DNA of 40,387 nt from Lachnospiraceae bacterium (lineage in GTDB: Bacteria > Bacillota > Clostridia > Lachnospirales > Lachnospiraceae), in the NCBI GenBank assembly GCA_024692715.1, contig JAILMH010000018.1:1-40387 (forward strand), given 5' to 3'. Position 1 is the first letter of the stretch. Every line of letters begins with the position of its first letter. Below, one piece after another: positions 1 through 40,387 of the stretch. The notes under the pieces are model-generated. The model was not told the DNA's origin. It searched no databases and was given only the letters and a program-made list of their open reading frames with translations. The translations under genes and the position numbers were made by a program.

Positions 1-1322
1 GGATAATTATGAACCTCAGATAGATCTTCAATTTGTGTAAGCCTGCAATCACTATAAATATCTTTGGCAAGCTCGCTTAAAGATTCTTCATAAAGCACAT
101 TATTGGCTTCAGGATGATAATACGAAAAAACACCGTTAAGATGCAGATAATCACTTAATATAATTCTATCCTTTCCTGTATACTGATCTATTTCAGAAAG
201 GCATACCTCTAAATTCCTTTTTTCCCTCATTTCTCTGCATAGATAATCAGTCGAATTCAACATACAGATAACTGTAACAATTGCAGGGACCGCCAATTCA
301 AATCTTTTATATTTCTTCAGATCAATCTGTGAAATACCTATTGCAATTCCAAGCCACATGCATGCTGCTGCACCCATAACATATCTTGATACAAAAACAG
401 GTCTAATAATGATAGAAAGAATAATGCCCAGAGCAAGCGTTCCAGCCCATACTCCAATACCGCATAACGCATTCTCTCTATTTTTCTTTTCGCATTTATG
501 AATTCCAACTATACCAATTACGAATATAATACATATAATTATTCGCAACGCAATATTATTCGCGCGAAAAAGGAAACCTATATCACCTTTGATACTCGAT
601 AGGCTTACCGGTCCTATCCAATAATCATCACTTACCTTAGTTGCCTGCTTAAAGAAAACGCTCAACCATGGTATATATAAGATCACCACTAATATACCTG
701 AAGCGATCAATTTACCTATTTCCTTTACATTCTTTCTGATAAGCCAAAGAATAAAGATTTCTGCATATATGACAATTGCTGATGCACATGAAAAATAATG
801 TGTATATGATGCAAGTGTCGAAAACAAAGCTAATAAAACATAATTTTTCACGTTTGCTTTTTCATTATCAATTATACTGTGAATTTGAAGAAAAGCGCAC
901 GTAACAAAGAGCATCCCCAGGCTATACATCCTTATCTCTGTCGAATATAAAAGCATCTTTGGCATGCCCATAACCAGTATATTAAAAAGGAATGATATTT
1001 TCGTGCCATATACTTTTTTTATATGAGTAAAACCTATGATCACCAAAATTATATACGGTATTAATGATACAAATTTTCCAACATATAATGGATCAATAAA
1101 TTTCCCTAATGACAAAAAGCCACACCTTAAAACAATATAATACAACGGCGGATGAACATCTCTCGCATCCAATTGGATCAGCTCCCAAAAGGGATGTTTT
1201 ACCAATTTCATACTGTAAACTTCATCAAGCCATATGCATCTATTCACTATGGAAACCAATGAAATGACAATTAATAAAACCGGTAAAAAATAATACAGAA
1301 ACTTTTTTAGATTTGCATTCAT
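1..1322 (-). CDS. GT39-like membrane glycosyltransferase, 3' part outside window
   Basis: About 440 N-terminal residues are visible and the reading frame runs open off the left edge. The start ATG at 1322 follows a GGAGG box seven bases upstream. The protein begins with a membrane helix (about residues 6-25), then a first loop carrying WLDE and, a little later, DVHPPLYY. That acidic pair followed by HPPLY is the signature of lipid-linked-sugar glycosyltransferases of the GT39/ArnT/PMT superfamily. Many further hydrophobic helices follow. These enzymes transfer a sugar from a polyprenyl carrier on the outer face of the membrane; donor and acceptor cannot be told from this fragment. It stands alone here, divergent from dut. 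Confidence 0.7.
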   Translation of the reverse strand, partial: MNANLKKFLYYFLPVLLIVISLVSIVNRCIWLDEVYSMKLVKHPFWELIQLDARDVHPPLYYIVLRCGFLSLGKFIDPLYVGKFVSLIPYIILVIIGFTHIKKVYGTKISFLFNILVMGMPKMLLYSTEIRMYSLGMLFVTCAFLQIHSIIDNEKANVKNYVLLALFSTLASYTHYFSCASAIVIYAEIFILWLIRKNVKEIGKLIASGILVVILYIPWLSVFFKQATKVSDDYWIGPVSLSSIKGDIGFLFRANNIALRIIICIIFVIGIVGIHKCEKKNRENALCGIGVWAGTLALGIILSIIIRPVFVSRYVMGAAACMWLGIAIGISQIDLKKYKRFELAVPAIVTVICMLNSTDYLCREMREKRNLEVCLSEIDQYTGKDRIILSDYLHLNGVFSYYHPEANNVLYEESLSELAKDIYSDCRLTQIEDLSEVHNY

Positions 1323-1566
1323 ACTTTATCCTCCCTCATAATATAAAACTACAAACTAAAAAATTATAATATCATTTGTATATTTTTTCAATACAATTGT
1401 ATTTCTTTCAAAACAAATTGTATTCAAAAATCGCCATTATAATACATCACTATTTTCTTAAAGATTTGAATTTTTTTATAAACTATTTCTGTAATAATAG
1501 GCAGGAACGAAAAGTAGTTGTATAATCTATATATATTCATCTTTATTAAAAAAGGAGTGACATATA

Positions 1567-2103
1567 ATGAGCGAAAGTTTTCTTAAATTTGCGAAGGTAA
1601 GACCTTCTGCCACAATTCCTACAAAAGAAAAGTTCAACGCAGGATTTGATATCTACGCTGATTTCGAAAAAGACTACATGGCAATCAAACCAAACGAAAC
1701 AACACTTGTTCCTACAGGTATTGCTTCTGCCCTTTCATCTGATCTCTATCTTCAGGTGCATGAGCGTGGTTCAACGGGTTCAATCGGTATGAAGTACAGT
1801 GCAGGTGTTATCGACAGTTCTTACCGCGGTGAGATCTTTATCGCTATCACAAACTGCTCTGATAAGGATATCCTTATTTCAAAGCTTCCTGAAGACGAAA
1901 CTATCACTAAGTACAAGGTTTCAATGGGATATGGAAAAGAAATGGATGAGTACATCAAAGTTTATCCTTACACAAAGGGTATCGCACAGCTCATCATCCA
2001 CCGCGTTCACAACGAGGTTCCTGTCGAGGAAGTACCTTATGATGAATTAAAAACCATCCCTTCAGATCGTGGAGATGGAAAGCTTGGATCATCAGGCAAA
2101 TAA
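1567..2103 (+). CDS. dut: dUTP diphosphatase (dUTPase)
   Basis: Hydrolyses dUTP to dUMP and pyrophosphate, keeping uracil out of DNA and feeding dTMP synthesis. All five motifs of the trimeric dUTPase fold are present in order: AGFDIYA (about residue 25), ERGSTG (about 66), GVIDSSYRGE (about 80), KGIAQLI (about 137) and the C-terminal arm RGDGKLGSSG (about 168). At 178 residues it is longer than the usual 145-150 because roughly 30 residues are inserted between motifs 3 and 4, as in some clostridial and viral members. The start follows AAAGGAGTGACATATA. It is a single-gene unit closed by a strong terminator. Confidence 0.92.
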   Translation: MSESFLKFAKVRPSATIPTKEKFNAGFDIYADFEKDYMAIKPNETTLVPTGIASALSSDLYLQVHERGSTGSIGMKYSAGVIDSSYRGEIFIAITNCSDKDILISKLPEDETITKYKVSMGYGKEMDEYIKVYPYTKGIAQLIIHRVHNEVPVEEVPYDELKTIPSDRGDGKLGSSGK

Positions 2104-2113
2104 CTTATGATTC

Positions 2114-2153
2114 AAAAAAGGTGATATCAGCGTTTGCTGATATCACCTTTTTT
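2114..2153 (+). terminator. Rho-independent terminator after dut
   Basis: An 18-bp perfect stem (2114-2131 with 2136-2153) with loop GTTT, flanked by A and T runs. It can end dut on the plus strand and the HPr-like gene on the minus strand. Confidence 0.9.
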
Positions 2154-2171
2154 TATTTCACAAAGAATCAC

Positions 2172-2408
2172 TTATGCTACTTTATATGGTTCAAGAGCTT
2201 CGATTATCTCGTTCACGTCGCTCTTCTTTGGATTAATTTTAAGATCAAGCTTTTTGGAAAGATCGAGTGACATTACACCAACTATTGATTTAGCATCAAT
2301 AACTGCCCTTCCGCATGTAAGATCAAAATCTGCACTAAACTTTGAAATCACCTTAACAAATGATTTTACCTTGTCCATTGAGTTCAAAACAATTTCTACT
2401 GTATTCAT
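2172..2408 (-). CDS. HPr-like protein without the phosphoacceptor histidine
   Basis: 78 residues with the HPr fold signature: the second half contains DAKSIVGVMSLDLSKKL, matching the conserved NAKSIMGVMSL region around regulatory Ser46 of PTS HPr. The GLHARPA segment that carries catalytic His15 is replaced by LNSMDKVKSF, so the protein cannot act as a phosphocarrier in the usual way. The serine in DAKSIVG is kept, so a regulatory (Crh-like) role is possible. Such degenerate HPr-like proteins are found in Clostridia; their function is not settled. It is monocistronic and convergent with dut. Confidence 0.7.
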   Translation of the reverse strand: MNTVEIVLNSMDKVKSFVKVISKFSADFDLTCGRAVIDAKSIVGVMSLDLSKKLDLKINPKKSDVNEIIEALEPYKVA

Positions 2409-2586
2409 TTATATGTCCCCTAAATTAAAGTATTATCTGCACCCCTCGCAGACAATTTTTATTATATTGCCAATAGTCTGAAAATTCAAGCACAAGTTGT
2501 AATATTGTGTTCTTTATTTAATACAACAAATAGGAATTTAGCACAATTTTATGACAGCTTTCCCGCATAAGTTATTTTTATTTTTG

Positions 2587-3465
2587 TTAATTATTCTGAA
2601 CATGTACGTTATAATACCATTTAATTATAGCCGCTGTAATAACAATACAGTACCCGGCCATGCTCATCGCATTCGGAATTTCTCCGAAAAATGAAAATCC
2701 AAGTATTCCGGCAAATATTACCTGTGTATAATCAAATACCGATATCTCCTTCGCCGGCGCAAGCTGATATGCCTTTGTTACGCAGAACTGGCCCACTGCC
2801 GCAGAACAGCCCGAAAGAATCAGTGAAACCCACTGCGCTGTACTCATCGGAACAAAGTTAAAAATAAGGTTCGGAAGCGTCACAACGACCGAGAAAAATG
2901 AAAAGCAGAAAACAATTACATTTCCCTTTACGCCTATCATACCAAGTTTACGGACAAATGTATAAGCAGCACCTGCTCCAAAACCTCCGAGAAGCCCTAC
3001 AACAGCCGGGATGCTGGCAAGTCCTGCCGATGGCTGTATTATAAGGATTGCTCCAAGAAAAGCCACTGCCACCATAACAACTTCAAACCTGTTCGGTATT
3101 TCCTTTAATATAAAGATAGACATGATTATCGCAAAAAACGGAGACATCTTATTCAATATATTTGCATCCGCAAGAGCTATATGGTCAATGGCCCAGAAAT
3201 TTAGAACCATTCCGGAGGTTCCGAAAATACATCTCATGGCTATTCCAAACCAGCCATCTTTAGATATCTTAAAGCTGCCGGGCTGCCTTATCAGCGTTGC
3301 TGCTGCAATGACCGCTGCAACCGCATTTCTGAAAAACACCTTTTGCATCGTCGGAAGATCTCCCGACTGCCTTACAAAAAATGTCATCATCGCAAATCCA
3401 AATGCATCTACCACAACCATCAATATAGCCAGTGCATGATGGTTCATTTTCCTTTTTTCGCTCAT
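2587..3465 (-). CDS. EamA/DMT-family membrane transporter
   Basis: 292 residues with about ten hydrophobic helices arranged as two EamA repeats. The first has the typical ALADANILNKMSPFFAIIMS region and the second ends near AGYCIVITAAIIKWYY. Drug/metabolite-transporter proteins of this type usually export amino acids, nucleotide precursors or other small metabolites; the substrate cannot be read from sequence. Its ATG overlaps the stop of the DeoR-type regulator (ATGA), so the two are translationally coupled and the regulator probably controls the exporter. No hairpin terminator is obvious downstream. Confidence 0.8.
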   Translation of the reverse strand: MSEKRKMNHHALAILMVVVDAFGFAMMTFFVRQSGDLPTMQKVFFRNAVAAVIAAATLIRQPGSFKISKDGWFGIAMRCIFGTSGMVLNFWAIDHIALADANILNKMSPFFAIIMSIFILKEIPNRFEVVMVAVAFLGAILIIQPSAGLASIPAVVGLLGGFGAGAAYTFVRKLGMIGVKGNVIVFCFSFFSVVVTLPNLIFNFVPMSTAQWVSLILSGCSAAVGQFCVTKAYQLAPAKEISVFDYTQVIFAGILGFSFFGEIPNAMSMAGYCIVITAAIIKWYYNVHVQNN

Positions 3466-4232
3466 TCCATTTTTCCTCCTGACTGGAGCACTTTATTTCT
3501 AGTATCTATATCGACATCTGAGTCAGTAATTATCGCATCAAAATCCTTAACATCCGCAAACTTCAGGAGTTCTCTCCGGCCAAACTTTGTGTGATCCGCA
3601 AGGAAGTACACTCTGTCAGAATTCTTTATAAGGTTCGACTTAAGTATCCCCTCTACCTCTCCGCCGGAAGAGGCTCCAAATGCAGGATCTATCGCATGCC
3701 CGCCGAGGAATATGGCATCATAATGATACCGGGTCAGATACTCTACCGTAGCAGTCTCCATACTTCCGCCATACTCCGGAACGTAAATCCCGGGTGCCAT
3801 TCTTAAGGCAATATTCCTTCGCTGATAAAGCTCCTCCATAACCGAAAAGGAATTAGTGATCACGGTAAGGTGCAGGTCCGGAAGGAATCGGCACATTAAA
3901 AGGACTGTCGTAGAAGTGTCAAGATAAATAACATCCCCTTCCCGTATATGGGATACTGCTTTCTTGGCAATTTCCACTTTACACTGATAGAGCACCTCCT
4001 GACGCATTTCAAAACACTTAAATGCAGGATGCGTATTTCTCAGGGAAGCCCCTCCATAAAATACATTGACTATACCCTGCTCCTCCAGCATATGAAAATC
4101 CCTTCGGATAGTCATATCCGAAACCCCAAATCTTTCAGAAAGCTCCTTTACGAACACCTGCGGCGTCTCATTTAAGAGCTCTAATATTTTTTCTCTGCGC
4201 TCAAGTCCGGCAAGTTCATTTTCTTTCTTCAT
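3462..4232 (-). CDS. DeoR-family transcriptional repressor
   Basis: 256 residues. An N-terminal winged helix (about residues 10-65) contains the DeoR recognition segment VSDMTIRRDFHMLEEQG. The DeoRC sugar-phosphate sensor domain follows, with DVIYLDTSTTVLLM (about 101), VITNS, FLGGHAID and the C-terminal LADHTKFGRREL region. Members usually repress sugar or nucleoside catabolic genes and are released by a phosphorylated sugar. It is the first gene of a two-gene operon with the EamA transporter and lies divergent from a HAD sugar phosphatase. A perfect 16-bp palindrome sits between the divergent pair and is a natural operator candidate. The effector is unknown. Confidence 0.85.
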   Translation of the reverse strand: MKKENELAGLERREKILELLNETPQVFVKELSERFGVSDMTIRRDFHMLEEQGIVNVFYGGASLRNTHPAFKCFEMRQEVLYQCKVEIAKKAVSHIREGDVIYLDTSTTVLLMCRFLPDLHLTVITNSFSVMEELYQRRNIALRMAPGIYVPEYGGSMETATVEYLTRYHYDAIFLGGHAIDPAFGASSGGEVEGILKSNLIKNSDRVYFLADHTKFGRRELLKFADVKDFDAIITDSDVDIDTRNKVLQSGGKME

Positions 4233-4248
4233 CTCTCAGCCATCCTAA

Positions 4249-4264
4249 ATGTTTAATTAAACAT
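4249..4264. promoter_or_regulatory. Perfect 16-bp palindrome, candidate DeoR-type operator
   Basis: ATGTTTAATTAAACAT lies in the divergent intergenic region, 17 bases before the DeoR-type gene and about 100 before the HAD gene. Position and symmetry suggest an operator; binding is inferred. Confidence 0.45.
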
Positions 4265-4364
4265 AAATATATCATTTTTTCACCAACAATAAACACAATA
4301 TAACACTTTTTTAATTTCATTTATATGATACATTATGTACATGACAAGATTTTGGAGGGACATT

Positions 4365-5141
4365 ATGAACAATAGAAAGTATTTATTTTTTGATATCGAC
4401 GGTACGCTCGCAGCCGGCGGCTACGAACATATTTATATTCCTGAATCCGCAAAAACAGCATTAAAAAAGCTGAAGGAAGCCGGACACTTCCTGAGCATCG
4501 CAACAGGGCGCGCACATTGTATGGCTCTGAGTTTCATGGATGAGCTCGGTTTCGACAATATGGTAAGTGACGGCGGTTATGGTCTTACTATCAATAATAA
4601 ACTTTTAGGGATCAAGCCACTTCCAAAGGATAAAATAATCGCACTTGTAAATGAATGTGAAGAAAAACACATTCCCTGGGGAATTCAGGTCGATGATTCC
4701 AATGTAAGACTTTCTCCTGACGAACGTTTTTCAAATGCTTCCAAGGACAAATATATGAAAACCAGGGTCGTTTCAGGACTTCGCCCGGAAAACTACGAAA
4801 ATATCTACAAAATGTACCTTGCCGGACGCTATCCGATGGAAACAACACTTACGCATCTAAAAGATCTTCCATGGTATCGCTTCCACGACGAATACCTCTT
4901 TGTAGAGCCGGCCGACAAGGCATATGGAATCCGCAAAATGATGGATTACTTCAAAGCTGATTATAAAGATGTTGTTGTTTTCGGCGATTCCGGAAATGAT
5001 CTTTCCATGTTCGTCGATGACTGGACAAAGGTCGCAATGGGCAACGCTATCCCGGAATTAAAGAAAAAAGCTGACTACGTTACGACAGATGTAGATAAAG
5101 ACGGCATATATAATGCCTGCGAAGCACTCAATTTATTTTAA
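4365..5141 (+). CDS. HAD-superfamily Cof-type sugar phosphatase
   Basis: 258 residues. HAD motif I is FFDIDGTL at residues 8-15, with both catalytic aspartates. Motif II is the threonine in ATGRA, the conserved lysine lies in the cap-core region, and the acidic motif IV is FGDSGNDLSM. A C2 cap lies between motifs II and IV, as in Cof-type phosphatases of sugar phosphates, FMN or pyridoxal phosphate. An in-frame ATG ten codons upstream lacks a ribosome site; the ATG at 4365 follows GGAGGGACATT and is preferred. It is transcribed away from the DeoR regulator, which fits release of phosphate from a sugar phosphate that the regulator may sense. Confidence 0.85.
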   Translation: MNNRKYLFFDIDGTLAAGGYEHIYIPESAKTALKKLKEAGHFLSIATGRAHCMALSFMDELGFDNMVSDGGYGLTINNKLLGIKPLPKDKIIALVNECEEKHIPWGIQVDDSNVRLSPDERFSNASKDKYMKTRVVSGLRPENYENIYKMYLAGRYPMETTLTHLKDLPWYRFHDEYLFVEPADKAYGIRKMMDYFKADYKDVVVFGDSGNDLSMFVDDWTKVAMGNAIPELKKKADYVTTDVDKDGIYNACEALNLF

Positions 5142-5147
5142 AACGAA

Positions 5148-5186
5148 ATCACGGCACAGGTTTATGACCCGTGCCGTGAATTTTTG
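5148..5186 (+). terminator. Rho-independent terminator between HAD gene and sstT
   Basis: Stem TCACGGCAC (5149-5157) with GTGCCGTGA (5171-5179), followed by a T run. It ends the HAD gene and may also serve the convergent sstT. Confidence 0.85.
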
Positions 5187-5203
5187 TTTCACATTTTTCT
5201 TTT

Positions 5204-6469
5204 TCAAATATCTACTTTTCTTTTTCCACCAAGGAATGTAGGAAGTTCTTCTCCATCCTTAACCCACTGTGCATACTCTGCTGTAGCTGCAAAAACAACA
5301 TCTCCTGCTGAGTTAAGCGCTGTCTCGACTGAATCCTGTATCACACCAATGATAAAGCCTACTGCAACTACCTGCATCGCTATATCATTTGAGATTCCGA
5401 AGAGAGAACATGCCATCGGGATAAGAAGGAGCGATCCGCCAGCAACTCCGGAAGCACCGCAGGCAGCTAATGTTGCAAGCAGTGAAAGGATAAGGGCTGA
5501 ACCCAGATCGACTGAAACTCCCATCGTATTCGCTGCTGCAAGTGTCATTACTGCGATAGTGATAGCCGCACCATCCATGTTGATAGTCGCGCCGAGAGGT
5601 ATTGACACTGAATAAATGTCTTTATCAAGGCCAAGTCTTTCACAGGTATTCATATTCACCGGAATATTGGCAGCAGAACTTCTTGTGAAGAATGCTGTAA
5701 GACCGCTTGTCTTTACACATCTCCAGATAAGCGGATACGGATTTCTTTTAAGTACTGCAAAAACAACTATCGCATTGATACCAAATGCCACAAAGAGCAT
5801 ACAACCTACAAGTACGAGCACAAGCCTTCCGTAGTCAGTAAAGATTGAAAGACCGCTGTTTGAAACATTAGTAAAAACAAGTCCCATGATACCAAACGGA
5901 GCAAGGTTGATTATCCAGCGAACGCACTGAGAAACTGCCTCTGCCGCATTTAAGAGAACCTTTTTTGTCTCCTCCTGAGCAACTTTATTGAGTGCGATTC
6001 CTGTAAGAACTGCCCAGAAAAGGATTCCGATATAATTAGCATTGACTAAGGATGCAACCGGATTGGCAACGGCATTTGTAAACAGATTTCCAAGCACCTC
6101 ACCCAAACCTGAAGGTATCGCCTCAGCCTCTGCCGAACCTGTAAGAACAAGCGTAGTCGGGAAAAGAAAGCTTACAAAAACAGCGGTGATCGATGCCAGA
6201 GTGGTGGTGGTGAGATAGAGAACAATAACAAGTCCGAATCTCTTATCGAGCTTACCTGAGCCCTGGGTAAGAGCTGATGTAATAAGAACGAATACCAGAA
6301 TCGGGGCAATACCCTTAAGAGCACCAACAAAGACATTACCGAAAATACTTATCCACTGCGCCTGCGGCACAGTAAGCGCAAGTACCACACCTATGATAAG
6401 TCCGCACAATATACGAACTATAAGGCTTAAGCTGTTATACGCTTTTGCTACAGATTTAAGAAACTGCAT
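5204..6469 (-). CDS. sstT: Sodium:serine/threonine symporter SstT
   Basis: 421 residues of the DAACS (dicarboxylate/amino acid:cation symporter) family, with about eight membrane helices and two re-entrant loops. The serine-rich loop TRSSAANIPVN and the Na+/substrate motif NMDGAAITI match SstT rather than glutamate or C4-dicarboxylate carriers. It imports serine and threonine with Na+. The reading frame is open 14 codons further upstream, but the ATG at 6469 follows AAAGGGGATTTTT and matches the family N-terminus. It is monocistronic, with its own promoter at 6510-6537. Confidence 0.9.
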   Translation of the reverse strand: MQFLKSVAKAYNSLSLIVRILCGLIIGVVLALTVPQAQWISIFGNVFVGALKGIAPILVFVLITSALTQGSGKLDKRFGLVIVLYLTTTTLASITAVFVSFLFPTTLVLTGSAEAEAIPSGLGEVLGNLFTNAVANPVASLVNANYIGILFWAVLTGIALNKVAQEETKKVLLNAAEAVSQCVRWIINLAPFGIMGLVFTNVSNSGLSIFTDYGRLVLVLVGCMLFVAFGINAIVVFAVLKRNPYPLIWRCVKTSGLTAFFTRSSAANIPVNMNTCERLGLDKDIYSVSIPLGATINMDGAAITIAVMTLAAANTMGVSVDLGSALILSLLATLAACGASGVAGGSLLLIPMACSLFGISNDIAMQVVAVGFIIGVIQDSVETALNSAGDVVFAATAEYAQWVKDGEELPTFLGGKRKVDI

Positions 6470-6509
6470 AAAAATCCCCTTTCGAAGGTTATTTATTTTT
6501 TGTAATAAC

Positions 6510-6537
6510 ATTATAACACGTTAAAGCTTTAACGCAA
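6510..6537 (-). promoter_or_regulatory. sstT promoter with palindromic operator between -35 and -10
   Basis: On the minus strand TTGCGT (6537-6532), a 16-base spacer and TATAAT (6515-6510) form a good sigma-A type promoter. The perfect palindrome CGTTAAAGCTTTAACG (6519-6534) fills the spacer, where a bound protein would block polymerase. Confidence 0.65.
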
Positions 6538-6572
6538 TACATTATTGATATAATTTAATATAAGCATAAAAC

Positions 6573-6613
6573 AAAAGCGTATGAACCGATGTTACTTTTG
6601 GTCATACGCTTTT
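6573..6613 (-). terminator. Terminator after the ECF transporter operon
   Basis: Stem AAAAGCGTATGA (6573-6584) with TCATACGCTTTT (6602-6613) lies just past the ecfT stop. A/T runs on both sides allow it to work in either direction. Confidence 0.8.
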
Positions 6614-6623
6614 ATTATATACA

Positions 6624-7451
6624 TTATGTAAACGGATTAAAGAATCTTCCGCCATTTGTAAATGTTATTATAAGTGCTGCTGCGCAGAATATCACTGTAA
6701 ATGCCAATGTAAGTCTGTCATTTCTCTTGAGCGGCTTGGCAGAATACCATGTGCGGCTCTTATTCTTTCCAAATCCTCTGAGCTGCATGGCATTGCTGAC
6801 CACGTCGATCCTGTCCATGCTCGAAAAAATAAGCGGGAAAAGAATGGCCGCCGTACTTTTTATCCTATCCATGAACTTTGCCTTTTTAGACATTTCGATA
6901 CCTCGGGCTTCCTGCGCTCTCTTTATCTTGGCATAGTCATCCTGCACATCCGGGATATACCGCAGTGCAATCGCTACAGAATATCCTATGTAATAGCTCA
7001 CACCTATCTTGTTTAGTGAAGCTGCAAATTCACTTGGATCAGTGGTCACTATAAACATAAGGACCGCCGGAATAACAGTAAAGTACTTAAGTACAACGTT
7101 CAGCTCATAAAAAATCTGCTCTTTTGTGATGTCATAATTTCCCGCAAGGTGCGCAAGGACATGTTTTGTACCGTATATCTTTACACCCTGATCAGGTGAA
7201 AAAACATATATGGCCAATACGTTAAGGAACAGGAAAAACATGATGAACTTGAAAACACTTCCGACCTGCTTCCAGCTGGTCTTTGAGGCCTTAAAGATCC
7301 ATAAGCTGAATACAAGCATTACCAGGAGAACTCTTGTGTCATATGTGATCATACTCGTTACTGACCACAGAAGGAAAAATACAAGCTTAGTAACGCCGCT
7401 TAGCCTGTGAATCCAGGTATCCTTTTCAACATAAGATAAAACTCGTGACAT
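6624..7451 (-). CDS. ECF transporter transmembrane component EcfT
   Basis: 275 residues, the membrane scaffold that couples the S component to the ATPases. The two cytoplasmic coupling helices carry the diagnostic Ala-Arg-Gly type motifs, QEARG and AMQLRGFG (about residues 181 and 222). Hydrophobic helices lie at both ends of the protein. The ATG overlaps the ATPase stop (TGATG), so this is the last gene of a tight S-AA'-T operon. Homologues next to YkoD-like double ATPases belong to dedicated (group I) ECF transporters. Confidence 0.87.
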   Translation of the reverse strand: MSRVLSYVEKDTWIHRLSGVTKLVFFLLWSVTSMITYDTRVLLVMLVFSLWIFKASKTSWKQVGSVFKFIMFFLFLNVLAIYVFSPDQGVKIYGTKHVLAHLAGNYDITKEQIFYELNVVLKYFTVIPAVLMFIVTTDPSEFAASLNKIGVSYYIGYSVAIALRYIPDVQDDYAKIKRAQEARGIEMSKKAKFMDRIKSTAAILFPLIFSSMDRIDVVSNAMQLRGFGKNKSRTWYSAKPLKRNDRLTLAFTVIFCAAALIITFTNGGRFFNPFT

Positions 7452-9163
7452 CAGCCATTTCCCCTTTCCTGATTTTCAAACCATATAAATCTTTCAACAA
7501 ATTCAGAAGGGTCATCTATACCGCATTTAAGCGCCAGATCATAAAGTGATGTCTTCTTAAGATAAGCTTTGTCTGCCGCAGCCTCATTCGTTAAAACATT
7601 TGCCGGTGTATCATCTGTAAGCTTGTTTCCGTCAGCAATGACTATCGCCCTGTGGGTATACTCAAGCATAAGGTGCATATCATGCGTGATCATTATTATC
7701 GTAATTCCGGAAGCTTCATTGAGCTCTTTTAAGAATTCCATGATCTCCGTGTAATGTTTATAGTCCTGACCCGCTGTCGGCTCATCAAGGATGATCACCT
7801 CAGGATCGAGCACAAGGATAGATGCTATCGTAAGGCGCTTCTTCTGCCCAAAGCTCAGAGCAGAGACAGGCCAGTTCCTGAACTGGTAAAGGCCGCATAT
7901 CTTAAGTACCTTATACACTCTCTCCTTTATCTCATCCTCCGGGACACCCCTGACAACAAGTCCCAGAGCCACTTCATCAAAGATCATAGGCTTTGAGATC
8001 ATCTGATTCGGATTCTGCATGACATATCCGATGTGTTCTCCATGCTCTTTTATAGACCAGGAGCTAAGATCTGTACCCTCAAATAATATCTGACCGGCAT
8101 CCGGCTCCAAAAAACCACAGATCAAATTGGCAAGAGTTGACTTTCCTGCTCCGTTCTTACCGACGATACTGAGCATTTCACCTTTGTTTATCTTAAAGGA
8201 AATGTCAGAAAGCACCTTCTTCTTTGAAGTATAGGAAAATGAAATATCCTTTATTTCAAGCTGCACATCGTTTGAGACCGGCTTCTCGGGAATAGACACT
8301 TCGTGAAACCATTTTTTCACCGTTTCTGACACGTCGTCAAGTTTCATGGTCTCGATGTGCTGCGGACACTGCTCAGCACAAATTTTTGCCCCGGAATGCC
8401 TGATCGCAGCAAGATAAAGAGGTTCACGGATTCCATTATTTACCAAAAGATCCGTAGACAAAAGCTCATCCGGCTTCATATCACCTACGATCATTCCATT
8501 ATTGATGAGAATGATCCTATCGACATCTTTGTATAATACATCCTCAAGTCTGTGCTCAATGATAATGATCGTTGACTTACGTTTTTTATGAATCTCATCT
8601 ATTAATGCTATCGCTCTTTTTCCAGTCGCAGGGTCGAGATTTGCCAAAGGCTCGTCAAAAAGCAGGATATCCACATCATCTACCATGACACCAGCCATAG
8701 AAACTCTCTGCTTCTGACCACCAGAAAGTTCTCTTGGCGAATTCCCAAGAAGCTCCTTTACTGAAACCTGTTCTGCGGCCTCTTCTACACGCTTAAAAAG
8801 CTCCTCCTGCTCAACACAGTCATTTTCCAGTGCAAAAGCAATATCTTCCGCAACAGTAAGGCCAATAAACTGTCCATCAGTATCCTGCAGAACAGTTCCC
8901 ACCATTTTGTTTAAGCCAAAAATGCCGAGTTTGCGGGGATTCTGCCCGTTGATGCTGTATTCTCCGGTTATCTCTCCCGGAAACGCAAAAGGCACCAGCC
9001 CATTAAGACAATGGGCTAGTGTCGATTTACCAGAGCCTGACGGTCCAACTATAAGTACCTTCTCACCCTGATTTATTCTTAAATTTATGTTCTTTATCGT
9101 CGGTTCCTTCTGCGCACGATAGCGAAAGGAAAAATCACGAAATTCTATAACTGCTTCTGACAT
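7451..9163 (-). CDS. ECF transporter fused double ATPase (YkoD-like)
   Basis: 570 residues holding two complete ABC nucleotide-binding domains. Domain 1 has Walker A GPSGSGKST (about residue 39), signature LSGGQKQR and Walker B ILLFDEP. Domain 2 has Walker A GKNGAGKST (about 334), signature LSFGQKKR and Walker B VIILDEP. A linker with several cysteines (about residues 255-275) joins them. The fusion replaces separate EcfA and EcfA' and powers uptake by the neighbouring S and T subunits. Its start directly follows the S-component stop. Confidence 0.9.
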   Translation of the reverse strand: MSEAVIEFRDFSFRYRAQKEPTIKNINLRINQGEKVLIVGPSGSGKSTLAHCLNGLVPFAFPGEITGEYSINGQNPRKLGIFGLNKMVGTVLQDTDGQFIGLTVAEDIAFALENDCVEQEELFKRVEEAAEQVSVKELLGNSPRELSGGQKQRVSMAGVMVDDVDILLFDEPLANLDPATGKRAIALIDEIHKKRKSTIIIIEHRLEDVLYKDVDRIILINNGMIVGDMKPDELLSTDLLVNNGIREPLYLAAIRHSGAKICAEQCPQHIETMKLDDVSETVKKWFHEVSIPEKPVSNDVQLEIKDISFSYTSKKKVLSDISFKINKGEMLSIVGKNGAGKSTLANLICGFLEPDAGQILFEGTDLSSWSIKEHGEHIGYVMQNPNQMISKPMIFDEVALGLVVRGVPEDEIKERVYKVLKICGLYQFRNWPVSALSFGQKKRLTIASILVLDPEVIILDEPTAGQDYKHYTEIMEFLKELNEASGITIIMITHDMHLMLEYTHRAIVIADGNKLTDDTPANVLTNEAAADKAYLKKTSLYDLALKCGIDDPSEFVERFIWFENQERGNG

Positions 9164-9718
9164 TTAATCTTCTTCCGTAAGACTGGCTGACTTTGCGCCA
9201 ATCTTTGTAAAACCTAATCCAATCAATGTTCCAAGTATGGCAACTACTACGGCATTGCCTATTAAAGCTGACACACCCTGAACAAATACTTTATTTGCCG
9301 GCTCTGCATAAATAACTATGTCGAGTACAGGCGCAAGCAATACCCATGCAAGGGCATTTGCAACGATCTGTACAACATTGAATAATGCTACTGTCTTACC
9401 TGCAAAGCCGCCATTCTTCATCTGGAATTTACCAGCGAAAAGACCTACTATGATACCAAAAAGTGCATCCGGGAATACCCAGCTCCACCATACACTTCCA
9501 TATATAAGCGCATCACCAAGTGCATGGCCAAGAAGTCCGATAATACCGCCTACTACCGGTCCATAAACAGCTGCAAAAAACGCAAGCAAAGCCGCTCTTG
9601 GCTGTAAAGATGTGTTAGGAATAAATGCTATAGGTATCTGAACCTGTGTCAATGCAACAAAAAGTGCTGTTCCAATACCGGCTGCAACCACTTCCTTAAC
9701 TCCAAAACTCTTTTTCAT
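9164..9718 (-). CDS. ECF transporter S component, UPF0397-type
   Basis: 184 residues, strongly hydrophobic, with about five or six membrane helices. The central stretch GHALGDALIYGSVWWSWVF and the preceding GPVVGGIIGL are typical of the UPF0397 group of substrate-binding S components. An in-frame ATG five codons upstream lies in front of the ribosome site, whereas ATG 9718 follows GGAGGAAGTTTCG and is chosen. The substrate is unknown; a vitamin or related cofactor precursor is expected for ECF systems. I see no cobalamin, thiamine or riboflavin riboswitch in the 160-base leader, so none of these can be assigned. Confidence 0.8.
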   Translation of the reverse strand: MKKSFGVKEVVAAGIGTALFVALTQVQIPIAFIPNTSLQPRAALLAFFAAVYGPVVGGIIGLLGHALGDALIYGSVWWSWVFPDALFGIIVGLFAGKFQMKNGGFAGKTVALFNVVQIVANALAWVLLAPVLDIVIYAEPANKVFVQGVSALIGNAVVVAILGTLIGLGFTKIGAKSASLTEED

Positions 9719-9861
9719 CGAAACTTCCTCCATAATGGCCTACACCAAATAAATATTAAATAATTTTTCTGTTTATTCCAAAAACACATTTTAGCATTAT
9801 CACAACATTGCCGCAACCATCAAAAACAGGCTGTTATCTCATACAGATATCACAAGGATTC

Positions 9862-9891
9862 AAAAAAGGCAGCCCGTTTTCGGACTGCCTT
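9862..9891 (-). terminator. Terminator after the AraC-type regulator
   Basis: On the minus strand a stem of AAGGCAG plus CCG with one mismatch closes a TTTT-type loop (9866-9891) and is followed by a T run. It lies four bases past the regulator stop and separates it from the ECF operon. Confidence 0.85.
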
Positions 9892-9894
9892 GTA

Positions 9895-10935
9895 TCATGC
9901 AAATACATGCTCTCTTGTTTCCATCATTTCATTTTTCAGTATTGTCGGTGTCACACCCTCTATCCGCTTAAATACTTTACAGAAATAGCTCGGCTCATTA
10001 TATGAAAGCTGGAATGCAACATCTATTATCTTATCATCGTTATAGTAGAAACTCTTTTTTGCAAGGAATACTTTTGCGATCTGTATGTAGGTATTAAAAC
10101 CTATCCCATAGCTTTCTTTAAGCTCACGGCTAAGATAACTCTGGCTTACTCCACAGGCTTCTGCTGCATCAGCTAATGTCATTTCCTTATAAATATTTTT
10201 ATCTATATAGTCAAAAAGCTTTGAAAACTGCGGATGCTTTTGAATACAGCGCTGCTTATAGACTTCATTGAACATATCAAAAAGCGCAAACTGTGTTCTG
10301 AATTTATCCCTTAAAACATTTCTTTCAAAGCTGAATTTTTCCATGTATTTTTTCCTAAGTATCTCATCTGTACAGCCCATCATAGATAAAACTATCTCAC
10401 ATACTCCGTTCAACTGCTCCATAGTATCTGCCTCTGATGTCAAAAAGGCGCTGCAAATGTCGTTGCGAAGATTGTCCAGCTCCGCATACATCTTAGAAAA
10501 GTTTTTCTTCATTATAAGCGAACGCACTCTGTCCGCGAACGGATTTACTGTATTATCAGTAAGCGGCATCGCACGATTTCTTCGTCTGTGTGTATTTAAT
10601 AATACTTCTATATCATGTTTTGAAAATGTCTGTGTTAAAAACCTTACATTTCCCAGTGCCGCAAATGACTTGGTTCCATAGAAGCTGTCACTCTCCGTCA
10701 TTACGACCACATCATTAAATCTACCCTCTTTTAAGAATTCTTTTGTTAAATGGTGTGCACCATAATAACCCTTTCTGGCACAGATCAGCACCATGTCTGC
10801 ATCACATTCATCCAATACTCTTCTGAAATTTTCGTCTGAATTACAAGTAAAGATACCCTCAGCGTCCTCCTGGCTAAGAATTCTCTCAAGCATCATCCTA
10901 GTCAGTGAATTAGCGTTAACAATTAATAACCTCAT
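9895..10935 (-). CDS. AraC-type response regulator with degenerate receiver domain
   Basis: 346 residues. Residues 1-115 have receiver-like spacing (LLIVNANSLTRMMLERIL start), but the acidic pair is replaced by N7-A8-N9, the phosphoacceptor aspartate position (about 52-54) reads ICARKG, and the conserved lysine near 102 is Gln/Thr (FLTQTF). The last ~100 residues form a standard double-HTH AraC domain containing ADAAEACGVSQSYLSREL and VAFQLSYNEPSYFCKVFK. It follows the PocR-domain kinase gene by 26 bases and has its own terminator. By position and by PocR precedent it should activate the BMC locus, probably without phosphorylation. Confidence 0.85.
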   Translation of the reverse strand: MRLLIVNANSLTRMMLERILSQEDAEGIFTCNSDENFRRVLDECDADMVLICARKGYYGAHHLTKEFLKEGRFNDVVVMTESDSFYGTKSFAALGNVRFLTQTFSKHDIEVLLNTHRRRNRAMPLTDNTVNPFADRVRSLIMKKNFSKMYAELDNLRNDICSAFLTSEADTMEQLNGVCEIVLSMMGCTDEILRKKYMEKFSFERNVLRDKFRTQFALFDMFNEVYKQRCIQKHPQFSKLFDYIDKNIYKEMTLADAAEACGVSQSYLSRELKESYGIGFNTYIQIAKVFLAKKSFYYNDDKIIDVAFQLSYNEPSYFCKVFKRIEGVTPTILKNEMMETREHVFA

Positions 10936-10961
10936 AAAGCTTCAACCTCCCGAAGTTGTGC

Positions 10962-12254
10962 TTAAATTGACGGTGACCAGCTTATCCTGACCTGTGTTCC
11001 CTTCCCCGACGGATTATGTGCCAGCTCCACTGATGCACCATTTTCCCCATAAATCTTCTCGAGCCTTCTTCTCGTGGATATGATATCCATATTTGAAAGC
11101 TGTCTGCTCTCAGGTTTGCTGCGCCTGAATTCCATGATCTCAAGCTGATCGTCTGACATACCCACTCCGTTATCAGCTATCTCACATATGATCCTTCCAC
11201 GCTTTTTAGAAATATTTACTTTTATCTTACCTTCCTCTTCGTCTCCGGCCGGCAGTATTCCATGGATTATCGCATTCTCCACAAAAGGATACAGCGTACA
11301 TGGCGGAATATATGCCTGTGAAAGCGTATAATCAACATCCACGTCCATTTCGATATCTCTCTTGAACTGCCTTTTAAGGATCTCCACAGAATTCTGTATG
11401 AAATTGACCTCTGACTGAATACTTATAAAGCCGTCCTCTGCATCGTAAATATACTCAAGCATCTGCGCATATATCCCGATCGCCTCGCTTGTACCATCAG
11501 CACCCTCTACCACAGCCATGGAATTGAGCATGTTAAGCGCACTGAGCATAAACGGTCCCACGCTCTGCCTTGCAGAATCACTCTGTCCTCTGTCTTCACC
11601 GTTCTTAAGTACGGCAACCTTATCCTTAAGCTGAGCAATGAGTTTATAAAGCTCATCCTGAAGCTTTAATAAAAGCTGTTTTTGTACCATTTCGTCAATT
11701 AGCAGCTTTACAAGATCAGCAGTTCTCCTGAGCTGATCCACATCAATAACCCTGTTCTCGTCATACAGTTTTTTTAACTTGGGATATTCGTTGAGATCTA
11801 TCTCGTCCTGAACAAGCTTTTTGACATCCTCCAGCGAAGACGTATCACCTGTAACACGGACCTGCCCCATAAGAACAGCTCCAAGATGATTCCCTTCAAC
11901 AATTATCGGAACTGCGCAATCAACAAGCCCTGCCGGACAGTGAAACATATAAGGCGCATTGAGCATTGCTGCTTTCAGCGAACCATAGGCATCCGAGAAG
12001 AAACAATTTTTCTCGCAGACCGGCAGCTTTCTTCTTTCGTTGCAGAATTCCGAGAAGCTGGATGTTTTGGTCAGTGGATTTCCCTTATAGTCCACAGTGA
12101 CCATGGCTGTGCCTGTGGCCGCAGCGATCGAATCCTGCAGCTTCTCCCATGCATCCAGATCAATAAGACTTTTCAACGAATAGTCGGAAATGATCGAGTA
12201 TACGAGTTTACTTCGCTGCTCCTTTTCCTCCATATTAGATGAAAAAATTTCCAA
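10962..12254 (-). CDS. PocR-domain sensor with LytS/YesM-type kinase core lacking the phosphoacceptor His
   Basis: 430 residues, no membrane helix. Residues about 28-190 form a PocR ligand domain with the conserved Cys/aromatic pattern (C71, C80, C84, C106 in HCPAGL, C113). A coiled stretch (190-220) leads into a His_kinase-type region where the usual NPHFLFN reads VGPFMLS (232-238), so the histidine is gone. The ATPase half is intact: N-box FVENAIIH (324-331), G1 DNGVG (361-365) and a C-terminal GKGTQV. The start codon is TTG at 12254, set by GGAGG eight bases upstream; the next ATG (12233) has no ribosome site. PocR domains sense 1,2-propanediol in the pdu system, so a diol is the likely signal. 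Confidence 0.85.
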   Translation of the reverse strand: MEIFSSNMEEKEQRSKLVYSIISDYSLKSLIDLDAWEKLQDSIAAATGTAMVTVDYKGNPLTKTSSFSEFCNERRKLPVCEKNCFFSDAYGSLKAAMLNAPYMFHCPAGLVDCAVPIIVEGNHLGAVLMGQVRVTGDTSSLEDVKKLVQDEIDLNEYPKLKKLYDENRVIDVDQLRRTADLVKLLIDEMVQKQLLLKLQDELYKLIAQLKDKVAVLKNGEDRGQSDSARQSVGPFMLSALNMLNSMAVVEGADGTSEAIGIYAQMLEYIYDAEDGFISIQSEVNFIQNSVEILKRQFKRDIEMDVDVDYTLSQAYIPPCTLYPFVENAIIHGILPAGDEEEGKIKVNISKKRGRIICEIADNGVGMSDDQLEIMEFRRSKPESRQLSNMDIISTRRRLEKIYGENGASVELAHNPSGKGTQVRISWSPSI

Positions 12255-12284
12255 AGTGATAACCTCCGCAGTAAACAGAAAAAG

Positions 12285-12314
12285 ATAAAGTGTACATATC
12301 CTTGTCCACTTTAT
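12285..12314. promoter_or_regulatory. 8+14+8 inverted repeat upstream of the sensor gene
   Basis: ATAAAGTG (12285-12292) and CACTTTAT (12307-12314) form a perfect inverted repeat 30 bases upstream of the TTG start. The 14-base spacer is too long for a good hairpin, so a dimeric operator is more likely. The rest of 12315-12447 is AT-rich with no further clear signal. Confidence 0.4.
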
Positions 12315-12447
12315 ACAACTATTTTTGTGTATTTAAATCTATACTATCTTTATATTACCCCACTTCGCATGCAATATTCAACAGTAAAAGTGTTAAATTT
12401 TAATAGTTGTTTATTCATATTTACAATAAAGGTTATATTTTATACAT

Positions 12448-12489
12448 AAAAAATACCGATAAATTTCCTAATTGTCGAAAATTTATCGG
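12448..12489 (-). terminator. Terminator ending the minus-strand BMC operon
   Basis: Stem CCGATAAATTT (12456-12466) with AAATTTATCGG (12479-12489), loop of 12, then TATTTTTT on the minus strand. It lies just beyond the alcohol dehydrogenase stop and separates the structural operon from the regulator pair. Confidence 0.88.
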
Positions 12490-12497
12490 CATTTTTC

Positions 12498-13610
12498 TTA
12501 ATAGATAGCTAAAAGTATTCTCACAAGGTCTTCCACCTGAGGCTCAATAGGATTACCCGGATATGTGAAGTCCTTCTGGGCTTTCTTTACTATTGTAGGA
12601 ATAGCTGCGATATATTTTTCCTGCTCTATTCCAAGCTCGTGAAGCTTCTGTCCGCATCCGACATTTGCCGCAAGTCTGCGTACTTCTCTCACAAGTGCTT
12701 CCGCACCTTCTGCATCGGTACACTCCCTTGGAGCAAAGAACATTATCCTTGCGAAATGCGCATATTTACTGGCTGCAACCGGATCCTTTGAGTTATATTT
12801 AATAACCTCCGGGAGAAGGATCGCATTTGCAAGTCCATGTGCCAGATGAAACTCTGATCCAAGCTGATGAGAAAGGGCATGGCTTATTCCAAGCCCTGCA
12901 TTCTGGAACGCGATACCTGCTATGCAGGAGCCGGTATGAACACGTATTCGCGCTTCCCTTGAAGGATTATCTCCATAACATTCCTCCAAGAAATGGAATA
13001 CATTGCAGGCGGCCTTATCCGCTATTCCGTCTGTGAAATGATTAGCTCCCCTTGCGACCATTGCTTCAAGCGCATGTGTCAGGGCATCCATTCCACTGGA
13101 ACCTGTCACTTTTTTCGGGCATTTCATTACGAAATCCTCGTCAAGCCATGCTTCATCCGGAGCAATAGCTGCTTCATTAACAGGTATCTTTGTATTTGTC
13201 TCTGTGTCAGTAACCACTGCAAAAGCAGTTACTTCAGAGCCTGTTCCGCTCGTGGTGGGCATTGCAATGAATCGTGTTTCACGACTGCAGCCCATCTGAT
13301 GCGCAAAGTAATTGATGAGCTTTGCCGTATCGATAGCCGAGCCTCCGCCAATTGCCAGGATCACATCAGGCTGAACCTGATTAAAGACCTTTATACCGGC
13401 GATGACCTTCGGAAGCGGCGGGTCCGGAACAATATCCGAATAGACCTCAACTCTGTTTGCAATGCTTAAAGCATTTTTATATTTTTCAAGAAGGGGATTT
13501 CCATTAAGGAATCCATCGCATACTATCCAGACTTTTTTGTCATGGATTGCAGCGATTCTTTCAGGAATATCCTCTCTGAAGGAAATTTCTGTTTTTAATT
13601 TGAATCCCAT
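12498..13610 (-). CDS. BMC-associated iron-dependent alcohol dehydrogenase (PduQ/EutG-like)
   Basis: 370 residues of the Fe-ADH family. The nucleotide site is GGGSAIDTAK (88-97). Predicted Fe2+ ligands are D175, H179, H244 and H258, in the spacing seen in FucO. It reduces the aldehyde (propionaldehyde if the substrate is 1,2-propanediol) to the alcohol and regenerates NAD+ for the aldehyde dehydrogenase inside the compartment. It starts nine bases after the aldehyde dehydrogenase stop behind AAGGAGAAGCA and is the last gene before the terminator. No clear encapsulation peptide is visible, so it is probably held through partners. Confidence 0.9.
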   Translation of the reverse strand: MGFKLKTEISFREDIPERIAAIHDKKVWIVCDGFLNGNPLLEKYKNALSIANRVEVYSDIVPDPPLPKVIAGIKVFNQVQPDVILAIGGGSAIDTAKLINYFAHQMGCSRETRFIAMPTTSGTGSEVTAFAVVTDTETNTKIPVNEAAIAPDEAWLDEDFVMKCPKKVTGSSGMDALTHALEAMVARGANHFTDGIADKAACNVFHFLEECYGDNPSREARIRVHTGSCIAGIAFQNAGLGISHALSHQLGSEFHLAHGLANAILLPEVIKYNSKDPVAASKYAHFARIMFFAPRECTDAEGAEALVREVRRLAANVGCGQKLHELGIEQEKYIAAIPTIVKKAQKDFTYPGNPIEPQVEDLVRILLAIY

Positions 13611-13619
13611 TGCTTCTCC

Positions 13620-15083
13620 TTATTTCATTGAGAATGCACCAGCAAGCACGCAGCGTCTTCTTCTTGCGAAGCACCGTGTAGATGTTGTTCCTTCTCCTGT
13701 AGGTGTTGAAATTGTAAAGGTTGTCGGGCCCTCACCGCCGAATCCGATTCCGGCATATGAAGGAGCATTTTTAACGAAGATAGAAGTCTGCATCTCACGA
13801 GCTGTAAGATTCAGGCGGTTAACGTTTGTTGAATGCATGAGAGCTGTATGATGAAGGCCATGCTCAAGCTCAAGTGCCACCTGAAGTGCACAGTCGAAAT
13901 CAGGGACTCTGATGAACGGGATGATCGGCATGAGCATCTCGATCTTTGCAAACGGATCTGTTGACTGTGACTCAACAACGATAAGACGAGGCTGACCTGT
14001 GAAGGCAACTCCTGCATCTGTAAGGATCTTAACTGCTGAACGTCCTACATAGTCCTTATTTGGTGACTGCTTAGGAGTAACTGTAAGTGCTTCAAGCTTC
14101 TTGATATCTTCCGGCTTATTGATGTAGATGGCACCATTCTTCTGCAGATTATAAAGAAGATACTCTGCTATCGAAGAAACAGCGACGATATTCTTCTCTG
14201 CAATGCAAGGAAGGTTGTTATCAAAGGATGCTCCATCGACGATATCCTTTCCGGCTTTCTCAAGATCTGCAGTCTCATCAACGATTACAGGAGGATTTCC
14301 GGCACCTGCGCCAAGAACTTTCTTTCCTGATCTCATTGCCTGATTAACTACACCAGGGCCACCTGTTACAACAAGAAGATTGATTCCAGGATGTACCATC
14401 ATTGCCTGAGCAGCTTCGATAGAAGGCTCTTTGATAGTTACGATAAGGTTCTCGATACCGCTTGCCTGGCTAACGATCCTGTTTACTTCATTGATAAGCC
14501 ACTGTGAAGTCTTCTTTGCACCCGGATGCGGGCTGAAATATACTGCGTTGCCTGCACTGATCATTCCGATAGCATTGCAGATAACGGTTTCAGTCGGGTT
14601 TGTGCTTGGGCAGATAGCTCCGATAACACCATAAGGTGTGTACTCGTAAAGTGTCATTCCATAGTCACCTGTGAGAACTTCTGTTGCAACATCAAGATCC
14701 TCAACACCCGGTGTATTTGTGATCGCAAGGCGATTCTTTGCTTCCTTATCAGCTACATTTCCCATTCCTGTCTCTTCAACGGCACGAACTGCCATTTCAT
14801 GAACAAGCGGAAGAAGTCCTTCACGGATAGCTTCTACGATCTGCTTTCTTCTGTCGAGCTTTGAATGAAACAGTTTATCCTGTGCAATATGTGCTGCAGC
14901 TACTGCCTCATCAAGTGTATCAAACACTCCACCCTGGCCTGCTGTCGGGCTGAGTGCTGCCTGTGCTGCTTCTGCGGCGCTGCGGAATTTCTGGCTGTCT
15001 GCTACTGCAGACTGTGCCTTGCTGCATCCGCTTTCACCGTTGATGATTTTGGCTACTATAGCCTCTACATCAAAATTTTCCAT
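13620..15083 (-). CDS. CoA-acylating aldehyde dehydrogenase of the microcompartment (PduP/EutE-like)
   Basis: 487 residues. It converts an aldehyde, NAD+ and CoA to acyl-CoA and NADH. The catalytic cysteine is C293 in NNLPCIAEK, and the cofactor region includes CPSTNPTETV and VVTGGPGVV. The first ~17 residues (FDVEAIVAKIINGESG) form a short amphipathic helix followed by an Ala/Ser-rich linker before the catalytic domain at about residue 55, the usual layout of an encapsulation peptide. The start follows AAGGAGAAAACAG. It sits between the pentamer shell gene and the alcohol dehydrogenase, matching the aldehyde-processing core of pdu, eut and GRM loci. Confidence 0.92.
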   Translation of the reverse strand: MENFDVEAIVAKIINGESGCSKAQSAVADSQKFRSAAEAAQAALSPTAGQGGVFDTLDEAVAAAHIAQDKLFHSKLDRRKQIVEAIREGLLPLVHEMAVRAVEETGMGNVADKEAKNRLAITNTPGVEDLDVATEVLTGDYGMTLYEYTPYGVIGAICPSTNPTETVICNAIGMISAGNAVYFSPHPGAKKTSQWLINEVNRIVSQASGIENLIVTIKEPSIEAAQAMMVHPGINLLVVTGGPGVVNQAMRSGKKVLGAGAGNPPVIVDETADLEKAGKDIVDGASFDNNLPCIAEKNIVAVSSIAEYLLYNLQKNGAIYINKPEDIKKLEALTVTPKQSPNKDYVGRSAVKILTDAGVAFTGQPRLIVVESQSTDPFAKIEMLMPIIPFIRVPDFDCALQVALELEHGLHHTALMHSTNVNRLNLTAREMQTSIFVKNAPSYAGIGFGGEGPTTFTISTPTGEGTTSTRCFARRRRCVLAGAFSMK

Positions 15084-15112
15084 CTGTTTTCTCCTTTGAA
15101 TTATATAAACTT

Positions 15113-15364
15113 TTAATACTCATCTATAATTCCAACTACTGCTGCATCGATCGGCGCGTCCTTATTCTGGTTTGCAAGCCTTGAAGCACTTCCCGTTGAA
15201 ATAAGGACATATTCTCCATTACCTGCTCCAATACGGTCTACAGCAACAATCTTCTTTCCTGCATCTACTCCCTCTGTGAGCTCGCATACAAGAAGCTTCA
15301 TTCCCACAAGAGAATCCTCTTTTTTTGTTGAAACAACATTTCCTGTAACTTTTCCAATGACCAT
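15113..15364 (-). CDS. eutN: BMC-P pentameric vertex protein (EutN/CcmL family)
   Basis: 83 residues forming the pentamer that caps shell vertices. The sequence begins MVIGKVTGNVVSTKK, includes LVGMKLLVCEL and GAGNGEYVLISTGSASR, and ends near DAAVVGIID, all characteristic of the family. A longer reading from 15382 is possible, but the ATG at 15364 overlaps the EutJ stop (TAATG), follows GAGGAATCAGCGTA and gives the usual family length. It is the only pentamer gene in the locus. Confidence 0.92.
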   Translation of the reverse strand: MVIGKVTGNVVSTKKEDSLVGMKLLVCELTEGVDAGKKIVAVDRIGAGNGEYVLISTGSASRLANQNKDAPIDAAVVGIIDEY

Positions 15365-16245
15365 TACGCTGATTCCTCGCATTCCTTTTTCTGTTCTGCG
15401 CTCTTCAGCGCAATCCCCAACGGTGTAACAAATTCCGGATATTCAGGCTTTAATATCTGTGCTGTTATCCTCTTCTCAAACACGGATTCAAATTCCTCGA
15501 AATTTGTTGCGCCCCCAACAAGATATACCTTTTTAACCTTTTTACCGTACCTTTCGATAAAGTTCTGGGTTATGGCAGCCATCTTGTCTATTACCGGACG
15601 GATCATCACGAAAGTATCTTTTTCGTGGTGATGGTCACGTTTATATTTCTCTCCCTCCGGGATCGGAACTCCAAGGGCTCCGGCAACTACCAGTGTCATC
15701 TGCGTACCGCCCGTCGGTTCGTCCTCCGAAAATACCATTTTCCCCTTTTCGAAAATGCTGATTCCTGTAGTACCGCCTCCAATATCCACTACAGCGCCAT
15801 CACGGATCTTCATGGCATAAGCTGCAGCTTCAGGCTCGTCGACGATAGCCGTACATTCCATGTCAGCACTTTCGATCACGTTCTGAACAGCTCTTTTATT
15901 ATTGCCATAGGTTCCCGGCGGAATAGCACCCGCTGCCTCTGTCAGTTCAATTCCCAGCGCCTCTTCTGCCTGCATTTTAAGCTCTCTCACGATCCTTACG
16001 GCTTCGAGGTATTTAACAACGAGTCCGTCCTTTACGCAGTCTGCATCTCTCGATGCTGCGAAAACCGGCTCACCTTTGACATCTGTGACGATCAGTACGA
16101 TAGAAGATGTTCCAAGATCAACTCCCACAGATACCGGTCCCTTCACGCCTTTTATATTTAATTCCTGCCCACCGGAGGACTGCATGACAAGATCATGTAT
16201 CACATTCATCTTGCCGTTGGTCTCCTTCATAACATCCTTTCTCAT
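15364..16245 (-). CDS. eutJ: EutJ-like actin/Hsp70-fold ATPase
   Basis: 293 residues. Actin/Hsp70 nucleotide-binding signatures are visible: phosphate-1 VGVDLGTSSIVLIV (about 36), IVDEPEAAAYAM (about 137), phosphate-2 VVDIGGGTTGIS (about 152) and VYLVGGATNFEEFE near the C-terminus (adenosine region). EutJ proteins occur in eut and GRM compartment loci and are thought to act as chaperones or assembly factors; the activity is not established. About 30 residues precede the fold and could be a tether. It lies between PduL and EutN, translationally coupled to the latter. Confidence 0.88.
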   Translation of the reverse strand: MRKDVMKETNGKMNVIHDLVMQSSGGQELNIKGVKGPVSVGVDLGTSSIVLIVTDVKGEPVFAASRDADCVKDGLVVKYLEAVRIVRELKMQAEEALGIELTEAAGAIPPGTYGNNKRAVQNVIESADMECTAIVDEPEAAAYAMKIRDGAVVDIGGGTTGISIFEKGKMVFSEDEPTGGTQMTLVVAGALGVPIPEGEKYKRDHHHEKDTFVMIRPVIDKMAAITQNFIERYGKKVKKVYLVGGATNFEEFESVFEKRITAQILKPEYPEFVTPLGIALKSAEQKKECEESA

Positions 16246-16270
16246 AAAAACCGTCTCTCCTTAGCCTTAA

Positions 16271-16900
16271 TTATCCGATGATCCTCGCCGTTGCATCTGC
16301 TCCGGCTCCAACTGCATTTCCCTCATCAGTGTCAATATGCATCTCAAGTGTAAAATCATCCCCAACTCTGATCTCACATTTATCAAGGAAAGCACTTCTC
16401 TCTGCGCTCTCGATCCTTACGCAGACCTCCTGTCCGCTGTGTAATCCCATTAACACAGCATCCTTCGTCTGCACATGAATATGTCGCTTTGCAACGATCA
16501 CACCCTGAGGAACTGTGATCTCTCCGTGGGGTGATCTGATGGTCAGCCCCGGAGTTCCCTCGATACTTCCGGAGATCCTTATCGGCGCCGGGATTCCAAG
16601 CATTCTCGCATCTGTCATAGAAAGCTCGATCTGGGTATACTTTCTGCATGGTCCGAGGATCCTTACTCTCTCCATAGTTCCCTTAGGCCCTACAAGAGTC
16701 ACCAGCTTGTCTGATGCAAAATCATCTCCCTGATTAAGCTTCTTTTTTCTGTTCATTGGCTCGCCCGGAAACAGTCTGTCGTAATCCTCCTGAGTCAGGT
16801 GAACGTGTTTATTAGACACGCCCACCGGAATCTTGATGAAATTACGAAGATGTGCAATGACCTCTGCTGCCTGAGCCGCCACATCAATTTGTTGTGTCAT
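16271..16900 (-). CDS. pduL: PduL-type phosphate acyltransferase
   Basis: 209 residues. It exchanges CoA for phosphate on the acyl-CoA made by the aldehyde dehydrogenase, recycling CoA inside the compartment and yielding an acyl phosphate for ATP synthesis. The paired zinc-binding motifs are VSNKHVHLT (about 28) and AKRHIHVQ (about 137), and the C-terminal half contains the conserved DTDEGNA segment. An N-terminal helix of about 20 residues (IDVAAQAAEVIAHLRN) precedes the catalytic domain and may be its encapsulation peptide. The start follows CAGGAGAGTGATAA. It is unrelated to Pta. Confidence 0.94.
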   Translation of the reverse strand: MTQQIDVAAQAAEVIAHLRNFIKIPVGVSNKHVHLTQEDYDRLFPGEPMNRKKKLNQGDDFASDKLVTLVGPKGTMERVRILGPCRKYTQIELSMTDARMLGIPAPIRISGSIEGTPGLTIRSPHGEITVPQGVIVAKRHIHVQTKDAVLMGLHSGQEVCVRIESAERSAFLDKCEIRVGDDFTLEMHIDTDEGNAVGAGADATARIIG

Positions 16901-16915
16901 TTATCACTCTCCTGA

Positions 16916-17188
16916 TTACTTTTTAAGCATTGTCTTCTGAACATCAGTATGAGGACGAGGAATAACATGCTTAGAAACAACAGTTCCGACATTAGAAGCT
17001 GCAGCATCGCCTGCCTCAACAGCAGCCTTTACAGCACCAACATCTCCCTGAACAAGTACAGTTACAAGTCCTGATCCGATCTTCTCTGTTTTTAACAATG
17101 AAACATTAGCTGCCTTGAGCATTGCATCTGCTGCTTCAACAGCTCCTACATAACCCTTTGTTTCGATCATTCCAAGTGCTTCATTCAT
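16916..17188 (-). CDS. BMC-H hexameric shell protein (PduA/J-like)
   Basis: 90 residues, a single BMC domain. It begins [22 protein letters not shown] and carries the pore loop KIGSG, followed by [19 protein letters not shown] and the C-terminal HVIPRPH strand. These features match the major hexamer of 1,2-propanediol compartments, whose pore passes small polar substrates. Its ATG overlaps the stop of the preceding tailed BMC-H gene (ATGA). It is very similar to the BMC-H at 27003 in the other arm. Confidence 0.95.
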
Positions 17189-17712
17189 TTCTTGTTATCT
17201 CCTTTTTTCTCCTGCTGTTTCGGCGCTGCCTTTTTCTTTACCGTCTTAGTTTTTGGCGCCTCGGCTTTAGTTTCCTTCTTTACTTCAGCTCCGGCACTTT
17301 CGGCAGGTTTTACAGCCTCCTGTTTCTTTGGCTCCTCAGGTTTCTTTTCAGGTTCAGCTTTTTTCAGAGCTTCAACCTTTTTCACCTCTTCAGCCTTTAC
17401 CTCAGCTTCCTTTTCCTCCTGCTTCTGCAAGTCCGCTATATCCGGGTCCAGAATATCTTCAATTCCATAGGCCGGACGAGGAATCACCTTTTCAGAAACG
17501 AACCACTCATATTCTCTTGCAATAGTACTTCCTGCCTGAACAGCAGCCTGTACTGCAGAAACTTCTCCGGTAACAAGTATTGTTATCCAGCCGTTTCCCT
17601 TTGCCTTTGTCTTTTGCCGGATGTGGACCTGCGCAGCCTTCGCCATTGCATCACCAACTGTGATCGCCGCACATAAGCCTCTGACCTCCAGCATCCCCAA
17701 TGCCTGTTTCAA
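17185..17712 (-). CDS. BMC-H shell protein with long charged C-terminal tail
   Basis: 175 residues. Residues 1-88 are a BMC domain ([22 protein letters not shown], pore region KGNGW, C-terminal [10 protein letters not shown]). Residues about 89-175 are a low-complexity tail made almost only of Lys, Glu, Ala and Pro, acidic first and then strongly basic at the end, predicted disordered or helical. The start is TTG at 17712, the only position giving the normal BMC-H N-terminus; GAGGTAAAGAGAC precedes it. Tailed BMC-H proteins such as PduK exist, but they usually carry a Cys cluster, which is absent here. Confidence 0.9.
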
Positions 17713-17730
17713 GTCTCTTTACCTCGCTTA

Positions 17731-18366
17731 TTAATGACGTATTATATTGATCTTTCTCTCTCTTATCGCTTCTTTGGCCGAATAGCTGATAACACATCCC
17801 TGCTGAACATCTATAGATGCCCCCTTCGGAAGCTTTTCTATATCAGCGGCAACAAGTACCTTTTTTCCGGTCCTTTTATGAACCAGCTGACCCGGATCAA
17901 CTATTCTCAACCCGTATTCCTGAAGCTGACGCCTGTAAGCGGTAAAGAGTTTTCTGTATCCGAAGGATGCAATTGATTCCAATGGTTCAAGCGAATCCTT
18001 TAAAATACAAATATCAATGCCATTCTTAAAGGCCTTTTGAACAAGCATACTGAGATCATCGCCTCCGGTTCCCAATGCCGCTCTTGCCTGAACTTCAAAA
18101 GGAAGCTCAGTGAGAAGCATCGTATCCCTTCCGCCTTTCCTCAAAGCCTCTTCAGCACTGATACGGCAGCACTCAAACTTCTCATTAAGTGTCTCCTGTA
18201 TCCCTGCCTTAAAATCCTTGAAACCTTTGTTTCTGGTCTCAACGATCATCAGCCTCTCCTTCGGAGGACCGGCACCAGGCGATTCTTTTACCACTCTGCC
18301 TCGTGACAGCTTAAGCTCTTCATCAATAGCCTTTCTGATTCGGCGTTCGAGCTCTTCGTTTATCAT
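17731..18366 (-). CDS. Microcompartment-locus conserved protein (TIGR02536-like) with encapsulation-peptide-like N-terminus
   Basis: 211 residues. The family assignment rests on the general pattern of the clostridial 'ethanolamine utilization protein' group found in BMC loci: a central LGTGGDDLSMLV segment and a C-terminal GCVISYSAKEAIRERKINIIR-type ending. Biochemical function is unknown. The N-terminus INEELERRIRKAIDEEL looks like a classical encapsulation peptide and closely resembles the start of the PduB here (EDLLEKIRKEIDLNL), followed by a Gly/Pro linker. This suggests a cargo or core-scaffold protein. It lies 18 bases upstream of the tailed BMC-H and 91 bases after PFOR. Confidence 0.65.
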   Translation of the reverse strand: MINEELERRIRKAIDEELKLSRGRVVKESPGAGPPKERLMIVETRNKGFKDFKAGIQETLNEKFECCRISAEEALRKGGRDTMLLTELPFEVQARAALGTGGDDLSMLVQKAFKNGIDICILKDSLEPLESIASFGYRKLFTAYRRQLQEYGLRIVDPGQLVHKRTGKKVLVAADIEKLPKGASIDVQQGCVISYSAKEAIRERKINIIRH

Positions 18367-18411
18367 CAGATTCCTTCCCTCCTTTCCTATAATTGTGCCA
18401 AAATCTATCCA

Positions 18412-18430
18412 AAATAATTAGTAATTATTT
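18412..18430. promoter_or_regulatory. 19-bp palindrome between PFOR and the rest of the minus BMC operon
   Basis: AAATAATTAGTAATTATTT is a perfect 9+1+9 palindrome in the 91-base gap. A GGTTCAA box lies next to it on the minus strand, as upstream of two plus-arm genes. An internal promoter or operator is inferred, possibly uncoupling PFOR from the shell genes. Confidence 0.4.
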
Positions 18431-18457
18431 GAACCAAATGTTACAATTCCACTGCTT

Positions 18458-21400
18458 TCAGCGGTTAAACCTGATAAGCCTGTCGTACTCATGGCGCAAT
18501 TCATGGTAAATTTCTTCTGCATGTTCTCTGCACCAGTTATTATCGAATCGTCCTTCCTTCATAAGATATTCTCTGATCTTCACAGCATCAGGAGCCTTAG
18601 AAGAAATCTTCACCTCCGCTCCCGGAAAATATGAAAAGATCGGCCACATTCCAGCCTCAGAAACCATCTTTGACGCTCTGTAAAAAGTCATATTCTTGAT
18701 TCCCTGCAATTTACATGGGCAATATGCGACTATCACAGAGGTTCCGCGATATCTGTCTGCATCCTTCATGGCCCGAAGCGTCTGCTCAGCATTCGCGCAA
18801 AAATTCACTTCTGCAGTAAAAGCGCTCTCTCTGTCAAGTGTTTCAAGCGCCAGATTCCTGCGCCGGACTCTGTTCCCCCCGCTCCGGAATTTAACTGACG
18901 AGCCCTGCGGAGTGAGAGAACTGTACTGTCCTCCTGTATTGGCATAGCTTCCATTGTCAAGGATCAATATATTTACATCCATATTTTGCGTAATGAGATA
19001 ATTTATCCCATCATTGTCGATATCTCCGGCCCAGCCATCTCCGCCGACAATCCACACGCTTTTACGCCTAAAGCCTTTCCTCTCTTTCCATATATCCATT
19101 GCCGCAGCAATTCCGGCTCCATACTCTGCATTATTTTCAAAAAGTGAATTTCCCCATGCAGGTCCGATTCCATTTTCATCTGTGGTATAAGGAATATGCG
19201 GGAATGTCCCTCCCCATATAGAAGAGCAGCCCGTCGCATTTGCGATCATCAGATCATCCCCGAAAAGAGAGGTCAAAAGCCGCATGTACAGCGGTTCTCC
19301 ACAACCCGCGCAGGCTCCGCTGAATTCCAGCATCGGCTTTCTGTAGCCCGCTTCCCTGATGTTTGCTGCTTCTCTGATCTCCTTCGGATAGACATAATCC
19401 TCACTTAATTTCTTCCATTTTTCATTTTCAGAGGATTTAAGCTCTTCTCCCGCCTGAACCATGACTATTCCGCCGAACGGGCAGGCATCCGCACAGTTTC
19501 CGCACGCCATGCAGTCATACGGCGAAACCTGAATGGTAAATCTTTTACCCTGGTAATCTTTTGAACTCAGCGAGGAAATTTCTTCGCCGACTTCAGTTTT
19601 CACAAAGCTGCGCAGTGCCTGATGCGGGCACTGCATCACGCAGGCGTTGCACTGCTTACATACCTCTGCATTCCATTCAGGTATCCACCCTGCAAGACCT
19701 CTTTTTTCATACTTTGTGAGCCCTGTCGGAGAGCCTCCGTCCTCAAGCCCGTATTTTTTAAGCGTGCTCAAGGCGATAGTGTCTCCCTTTGCCGCTTCTA
19801 ACGGTTCTAAGATCTCTCTGCCAAAATCATCTATATAATTACTCTCCCTCGGCTTCCATTCTGCTTCCGTTAAAAGCTCAGGACTCACGCAGGATACAGA
19901 GGCTTCAAAAATTGCCTTTCCATTGTTTATGTACCATTCTTCCGTCTGTGTTCCACCCTTATCATATTTAGGAAGTATTTCCTTTATCATGCACTCAGCG
20001 ATATTTCCGCCGATAAGTCCCGAAAGCGTGAAAACCGCAGTCTGCATGATGCAGTTGATATAGCCCTTTACATGATTTCTCTCAGCTATCCCGCAAGCGT
20101 CAAGGATGTATATTTTTATATTCTTTTTTATAAGTAGTTTCTTTTCATCCGCAGTAAATTTAAGGTCTTCTCCGGGTCTTTGATTTATGAGAAGTATCCC
20201 GTTTTCTCTTATTTCATCAGCTATACCGCATTTATGAAGAAATTCCGGATGATAAACTGCGATAAGTGACGGACTCTTTATCCTATATGCTGCTCTGATC
20301 GGAGTCTTCGAAATCCTAAGCTCTGAAACTGTGAGGTTTCCGCTCTTTCTCGGATCATAGAAAAACCTCCCCTGAACGTGCCCTACATCTGCGAAGACCT
20401 CCAGCGATGATCTTGCACAGCTCACAGCACCGTCGGCTCCCATTCCGTAGATCTTTATTTCAGCATCAACTTCGGATGTAATTTTCTCTGCCGGTACTTT
20501 CTCAAGAGAAAGCCATGTTACATCATCTTTTATTCCTATGGTAAATATCTGCTTAGGCTCTGCCGCATATCCATTCCTAAAAGCAGCACGGATATCATCC
20601 TTATCCGTATCCTTCGAGCCAAGCCCGAAACGACCGCTCAATATCCTGATCTTTCTTCCTGCGCCAAAAAATGCGCTTTTCACATCTTCTGTAAGCGGCT
20701 CCGCCGCAGCCCCGGGCTCCTTTGTCCTTTCCAGCACCACAACTGTATGAACGCTTTCCGGCATAAAGTTCAAGAGCTCTCTCACCGGGAAGGGCCTGTA
20801 TAAATGGAGATCAATGCACCCACAGCGCCTTCCGCACTTACGTTCCTCGTCCACAACACTCTGTATTGTCTCCGTCACCGAACCCATAGAGATCATCACA
20901 ACCTCCGGTACCGGATCTCCATAATATTCAGCCGCACCTTTTTCATCCGGAGCAAAACCATAGAGTGGAGCGAGCACTTCGCAAAACCGCTTAAACTCCG
21001 CTGCCACAGTAAGATATTTTCCATTTATCAGCTCCTGATTCTGGAAATAAAGCTCCTGGGTTTCAGAGATACCGTAAAGCCTTGGTGACTCATTTCTAAA
21101 AGCTTTATTTCTGAAATCCTCCAGCTCTTTATACGGATAATATTTCTTTAATTCCTCTGCCTCCGGCACAAGTACATCTCTTACCTCATGGCTCGTATCA
21201 AAGCCGTCAAAGAAATGAAGCACCGGAAGACTGCATTTAACTGCGAGCATATGGCTCACAGCCGCAAAAAATGCCGCCTCCTGCACACCGGAAGACGCTA
21301 TCATTATTTCTCCTGCAGAGCGCACTGCCATAACATCACTGTGATCTCCGTAGATACTGAGAGCATTCCCCGCCAGCGACCTCGCCGCCACATGGAATAC

Positions 21401-21715
21401 CGCCGGAAGTTCCTCTCCCCGAAGTTTATACATTACAGGGAGCATCAAAAGAAGCCCTTGCGAGCTTGTAAAGGTATCTGCCACGATTCCACTTCTTAAA
21501 AGTCCATGAAGCATTCCCGCTGCACCCTTTTCAGACTGCATCGTACAGATTTTTGGGACTTCTCCAAAAATATTCAATTTTCTTTTATTTATGGCTTTTT
21601 CTGTCCATTCCGCCATTCCCGTAGAGGGCGTGATCGGATAAACAGCAGAGACTTCATTCAGAGCATATGCACTGAATGCAGCCGCATCGTTACCGCTCAG
21701 GATCATTCGTTTCAT
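18458..21715 (-). CDS. nifJ: Pyruvate:ferredoxin oxidoreductase (PFOR)-type enzyme
   Basis: 1085 residues, slightly shorter than usual (~1170). Positions below count from an upstream in-frame ATG four codons earlier; the chosen ATG 21715 follows GGAGAGCCAG. Domain order is that of single-chain PFOR: pyrimidine domain with VYPITPST (29-36), Arg-containing loop RSLAGNALSIYGDHSD (116-131), CoA domain, a two-[4Fe-4S] ferredoxin domain (C690-C700 and C739-C749), and the TPP domain with proximal-cluster cysteines C806, C809, C834 and C1005 and GDGWAGDID (897-905). It oxidises pyruvate and CoA to acetyl-CoA, CO2 and reduced ferredoxin. It is the first gene of the minus BMC arm, where it may supply low-potential electrons to the activase. 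A related 2-oxoacid substrate cannot be excluded. Confidence 0.85.
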   Translation of the reverse strand: MKRMILSGNDAAAFSAYALNEVSAVYPITPSTGMAEWTEKAINKRKLNIFGEVPKICTMQSEKGAAGMLHGLLRSGIVADTFTSSQGLLLMLPVMYKLRGEELPAVFHVAARSLAGNALSIYGDHSDVMAVRSAGEIMIASSGVQEAAFFAAVSHMLAVKCSLPVLHFFDGFDTSHEVRDVLVPEAEELKKYYPYKELEDFRNKAFRNESPRLYGISETQELYFQNQELINGKYLTVAAEFKRFCEVLAPLYGFAPDEKGAAEYYGDPVPEVVMISMGSVTETIQSVVDEERKCGRRCGCIDLHLYRPFPVRELLNFMPESVHTVVVLERTKEPGAAAEPLTEDVKSAFFGAGRKIRILSGRFGLGSKDTDKDDIRAAFRNGYAAEPKQIFTIGIKDDVTWLSLEKVPAEKITSEVDAEIKIYGMGADGAVSCARSSLEVFADVGHVQGRFFYDPRKSGNLTVSELRISKTPIRAAYRIKSPSLIAVYHPEFLHKCGIADEIRENGILLINQRPGEDLKFTADEKKLLIKKNIKIYILDACGIAERNHVKGYINCIMQTAVFTLSGLIGGNIAECMIKEILPKYDKGGTQTEEWYINNGKAIFEASVSCVSPELLTEAEWKPRESNYIDDFGREILEPLEAAKGDTIALSTLKKYGLEDGGSPTGLTKYEKRGLAGWIPEWNAEVCKQCNACVMQCPHQALRSFVKTEVGEEISSLSSKDYQGKRFTIQVSPYDCMACGNCADACPFGGIVMVQAGEELKSSENEKWKKLSEDYVYPKEIREAANIREAGYRKPMLEFSGACAGCGEPLYMRLLTSLFGDDLMIANATGCSSIWGGTFPHIPYTTDENGIGPAWGNSLFENNAEYGAGIAAAMDIWKERKGFRRKSVWIVGGDGWAGDIDNDGINYLITQNMDVNILILDNGSYANTGGQYSSLTPQGSSVKFRSGGNRVRRRNLALETLDRESAFTAEVNFCANAEQTLRAMKDADRYRGTSVIVAYCPCKLQGIKNMTFYRASKMVSEAGMWPIFSYFPGAEVKISSKAPDAVKIREYLMKEGRFDNNWCREHAEEIYHELRHEYDRLIRFNR

Positions 21716-21906
21716 CTGGCTCTCCATTTATATAAGAAATAAACGCTTAGGTTTATGCGCATCTATACATAGTCATGCACTTTCACCTACTTATAATAAC
21801 CGTGAAACCCTAATAACCGATATGACAAAACCCATCCATTTCGTGTCACTTTTCACCAACTATTTTTCCATTCTTATTTTTATCTGTGGTGAATTTTACT
21901 CGTTGC

Positions 21907-21922
21907 GGTTCAATTTTGTTCT
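21907..21922 (+). repeat. GGTTCAATTTTGT direct repeat, copy 1
   Basis: GGTTCAATTTTGTTCT lies about 200 bases upstream of the PduO-C-like gene. It shares 15 of 16 bases with the copy at 22564-22579, which is upstream of the glycyl radical enzyme. It is a candidate site for the AraC-type regulator. Confidence 0.5.
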
Positions 21923-21984
21923 ACTTTATGTGCATTTTTGATGATAACATGTTAGTTATTTATCAAAGTTGCCATTTGGTAAAA

Positions 21985-22028
21985 GGGCTTTGGTCGTTTT
22001 CGTTCCAGCTCGAGGACGGTTGAAGCCC
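21985..22028 (+). ncRNA. 18-bp stem-loop in the leader of the plus BMC arm
   Basis: Bases 21985-22002 can pair with 22011-22028 in 18 consecutive pairs around an 8-base loop (UUCCAGCU). Six of the pairs are G-U, so the helix is continuous only in RNA read from the plus strand. This argues for a functional RNA fold rather than a DNA palindrome. Confidence 0.6.
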
Positions 22029-22045
22029 ACACCTCCGCGAACTTT

Positions 22046-22122
22046 CCGGGAGCAGGCCTCTCGGATTTACAAGGCATAAAACGCCATAAATAAAGGGGAA
22101 TCAAGACTCTCCGGAAAGGAGA
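22046..22122 (+). promoter_or_regulatory. Second leader hairpin and Shine-Dalgarno-sequestering hairpin
   Basis: CCGGGAG (22046-22052) pairs with CTCTCGG (22058-22064) over a 5-base loop. Just before the ATG, TCTCC (22108-22112) pairs with GGAGA (22118-22122), burying the AGGAG ribosome site of the PduO-C-like gene. Together with the 18-bp stem upstream this looks like an RNA-level switch; the ligand or partner is unknown. Confidence 0.45.
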
Positions 22123-22124
22123 AT

Positions 22125-22538
22125 ATGACAGAGATCACTTACGAAAAGCTGACAAGAGCAGCTGACATTGCTCTGAAAACAGCAGAAGCAATGCACATTC
22201 CGGTCACGATAGTTTTTCTTGACGCAGATACCAGATTACGCTTTTTATACAGGGATCCCGAGGCTTTGCTGGTCTCTCTGGATCTTGCACAGACGAAAGC
22301 CTATTCTGCGTATGCATTAAAGATGGATACAATCGACATCGGAAAAGCCACAGCCCCGGGAGCACCGCTTCAGGCTCTCGAAGCCTCTGCAAAAGGCACC
22401 ATCACAGCTGTCGGAGGCGGTCTTCCTTTTATCGACTCATGCGGAAGATTGCTCGGTGCTGTAGGTGTCAGCGGAGCGGCTGACCCTAAGGATGACAGAA
22501 AAATTGCAGCCGTTTTCCTTGCCGGTCTTATGGCATGA
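22125..22538 (+). CDS. PduO C-terminal / GlcG-HbpS-like protein
   Basis: 137 residues of the GlcG/HbpS/PduO-C (DUF336) family. The conserved core includes AQTKAYSAYALKM and the glycine-rich GTITAVGGGLPF with a GAVGVSGA ending. Family members bind haem or corrinoid-type ligands, and stand-alone copies occur in pdu and GRM compartment loci; the role there is unknown. The N-terminal adenosyltransferase domain of PduO is absent, consistent with a B12-independent pathway. It is the first gene of the plus BMC arm, with its ribosome site inside a small hairpin. Confidence 0.82.
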   Translation: MTEITYEKLTRAADIALKTAEAMHIPVTIVFLDADTRLRFLYRDPEALLVSLDLAQTKAYSAYALKMDTIDIGKATAPGAPLQALEASAKGTITAVGGGLPFIDSCGRLLGAVGVSGAADPKDDRKIAAVFLAGLMA

Positions 22539-22563
22539 CACGGCAGAATTTTTTACCACGAAT

Positions 22564-22579
22564 GGTTCAATTTTGTACT
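22564..22579 (+). repeat. GGTTCAATTTTGT direct repeat, copy 2, with nearby hairpin
   Basis: GGTTCAATTTTGTACT lies 93 bases before the glycyl radical enzyme start. A small inverted repeat, CTATAA (22592-22597) with TTATAG (22605-22610), follows it. A dedicated promoter for the enzyme gene is likely here. Confidence 0.5.
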
Positions 22580-22671
22580 CTCAGAAAAACACTATAAGCA
22601 ACTATTATAGAGTCAGATAAAAAAAGCAAATAAGAGGCTTTTATCAATAACTAAAAGAAAGGAAAGTAAAC

Positions 22672-25260
22672 ATGAAAACTTACGCAGTTCATCCAGGTTT
22701 TACTAAACCAACCGCAAGAATCCTTAAGCTTAAGGAAGCGATTCTTGACACAACACCTCGTATCGAGGCTGATCGTGCACTCCTCGTAACTCAGGCTTAC
22801 AAAGAGAATGAAGCTGATCCTGTAGTGCTTAAGCATGCCAAGGCTTTCGCTAAGGTTCTTGAGAATCTTCCGGTAATCATTCGTGACAACGAGCTTATCG
22901 TTGGTACAGCTACTGTAGCTTCACGAGGCTGCCAGATGTTCCCTGAATTCGGAATGCAGGGTCTTACAGAGGAGTGGGACACAGTTGCAACAAGAGCAGC
23001 TGATCCGTTCCAGCTCAGTCCTGAGGTAAGATCTCAGCTCGAAGCTATCGTACCTTACTGGAAGGGTAAGACAACTTCAGAGCTCGCTACAGCTCTTATG
23101 GATGAAGATACAAAGAAAGCTTACGCAGCCGGCGTATTCACTGTTGGTAACTATCATCAGGGCGGTATCGGACATCTTCTTGCTGATTATGAAAAGATCC
23201 TCAAGAAAGGTATCCGCGGCGTATTTGATGAGATCATCACAGCTATGCAGAAGGCTGATAAGAAAGATCCTGAGTGGTTAAGAAAAGAGCAGTTCTATAA
23301 GGCAGCTCTCATCGCACTCAAGGCTGTTATCACTTTTGCACACCGTTACAGCGATAAAGCAAAGGAACTTGCAAATACATGCCCTGATCCTGTAAGAAAG
23401 GCTGAACTCCTTAAGATCGCAGAGATCTGCTCTAAGGTTCCTGAATACGGTGCTACAAACTACTACGAAGCACTCCAGTCATTCTGGTTTGTACAGTTGA
23501 CAATTCAGATCGAGGGTTCAGGCCACTCAATCTCTCCGGGACGTTTCGACCAGTACATGTTCCCATTCTACGATGCTGATCCTATCGATCAGGAATCTGC
23601 ACAGGAACTTCTTGATGCACTCTTTGTTAAGTTCAATGACCTTAACAAACTTCGTGATATCGCAACAGCTACTGCTTTCGCAGGCTATCAGCTGTGGCAG
23701 AACATCAACTGCGGCGGTCAGACAAAGGAAGGCCGCGATGCAACAAACGCTATGTCTTACATGGAGATCGAAGCTATGGCACACATCATGATGTCAATGC
23801 CTTCACTTTCTATCCGTGTATGGAATGAAACACCTGATGATTTCCTCATCAAAGCCTGCGAGCTTTCAAGATGCGGCGGCGGACAGCCTGCATTCTACAA
23901 CGATGAAGAGATCATTCCTGCCAAAGTCAACAGAGGTGAAACTCTTGAGGATGCAAGAAACTACGGTATCATCGGTTGCGTAGAGCCTGCTTCACAGGGT
24001 AAGGAAAACAGCTGGTGCGACGATGCTCTCTTCAACCTTCCTAAGGTTCTTGAGATCGCTATGAACAATGGTCGCCTTAACGGCGAGCAGCTCGGTCCTA
24101 AGACTGGTGAGTTCGTAGACTTCAAGTGCTTCGACGAGTTCATGAACGCTTACACAGAGCAGATGAAGTATTTCGTAAAACTCCTTGTAAACGCTTCTAA
24201 CGCTGTTGATTATGCACACAGACAGTATGGTAAGCTCGCATACATCTCTTGCCTTATCGATGACTGTATCGGAAGAGGTAAGACTCTTGATGAAGGCGGT
24301 GCTCATTATAACTTCACAGGCCCGCAGGGTATCGGTGTTGCCAACATCGGTAATGCTCTCTACGCAGTAAAGAAGCTTGTATTTGATGACAAGTGCCTCT
24401 GCCTTAAGGAGCTCAAAGAAGCTATGGATCACAACTTCGGTATGCCGGAAGGCACAGAATGCGTATCTGCAGTTTCTTCTACACCGGCTGATCAGGCTTA
24501 TGATTCAGTTGTTGATGCTGTTAAGAAGGTTCTTGGCGAGTATTCAACTCTCGATGCTTCTAAGATCGATGTTGACGCTATCACAAGCCGAATCGTAGGC
24601 AGCAGCTCTTGCTGCACAGCAACAGCATCAGCTCCTGCAGCTGCAGGAAATGCCCGTTATCAGCAGATCCATGAGATGATCATGTCCTGCCATAAATACG
24701 GTAATGATGAAGATGATGTAGATCTCCTCGCTCGTAAGGGTGCAAGAGTTTACTGTGAAGAGCTTGAAACATATCCTACACCTCGTGGCGGATGCTTCAA
24801 TGCAGGTCTTTATCCTGTATCAGGAAACGTTCTCTTCGGAACATTCATCGGAGCTACTCCTGATGGACGTTACAAGGGTGAGACCATCGCTGAAGGCGTT
24901 TCACCTACAAGAAGTACTGATGTAAACGGTCCTACAGCAGCAGCTAACTCAGTTGCAAAGCTCGACCACTTCATCGCTTCCAACGGTACTCTTTACAACA
25001 TGAAGTTCTCACCTTCTGCTGTACAGGGACCTGAAGGTGTTGCAAGACTTGCTCAGCTGATCAGAGGATTCTTTGATCGTAAGGGCGGCCACGTTCAGTT
25101 CAACGTTATCGATAAGCAGACACTCCTTGATGCTCAGGCCAACCCTTCAGCACACAAGGATCTTATCGTTCGAGTTGCAGGTTATTCTGCACAGTTCATC
25201 GCTCTTGATAAGACTGTTCAGGATGATATCATCGCAAGAACTGAATTTGACAGATTCTGA
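22672..25260 (+). CDS. Glycyl radical diol dehydratase (B12-independent propanediol/glycerol type)
   Basis: 862 residues. The thiyl cysteine and base are C436 and E438 in GCVEP, and the glycyl radical is G837 in VRVAGYSAQF. Residues matching the glycerol-binding set of the Clostridium butyricum enzyme are kept: H168 (GIGHLL), S286 (GHSISPGR), E438 and D450. The Thr/Tyr positions of choline lyase are not. It is expected to dehydrate 1,2-propanediol to propionaldehyde, or glycerol to 3-hydroxypropionaldehyde. Compared with glycerol dehydratase (787 residues) it carries an insert at about 625-662 with an EP-like helix (IDVDAITSRIVG) and an Ala/Pro-rich linker. Its start follows AAAGGAAAGTAAAC. 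Even codon use suggests high expression. It is followed by its activase. Confidence 0.9.
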   Translation: MKTYAVHPGFTKPTARILKLKEAILDTTPRIEADRALLVTQAYKENEADPVVLKHAKAFAKVLENLPVIIRDNELIVGTATVASRGCQMFPEFGMQGLTEEWDTVATRAADPFQLSPEVRSQLEAIVPYWKGKTTSELATALMDEDTKKAYAAGVFTVGNYHQGGIGHLLADYEKILKKGIRGVFDEIITAMQKADKKDPEWLRKEQFYKAALIALKAVITFAHRYSDKAKELANTCPDPVRKAELLKIAEICSKVPEYGATNYYEALQSFWFVQLTIQIEGSGHSISPGRFDQYMFPFYDADPIDQESAQELLDALFVKFNDLNKLRDIATATAFAGYQLWQNINCGGQTKEGRDATNAMSYMEIEAMAHIMMSMPSLSIRVWNETPDDFLIKACELSRCGGGQPAFYNDEEIIPAKVNRGETLEDARNYGIIGCVEPASQGKENSWCDDALFNLPKVLEIAMNNGRLNGEQLGPKTGEFVDFKCFDEFMNAYTEQMKYFVKLLVNASNAVDYAHRQYGKLAYISCLIDDCIGRGKTLDEGGAHYNFTGPQGIGVANIGNALYAVKKLVFDDKCLCLKELKEAMDHNFGMPEGTECVSAVSSTPADQAYDSVVDAVKKVLGEYSTLDASKIDVDAITSRIVGSSSCCTATASAPAAAGNARYQQIHEMIMSCHKYGNDEDDVDLLARKGARVYCEELETYPTPRGGCFNAGLYPVSGNVLFGTFIGATPDGRYKGETIAEGVSPTRSTDVNGPTAAANSVAKLDHFIASNGTLYNMKFSPSAVQGPEGVARLAQLIRGFFDRKGGHVQFNVIDKQTLLDAQANPSAHKDLIVRVAGYSAQFIALDKTVQDDIIARTEFDRF

Positions 25261-25273
25261 TAAAGCTAAAACT

Positions 25274-25299
25274 CTGGCAGAGCCAAAGCGCTCTGCCGG
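25274..25299 (+). promoter_or_regulatory. Intercistronic stem-loop between dehydratase and activase
   Basis: CTGGCAGAG (25274-25282) pairs with CTCTGCCGG (25291-25299), 9 pairs with one G-U. No T tract follows, so it is more likely an RNA-stability or processing element than a terminator. The activase start behind it has only a weak ribosome site. Confidence 0.5.
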
Positions 25300-25329
25300 A
25301 TAAAAATAAACGATAGGACAAAAAAGTGT

Positions 25330-26097
25330 ATGCCAAATATTGATTACAATCTCAAAGGATGCGTATTCAATATTCAGCGCTTTTCCATTAATGATGGACC
25401 TGGCATCCGCACGATAGTCTTCTTGAAGGGCTGTCCGTTAAGATGCAAATGGTGCTTCAATCCTGAATCTCAATCACCGGAGCCGGCGCAGGGATACGGG
25501 GAAATGATGACCGTCGAGCAGGTCACTGAAGAAATCGCAAAGGATCAGGGACACTACCGCAGATCCGGAGGAGGAATCACCTTTTCCGGCGGCGAGGCTC
25601 TGATGCAGGCTGATTTTGTAGAGCAGATCTGCTACGTTGCCCAGGCACATGGCTGGAATACAGCGATCGAAACGACCGCTTACGCTTCACCTGAGGCTAT
25701 AAAAAAGGTTATACCACTGATTGATCATGTCATGATGGACATCAAGGCTCTTCCGAGTGACCTTCACGCGGAAGGGACCGGTGTTCCAAACGATAAGATC
25801 CTGGAAAATGCGCTTCTGGTGAATTCTCTTGCCAAGGAATTAATTATCCGCGTCCCGGTCATTCCGGAATTCAATTTTTCGGAACAGCAGATCCAGTACA
25901 TCTGCAGATTTGTAAAATATCTGGATAAGGTTAAAGAGATTCACTTACTGCCGTATAACACCTTTGGTGTGAGCAAATATGAAGAGCTTGGCAGAGAATA
26001 TGCATTAAAGAACATTCAACCACTTCACGCTGAAGACCTTGAGCCTTTAGCAGAAACAGTCAGAAATTTTGGATTCCGCTGTAAGATCGGCGGCTAA
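25330..26097 (+). CDS. Glycyl radical enzyme activase (radical SAM), compact form
   Basis: 255 residues. The radical-SAM cluster motif is C35-x3-C39-x2-C42 (GCPLRCKWCFNPE), with SGGEAL (86-91) for SAM binding and FSINDGPGIRT (18-28) typical of glycyl-radical activases. It generates the glycyl radical on the dehydratase using SAM and one low-potential electron. The ferredoxin-like insert with extra Cys clusters present in glycerol dehydratase and choline lyase activases is absent: after CFNPE the chain goes straight into the barrel, as in pyruvate formate-lyase activase. Its ribosome site is weak (AGGA about 12 bases away), which may keep it substoichiometric to the dehydratase. Confidence 0.9.
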   Translation: MPNIDYNLKGCVFNIQRFSINDGPGIRTIVFLKGCPLRCKWCFNPESQSPEPAQGYGEMMTVEQVTEEIAKDQGHYRRSGGGITFSGGEALMQADFVEQICYVAQAHGWNTAIETTAYASPEAIKKVIPLIDHVMMDIKALPSDLHAEGTGVPNDKILENALLVNSLAKELIIRVPVIPEFNFSEQQIQYICRFVKYLDKVKEIHLLPYNTFGVSKYEELGREYALKNIQPLHAEDLEPLAETVRNFGFRCKIGG

Positions 26098-26111
26098 TTA
26101 TGGAGGGAAAT

Positions 26112-26921
26112 ATGCAGGAGGATTTACTGGAAAAAATCCGCAAGGAGATCGACCTGAATCTTGATCAGGCAGCAGCACCTAAGGCAGCAGCTACAGCCAC
26201 AGCAGCTGCACCTACAGTAAGAACTATTCCGGGTGTTACAGAATTCGTAGGAGCTACAGCAGTTGGTAAGACTATCGGTCTTGTGATCGCCAACGTTGAT
26301 CCTCAGCTTCTCGAAACAATGAATGTTGAAAAGAAATACAAGTCTATCGGTATCATCGGCGACAGAACCGGTGCCGGCCCGCACATCTTCGCAGCAGACG
26401 AGGCTGTTAAGGCTACAAACACAGAGATCATCGCTATCGAGCTTCCTCGTGATACAGAGGGTGGTGCAGGACATGGTTCATTCATCATCTTCGGTGCACA
26501 GGATGTATCCGATGTACGCCGTGCCGTTCAGGTAACTCTTCAGGAGATCGACACAAGAGTATTCGGCGATGTATACGGTAATGAAGCCGGTCATGTAGAG
26601 CTTGATTACACAGCACGTGCAAGCTTCGCATGCAATAAGGCATTTGGTGCTCCGATCGGTAAGAGCTTTGCAGCTATCGTTGGTGCTCCTGCCGCTATAG
26701 GTCTTGTAATGGCAGATAAAGCCCTCAAGTCAGCAAATGTTGATGTTGTCGGCTACTCATCACCAGCTCATGGAACAAGCTTCTCAAACGAGGTTATCCT
26801 TACTATCTCCGGTGATTCCGGTGCTGTACGTCAGTCCGTGATCGCTGCAAGAGAAATCGGTATCAAGCTCCTCGGAACACTTGGAAGCGAACCTAAGAGC
26901 TCACAGCCTTCTTATATCTGA
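26112..26921 (+). CDS. pduB: PduB-type trimeric tandem-BMC shell protein
   Basis: 269 residues with two BMC domains, forming trimers in the shell facets. Signature segments include KSIGIIGDRTGAGPHI, AIELPRDTEGGAGHGS, YTARASFACNKAFGAPIG and SPAHGTSFSNE, close to Salmonella PduB. The N-terminal ~45 residues are an amphipathic helix (EDLLEKIRKEIDLNL) plus an Ala/Thr/Pro linker; in Salmonella the PduB N-terminus joins shell to enzyme core. An ATG four codons upstream lies before the ribosome site, whereas ATG 26112 follows GGAGGGAAAT and is preferred. It is 14 bases from the activase stop. Confidence 0.93.
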   Translation: MQEDLLEKIRKEIDLNLDQAAAPKAAATATAAAPTVRTIPGVTEFVGATAVGKTIGLVIANVDPQLLETMNVEKKYKSIGIIGDRTGAGPHIFAADEAVKATNTEIIAIELPRDTEGGAGHGSFIIFGAQDVSDVRRAVQVTLQEIDTRVFGDVYGNEAGHVELDYTARASFACNKAFGAPIGKSFAAIVGAPAAIGLVMADKALKSANVDVVGYSSPAHGTSFSNEVILTISGDSGAVRQSVIAAREIGIKLLGTLGSEPKSSQPSYI

Positions 26922-27002
26922 AGGTAGGCGGATATTTTAAGGCTTTTCATTTTTTGAAAACATGACAATCAGATTTTGTAATAGAAACAGGAGGTAACTC
27001 TA

Positions 27003-27296
27003 ATGAATTCAGATGCATTAGGTATGATCGAAACTCACGGCTATGTAGCAGCTGTAGAAGGTGCAGATGCTATGGTAAAGGCCGCTAACGTTGAATTAGT
27101 AGGTACAGAAAAGATTGGTTCAGGACTTGTAACAGTCCTTGTAAGAGGCGATGTAGGTGCTGTTAAGGCAGCAGTTGACGCAGGTGTTGCAGCAGCTTCA
27201 AATGTTGGAGAAGTTGTTTCTACACACGTTATCCCTCGTCCACATCAGGAAGTCGAGGCAATTATTCCAAAGAAGGTTACTGCTTCATCCAAGTAA
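27003..27296 (+). CDS. BMC-H hexameric shell protein (PduA/J-like), plus-arm copy
   Basis: 97 residues, one BMC domain. It starts [23 protein letters not shown], has the KIGSG pore loop, [19 protein letters not shown] and HVIPRPH, and ends in a short lysine/serine tail. It is a close paralogue of the 90-residue BMC-H in the minus arm. A strong AGGAGGTAACTCTA ribosome site suits a major shell protein. It is the last gene of the plus arm, directly before a terminator. Confidence 0.95.
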
Positions 27297-27328
27297 TCCT
27301 ATCTTTAATTCCTACCATAAATCATTTA

Positions 27329-27362
27329 GGGGCATCTGCAGATTGCAGATGCCCCGGTTTTT
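27329..27362 (+). terminator. Terminator ending the plus BMC arm
   Basis: A perfect 12-bp stem GGGGCATCTGCA (27329-27340) with TGCAGATGCCCC (27344-27355), a 3-base loop and a following T tract. Confidence 0.93.
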
Positions 27363-27375
27363 ATTTATTCGTATG

Positions 27376-27660
27376 CTATACTTTTTTCATAGAATCATAT
27401 AACTTTTTATATTTTAGATAATAGCGTTTTACTATCACCTGCTGAGGATCATCACTATCCGGATCATCCCAAATAGAATAATTCTTTCCTCACGGGAATC
27501 CGATGCATGCAATTACATGCTCGCCTTCCTTTTCTCCAAAATAATTTGCAGTTAAAGGACCTCCTGTATCTTCTTCCATAATAGTACTAGGCTGTACCGT
27601 TTTCGCCCTGTTAAATGCCGGGTGAAATACATTTCTGCCTGATATTGTTCCTATGTTCAT
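27376..27660 (-). pseudogene. Small protein gene interrupted by one in-frame TGA
   Basis: From ATG 27660 to TAG 27376 the frame codes for 94 positions with a single TGA at codon 57 (27492-27490). The ribosome site is near-perfect (GGGGGTGATCAG). Both sides look like protein: upstream ends ANYFGEKEGEHVIACIGFP and downstream reads GKNYSIWDDPDSDDPQQ and then a basic RYYLKYKKLYDSMKKV end. I do not recognise the family. A nonsense mutation in a once-intact gene is the simplest reading; selenocysteine or other readthrough is possible, but I see no convincing SECIS-like hairpin just after the TGA. A 56-residue product could be made regardless. Confidence 0.55.
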
Positions 27661-27791
27661 CTGATCACCCCCTGTAAAACACCTCTTTACTTTGAGTATA
27701 TCCTTTATTTCGCATACATCAACACTTGTACTTTATTTATACAGTATTCATACATCTTTGTGCACTAAGTTGCATACATCCGCCCAATCTC

Positions 27792-27822
27792 TTGACTTAG
27801 CGTTAACTCTAAGGTCTATTAT
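27792..27822 (+). promoter_or_regulatory. MerR-type promoter/operator with 19-base spacer
   Basis: TTGACT (27792-27797) and TATTAT (27817-27822) are separated by 19 bases. The near-palindrome TTAGCGTTAACTCTAA lies between them. The long spacer with a central dyad is the hallmark of promoters twisted open by MerR-family activators. Confidence 0.75.
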
Positions 27823-27864
27823 TATTGTAGACAAAATGCATTTTAGAAAGGTCAGGTAGTTTAT

Positions 27865-28311
27865 ATGTCATATTCAATTTCACAGGTAGCAGAAATGATG
27901 GGGATCACGCCTTACACTCTCAGATATTATGACAAAGAAGGACTGCTGCCTAACGTAAAACGTATTAACGGTATCCGTGTATTTGAGGATGAGGATTTCT
28001 CATGGCTTCGTGTACTCAACTGCTTAAAAAATACGGGTATGCCGATAAAAAAGATAAAAAAATATGTGGATCTTGCAAAGGACGGAGATGCGACACTTAA
28101 AGAACGCTACGAACTTATTCGCGAGCAGCGACAGAATGTACTTGACCAGATCGATCAGCTGAATTACTACATGAAAGAACTTGACTATAAAGACTGGTAC
28201 TACAGAACTGCAATAGAATCGGGTTCTGAGGCCGCGGCACAAGAAGCGGCAAAGCATTGTAAAGGATGTGGTCTGGAGCTTGATAAAGCACCGGATGAAT
28301 CTGAAAAGTGA
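27865..28311 (+). CDS. MerR-family transcriptional regulator (AdhR/NmlR-like)
   Basis: 148 residues. The winged helix SISQVAEMMGITPYTLRYYDKEGLL-type N-terminus (about residues 4-28) is followed by the second wing, a dimerising coiled coil (about 75-112) and a tail with a CKGCG motif (about 131). AdhR/NmlR-type regulators sense reactive aldehydes or carbonyl stress through a cysteine, often in the helical region; here the only cysteines are one in the N-terminal half and the C-terminal CxxC pair. It sits behind its own MerR-type operator, so autoregulation is likely. Its position directly after an aldehyde-producing compartment is suggestive only. Confidence 0.85.
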   Translation: MSYSISQVAEMMGITPYTLRYYDKEGLLPNVKRINGIRVFEDEDFSWLRVLNCLKNTGMPIKKIKKYVDLAKDGDATLKERYELIREQRQNVLDQIDQLNYYMKELDYKDWYYRTAIESGSEAAAQEAAKHCKGCGLELDKAPDESEK

Positions 28312-28330
28312 GTTTCAGCAGTAAACAAAA

Positions 28331-28366
28331 ACAGCGCAGGCAGTTTGCAGCCTACGCTGTTTTTTG
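28331..28366 (+). terminator. Terminator after the MerR gene
   Basis: ACAGCGCAGGC (28331-28341) pairs with GCCTACGCTGT (28350-28360) with one mismatch, followed by TTTTTT. Confidence 0.85.
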
Positions 28367-28378
28367 TTAAAAGTATTG

Positions 28379-28392
28379 ACTTTACGTTGTTT
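28379..28392 (+). repeat. ACTTTACGTTGTTT repeat, copy 1
   Basis: An exact 14-mer, also at 28460-28473, 29307-29320 and 31137-31150, always in the same orientation. This copy and the next lie in the gene-free space between the convergent MerR and PHP genes. The rest of 28312-28527 holds only the MerR terminator and AT-rich sequence. Confidence 0.6.
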
Positions 28393-28459
28393 TTGCCACG
28401 TTGACATAATATTGTAAATTTATTAAACCCTATCCTCTAGAAATCGGTCAAGACATTGA

Positions 28460-28473
28460 ACTTTACGTTGTTT
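28460..28473 (+). repeat. ACTTTACGTTGTTT repeat, copy 2
   Basis: Exact second copy, preceded by ATTGA as in copies 1 and 3, 81 bases from copy 1. Confidence 0.6.
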
Positions 28474-28527
28474 TTCAGTTACAGCAGCCAAGCGTCTCCT
28501 CTTGTATTCGTTTAAAAACAACCAATT

Positions 28528-29391
28528 TCAGCCTTTTCTGCCAGCAAGCTCATTTATAAGCGGTTCAAGCAGATAATGCTGCTTTTCAGTATCGTAAGGG
28601 CCAACCTCACCGATACCGATTTTCTTATTTTTGCCATGGTAGTCAGATGCGGCAGAAACATAAAGAGAGTACTTAGAAGCAAGAGAAAGCATAAGCTCCG
28701 AATCATGCTTAGAATAATCAGAATAAAAGCCTTCCACACCGAGCAGCCCAAGTTTCTTAAATCGGACCACACGATTTTCCACCTCTTCATCTGTGAGATC
28801 CTGTCCGCCGTCACCAAAAGGAACATGTGCAAGGACAGGTATCCCTCCGGATCGAAGAATAGTATCGATTGCCTCCTCCGGAGTCATCTTCCTTTCTACC
28901 TCTTTATACCTTATCACGTACTGCTGAATGGCATCAGATATATTTAAAGCATAACCGTTATCAACCAAAACTCTTCCTATGTGAGGTTTCCCCGGATTAT
29001 TCTGGCTTAATATCCATTTTTCATCCTCTTCTGTGATTTTAAGTCCAAGCTCTGAACGAAGAAAATTTATCCTGTTTCTCGCTTTGCTGACTCTGATCTG
29101 ATGAAATGTCTCTGTCATCTCTTTCATATATTTAGAATCAAGATCAAAGCCTAAGCCAACCACATGATACTTTCCCTTTTCATCTTCCGTAGAGAATTCT
29201 ACTCCGTTTATAAAAAGAGGGTCTCCATCCTTAAGGTATTTTCGCATTTCTATACACCCTGCATACGCGTCATGATCTGTAAGTGCAAACATGCCTACAC
29301 CCATTGACTTTACGTTGTTTAGCAGAATCTCCGGTGTATCTGTTCCGTCAGAAAATGTGGAATGCATATGCAGATCGATTTTTTCAAACAT
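28528..29391 (-). CDS. PHP-domain phosphoesterase (TrpH/YciV-like)
   Basis: 287 residues. The metal-binding PHP motifs are visible: HMHSTFSDG at the N-terminus, LTDHDAYAG (about residue 38), the glutamate-containing GVEFST (about 64), LAHVPFG (about 191) and SDYHGKNK near the C-terminus. Relatives include nucleoside 3',5'-bisphosphate or RNA 5'-end phosphatases of the YciV type. ATG 29391 sits at correct distance from GAGGAG; an ATG two codons earlier is too close. It follows the second nitrogenase-like subunit by about 19 bases, so it is the last gene of that operon, an unusual partner whose role there is unknown. Confidence 0.82.
   Translation of the reverse strand: MFEKIDLHMHSTFSDGTDTPEILLNNVKSMGVGMFALTDHDAYAGCIEMRKYLKDGDPLFINGVEFSTEDEKGKYHVVGLGFDLDSKYMKEMTETFHQIRVSKARNRINFLRSELGLKITEEDEKWILSQNNPGKPHIGRVLVDNGYALNISDAIQQYVIRYKEVERKMTPEEAIDTILRSGGIPVLAHVPFGDGGQDLTDEEVENRVVRFKKLGLLGVEGFYSDYSKHDSELMLSLASKYSLYVSAASDYHGKNKKIGIGEVGPYDTEKQHYLLEPLINELAGRKG
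29307..29320 (+). repeat. ACTTTACGTTGTTT repeat, copy 3 (inside PHP gene)
   Basis: Exact copy within the PHP coding region, where the minus strand reads as NNVK. It is preceded by ATTG as in copy 1. Confidence 0.5.
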
Positions 29392-29410
29392 ACTCATACT
29401 CCTCTGCTCT

Positions 29411-30571
29411 TCATTTAATAAAGCCTGCTACATCAAATTCATCGGTTGCGAATACCGGAATCTGCTTTCTATAAATCCTTCCGGAATATGCTTCATGCGG
29501 AAAATCAATAAATCTTATTGCCTTATCACGAGGAATTACTTTATATAAAGGATCCGCGATCACTATTTTTGAGCTCTTTACTGCCTTCATCAGCTGCTCT
29601 TCCGGAAGCCCTTCATCTATATCCGGCCAGATGGCATAAGCCTTAAGGCCATGACGTTCTGACTCCGGAAGACAATTTATCGCATCTGCCAGTGAAAGTG
29701 CAAAAACTTCCTCGCCTATTACTAGTATTCCATCTCCCGGAATCTCCCAATCCTCATGTTCGAGACTTTCATCATATACTATCTGATTTTTGCCGCTCTC
29801 TGCAGCTTCTTTAATGGCAGCCATCAGTTTCTCAGTCTCATCAGCTCCGACAGGAAGTCCCTCAACCCGCGGAATTCCGTTTGTTTTCTCCATAAACCTG
29901 GCTGGACGACGCCCTGCTGATGAAACGACCACATTTACATGCGCTGCATAGAGTTTCTGCATATTTTCAAAGCTCTCTCCCATAGCAGCGCAGCAATTTA
30001 CCTTTATTCCGGCCTTTTCAAAGGTTTCTTTCATCTTCTCCACATTTCCATTTATAGAAAAATCCAGAGGAGTAACGCCCATCAGGTTGACCGAAAGTGC
30101 TGAACTTTTCGTTGTTTTTTCGTCCGCGAACCGTTTGATCCACTCAGTGAATGCCATTCCTACGCCGCTGATATACGACTTTAGTCCATCAGTTGCAACA
30201 GGGAGCACCGGAACACCGCACCTCTTTTCTATAAGATGCGCTGTACCCTTAAAATCAAAGGCGATAATATGCGGTATCGAACCTCCGCACAGCGTTATAA
30301 ACTTTGGCTTCAGGTCTGCTGCAGCCGCCGTTACATTCTTTATGATAACTTCATCATCACCAAGAACCGCTGTCATCTCATCGAGTCCTGAAATAAACAT
30401 AAGGCTCTTTCCGTCAAACCATCTTGGCTCGTCATGTGTGGAATATGTCGAATTACATCCCGAAGGATCATGAATTATAGACATTCCTCCAAGCTCATAC
30501 ATCGCTGAGCACACTCCTGAAACGTCTGCCGTATAGGTACTTGTAAATACATGTGTCTGGTAATCCTTCAT
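29411..30571 (-). CDS. Nitrogenase-like component 1 subunit (shorter, NifK/D-like)
   Basis: 386 residues of the nitrogenase component 1 / oxidoreductase family. Positions below count from an in-frame ATG six codons earlier. Cysteines C27, C45 (in DPSGCNSTYSTH) and C101 (LCGGSIPHIIAFD) match the three regions that hold P-cluster ligands in NifD/NifK, and LDEMTAVLGDDE fits the conserved E-x-VFGG-type loop. It is much shorter than NifD or NifK (~490-520). The chosen ATG 30571 overlaps the upstream stop (ATGA) and follows GGGGGTG. It pairs with the larger subunit; the substrate is unknown. Confidence 0.8.
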   Translation of the reverse strand: MKDYQTHVFTSTYTADVSGVCSAMYELGGMSIIHDPSGCNSTYSTHDEPRWFDGKSLMFISGLDEMTAVLGDDEVIIKNVTAAAADLKPKFITLCGGSIPHIIAFDFKGTAHLIEKRCGVPVLPVATDGLKSYISGVGMAFTEWIKRFADEKTTKSSALSVNLMGVTPLDFSINGNVEKMKETFEKAGIKVNCCAAMGESFENMQKLYAAHVNVVVSSAGRRPARFMEKTNGIPRVEGLPVGADETEKLMAAIKEAAESGKNQIVYDESLEHEDWEIPGDGILVIGEEVFALSLADAINCLPESERHGLKAYAIWPDIDEGLPEEQLMKAVKSSKIVIADPLYKVIPRDKAIRFIDFPHEAYSGRIYRKQIPVFATDEFDVAGFIK

Positions 30572-31875
30572 ACGCAGCTGCACCCCCATCCTTTTATTGA
30601 AACCAGCTCTCTCATCGGTTTCTCCTCGTTATATGCTTCACGGATGAGCTCCATCAGATGCCGTATGCCGGAAAATCCACACATTCCCGCATTTTCTATC
30701 ACATTTACGAAATTATTGGAATCCATAAAGTATGCGCTTTTCTGCCCGATACATACTATCTTACCGTCATGCATCCTGTCCATCTGACGGATATTCCAAC
30801 CTATTGTTCCGTACATTTTAAGCTCAGGCTTCATTCTCTTAAGCCTGTCAAATCTCTCCTGCGACTCTGTTATAGCATCCACAAAGACCGCCTCAACGTT
30901 AAAACCTCTGCTTAAAAGAAATTCTGCCAGCTCAAGCGGAAAATCTACCGCTGTATAATCAAGGGCAACCGCTGTATCTCCAAGCAGTGCCTTTGTTTCA
31001 GCGATCGCATCATCTGTAAGCTTTCGTTCATTTTCAAACCATTCTTTAGACGGTGCTTCGATCCCTACAAGCTCAGCCGCCTCGCAGAGATCCTTTTCCA
31101 AAACATCATAATCATAACCTGGGTGCATTCTCAGCCACTTTACGTTGTTTCTTATCTCAAGATCCTTTGCCGCCTTCTCGCCTGTGTTATGGAAAACAAA
31201 ATTCACCTCTGAATCCTGCATAGACATATATTCATCGTAGGTCTTTACATTATTCGCTTCCAGAGTTTTTATACCGTTTTTATTGAGAAGCGCTGTGAGA
31301 TCGCAGTATTCAGGCCCATAGGTAAAGCAGTTTCCAAGATAATTTACCTGATCCTTTTTCCAGCTTTCCGGTTTGTTAAACGGTCTCGTCATCTGCCTCC
31401 AGAGTACCGGCACTACCGGTGCTGTACGGCGCATTATAGGGTTCATATAGGCATCTATAAAGTCAATATCCGGATATTCTTTTCTCAAGATCTTATAGAT
31501 CCGCTGATAATTGACCGCAAGAAAGTGATGAATACAGCTTATGAACACCATGATCATTTTCGGTCTCTCCGGGAGCTCCTCAATGATCCTTTCCGTTCCA
31601 TGCAGAAGCTGCTCTTCCATATTTCCCTCGATGATATTGTCTTCACCGACGGTTATGGTAGAAAGCTTATCCATGCGCCCCATTTCCGCCGTAGTGAGCA
31701 CTACTCCTCTAAGGCAGCTTGTCGGACACACAAATATCTGGTGTCCGCCGGGGACCAGCGTTCCGATGTGTACAATATTCCAGACACCCCTCACCGGTGA
31801 AGCATATGCAAGGCCATCGTCAGCATTGTACTCATACTTCATATCCTTTATATACTGAAATTCTTTTCCATCCAT
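30568..31875 (-). CDS. Nitrogenase-like component 1 subunit (larger, NifD/E-like)
   Basis: About 435 residues. Cluster-ligand candidates, counted from an upstream TTG two codons earlier, are C52 and C56 (VCPTSCLRG), C116 (FISCIHHF), plus C185 and C193. GEDNIIEGN corresponds to the E-x-VIFGG-type loop of NifD/E/BchN relatives, but without its cysteine. The chain ends in GWGCSCV, a C-terminal Cys-x-Cys not expected for this family. The start may be ATG 31875 or TTG 31881, which overlaps the Fe-protein stop; both share the AAGGA box. It forms the likely heteromer with the next gene, receiving electrons from the NifH-like protein. Confidence 0.8.
   Translation of the reverse strand: MDGKEFQYIKDMKYEYNADDGLAYASPVRGVWNIVHIGTLVPGGHQIFVCPTSCLRGVVLTTAEMGRMDKLSTITVGEDNIIEGNMEEQLLHGTERIIEELPERPKMIMVFISCIHHFLAVNYQRIYKILRKEYPDIDFIDAYMNPIMRRTAPVVPVLWRQMTRPFNKPESWKKDQVNYLGNCFTYGPEYCDLTALLNKNGIKTLEANNVKTYDEYMSMQDSEVNFVFHNTGEKAAKDLEIRNNVKWLRMHPGYDYDVLEKDLCEAAELVGIEAPSKEWFENERKLTDDAIAETKALLGDTAVALDYTAVDFPLELAEFLLSRGFNVEAVFVDAITESQERFDRLKRMKPELKMYGTIGWNIRQMDRMHDGKIVCIGQKSAYFMDSNNFVNVIENAGMCGFSGIRHLMELIREAYNEEKPMRELVSIKGWGCSCV
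31137..31150 (+). repeat. ACTTTACGTTGTTT repeat, copy 4 (inside nitrogenase-like gene)
   Basis: Exact copy inside the larger nitrogenase-like gene, where the minus strand again reads as NNVK. Confidence 0.5.
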
Positions 31876-31877
31876 AA

Positions 31878-32636
31878 TCAATGATTCCTTCCATGCTCGA
31901 TCATTCGCTTGGCAAGCTCTCTCACAGCTTTCACATACTCACAGTCAGGGTGCATCTCAAATACGCTTCTTCCCTGTGCTTCTGCCTCTGCAATGGAATT
32001 ATCCCTCGGAAGATCAGCCGCTATCTCTGTTTTCAGGTCTCCCGCAAGTGTTTCCACCTTTTCTCTCTCATCCGGTACATTTCTCCGGTTAAGGATGAGA
32101 CCTCCAAGGTGAGCATAGCCTCTTTCCTTAAAATTATCGACCGCCATGGCAATGTTTGCAGCCGCATATATAGCCATATTTTCACCGGATGTCACGATAT
32201 ATACATCATCCGCATAGCCTTCTCTTATAGGCATCGCAAATCCTCCGCAGACCACATCTCCAAGAACATCATATATGATAACGTCCGGCTTTAAGATATC
32301 GAACGCATCTCGCTCCTCAAGCGCTTCAAAAGCCGCAGCAATACCTCTTCCTGCGCAGCCAAGCCCCGGTGTCGGGCCTCCGGCTTCCGCACAGATTATT
32401 CCGTTATAACCTTCGTGAACCAGATCTTCCAGCTCGGCCTTTGAGCGCTTCTTTTTCAAGACGTCGAGCATAGTCTCGATACGCTCTCCTCCGTGAAGAT
32501 AAAGCGTAGAATCCGCCTTCGGATCACAGCCTATCTGCATGACCTTAAGCCCCATCTCTGCAAAAGCACACGAAAGCGCTGCGCAGGCCGTTGATTTACC
32601 GATTCCACCCTTACCATAAATAGCAAATCTATACAT
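31878..32636 (-). CDS. NifH/BchL-like Fe protein (ATP-dependent reductase)
   Basis: 252 residues. Near the N-terminus is the P-loop GKGGIGKST, followed by IGCDPKADST (switch I region). The two cysteines that bridge a [4Fe-4S] cluster in the dimer lie in GLGCAGRGI and DVLGDVVCGGFAMP (switch II). All elements for ATP-gated electron transfer are intact. An ATG nine codons upstream exists, but ATG 32636 follows GGAGGAATTTTTT and gives the family start. First gene of a four-gene operon with two component-1-like subunits and a PHP protein. It is probably not a true NifH, because no nifB/E/N or full-size nifDK is present. Confidence 0.88.
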   Translation of the reverse strand: MYRFAIYGKGGIGKSTACAALSCAFAEMGLKVMQIGCDPKADSTLYLHGGERIETMLDVLKKKRSKAELEDLVHEGYNGIICAEAGGPTPGLGCAGRGIAAAFEALEERDAFDILKPDVIIYDVLGDVVCGGFAMPIREGYADDVYIVTSGENMAIYAAANIAMAVDNFKERGYAHLGGLILNRRNVPDEREKVETLAGDLKTEIAADLPRDNSIAEAEAQGRSVFEMHPDCEYVKAVRELAKRMIEHGRNH

Positions 32637-32667
32637 AAAAAATTCCTCCAAATATTCAGTCATGTTA

Positions 32668-32697
32668 AAAATATCATCACCATAATATCCCCGTCAA
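32668..32697 (-). promoter_or_regulatory. Candidate promoter of the nitrogenase-like operon
   Basis: Minus strand TTGACG (32697-32692), spacer of 18, TATTTT (32673-32668), about 30 bases before the start codon. Only the -35 box is strong. Confidence 0.4.
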
Positions 32698-32818
32698 TGC
32701 GTTGCATCACATACAGATTTCTTAAAAAAGTACAACTTCTCGCGTGAATTATTGCTCTGACGTTTTAAAAATGATAGACTAAGTGCAAGTTATAACGTTT
32801 TATATGAAAGAGGATCAA

Positions 32819-33541
32819 ATGAGTAACACAGAAGTTAAGAACGAAGAAGTAACACAGAAACCTATTATTATCGGTATCGCCGGTGGTACAGGTTCAGGAA
32901 AGTCAACATTCACTAACCGCCTTAAGGACAAGTTTGGTGACCATGTAACAGTTCTCTACCACGACAACTACTACAGAGCACAGGACGACCTTTCTTTTGA
33001 AGAGCGCAAAAAGATGAATTACGACCATCCTTCAGCGTTTGAGACAGACCTTCTCATTGAGCATTTAAGAGAACTCAAGAACGGACATACAATACAGTGC
33101 CCGATCTATGACTACTCAAACCACAACCGTTCAAACGAAGTAACCATCGTTAAGCCAAGCCGTATCATCCTTCTTGAGGGAATTCTCGTCCTTGCAGACG
33201 AAAGACTTCGCAAAATGATGGACATTCGTATCTTTGTTGACGCCGATGCCGATGAGAGAATCCTTCGTCGTGTTCAGCGCGATGTAAAGGAGCGCGGACG
33301 TGATATAGAAAATATCATCGACCAGTATCTTACAACCGTTAAGCCTATGCATTATCTTTACGTCGAGCCGACCAAGATGTATGCTGACTTTGTTACAAAC
33401 AGTGGTATGAATGACGTAGCACTTGATCTCGTTGCCACTAAGATCCAGTCACTTCTTGATGGAGGACAGGTTGCAGAGCGCCACAACACCAATGAACAGG
33501 AGCAGTATTTCTCAGAAGCCAGCAAATCCTTAAAATATTAA
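32819..33541 (+). CDS. udk: Uridine kinase
   Basis: 240 residues. It phosphorylates uridine and cytidine to UMP and CMP with ATP or GTP. The P-loop is GIAGGTGSGKST (about residue 18), followed by YHDNYYR and the family motif YDHPSAFETDLL (about 69). The lid contains RRVQRDVKERGRD (about 148), and VEPTKMYADF is typical of Udk. The frame is open 12 codons further upstream, but ATG 32819 follows AGAGGATCAA and fits the family. It is divergent from the nitrogenase-like operon and 23 bases upstream of the amidase gene. Confidence 0.93.
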   Translation: MSNTEVKNEEVTQKPIIIGIAGGTGSGKSTFTNRLKDKFGDHVTVLYHDNYYRAQDDLSFEERKKMNYDHPSAFETDLLIEHLRELKNGHTIQCPIYDYSNHNRSNEVTIVKPSRIILLEGILVLADERLRKMMDIRIFVDADADERILRRVQRDVKERGRDIENIIDQYLTTVKPMHYLYVEPTKMYADFVTNSGMNDVALDLVATKIQSLLDGGQVAERHNTNEQEQYFSEASKSLKY

Positions 33542-33564
33542 TATAATTCGGGAGGAAAATATCT

Positions 33565-34302
33565 ATGAAAAAACTAGCAGCACTTTTAATGGCCGCTGTG
33601 GTTACTTTTTCTTTAAGCACCTCAGCATTCGCCTCTTCCGTTGTTTCCAACGGAAAGATCGTTTGTATCGACCCGGGTCATCAGGCCAAGGCTAACACAG
33701 CTCAGGAGCCGATCGCACCCGGTTCATCAATCACAAAGGCCAAGGTCGCTGCAGGTACCCACGGCGCATGGAGCGGACTCACAGAAGCCCAGCTGAACCT
33801 TCAGGTATCGCTTAAGCTTCAGTCGATCCTTACCGCCCGCGGCTACACAGTTATCATGACAAGAACTACAAATGACGTAAACATCAGCAATGTTGAACGC
33901 GCACAGATCGCCAACAACGCAAAAGCAGATGCCTTCATCAGAGTTCACGCCAATGGCATTAATTCAAGCGCTGTATCCGGTGTTCTCGCACTTGCACCTT
34001 CTTCATCAAACGCATACTGCAGCAATATCGCAGCAGCAAGCCAGCTTCTTTCTGCCTGTGTTGTCAACGGACAGGCAGCAGCTACAGGCCAGAAAAACAA
34101 AGGCGTTTCACAGAGTGATACCATGAGCGGAATCAACTGGAGCCAGGTCCCTGTTACTATCCTTGAGCTTGGATTCATGACAAATCCAACAGAGGATCTC
34201 AACATGGCAAACAGCGATTATCAGACACTCATGGCAACCGGAATTGCAAACGGTATCGACCAGTACTTTGCATCACTTGCAGCACAGACAGCTGCCAACT
34301 AA
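33565..34302 (+). CDS. Secreted N-acetylmuramoyl-L-alanine amidase (Amidase_3)
   Basis: 245 residues. A signal peptide (KKLAALLMAAVVTFSL, cleavage near AFA-SS at about residue 23) precedes a zinc amidase domain of the CwlC/CwlD type. Zinc and catalytic residues are visible: His in IDPGHQ, Glu in LTEAQLN, His in RVHANG and the catalytic Glu in ILELGFM. It cleaves the amide bond between N-acetylmuramate and L-Ala in peptidoglycan, for wall turnover, cell separation or spore cortex work. No cell-wall-binding repeats are attached. The start follows GGGAGGAAAATATCT, and the stop is one base from the acyltransferase start. Confidence 0.9.
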   Translation: MKKLAALLMAAVVTFSLSTSAFASSVVSNGKIVCIDPGHQAKANTAQEPIAPGSSITKAKVAAGTHGAWSGLTEAQLNLQVSLKLQSILTARGYTVIMTRTTNDVNISNVERAQIANNAKADAFIRVHANGINSSAVSGVLALAPSSSNAYCSNIAAASQLLSACVVNGQAAATGQKNKGVSQSDTMSGINWSQVPVTILELGFMTNPTEDLNMANSDYQTLMATGIANGIDQYFASLAAQTAAN

Positions 34303-34303
34303 A

Positions 34304-35383
34304 ATGAATTCTTCAAAAAAGCATTTAGATTATCTCGATCTCGCAAAGGGGATCGGGATAATATTGGTAGTACTCGGACACATTGAATATATAAGCAAGG
34401 ACCTGCGAATATTCATTGTGTCCTTTCACATGCCCCTATTTTTCGTTGTTTCTGGCATCTTACTGAGTATTTCAGGAGCTCACGAAAGGGATTTTAAGGA
34501 TATACTCGGCAGACGTGTAAGGCGGATACTTCTCCCATATCTTTACTTCTCCATCCTGGATGTGATCATTTATATCGGCTATTTTATGCTGACGAAACGG
34601 GATGGCGGGTGGAGCACAGTCTTTATGGATATACTGCAGACCTTTACACTTTACGGCATTTCCGTACTCTGGTTTCTTCCGGCACTTTTCTTTTCCGAAA
34701 TTCTTTTCATTGCTTTAATGAAAAAAATAAAAATCGCCGCAACCACTGTACTTTCCGTTGTTTTTGCCGGGTTGAGCATTGGTCTGAACCCTATCCTTGA
34801 AGCTGCAAATGCGCAGTATGGAGCATCAATTCCCTTTGCGATATTTCATCTTTTTGCAGTGGCAGTTTTAAGAATACTTTTCTGTATGCTGCTGCTGAAT
34901 ATAGGATTTTTACTTAACAGGCTGCTCAACTACAGATCATTTCTGTCACTTGATTTCGTCACAGGCATCTGCCTTATCTGTGTAACCTGTTATGCAAGCT
35001 CATACAACGGGATAACAGATCTTCACTTTCTTGTATTCGGAAATATTCTGTTATATCTTTCAGCTGCTGTCTGCGGAAGCCTTGGTGTTATACTTCTCTG
35101 TCGCTGTCTGGAAAATATTTCCCAAAACGGCTCTCTAAGAGGGCTTTCATGGCTTGGTAAAAATTCACTTATAGTCATGGTCACTCACCTGGATTTCTAC
35201 GTCCTCTACGTGGCCGAGATAGGCGGTCTGCACTTTTCAAAGCCGATTATCGCCCAGCCCTCTCATGATGCGGTTCTGAGCCTTCTAAGCCTCTTCTTCG
35301 TCATGATCGCAGAGGTTGTAATCATCAATATCGTAAATAGATTTTTCCCATTTCTTATGGGAATTAAAAAGGAACATTCCTAA
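34304..35383 (+). CDS. Membrane acyltransferase (acyltransferase_3 family)
   Basis: 359 residues with about ten membrane helices. The N-terminus KKHLDYLDLAKGIGIILVVLGH contains the motif typical of OafA/NodX-type O-acyltransferases, with the conserved His at its end, and SFHMPLFFVVSG follows (about residue 43). Such proteins transfer acetyl or other acyl groups to surface polysaccharides or wall glycans. The start directly follows the amidase stop without a clear ribosome site of its own, so translational coupling is likely. This suggests a wall-modifying pair with the amidase. Confidence 0.82.
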   Translation: MNSSKKHLDYLDLAKGIGIILVVLGHIEYISKDLRIFIVSFHMPLFFVVSGILLSISGAHERDFKDILGRRVRRILLPYLYFSILDVIIYIGYFMLTKRDGGWSTVFMDILQTFTLYGISVLWFLPALFFSEILFIALMKKIKIAATTVLSVVFAGLSIGLNPILEAANAQYGASIPFAIFHLFAVAVLRILFCMLLLNIGFLLNRLLNYRSFLSLDFVTGICLICVTCYASSYNGITDLHFLVFGNILLYLSAAVCGSLGVILLCRCLENISQNGSLRGLSWLGKNSLIVMVTHLDFYVLYVAEIGGLHFSKPIIAQPSHDAVLSLLSLFFVMIAEVVIINIVNRFFPFLMGIKKEHS

Positions 35384-35401
35384 ACGGGACTGTTCCTTTT
35401 T
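35366..35401 (+). terminator. Bidirectional terminator between acyltransferase and trmB
   Basis: AAAAAGGAACA (35366-35376) pairs with TGTTCCTTTTT (35391-35401). The acyltransferase stop codon lies inside the loop. Confidence 0.85.
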
Positions 35402-35424
35402 ACACTTCAACACAATTATTATCT

Positions 35425-36072
35425 TTATTTCTGCTTTATTATATACTTACAGATCGGATTACCCTTAGACGAGAACTTTTCTTCGTACTCTGTCATCACG
35501 TTATCCTTCATCTGCTCTGCATCATTATGAAGATCCCTTGTCTGATAGAGAAGCTTCCAGCCTGCAGGCTCTACTTCCTCTAAGGCAAAGCTGAAAAGTT
35601 CCTGATTATCTGTCTTAAACTCAATAACTCCGTCTTTCTTTATAATACGGGCAAATCTTGCAAGAAACTCCTTTGATTCAAGTCTTCTCTTTGCATGTCT
35701 TGCCTTTGGCCATGGATCTGAGAAATTAAGATAAATCCTGTCTACTTCCCCTTCTTCGAACCACTCAGATATCATTCTTGCGTCCATTCTTATAAATCTG
35801 ACGTTTTCCGGCTGATCTTCCATCTCATCGAGATGCTTTAACGCCTTGATCATAACAGACTCATACATTTCAATACCAACAAAGTTGATATCCGGATATT
35901 TTACCGCCATGTCAATGATAAAACGTCCCTTTCCCATACCAACTTCCACTCTCAAAGGGTTCTCATTCCCAAAGATCTCTTTCCATTTACCCTTTGTTTC
36001 TTCCGGTGCATTCATACAGCGTTCGTCTGCCGCCACAACATCCTTAGCCCCGGGTATATTTCTCAGTCTCAT
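35425..36072 (-). CDS. trmB: tRNA (guanine46-N7)-methyltransferase TrmB
   Basis: 215 residues. It makes m7G46 in the variable loop of tRNAs using SAM. The SAM-binding motif is VEVGMGKGRFI (about residue 42). The family signature NFSDPWPKARHAKRRL (about 115) holds the catalytic Asp and the tRNA-contacting basic residues, and TEYEEKF near the C-terminus is also diagnostic. The start follows AAGGAGAATGAG. It is a single gene, convergent with the acyltransferase and divergent from the carboxypeptidase. Confidence 0.95.
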   Translation of the reverse strand: MRLRNIPGAKDVVAADERCMNAPEETKGKWKEIFGNENPLRVEVGMGKGRFIIDMAVKYPDINFVGIEMYESVMIKALKHLDEMEDQPENVRFIRMDARMISEWFEEGEVDRIYLNFSDPWPKARHAKRRLESKEFLARFARIIKKDGVIEFKTDNQELFSFALEEVEPAGWKLLYQTRDLHNDAEQMKDNVMTEYEEKFSSKGNPICKYIIKQK

Positions 36073-36228
36073 CTCATTCTCCTTCTGACTGTTAATTACT
36101 GTATTTTAGCCGCTTAGGGCACACTTTTTACACATTTATCAATGCCCTGTATTTGTTGATTCATAAACTTAATTAGTGTATGATAAGTAGGTATTTTTTT
36201 CAAGTTTGTATACGAGGTAATTTTAAAA

Positions 36229-37704
36229 TTGTTTAATAGATTAAAGAAATTAATTTTCGCAGGAATAGCTTTCATAACTGTGTCTACCCAGATTATGTCA
36301 ACCGCAGTCCCTGCCTTTGCCGACGAAGTAACCCGCGAGGATATCAATGCTTCACGAATGGCTATGCCGGCTTCAAGCAACTCTATACCGGGCTGGCCTC
36401 AGGCTTCAGGGATCTGTGCTGAAAGTGCCGTTTTAATGGATGCTGACACCGGAACCATCCTTTACGATAAAAACATGGATACGATCCACTTCCCGGCCAG
36501 TACTACAAAGATAATGACCTGTCTCTTAGCCGCAGAAAACTGTTCTATGGACGAAACAGTGACCTTTTCAAAGGAAGCTGTTTTCGGCATCGACAGAGGC
36601 TCCTCCAACGTCGGAATGGACGTAGGTGAATCGATCACCATGGAAGAGGCGATTTACTGCGTAATGCTTGCCTCTGCAAATGAAGTCGCAGCTGCTATAG
36701 CAGAGCATATTTCCGGCTCGACAGAGGAATTTGCAAAGCTCATGAATAAGCGTGCCGCTGAGCTTGGCTGCACCAATACACACTTCATGAATGCCAATGG
36801 TCTTCCAAATGACGAACACTGGACAACTGCCCATGATCTGGCACTTATAGCGCGCGCTTTCAACAGTAACGAAACCTGTGTACGTATTGCGAGCACATCC
36901 CGCTATGAAGTGAAGGCAACAGCAACACAGCCTGACACCTTCCTTATGCCGAACCACCACAATATGTACCCCGGTAAAGAATATGCCTATGACGGCGTTG
37001 TATGGGGTAAGACAGGCTATACAAATGTTGCCCGCTCAACTCTTGTAACAACCGCTGAACGCAACGGCATGAACCTTATATGCGTTATCATGAAGGATGA
37101 GCCGCCTGCACAGTATACCGATACAGCCACACTTTTCGACTACGGTTTTGATAATTTCCAGAAGTTGAACGTAGCTGATAATGAATCCGGTTTCAGCATC
37201 GATAATTCAGACTTTTTCGACACCGATGCCGACATATTCGGAAGCTCAAAGGCGATGCTCGGACTTGATCCGAACGGAAGTGTGATAATTCCTAATACTG
37301 CAAGTTTCAGTGATCTTACCTATACGATAAATTATGAACCGGAGTCAAAGGATGCCATCGCAGACATCAATTATACCTACGGAGATGTCTACGTTGGAAA
37401 AACTTCCCTTATCCTTACCTCCTCAGATGCAAAGACCTTCAGTTTCGGCACCGCATCGATAGAGGGAAACAATGAGCCTGTTGCCAGATCAGCCTCAGCC
37501 AACTCCGTATCGGCCAATAAGATAATTTACATAAACGTTAAATATATCTGGATCGGGGGATTTGTTTTAGGCGCTTTGATCCTGATCATCGTTATCCTCT
37601 GGCTTATATTCAGACATAACCATTATTCAAACCGCCGAAGAAAGAACATCTTAAAGCGAAATAAACGTTACTCATCAGAATTTGATGATTTCGATTTCAA
37701 ATAA
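36229..37704 (+). CDS. D-alanyl-D-alanine carboxypeptidase (class A PBP5-like, membrane anchored)
   Basis: 491 residues with a TTG start at 36229 behind GAGGTAA. A signal peptide ends near AVPAFA (residue 31). The S11 peptidase motifs are SxxK in PASTTKIMT (about 88), SAN in LASANEVAA (about 147) and KTG in VWGKTGYTN (about 262). It trims the terminal D-Ala from peptidoglycan pentapeptides. A C-terminal beta-rich region is followed by one membrane helix (about 434-463) and a very basic then acidic cytoplasmic tail, instead of the amphipathic anchor of Escherichia coli PBP5. Monocistronic, with a terminator behind it. Confidence 0.92.
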   Translation: MFNRLKKLIFAGIAFITVSTQIMSTAVPAFADEVTREDINASRMAMPASSNSIPGWPQASGICAESAVLMDADTGTILYDKNMDTIHFPASTTKIMTCLLAAENCSMDETVTFSKEAVFGIDRGSSNVGMDVGESITMEEAIYCVMLASANEVAAAIAEHISGSTEEFAKLMNKRAAELGCTNTHFMNANGLPNDEHWTTAHDLALIARAFNSNETCVRIASTSRYEVKATATQPDTFLMPNHHNMYPGKEYAYDGVVWGKTGYTNVARSTLVTTAERNGMNLICVIMKDEPPAQYTDTATLFDYGFDNFQKLNVADNESGFSIDNSDFFDTDADIFGSSKAMLGLDPNGSVIIPNTASFSDLTYTINYEPESKDAIADINYTYGDVYVGKTSLILTSSDAKTFSFGTASIEGNNEPVARSASANSVSANKIIYINVKYIWIGGFVLGALILIIVILWLIFRHNHYSNRRRKNILKRNKRYSSEFDDFDFK

Positions 37705-37714
37705 TTCCAATCAA

Positions 37715-37759
37715 AAGAGCTGTTCAAACGGAAAATTTTACCGGATCTGAACAGCTCTT
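37715..37759 (+). terminator. Bidirectional terminator between carboxypeptidase and exonuclease genes
   Basis: A perfect 12-bp stem AAGAGCTGTTCA (37715-37726) with TGAACAGCTCTT (37748-37759). The loop can form a second small stem. T-rich sequence flanks both sides. Confidence 0.85.
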
Positions 37760-37772
37760 ATCTTATAATTAT

Positions 37773-38786
37773 TTATTTTTTTACCTTTTTAATGACCTTT
37801 TTCTTACGCACATGATTACGGCCTCTTTTAGCCTTTGCACGTTCTATAGCTTCATATTTTTCAGCCTGGACCTTAGCCTTACGTTCTTTCTTTTTAAGGT
37901 CATCAGCCTCTTCCTGATCGCATCGTCTCAGAGTTTTTACTATATATACATTTCCCTTTTCATTTTTCTTAACCCTGAGCTTTGATCTCATAAGCCCATG
38001 CTTTTCACAGATTCCTACATTGAAATAGTTTTTACTGTTTAGAGAGAACCACTGAACAGTCTGTCTAAGCTCTCTGTCACAGATAAAGCACTTTGTTGCT
38101 CTAACCTCACTATCCTTCATTGCCTCTGCTTTATCACTAAAAACTCTTGAAATATATTTTGAATATGTAGGAAACTTTGCATGAACTTCATGTTCCGCAT
38201 CCTTCGGCGTATGAAAATTATCATATGAATAATAAACTTCAACGTCCGGACGATTCATTTTATTCATGATCTGGGCCGTATACCAGGCATCTCCATCAGC
38301 ATGATGAAATGTCTCTTTCTTCTCGATCTGCATGAATTCTACAGCAGTTTCCAACGCACGCCTGGTCCTGCCATCCGAATATACAATACTGAATAGCTTC
38401 TGAATATCCAGATACTTTAACGGCCCGTCTGAGAATGGCTCCAGTCCATAATATCTCATATTCGTCTGAAGCTCTGTCAGATCAAGATTTCCCCATGTAC
38501 AAAAGATAAAATCGTCACCGCACCACTTCATAAACTTTCTGAAGGCATGCGGAAAAATCTCTGCATTTTGAAGATCCTTCATATCCATATGGATGACTTT
38601 CTGGGTCATGGCATTCATCTTTTTATAGACCTGAGGACGTATCAAACTGTCAAAGGTATCTACAATATTTCTATTTTCATCGAGCTTAACAGCTCCAATT
38701 TCTATAACCTCAAAAGGAATATTTGGATTCTCTGTAAGTGCCGAACCTTGGTTCCATTCAAGATCCATAACAATATAATTCTTCAT
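37773..38786 (-). CDS. DEDDh 3'-5' exonuclease with Cys-rich region and basic tail
   Basis: 337 residues. The exonuclease domain (about 1-180) has the DEDDh acidic set: VMDLEWNQ (D and E, about 7-9), WGNLDLTEL (about 98) and HHADGDAWYT (His and Asp, about 161-166), as in DnaQ/KapD/ERI-type nucleases acting on DNA or RNA ends. A second part contains CFICDREL and GICEKHG (about 233-261), four cysteines that could bind zinc. A very lysine/arginine-rich tail follows (about 290-337) and should bind nucleic acid. The -10 box lies seven bases before the ATG and there is no Shine-Dalgarno sequence, so the mRNA may be leaderless. The cellular target is unknown. Confidence 0.82.
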   Translation of the reverse strand: MKNYIVMDLEWNQGSALTENPNIPFEVIEIGAVKLDENRNIVDTFDSLIRPQVYKKMNAMTQKVIHMDMKDLQNAEIFPHAFRKFMKWCGDDFIFCTWGNLDLTELQTNMRYYGLEPFSDGPLKYLDIQKLFSIVYSDGRTRRALETAVEFMQIEKKETFHHADGDAWYTAQIMNKMNRPDVEVYYSYDNFHTPKDAEHEVHAKFPTYSKYISRVFSDKAEAMKDSEVRATKCFICDRELRQTVQWFSLNSKNYFNVGICEKHGLMRSKLRVKKNEKGNVYIVKTLRRCDQEEADDLKKKERKAKVQAEKYEAIERAKAKRGRNHVRKKKVIKKVKK

Positions 38787-38793
38787 AATATAA

Positions 38794-38799
38794 AGTATA
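38794..38799 (-). promoter_or_regulatory. -10 box (TATACT) for a probably leaderless exonuclease mRNA
   Basis: TATACT ends seven bases upstream of the ATG at 38786, which places the expected transcription start on or next to the start codon. The -35 region is weak. Confidence 0.4.
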
Positions 38800-38822
38800 C
38801 CTTATAAACGTCTTTAAGGAAA

Positions 38823-38865
38823 GAAAAAGCGCTGTGTCCGTCAACAACAGACACAACGCTCTTTA
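38823..38865 (-). terminator. Terminator after the small Fur-like gene
   Basis: AGCGCTGTGTC (38828-38838) pairs with GACACAACGCT (38850-38860) with one mismatch. On the minus strand it is followed by a T run. It confirms that the gene really ends at 38898. Confidence 0.8.
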
Positions 38866-38897
38866 TGCAAAGCGGTATATTTCCACCATACGGCAAG

Positions 38898-39152
38898 TTA
38901 TTCCTTGCTGTTTATATTCGCACAGACCTCTATACGTTCAACACGATTTACTATTCCTAACTCTTCGAGCTGGCGTATCATTCTGTAAACCGTAGCCATG
39001 CCGATCGTACGGTCTTTACCGGCAACTTGATAATAGATGTCCTTACAAGTTGTGAAATCGTTCTGCATTATAACATCCACAATCAGACGCCTCTGTTTGG
39101 TTATACGGCATCCATTCTCTCTTAGTTTCTCCAAAACCTGAGAACTGCTCAT
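38898..39152 (-). CDS. One-domain Fur-like DNA-binding protein downstream of feoB
   Basis: 84 residues that match only the N-terminal winged-helix domain of Fur-family regulators: RITKQRRLIVDVI, the recognition region TIGMATVYRMIRQLEELGIVNRVE and the start of the hinge. The metal-binding dimerisation domain (HxH and CxxC motifs, another ~65 residues) is absent, and no frame continues it before the terminator at 38823-38865. The start follows GGAGGTCAT. It lies 83 bases behind feoB on the same strand, where other bacteria place the small winged-helix protein FeoC. A role in Feo control is therefore likely, but inferred. Confidence 0.78.
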   Translation of the reverse strand: MSSSQVLEKLRENGCRITKQRRLIVDVIMQNDFTTCKDIYYQVAGKDRTIGMATVYRMIRQLEELGIVNRVERIEVCANINSKE

Positions 39153-39176
39153 ATGACCTCCATAATCCCTTTAGAT

Positions 39177-39206
39177 GTATCCGGAGTTTTTCAAAACTCC
39201 GGATAC
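39177..39206 (-). terminator. Hairpin between feoB and the Fur-like gene
   Basis: A perfect 14-bp stem GTATCCGGAGTTTT (39177-39190) with AAAACTCCGGATAC (39193-39206) and a 2-base loop. The minus-strand 3' flank is not T-rich, so termination may be partial and the downstream gene may be reached by read-through. Confidence 0.6.
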
Positions 39207-39235
39207 GCATTATTTTTATTCTAAGTTTTGTCCGA

Positions 39236-40387
39236 TCAGATCACTGAACGACGAGCCTGAATATCTGCATTTTTGTAAGGATCTGGACGGAATACAGCAA
39301 TAAGAAGAGCTGCAAGAATAATAAATCCTACTACTGTTCCTACTGTGAATACACCGTAAACGAGGAAACATCCAACCTGATATACCATGATTGCCATGAG
39401 GTAAGCAAATACATTCTGGAAGATGATCATAAATGCTGACCACTTAGAAGAACCCATTTCCTTCATACCTGCTGTGATAGCAGCAAGACAAGGTGAATCA
39501 AGAAGGTTGAACAGAAGGAAGCTGAATGCAGCTACGCCAACTGTTGCTGCAGGGAAGAATGCCTGAACACCTGTCCAAAGTGAAGGATCGTCCTCTGCAA
39601 GTTCCTGACCGGCCATAGCAAGGATAGACATTGTTGAAACAATTGACTCCTTTGCAACGAAACCTGAAAGTGAAGAAGCAACTGCCTGCCATGAACCAAA
39701 TCCTGCTGGAGTAAAGATCGGAGCAAAGATTCCGCCGATAGCAGCGATAAGTGAATCATTAGCATCTTCTACAAGTCCAAATGCACCTTCTGTAAATCCA
39801 TAAGATGAGATGAACCACATTACGATACAAGCGAGGAAAAGAACTGTTCCGGCCTTCTTAAGGAATGCCCATGTTCTCTCCCAAACATGCATAAGTACTG
39901 TCTTAGCTGACGGAATATGATAAGCAGGAAGCTCCATAACGAATGGTGCAGCCTGTCCATGGAATGGCTTTGTCTTCTTAAGAATGATAGCAACAAGAAG
40001 AACTGCAAATACACCAATAACATACATAAGTGAAGCAAGATACCAGCTTCCACCAAAAATTACACCCTCAAGAAGCGCGATAACAGGGAGCTTAGCACCA
40101 CATGGGATGTAAGTAGCTGTCATGATCGTAAGACGACGGTCATTGTCGTTTTCAATAGTCTTTGAAGCCTGGATACCAGGAACACCACAACCTGCACCAA
40201 TGATAAGTGGGATGAAGCTCTTTCCTGAAAGTCCAAAGTGACGGAATAAGCGGTCCATAACGAATGCGATTCGTACCATGTATCCGATATCCTCAAGGAT
40301 TGAAAGGCAAAGGAAAAGCATGATCATCTGAGGAAGGAATCCAAGTACTGAACCTACACCACCGATAATACCATTTACAATAACATC
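39236..40387 (-). CDS. feoB: FeoB ferrous iron transporter, C-terminal membrane part (N-terminus outside window)
   Basis: About 383 C-terminal residues are visible and the frame is open at the right edge, so the GTPase domain lies outside. Two Gate motifs are present: GCGVPGIQASKTIEN early and, later, SPCLAAITAGMKEMGSSKW followed by FQNVFAYLMAIMVYQVG, each with the conserved cysteine. Around eight membrane helices are seen. FeoB moves Fe2+ inward under anaerobic conditions. Any feoA would be beyond the window. A small Fur-like gene follows. Confidence 0.92.
   Translation of the reverse strand, partial: DVIVNGIIGGVGSVLGFLPQMIMLFLCLSILEDIGYMVRIAFVMDRLFRHFGLSGKSFIPLIIGAGCGVPGIQASKTIENDNDRRLTIMTATYIPCGAKLPVIALLEGVIFGGSWYLASLMYVIGVFAVLLVAIILKKTKPFHGQAAPFVMELPAYHIPSAKTVLMHVWERTWAFLKKAGTVLFLACIVMWFISSYGFTEGAFGLVEDANDSLIAAIGGIFAPIFTPAGFGSWQAVASSLSGFVAKESIVSTMSILAMAGQELAEDDPSLWTGVQAFFPAATVGVAAFSFLLFNLLDSPCLAAITAGMKEMGSSKWSAFMIIFQNVFAYLMAIMVYQVGCFLVYGVFTVGTVVGFIILAALLIAVFRPDPYKNADIQARRSVI

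Follow-up and report, generated by a model that had tools for sequence, protein, structure and literature searches.

A nitrogenase-like gene trio as a probable replacement for HydG in [FeFe]-hydrogenase maturation

What does a nitrogenase-like operon reduce in a Lachnospiraceae bacterium? We analysed a stretch of 40,387 nucleotides (contig JAILMH010000018.1; hereafter the window), in which a minus-strand run of ORFs encodes an Fe protein, an alpha-like subunit, a beta-like subunit, and a PHP phosphoesterase, in that order (Table 1). The initial annotation expected an ATP-driven, low-potential reduction and took the phosphoesterase as a clue to the substrate. We propose that the three nitrogenase-like genes probably encode a two-component ATP-driven reductase with a single [4Fe-4S] cluster, which replaces HydG in H-cluster assembly. 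HydG, a radical-SAM enzyme, is the usual source of the CO and CN ligands, which it produces from tyrosine.

Table 1. Genes of the nitrogenase-like operon, with positions in the window.
Gene product	Length	Position	Strand	Pfam match
Fe protein NflH-A	252 aa	31878..32636	-	PF00142, E 3.6e-89
Alpha-like component-1 subunit	435 aa	30568..31875	-	PF00148, E 1.6e-15
Beta-like component-1 subunit	386 aa	29411..30571	-	PF00148, E 2.6e-33
PHP phosphoesterase	289 aa	28528..29397	-	PF02811, E 5.4e-10

All four Pfam matches exceed the gathering scores and thus lie far beyond chance. The ORFs and PF00148 bear out the two short component-1-like subunits of the initial annotation. There is a 4-nt overlap between the alpha and beta genes, and the PHP gene, preceded by a Shine-Dalgarno-like sequence, follows the beta gene after 13 nt and is perhaps carried on the same transcript. 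Position 32636 is the likely start codon of the Fe protein; a longer ORF starts from an ATG upstream of it. Scans for promoters (13 versus 8.5 ± 3.0 in shuffles) and terminators (4 versus 2.7 in shuffles) gave no clear signal, and no hydrogenase genes adjoin the operon within the window.

The Fe protein is complete, as first annotated, with the P-loop GKGGIGKST at 8, CDPKADST at 37, and the cluster cysteines Cys94 and Cys130, which we take to be the motifs that matter. The partial P-cluster cysteine sets noted earlier were likewise confirmed. C50, C54, and C114 are conserved in alpha (50-row alignment), and Cys39 is the single conserved cysteine of beta (44-row alignment). In alignments, the counterparts of alpha C54 and C114 are C53 and C114 in BchN and C89 and C155 in NifD, while that of beta C39 is Asp36 in BchB and C94 in NifK. 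The beta motif HDEPRW occurs in 76/76 relatives. Alpha also has a C-terminal cysteine tail (C432 and C434), found by a strict pattern in 59 of the best 80 of at least 562 loci. The alignments suggest a likely four-ligand [4Fe-4S] site of the DPOR kind, and these parts are compatible with the ATP-driven low-potential reduction that had been expected of the nitrogenase-like pair.

At 90% conservation, alpha keeps only C50, C54, C114, and C432 (50 rows) and beta only C39; hence the FeMoco ligand cysteine is absent. Neither were the nif equivalog cut-offs reached: the Fe protein scored 318/394 bits against nifH, the beta-like subunit 38.7/653.6 bits against nifD and 16.3/427.3 bits against nifK, and the sole equivalog matched by the alpha-like subunit was nifN, at 15/326.8 bits. 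Membership of nitrogenase was rejected on these grounds. An enzyme with a NifB-type cofactor, either a nitrogenase or a methylthio-alkane reductase, would agree with the Pfam placement in the superfamily, but with these cysteines and scores it is extremely improbable.

DPOR (BchL/BchNB) resembles the operon in combining an Fe protein with two subunits that hold one [4Fe-4S] site. The two differ in the putative fourth ligand, Cys39 in beta versus Asp36 in BchB, and in the first BchN cysteine, which is apparently displaced to C50 in alpha. The BchL (201.5/345 bits) and BchB (69.3/509 bits) cut-offs were missed, and DPOR membership was rejected because of the failed equivalog cut-offs and because the cluster ligands are not the three cysteines of N and the aspartate of B. 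In a 53-row Fe-protein tree, the clade of NflH-A (clade A) was separated with 100/100 support from three NifH, two BchL, and two further nitrogenase-like groups. The CfbC cut-off was also missed (304/402 bits). The catalytic subunit of CfbCD comes from one gene, whereas the operon has two subunit genes. The alpha subunit alone found no match among PDB sequences, and its profile search matched VnfD and NifE.

The phosphoesterase gives no clue to the substrate. Its nearest models are nucleoside-bisphosphate phosphatase and RNase RNM (NCBIfam, 131 bits versus a cut-off of 400). It adjoins the nitrogenase-like genes in one of the best 80 of at least 562 related loci, namely the nearest relative, L055, whose alpha subunit is 90% identical. 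The 20 other loci compared from the family sample, 18 of them with all or part of such a trio, gave no PHP match. The initial annotation had itself staked the substrate clue on conservation of this neighbour, and the clue is refuted because the neighbour is not conserved. Reduction of a metabolite to which the phosphoesterase belongs would account for the short gap and the Shine-Dalgarno-like sequence, as well as for the retention of PHP in strain KH1T2, but it is very improbable given that PHP does not adjoin the system in the other 79 loci. PHP is probably a bystander.

The conserved context of the trio is [FeFe]-hydrogenase maturation (HydE, HydF, TM1266, and HypCDEF). HydE, HydF, or TM1266 lay inside the fetched flank in 58 of the best 80 of at least 562 loci, some of which end at contig edges. 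The genome studied here (90% complete) has HydA, HydE, and HypD, with neither a HydG over the cut-off nor a NiFe-hydrogenase. A second nitrogenase-like set, NFL-B, sits with HypFCDE and HydE in the same genome. HydE and HypFCDE are on another contig than the operon, so this maturation context was invisible to the initial annotation. An mlp/group IV-A idea was dropped when the neighbours proved to be HypCDEF.

HypFCDE makes CN from carbamoyl phosphate. The full set adjoining NFL-B is that of the NiFe-hydrogenase pathway, but the NiFe-hydrogenase large subunit was missing in 11 of the 12 HypD-positive family carriers tested, which leaves the Hyp set without its usual client. HypD was present in 12/15 family carriers versus 19/185 other genomes.

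The relation to HydG was examined in a family sample of 200 genomes from 199 genera, 118 of them HydE-positive. HydG occurred in none of the 15 HydE-positive carriers and was missing in 6 of the 103 others (Fisher p 1.5e-14, the Fisher tests counting genomes, not independent events). One carrier, G167, shows only NFL-B; without it, p was 2.2e-13. A class sample of 283 genomes, in which 'over cut-off' was taken from best E-values, gave the same picture: its 10 carriers, all HydE-positive, had no HydG, which was absent in 7/178 other HydE-positive genomes (p 1.6e-12). HydE was thus over the cut-off in 15/15 family and 10/10 class carriers, and PF02906, the HydA domain, was found in 26/26 genomes tested, the 15 family carriers included. 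Another 50 carriers comprised 47 without HydG, among them Clostridium ljungdahlii, and three with it (C. drakei, C. thailandense, and Intestinibacter bartlettii). Within genus g258, four species have the system without HydG and two have HydG without the system. Judging by the titles of their records, many of the carriers live in the rumen or gut. HydE-positive genomes with neither HydG nor the system numbered six in the family and seven in the class; G086, G142, and G181 of this kind are 94-100% complete.

These counts depend on how carriers were delimited. Matches to P0002 in the family sample came from 21 genomes, six of which (G004, G048, G059, G072, G143, and G152) were set aside as a related clade C, with their HydG status already known, on the basis of alignment, neighbours, and tree, or of a weak match alone for G004. 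With the six kept, 16/18 HydE-positive carriers lacked HydG (p 1.2e-13). Five weaker class matches (G321, G389, G396, G427, and G516; E 1e-58 to 1e-100) were set aside likewise, four having HydG and HydE and one neither; with these kept, 10/14 HydE-positive carriers lacked HydG (p 1.4e-9). Six class matches of E 1e-14 or worse were left out of the counts. On a HydE tree confined to the genomes in which HydG had been looked for, there were five supported independent contrasts, all neutral or in the expected direction, with a median p of 0.125, so that the independence of the exclusion is only suggestive. Taking 12 carrier rows from genomes not searched as HydG-absent gave seven supported contrasts and a median p of 0.03. 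HydE rows L195 and L086, evident wrong-frame reads, were omitted after the first HydE tree.

In a published survey of eight Clostridium acetogens, hydG could not be assigned in five; C. carboxidivorans had two HypCDE sets, and atypical radical-SAM proteins, about 450 aa long, were offered as the HydG of the species concerned (PMC9431212). If such proteins did the work of HydG, the nitrogenase-like genes would have some other function that accompanies the hydrogenase genes. That paper names such proteins in its acetogens except C. autoethanogenum, but the best HydG-model matches remained below the cut-off in C. ljungdahlii (E 7e-19), C. ragsdalei (1e-18), and C. carboxidivorans (2e-58), and carriers outside Clostridium are equally without HydG; we consider this explanation unlikely. 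The same three Clostridium species carry the system, beside HypFCDE.

Among the best 80 of at least 562 loci, HypD was present in 6, an ABC binding protein in 56, and both in none. The ABC genes resemble BtuC, heme, and Fe-chelate importers with scores below those cut-offs. HypD was missing in all three ABC-type carriers of the family sample, which leaves their CN source unexplained. An importer of this type also goes with clade C, which has no hydrogenase maturation genes nearby and occurs mostly alongside HydG or without HydE. Together with the similarity of the cysteine site to BchNB, the importer and clade C would suit a tetrapyrrole or corrinoid reductase that works by DPOR/CfbCD chemistry, receives its substrate through a BtuCDF-like importer, and is linked to hydrogenase indirectly. 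Such an enzyme is distinctly unlikely, as it leaves both the near-exclusion of HydG and the replacement of the importer by HypFCDE unexplained.

From the anatomy, the near-exclusion of HydG, and the maturation and Hyp context, we infer a role for the proteins in H-cluster assembly. By genome content they take the slot of HydG, and in several operons its position beside HydE, although they are unrelated to it and have no radical-SAM domain. In the proposed replacement of HydG, the Fe protein would deliver low-potential electrons to one [4Fe-4S] cluster, ligated by three alpha cysteines and one beta cysteine, and reduction in the alpha-beta cavity would make or finish an iron-CO/CN unit, which HydE and HydF would then incorporate into the two-iron centre. 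Our favoured guess for the reaction is that CO is formed on iron, or loaded onto it, by reduction. Two arrangements of supply occur. In this genome, other Lachnospiraceae, and Clostridium acetogens, HypFCDE and the second reductase NFL-B would cooperate with the trio; elsewhere, the operon contains an iron-chelate-type ABC importer in their place. More tentatively, the system could be a second natural CO/CN route, in which an ATP-driven nitrogenase-like ligand synthase reduces a one-carbon substrate on iron with HypFCDE cyanide, without tyrosine or the radical chemistry of HydG; where the importer is present, it might even bring a ready-made iron-cyanide or -carbonyl precursor released by neighbours.

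The ligands might also not be made here at all. On a NifEN-type scaffold, the two-iron unit would be assembled or reduced while CO and CN came from elsewhere, in one arrangement from HypCDEF. The pattern of three alpha cysteines and one in beta resembles NifEN as well as DPOR, and the profile matches to NifE and NifD/VnfD and the cysteine tail of alpha point the same way. However, the missing component is specifically HydG, whereas 31 of the best 80 of at least 562 loci contain HydF, the known scaffold; we regard this reading as possible but doubtful.

The accessible part of Dos Santos et al. 2012 (PMC3464626) describes nitrogenase-like NifHEN in Coprococcus catus and other Firmicutes that match the present system in having two linked sets, few cysteines, no FeMoco ligands, and an association with hydrogenase maturation proteins; one sentence suggests a role in an active-site metallocluster. 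HydG exclusion, HypFCDE versus importer, and NiFe-hydrogenase-free genomes are not mentioned in that part, and tests of these three points are what the present analysis adds to it. Our literature search found no published report of HydG replacement, and a word search of the main texts of a C. autoethanogenum transposon paper and a C. ljungdahlii CRISPRi paper found no mention of nitrogenase or Hyp proteins.

The replacement of HydG proposed here names candidate genes in organisms open to manipulation, and with it H-cluster assembly would join the jobs of the nitrogenase superfamily. If precursor import is true, an organometallic intermediate would be shared among gut bacteria. Hydrogen turnover matters in the rumen and gut, the apparent home of many carriers.

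Positions 32636-28528 of the window hold four co-directional genes, and Pfam matches bore out the initial annotation, which had read this run as an Fe protein, two short component-1-like subunits and a PHP phosphoesterase. None of the four proteins met an NCBIfam cut-off. The upstream neighbour is a divergent uridine kinase gene. Downstream, on the other strand, come a very small microcompartment operon and then a regulator gene. The operon's glycyl-radical enzyme belongs to the PFL2/glycerol-dehydratase subfamily; the operon also encodes an activase, PduB and a shell protein resembling EutM, which scored under its own cut-off.

Features of the four-gene run and the neighbouring operon in the window
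Feature	Position	Strand	Length	Pfam
Fe protein	first gene of 32636-28528	minus	252 aa	PF00142
alpha-like subunit	31875-30568, second gene of run	minus	435 aa	PF00148
beta-like subunit	third gene of 32636-28528	minus	386 aa	PF00148
PHP phosphoesterase	last gene of 32636-28528	minus	289 aa	PF02811
microcompartment operon	22672-27296	plus		

The models nearest to the PHP protein, nucleoside-bisphosphate phosphatase and RNase RNM, both matched below cut-off. The phosphoesterase had been offered as a clue to the substrate; as a conserved neighbour it failed, appearing beside the system (Fe protein, alpha and beta subunits; set A) in one of the best 80 of at least 562 loci in a named-genome scan, and in 0/20 other compared loci of the family sample. 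The single case, Lachnospiraceae bacterium KH1T2, has an alpha subunit 90% identical to that of the window.

In an alignment of 50 alpha subunits, C50, C54, C114 and C432 were conserved at ≥90%, as was C39 among 44 aligned beta subunits. Reference records place BchN Cys53/Cys114 and NifD Cys89/Cys155 at alpha C54/C114, and BchB Asp36 and NifK Cys94 at beta C39. Alpha C50, C54 and C114 together with beta C39 therefore leave room for one [4Fe-4S] cluster per alpha-beta pair, of the kind found in DPOR and NifEN. No FeMoco ligand was found among these ≥90% cysteines. The aspartate of the DPOR cluster site is mentioned in PMC3464626. The alpha subunit ends in a cysteine tail, GWGCSCV, perhaps for metal handling; a KGxGC..C form occurs in 59 of the best 80 relatives, and the tail is absent from the five rows of clade C, a related importer-linked group, in one of the alignments. 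In a tree of 53 Fe proteins, whose reference families were NifH and BchL, the group A proteins formed their own clade (support 100/100), separate from NifH, BchL and nitrogenase-like groups B and C.

Carriers of the system almost always lacked HydG. Among 200 family genomes, HydG exceeded its cut-off in 100 and HydE in 118. HydG was found in none of the 15 HydE-positive carriers (14 by set A; G167 by the second set, NFL-B, alone), while 6/103 HydE-positive non-carriers lacked it (Fisher p 1.5e-14). The class sample of 283 genomes gave ten carriers, the window's genome included, with HydE in 10/10 and HydG in 0/10; HydG was missing from 7/178 other HydE-positive genomes (p 1.6e-12). Clade C matches were excluded from both carrier counts; if they are included, HydG is lacking in 16/18 HydE-positive carriers of the family sample (p 1.2e-13) and 10/14 of the class sample (p 1.4e-9). 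Three of 50 further carriers did possess HydG: C. drakei, also listed with HydG in PMC9431212, C. thailandense and Intestinibacter bartlettii. Within one genus, g258, four species (G307, G383, G406, G448) have the system without HydG and two (G334, G488) HydG without the system. Repeated exchange is likely, although not proven, because carriers and HydG genomes are interleaved on the HydE tree, with seven independent supported contrasts over all rows (median p 0.03) and five, none in the wrong direction, over rows from HydG-searched genomes (median p 0.125). Three genomes (G086, G142, G181; 94-100% complete) have HydE and HydA, with HydG not over cut-off and the system not found; they represent either a third solution or missed genes.

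Contig C65 of the window's genome carries the NFL-B set, in which an Fe protein is joined by one protein that fuses alpha and beta, followed by HypF, HypC, HypD, HypE and HydE, each over its NCBIfam cut-off. Sets A and B are adjacent in 7/20 fetched family loci (L042, L044-L047, L051, L053), with Hyp genes and at least one of TM1266, HydF and HydE; outside the window's genome these were assigned by sequence cluster. HypD occurred in 12/15 carriers versus 19/185 other family genomes. A NiFe-hydrogenase large subunit was not found in 11 of the 12 HypD-positive carriers, and the Hyp set therefore lacks its usual client in most of them. The HydA domain (PF02906) was present in 26/26 tested genomes. 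If the system replaces HydG, the Hyp set would serve the H-cluster in most of these carriers. G079, of the window's genus, has HypD, no PF00148 match, and neither HydG nor HydE over cut-off.

Among the best 80 loci, some ending at contig ends, 58 had HydE, HydF or TM1266 within the fetched flanks (≤10 kb) and 56 an iron-chelate-type binding protein; HypD was there in six (all Clostridium), never together with the binding protein. In the family sample, the binding protein was not seen next to set A in the 11 set-A carriers with HypD, and was seen there in all three without HypD. Eight class loci showed Hyp genes in five and the importer in three, and a quick alpha-subunit tree required at least four changes between arrangements (16 rows unassignable). 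The same reductase thus appears to be supplied either by the importer or by the Hyp/NFL-B module. In L110, L133 and L134 a full importer-type operon runs in the order HydE, Fe protein, alpha, beta, binding protein, permease, ATPase, HydF, TM1266; the reductase follows HydE, the position that HydG takes in genomes possessing it (for example G155 and G138).

Clade C loci (L048, L049, L050, L052, L230-L234, and L237 on Treponema saccharophilum plasmid pTS1) combine a trio of nitrogenase-like genes with an ABC importer of the iron-chelate type; hydrogenase maturation genes were not found near these trios. At L052, two E1-E2 (P-type) ATPases and a metal-sensitive repressor flank the trio. Its genome, G059 (99% complete), has five PF02906 matches, two below E 1e-90, and no HydE or HydG match, possibly reflecting a still more altered maturation route.

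Di Leonardo et al. (PMC9431212) report that eight Clostridium acetogens have HydE and HydF but that known motifs identify HydG in just three of them; as explanations they propose atypical radical-SAM proteins or unknown ligand-supply mechanisms. According to the same survey, five have HypCDEF but no HypAB, C. carboxidivorans has two HypCDE sets, and all eight have one NiFe-hydrogenase apiece; the Hyp set there may therefore serve both that enzyme and the H-cluster. We found HypFCDE adjoining the system in C. ljungdahlii, C. ragsdalei, C. carboxidivorans, C. drakei, C. muellerianum and C. thailandense. The association with hydrogenase maturation proteins is already known from Dos Santos et al. 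2012 (PMC3464626). In the open-licence literature, searched mostly by listing, we found no report of the near-exclusion of HydG, of a Hyp set without NiFe-hydrogenase, or of two alternative supplies.

HydG cleaves tyrosine to place CO and CN on iron (PMC11736057; see also the title of PMC3105041). PMC12134894 describes a HydG-free source of CN, carbamoyl phosphate via HypF and HypE, and calls the anaerobic source of CO unresolved. A reductase driven by ATP and holding a single low-potential cluster could perform a two-electron step, for example CO2 to CO on iron, or might instead reduce an Fe(CN)2CO-type unit to a form that HydE accepts. Nitrogenase Fe proteins are able to reduce CO2 to CO. 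The model is weakest for the importer arrangement, which has no known CN source. On the genome evidence, there is a strong case that the system would be a conserved HydG substitute made of nitrogenase-like parts.
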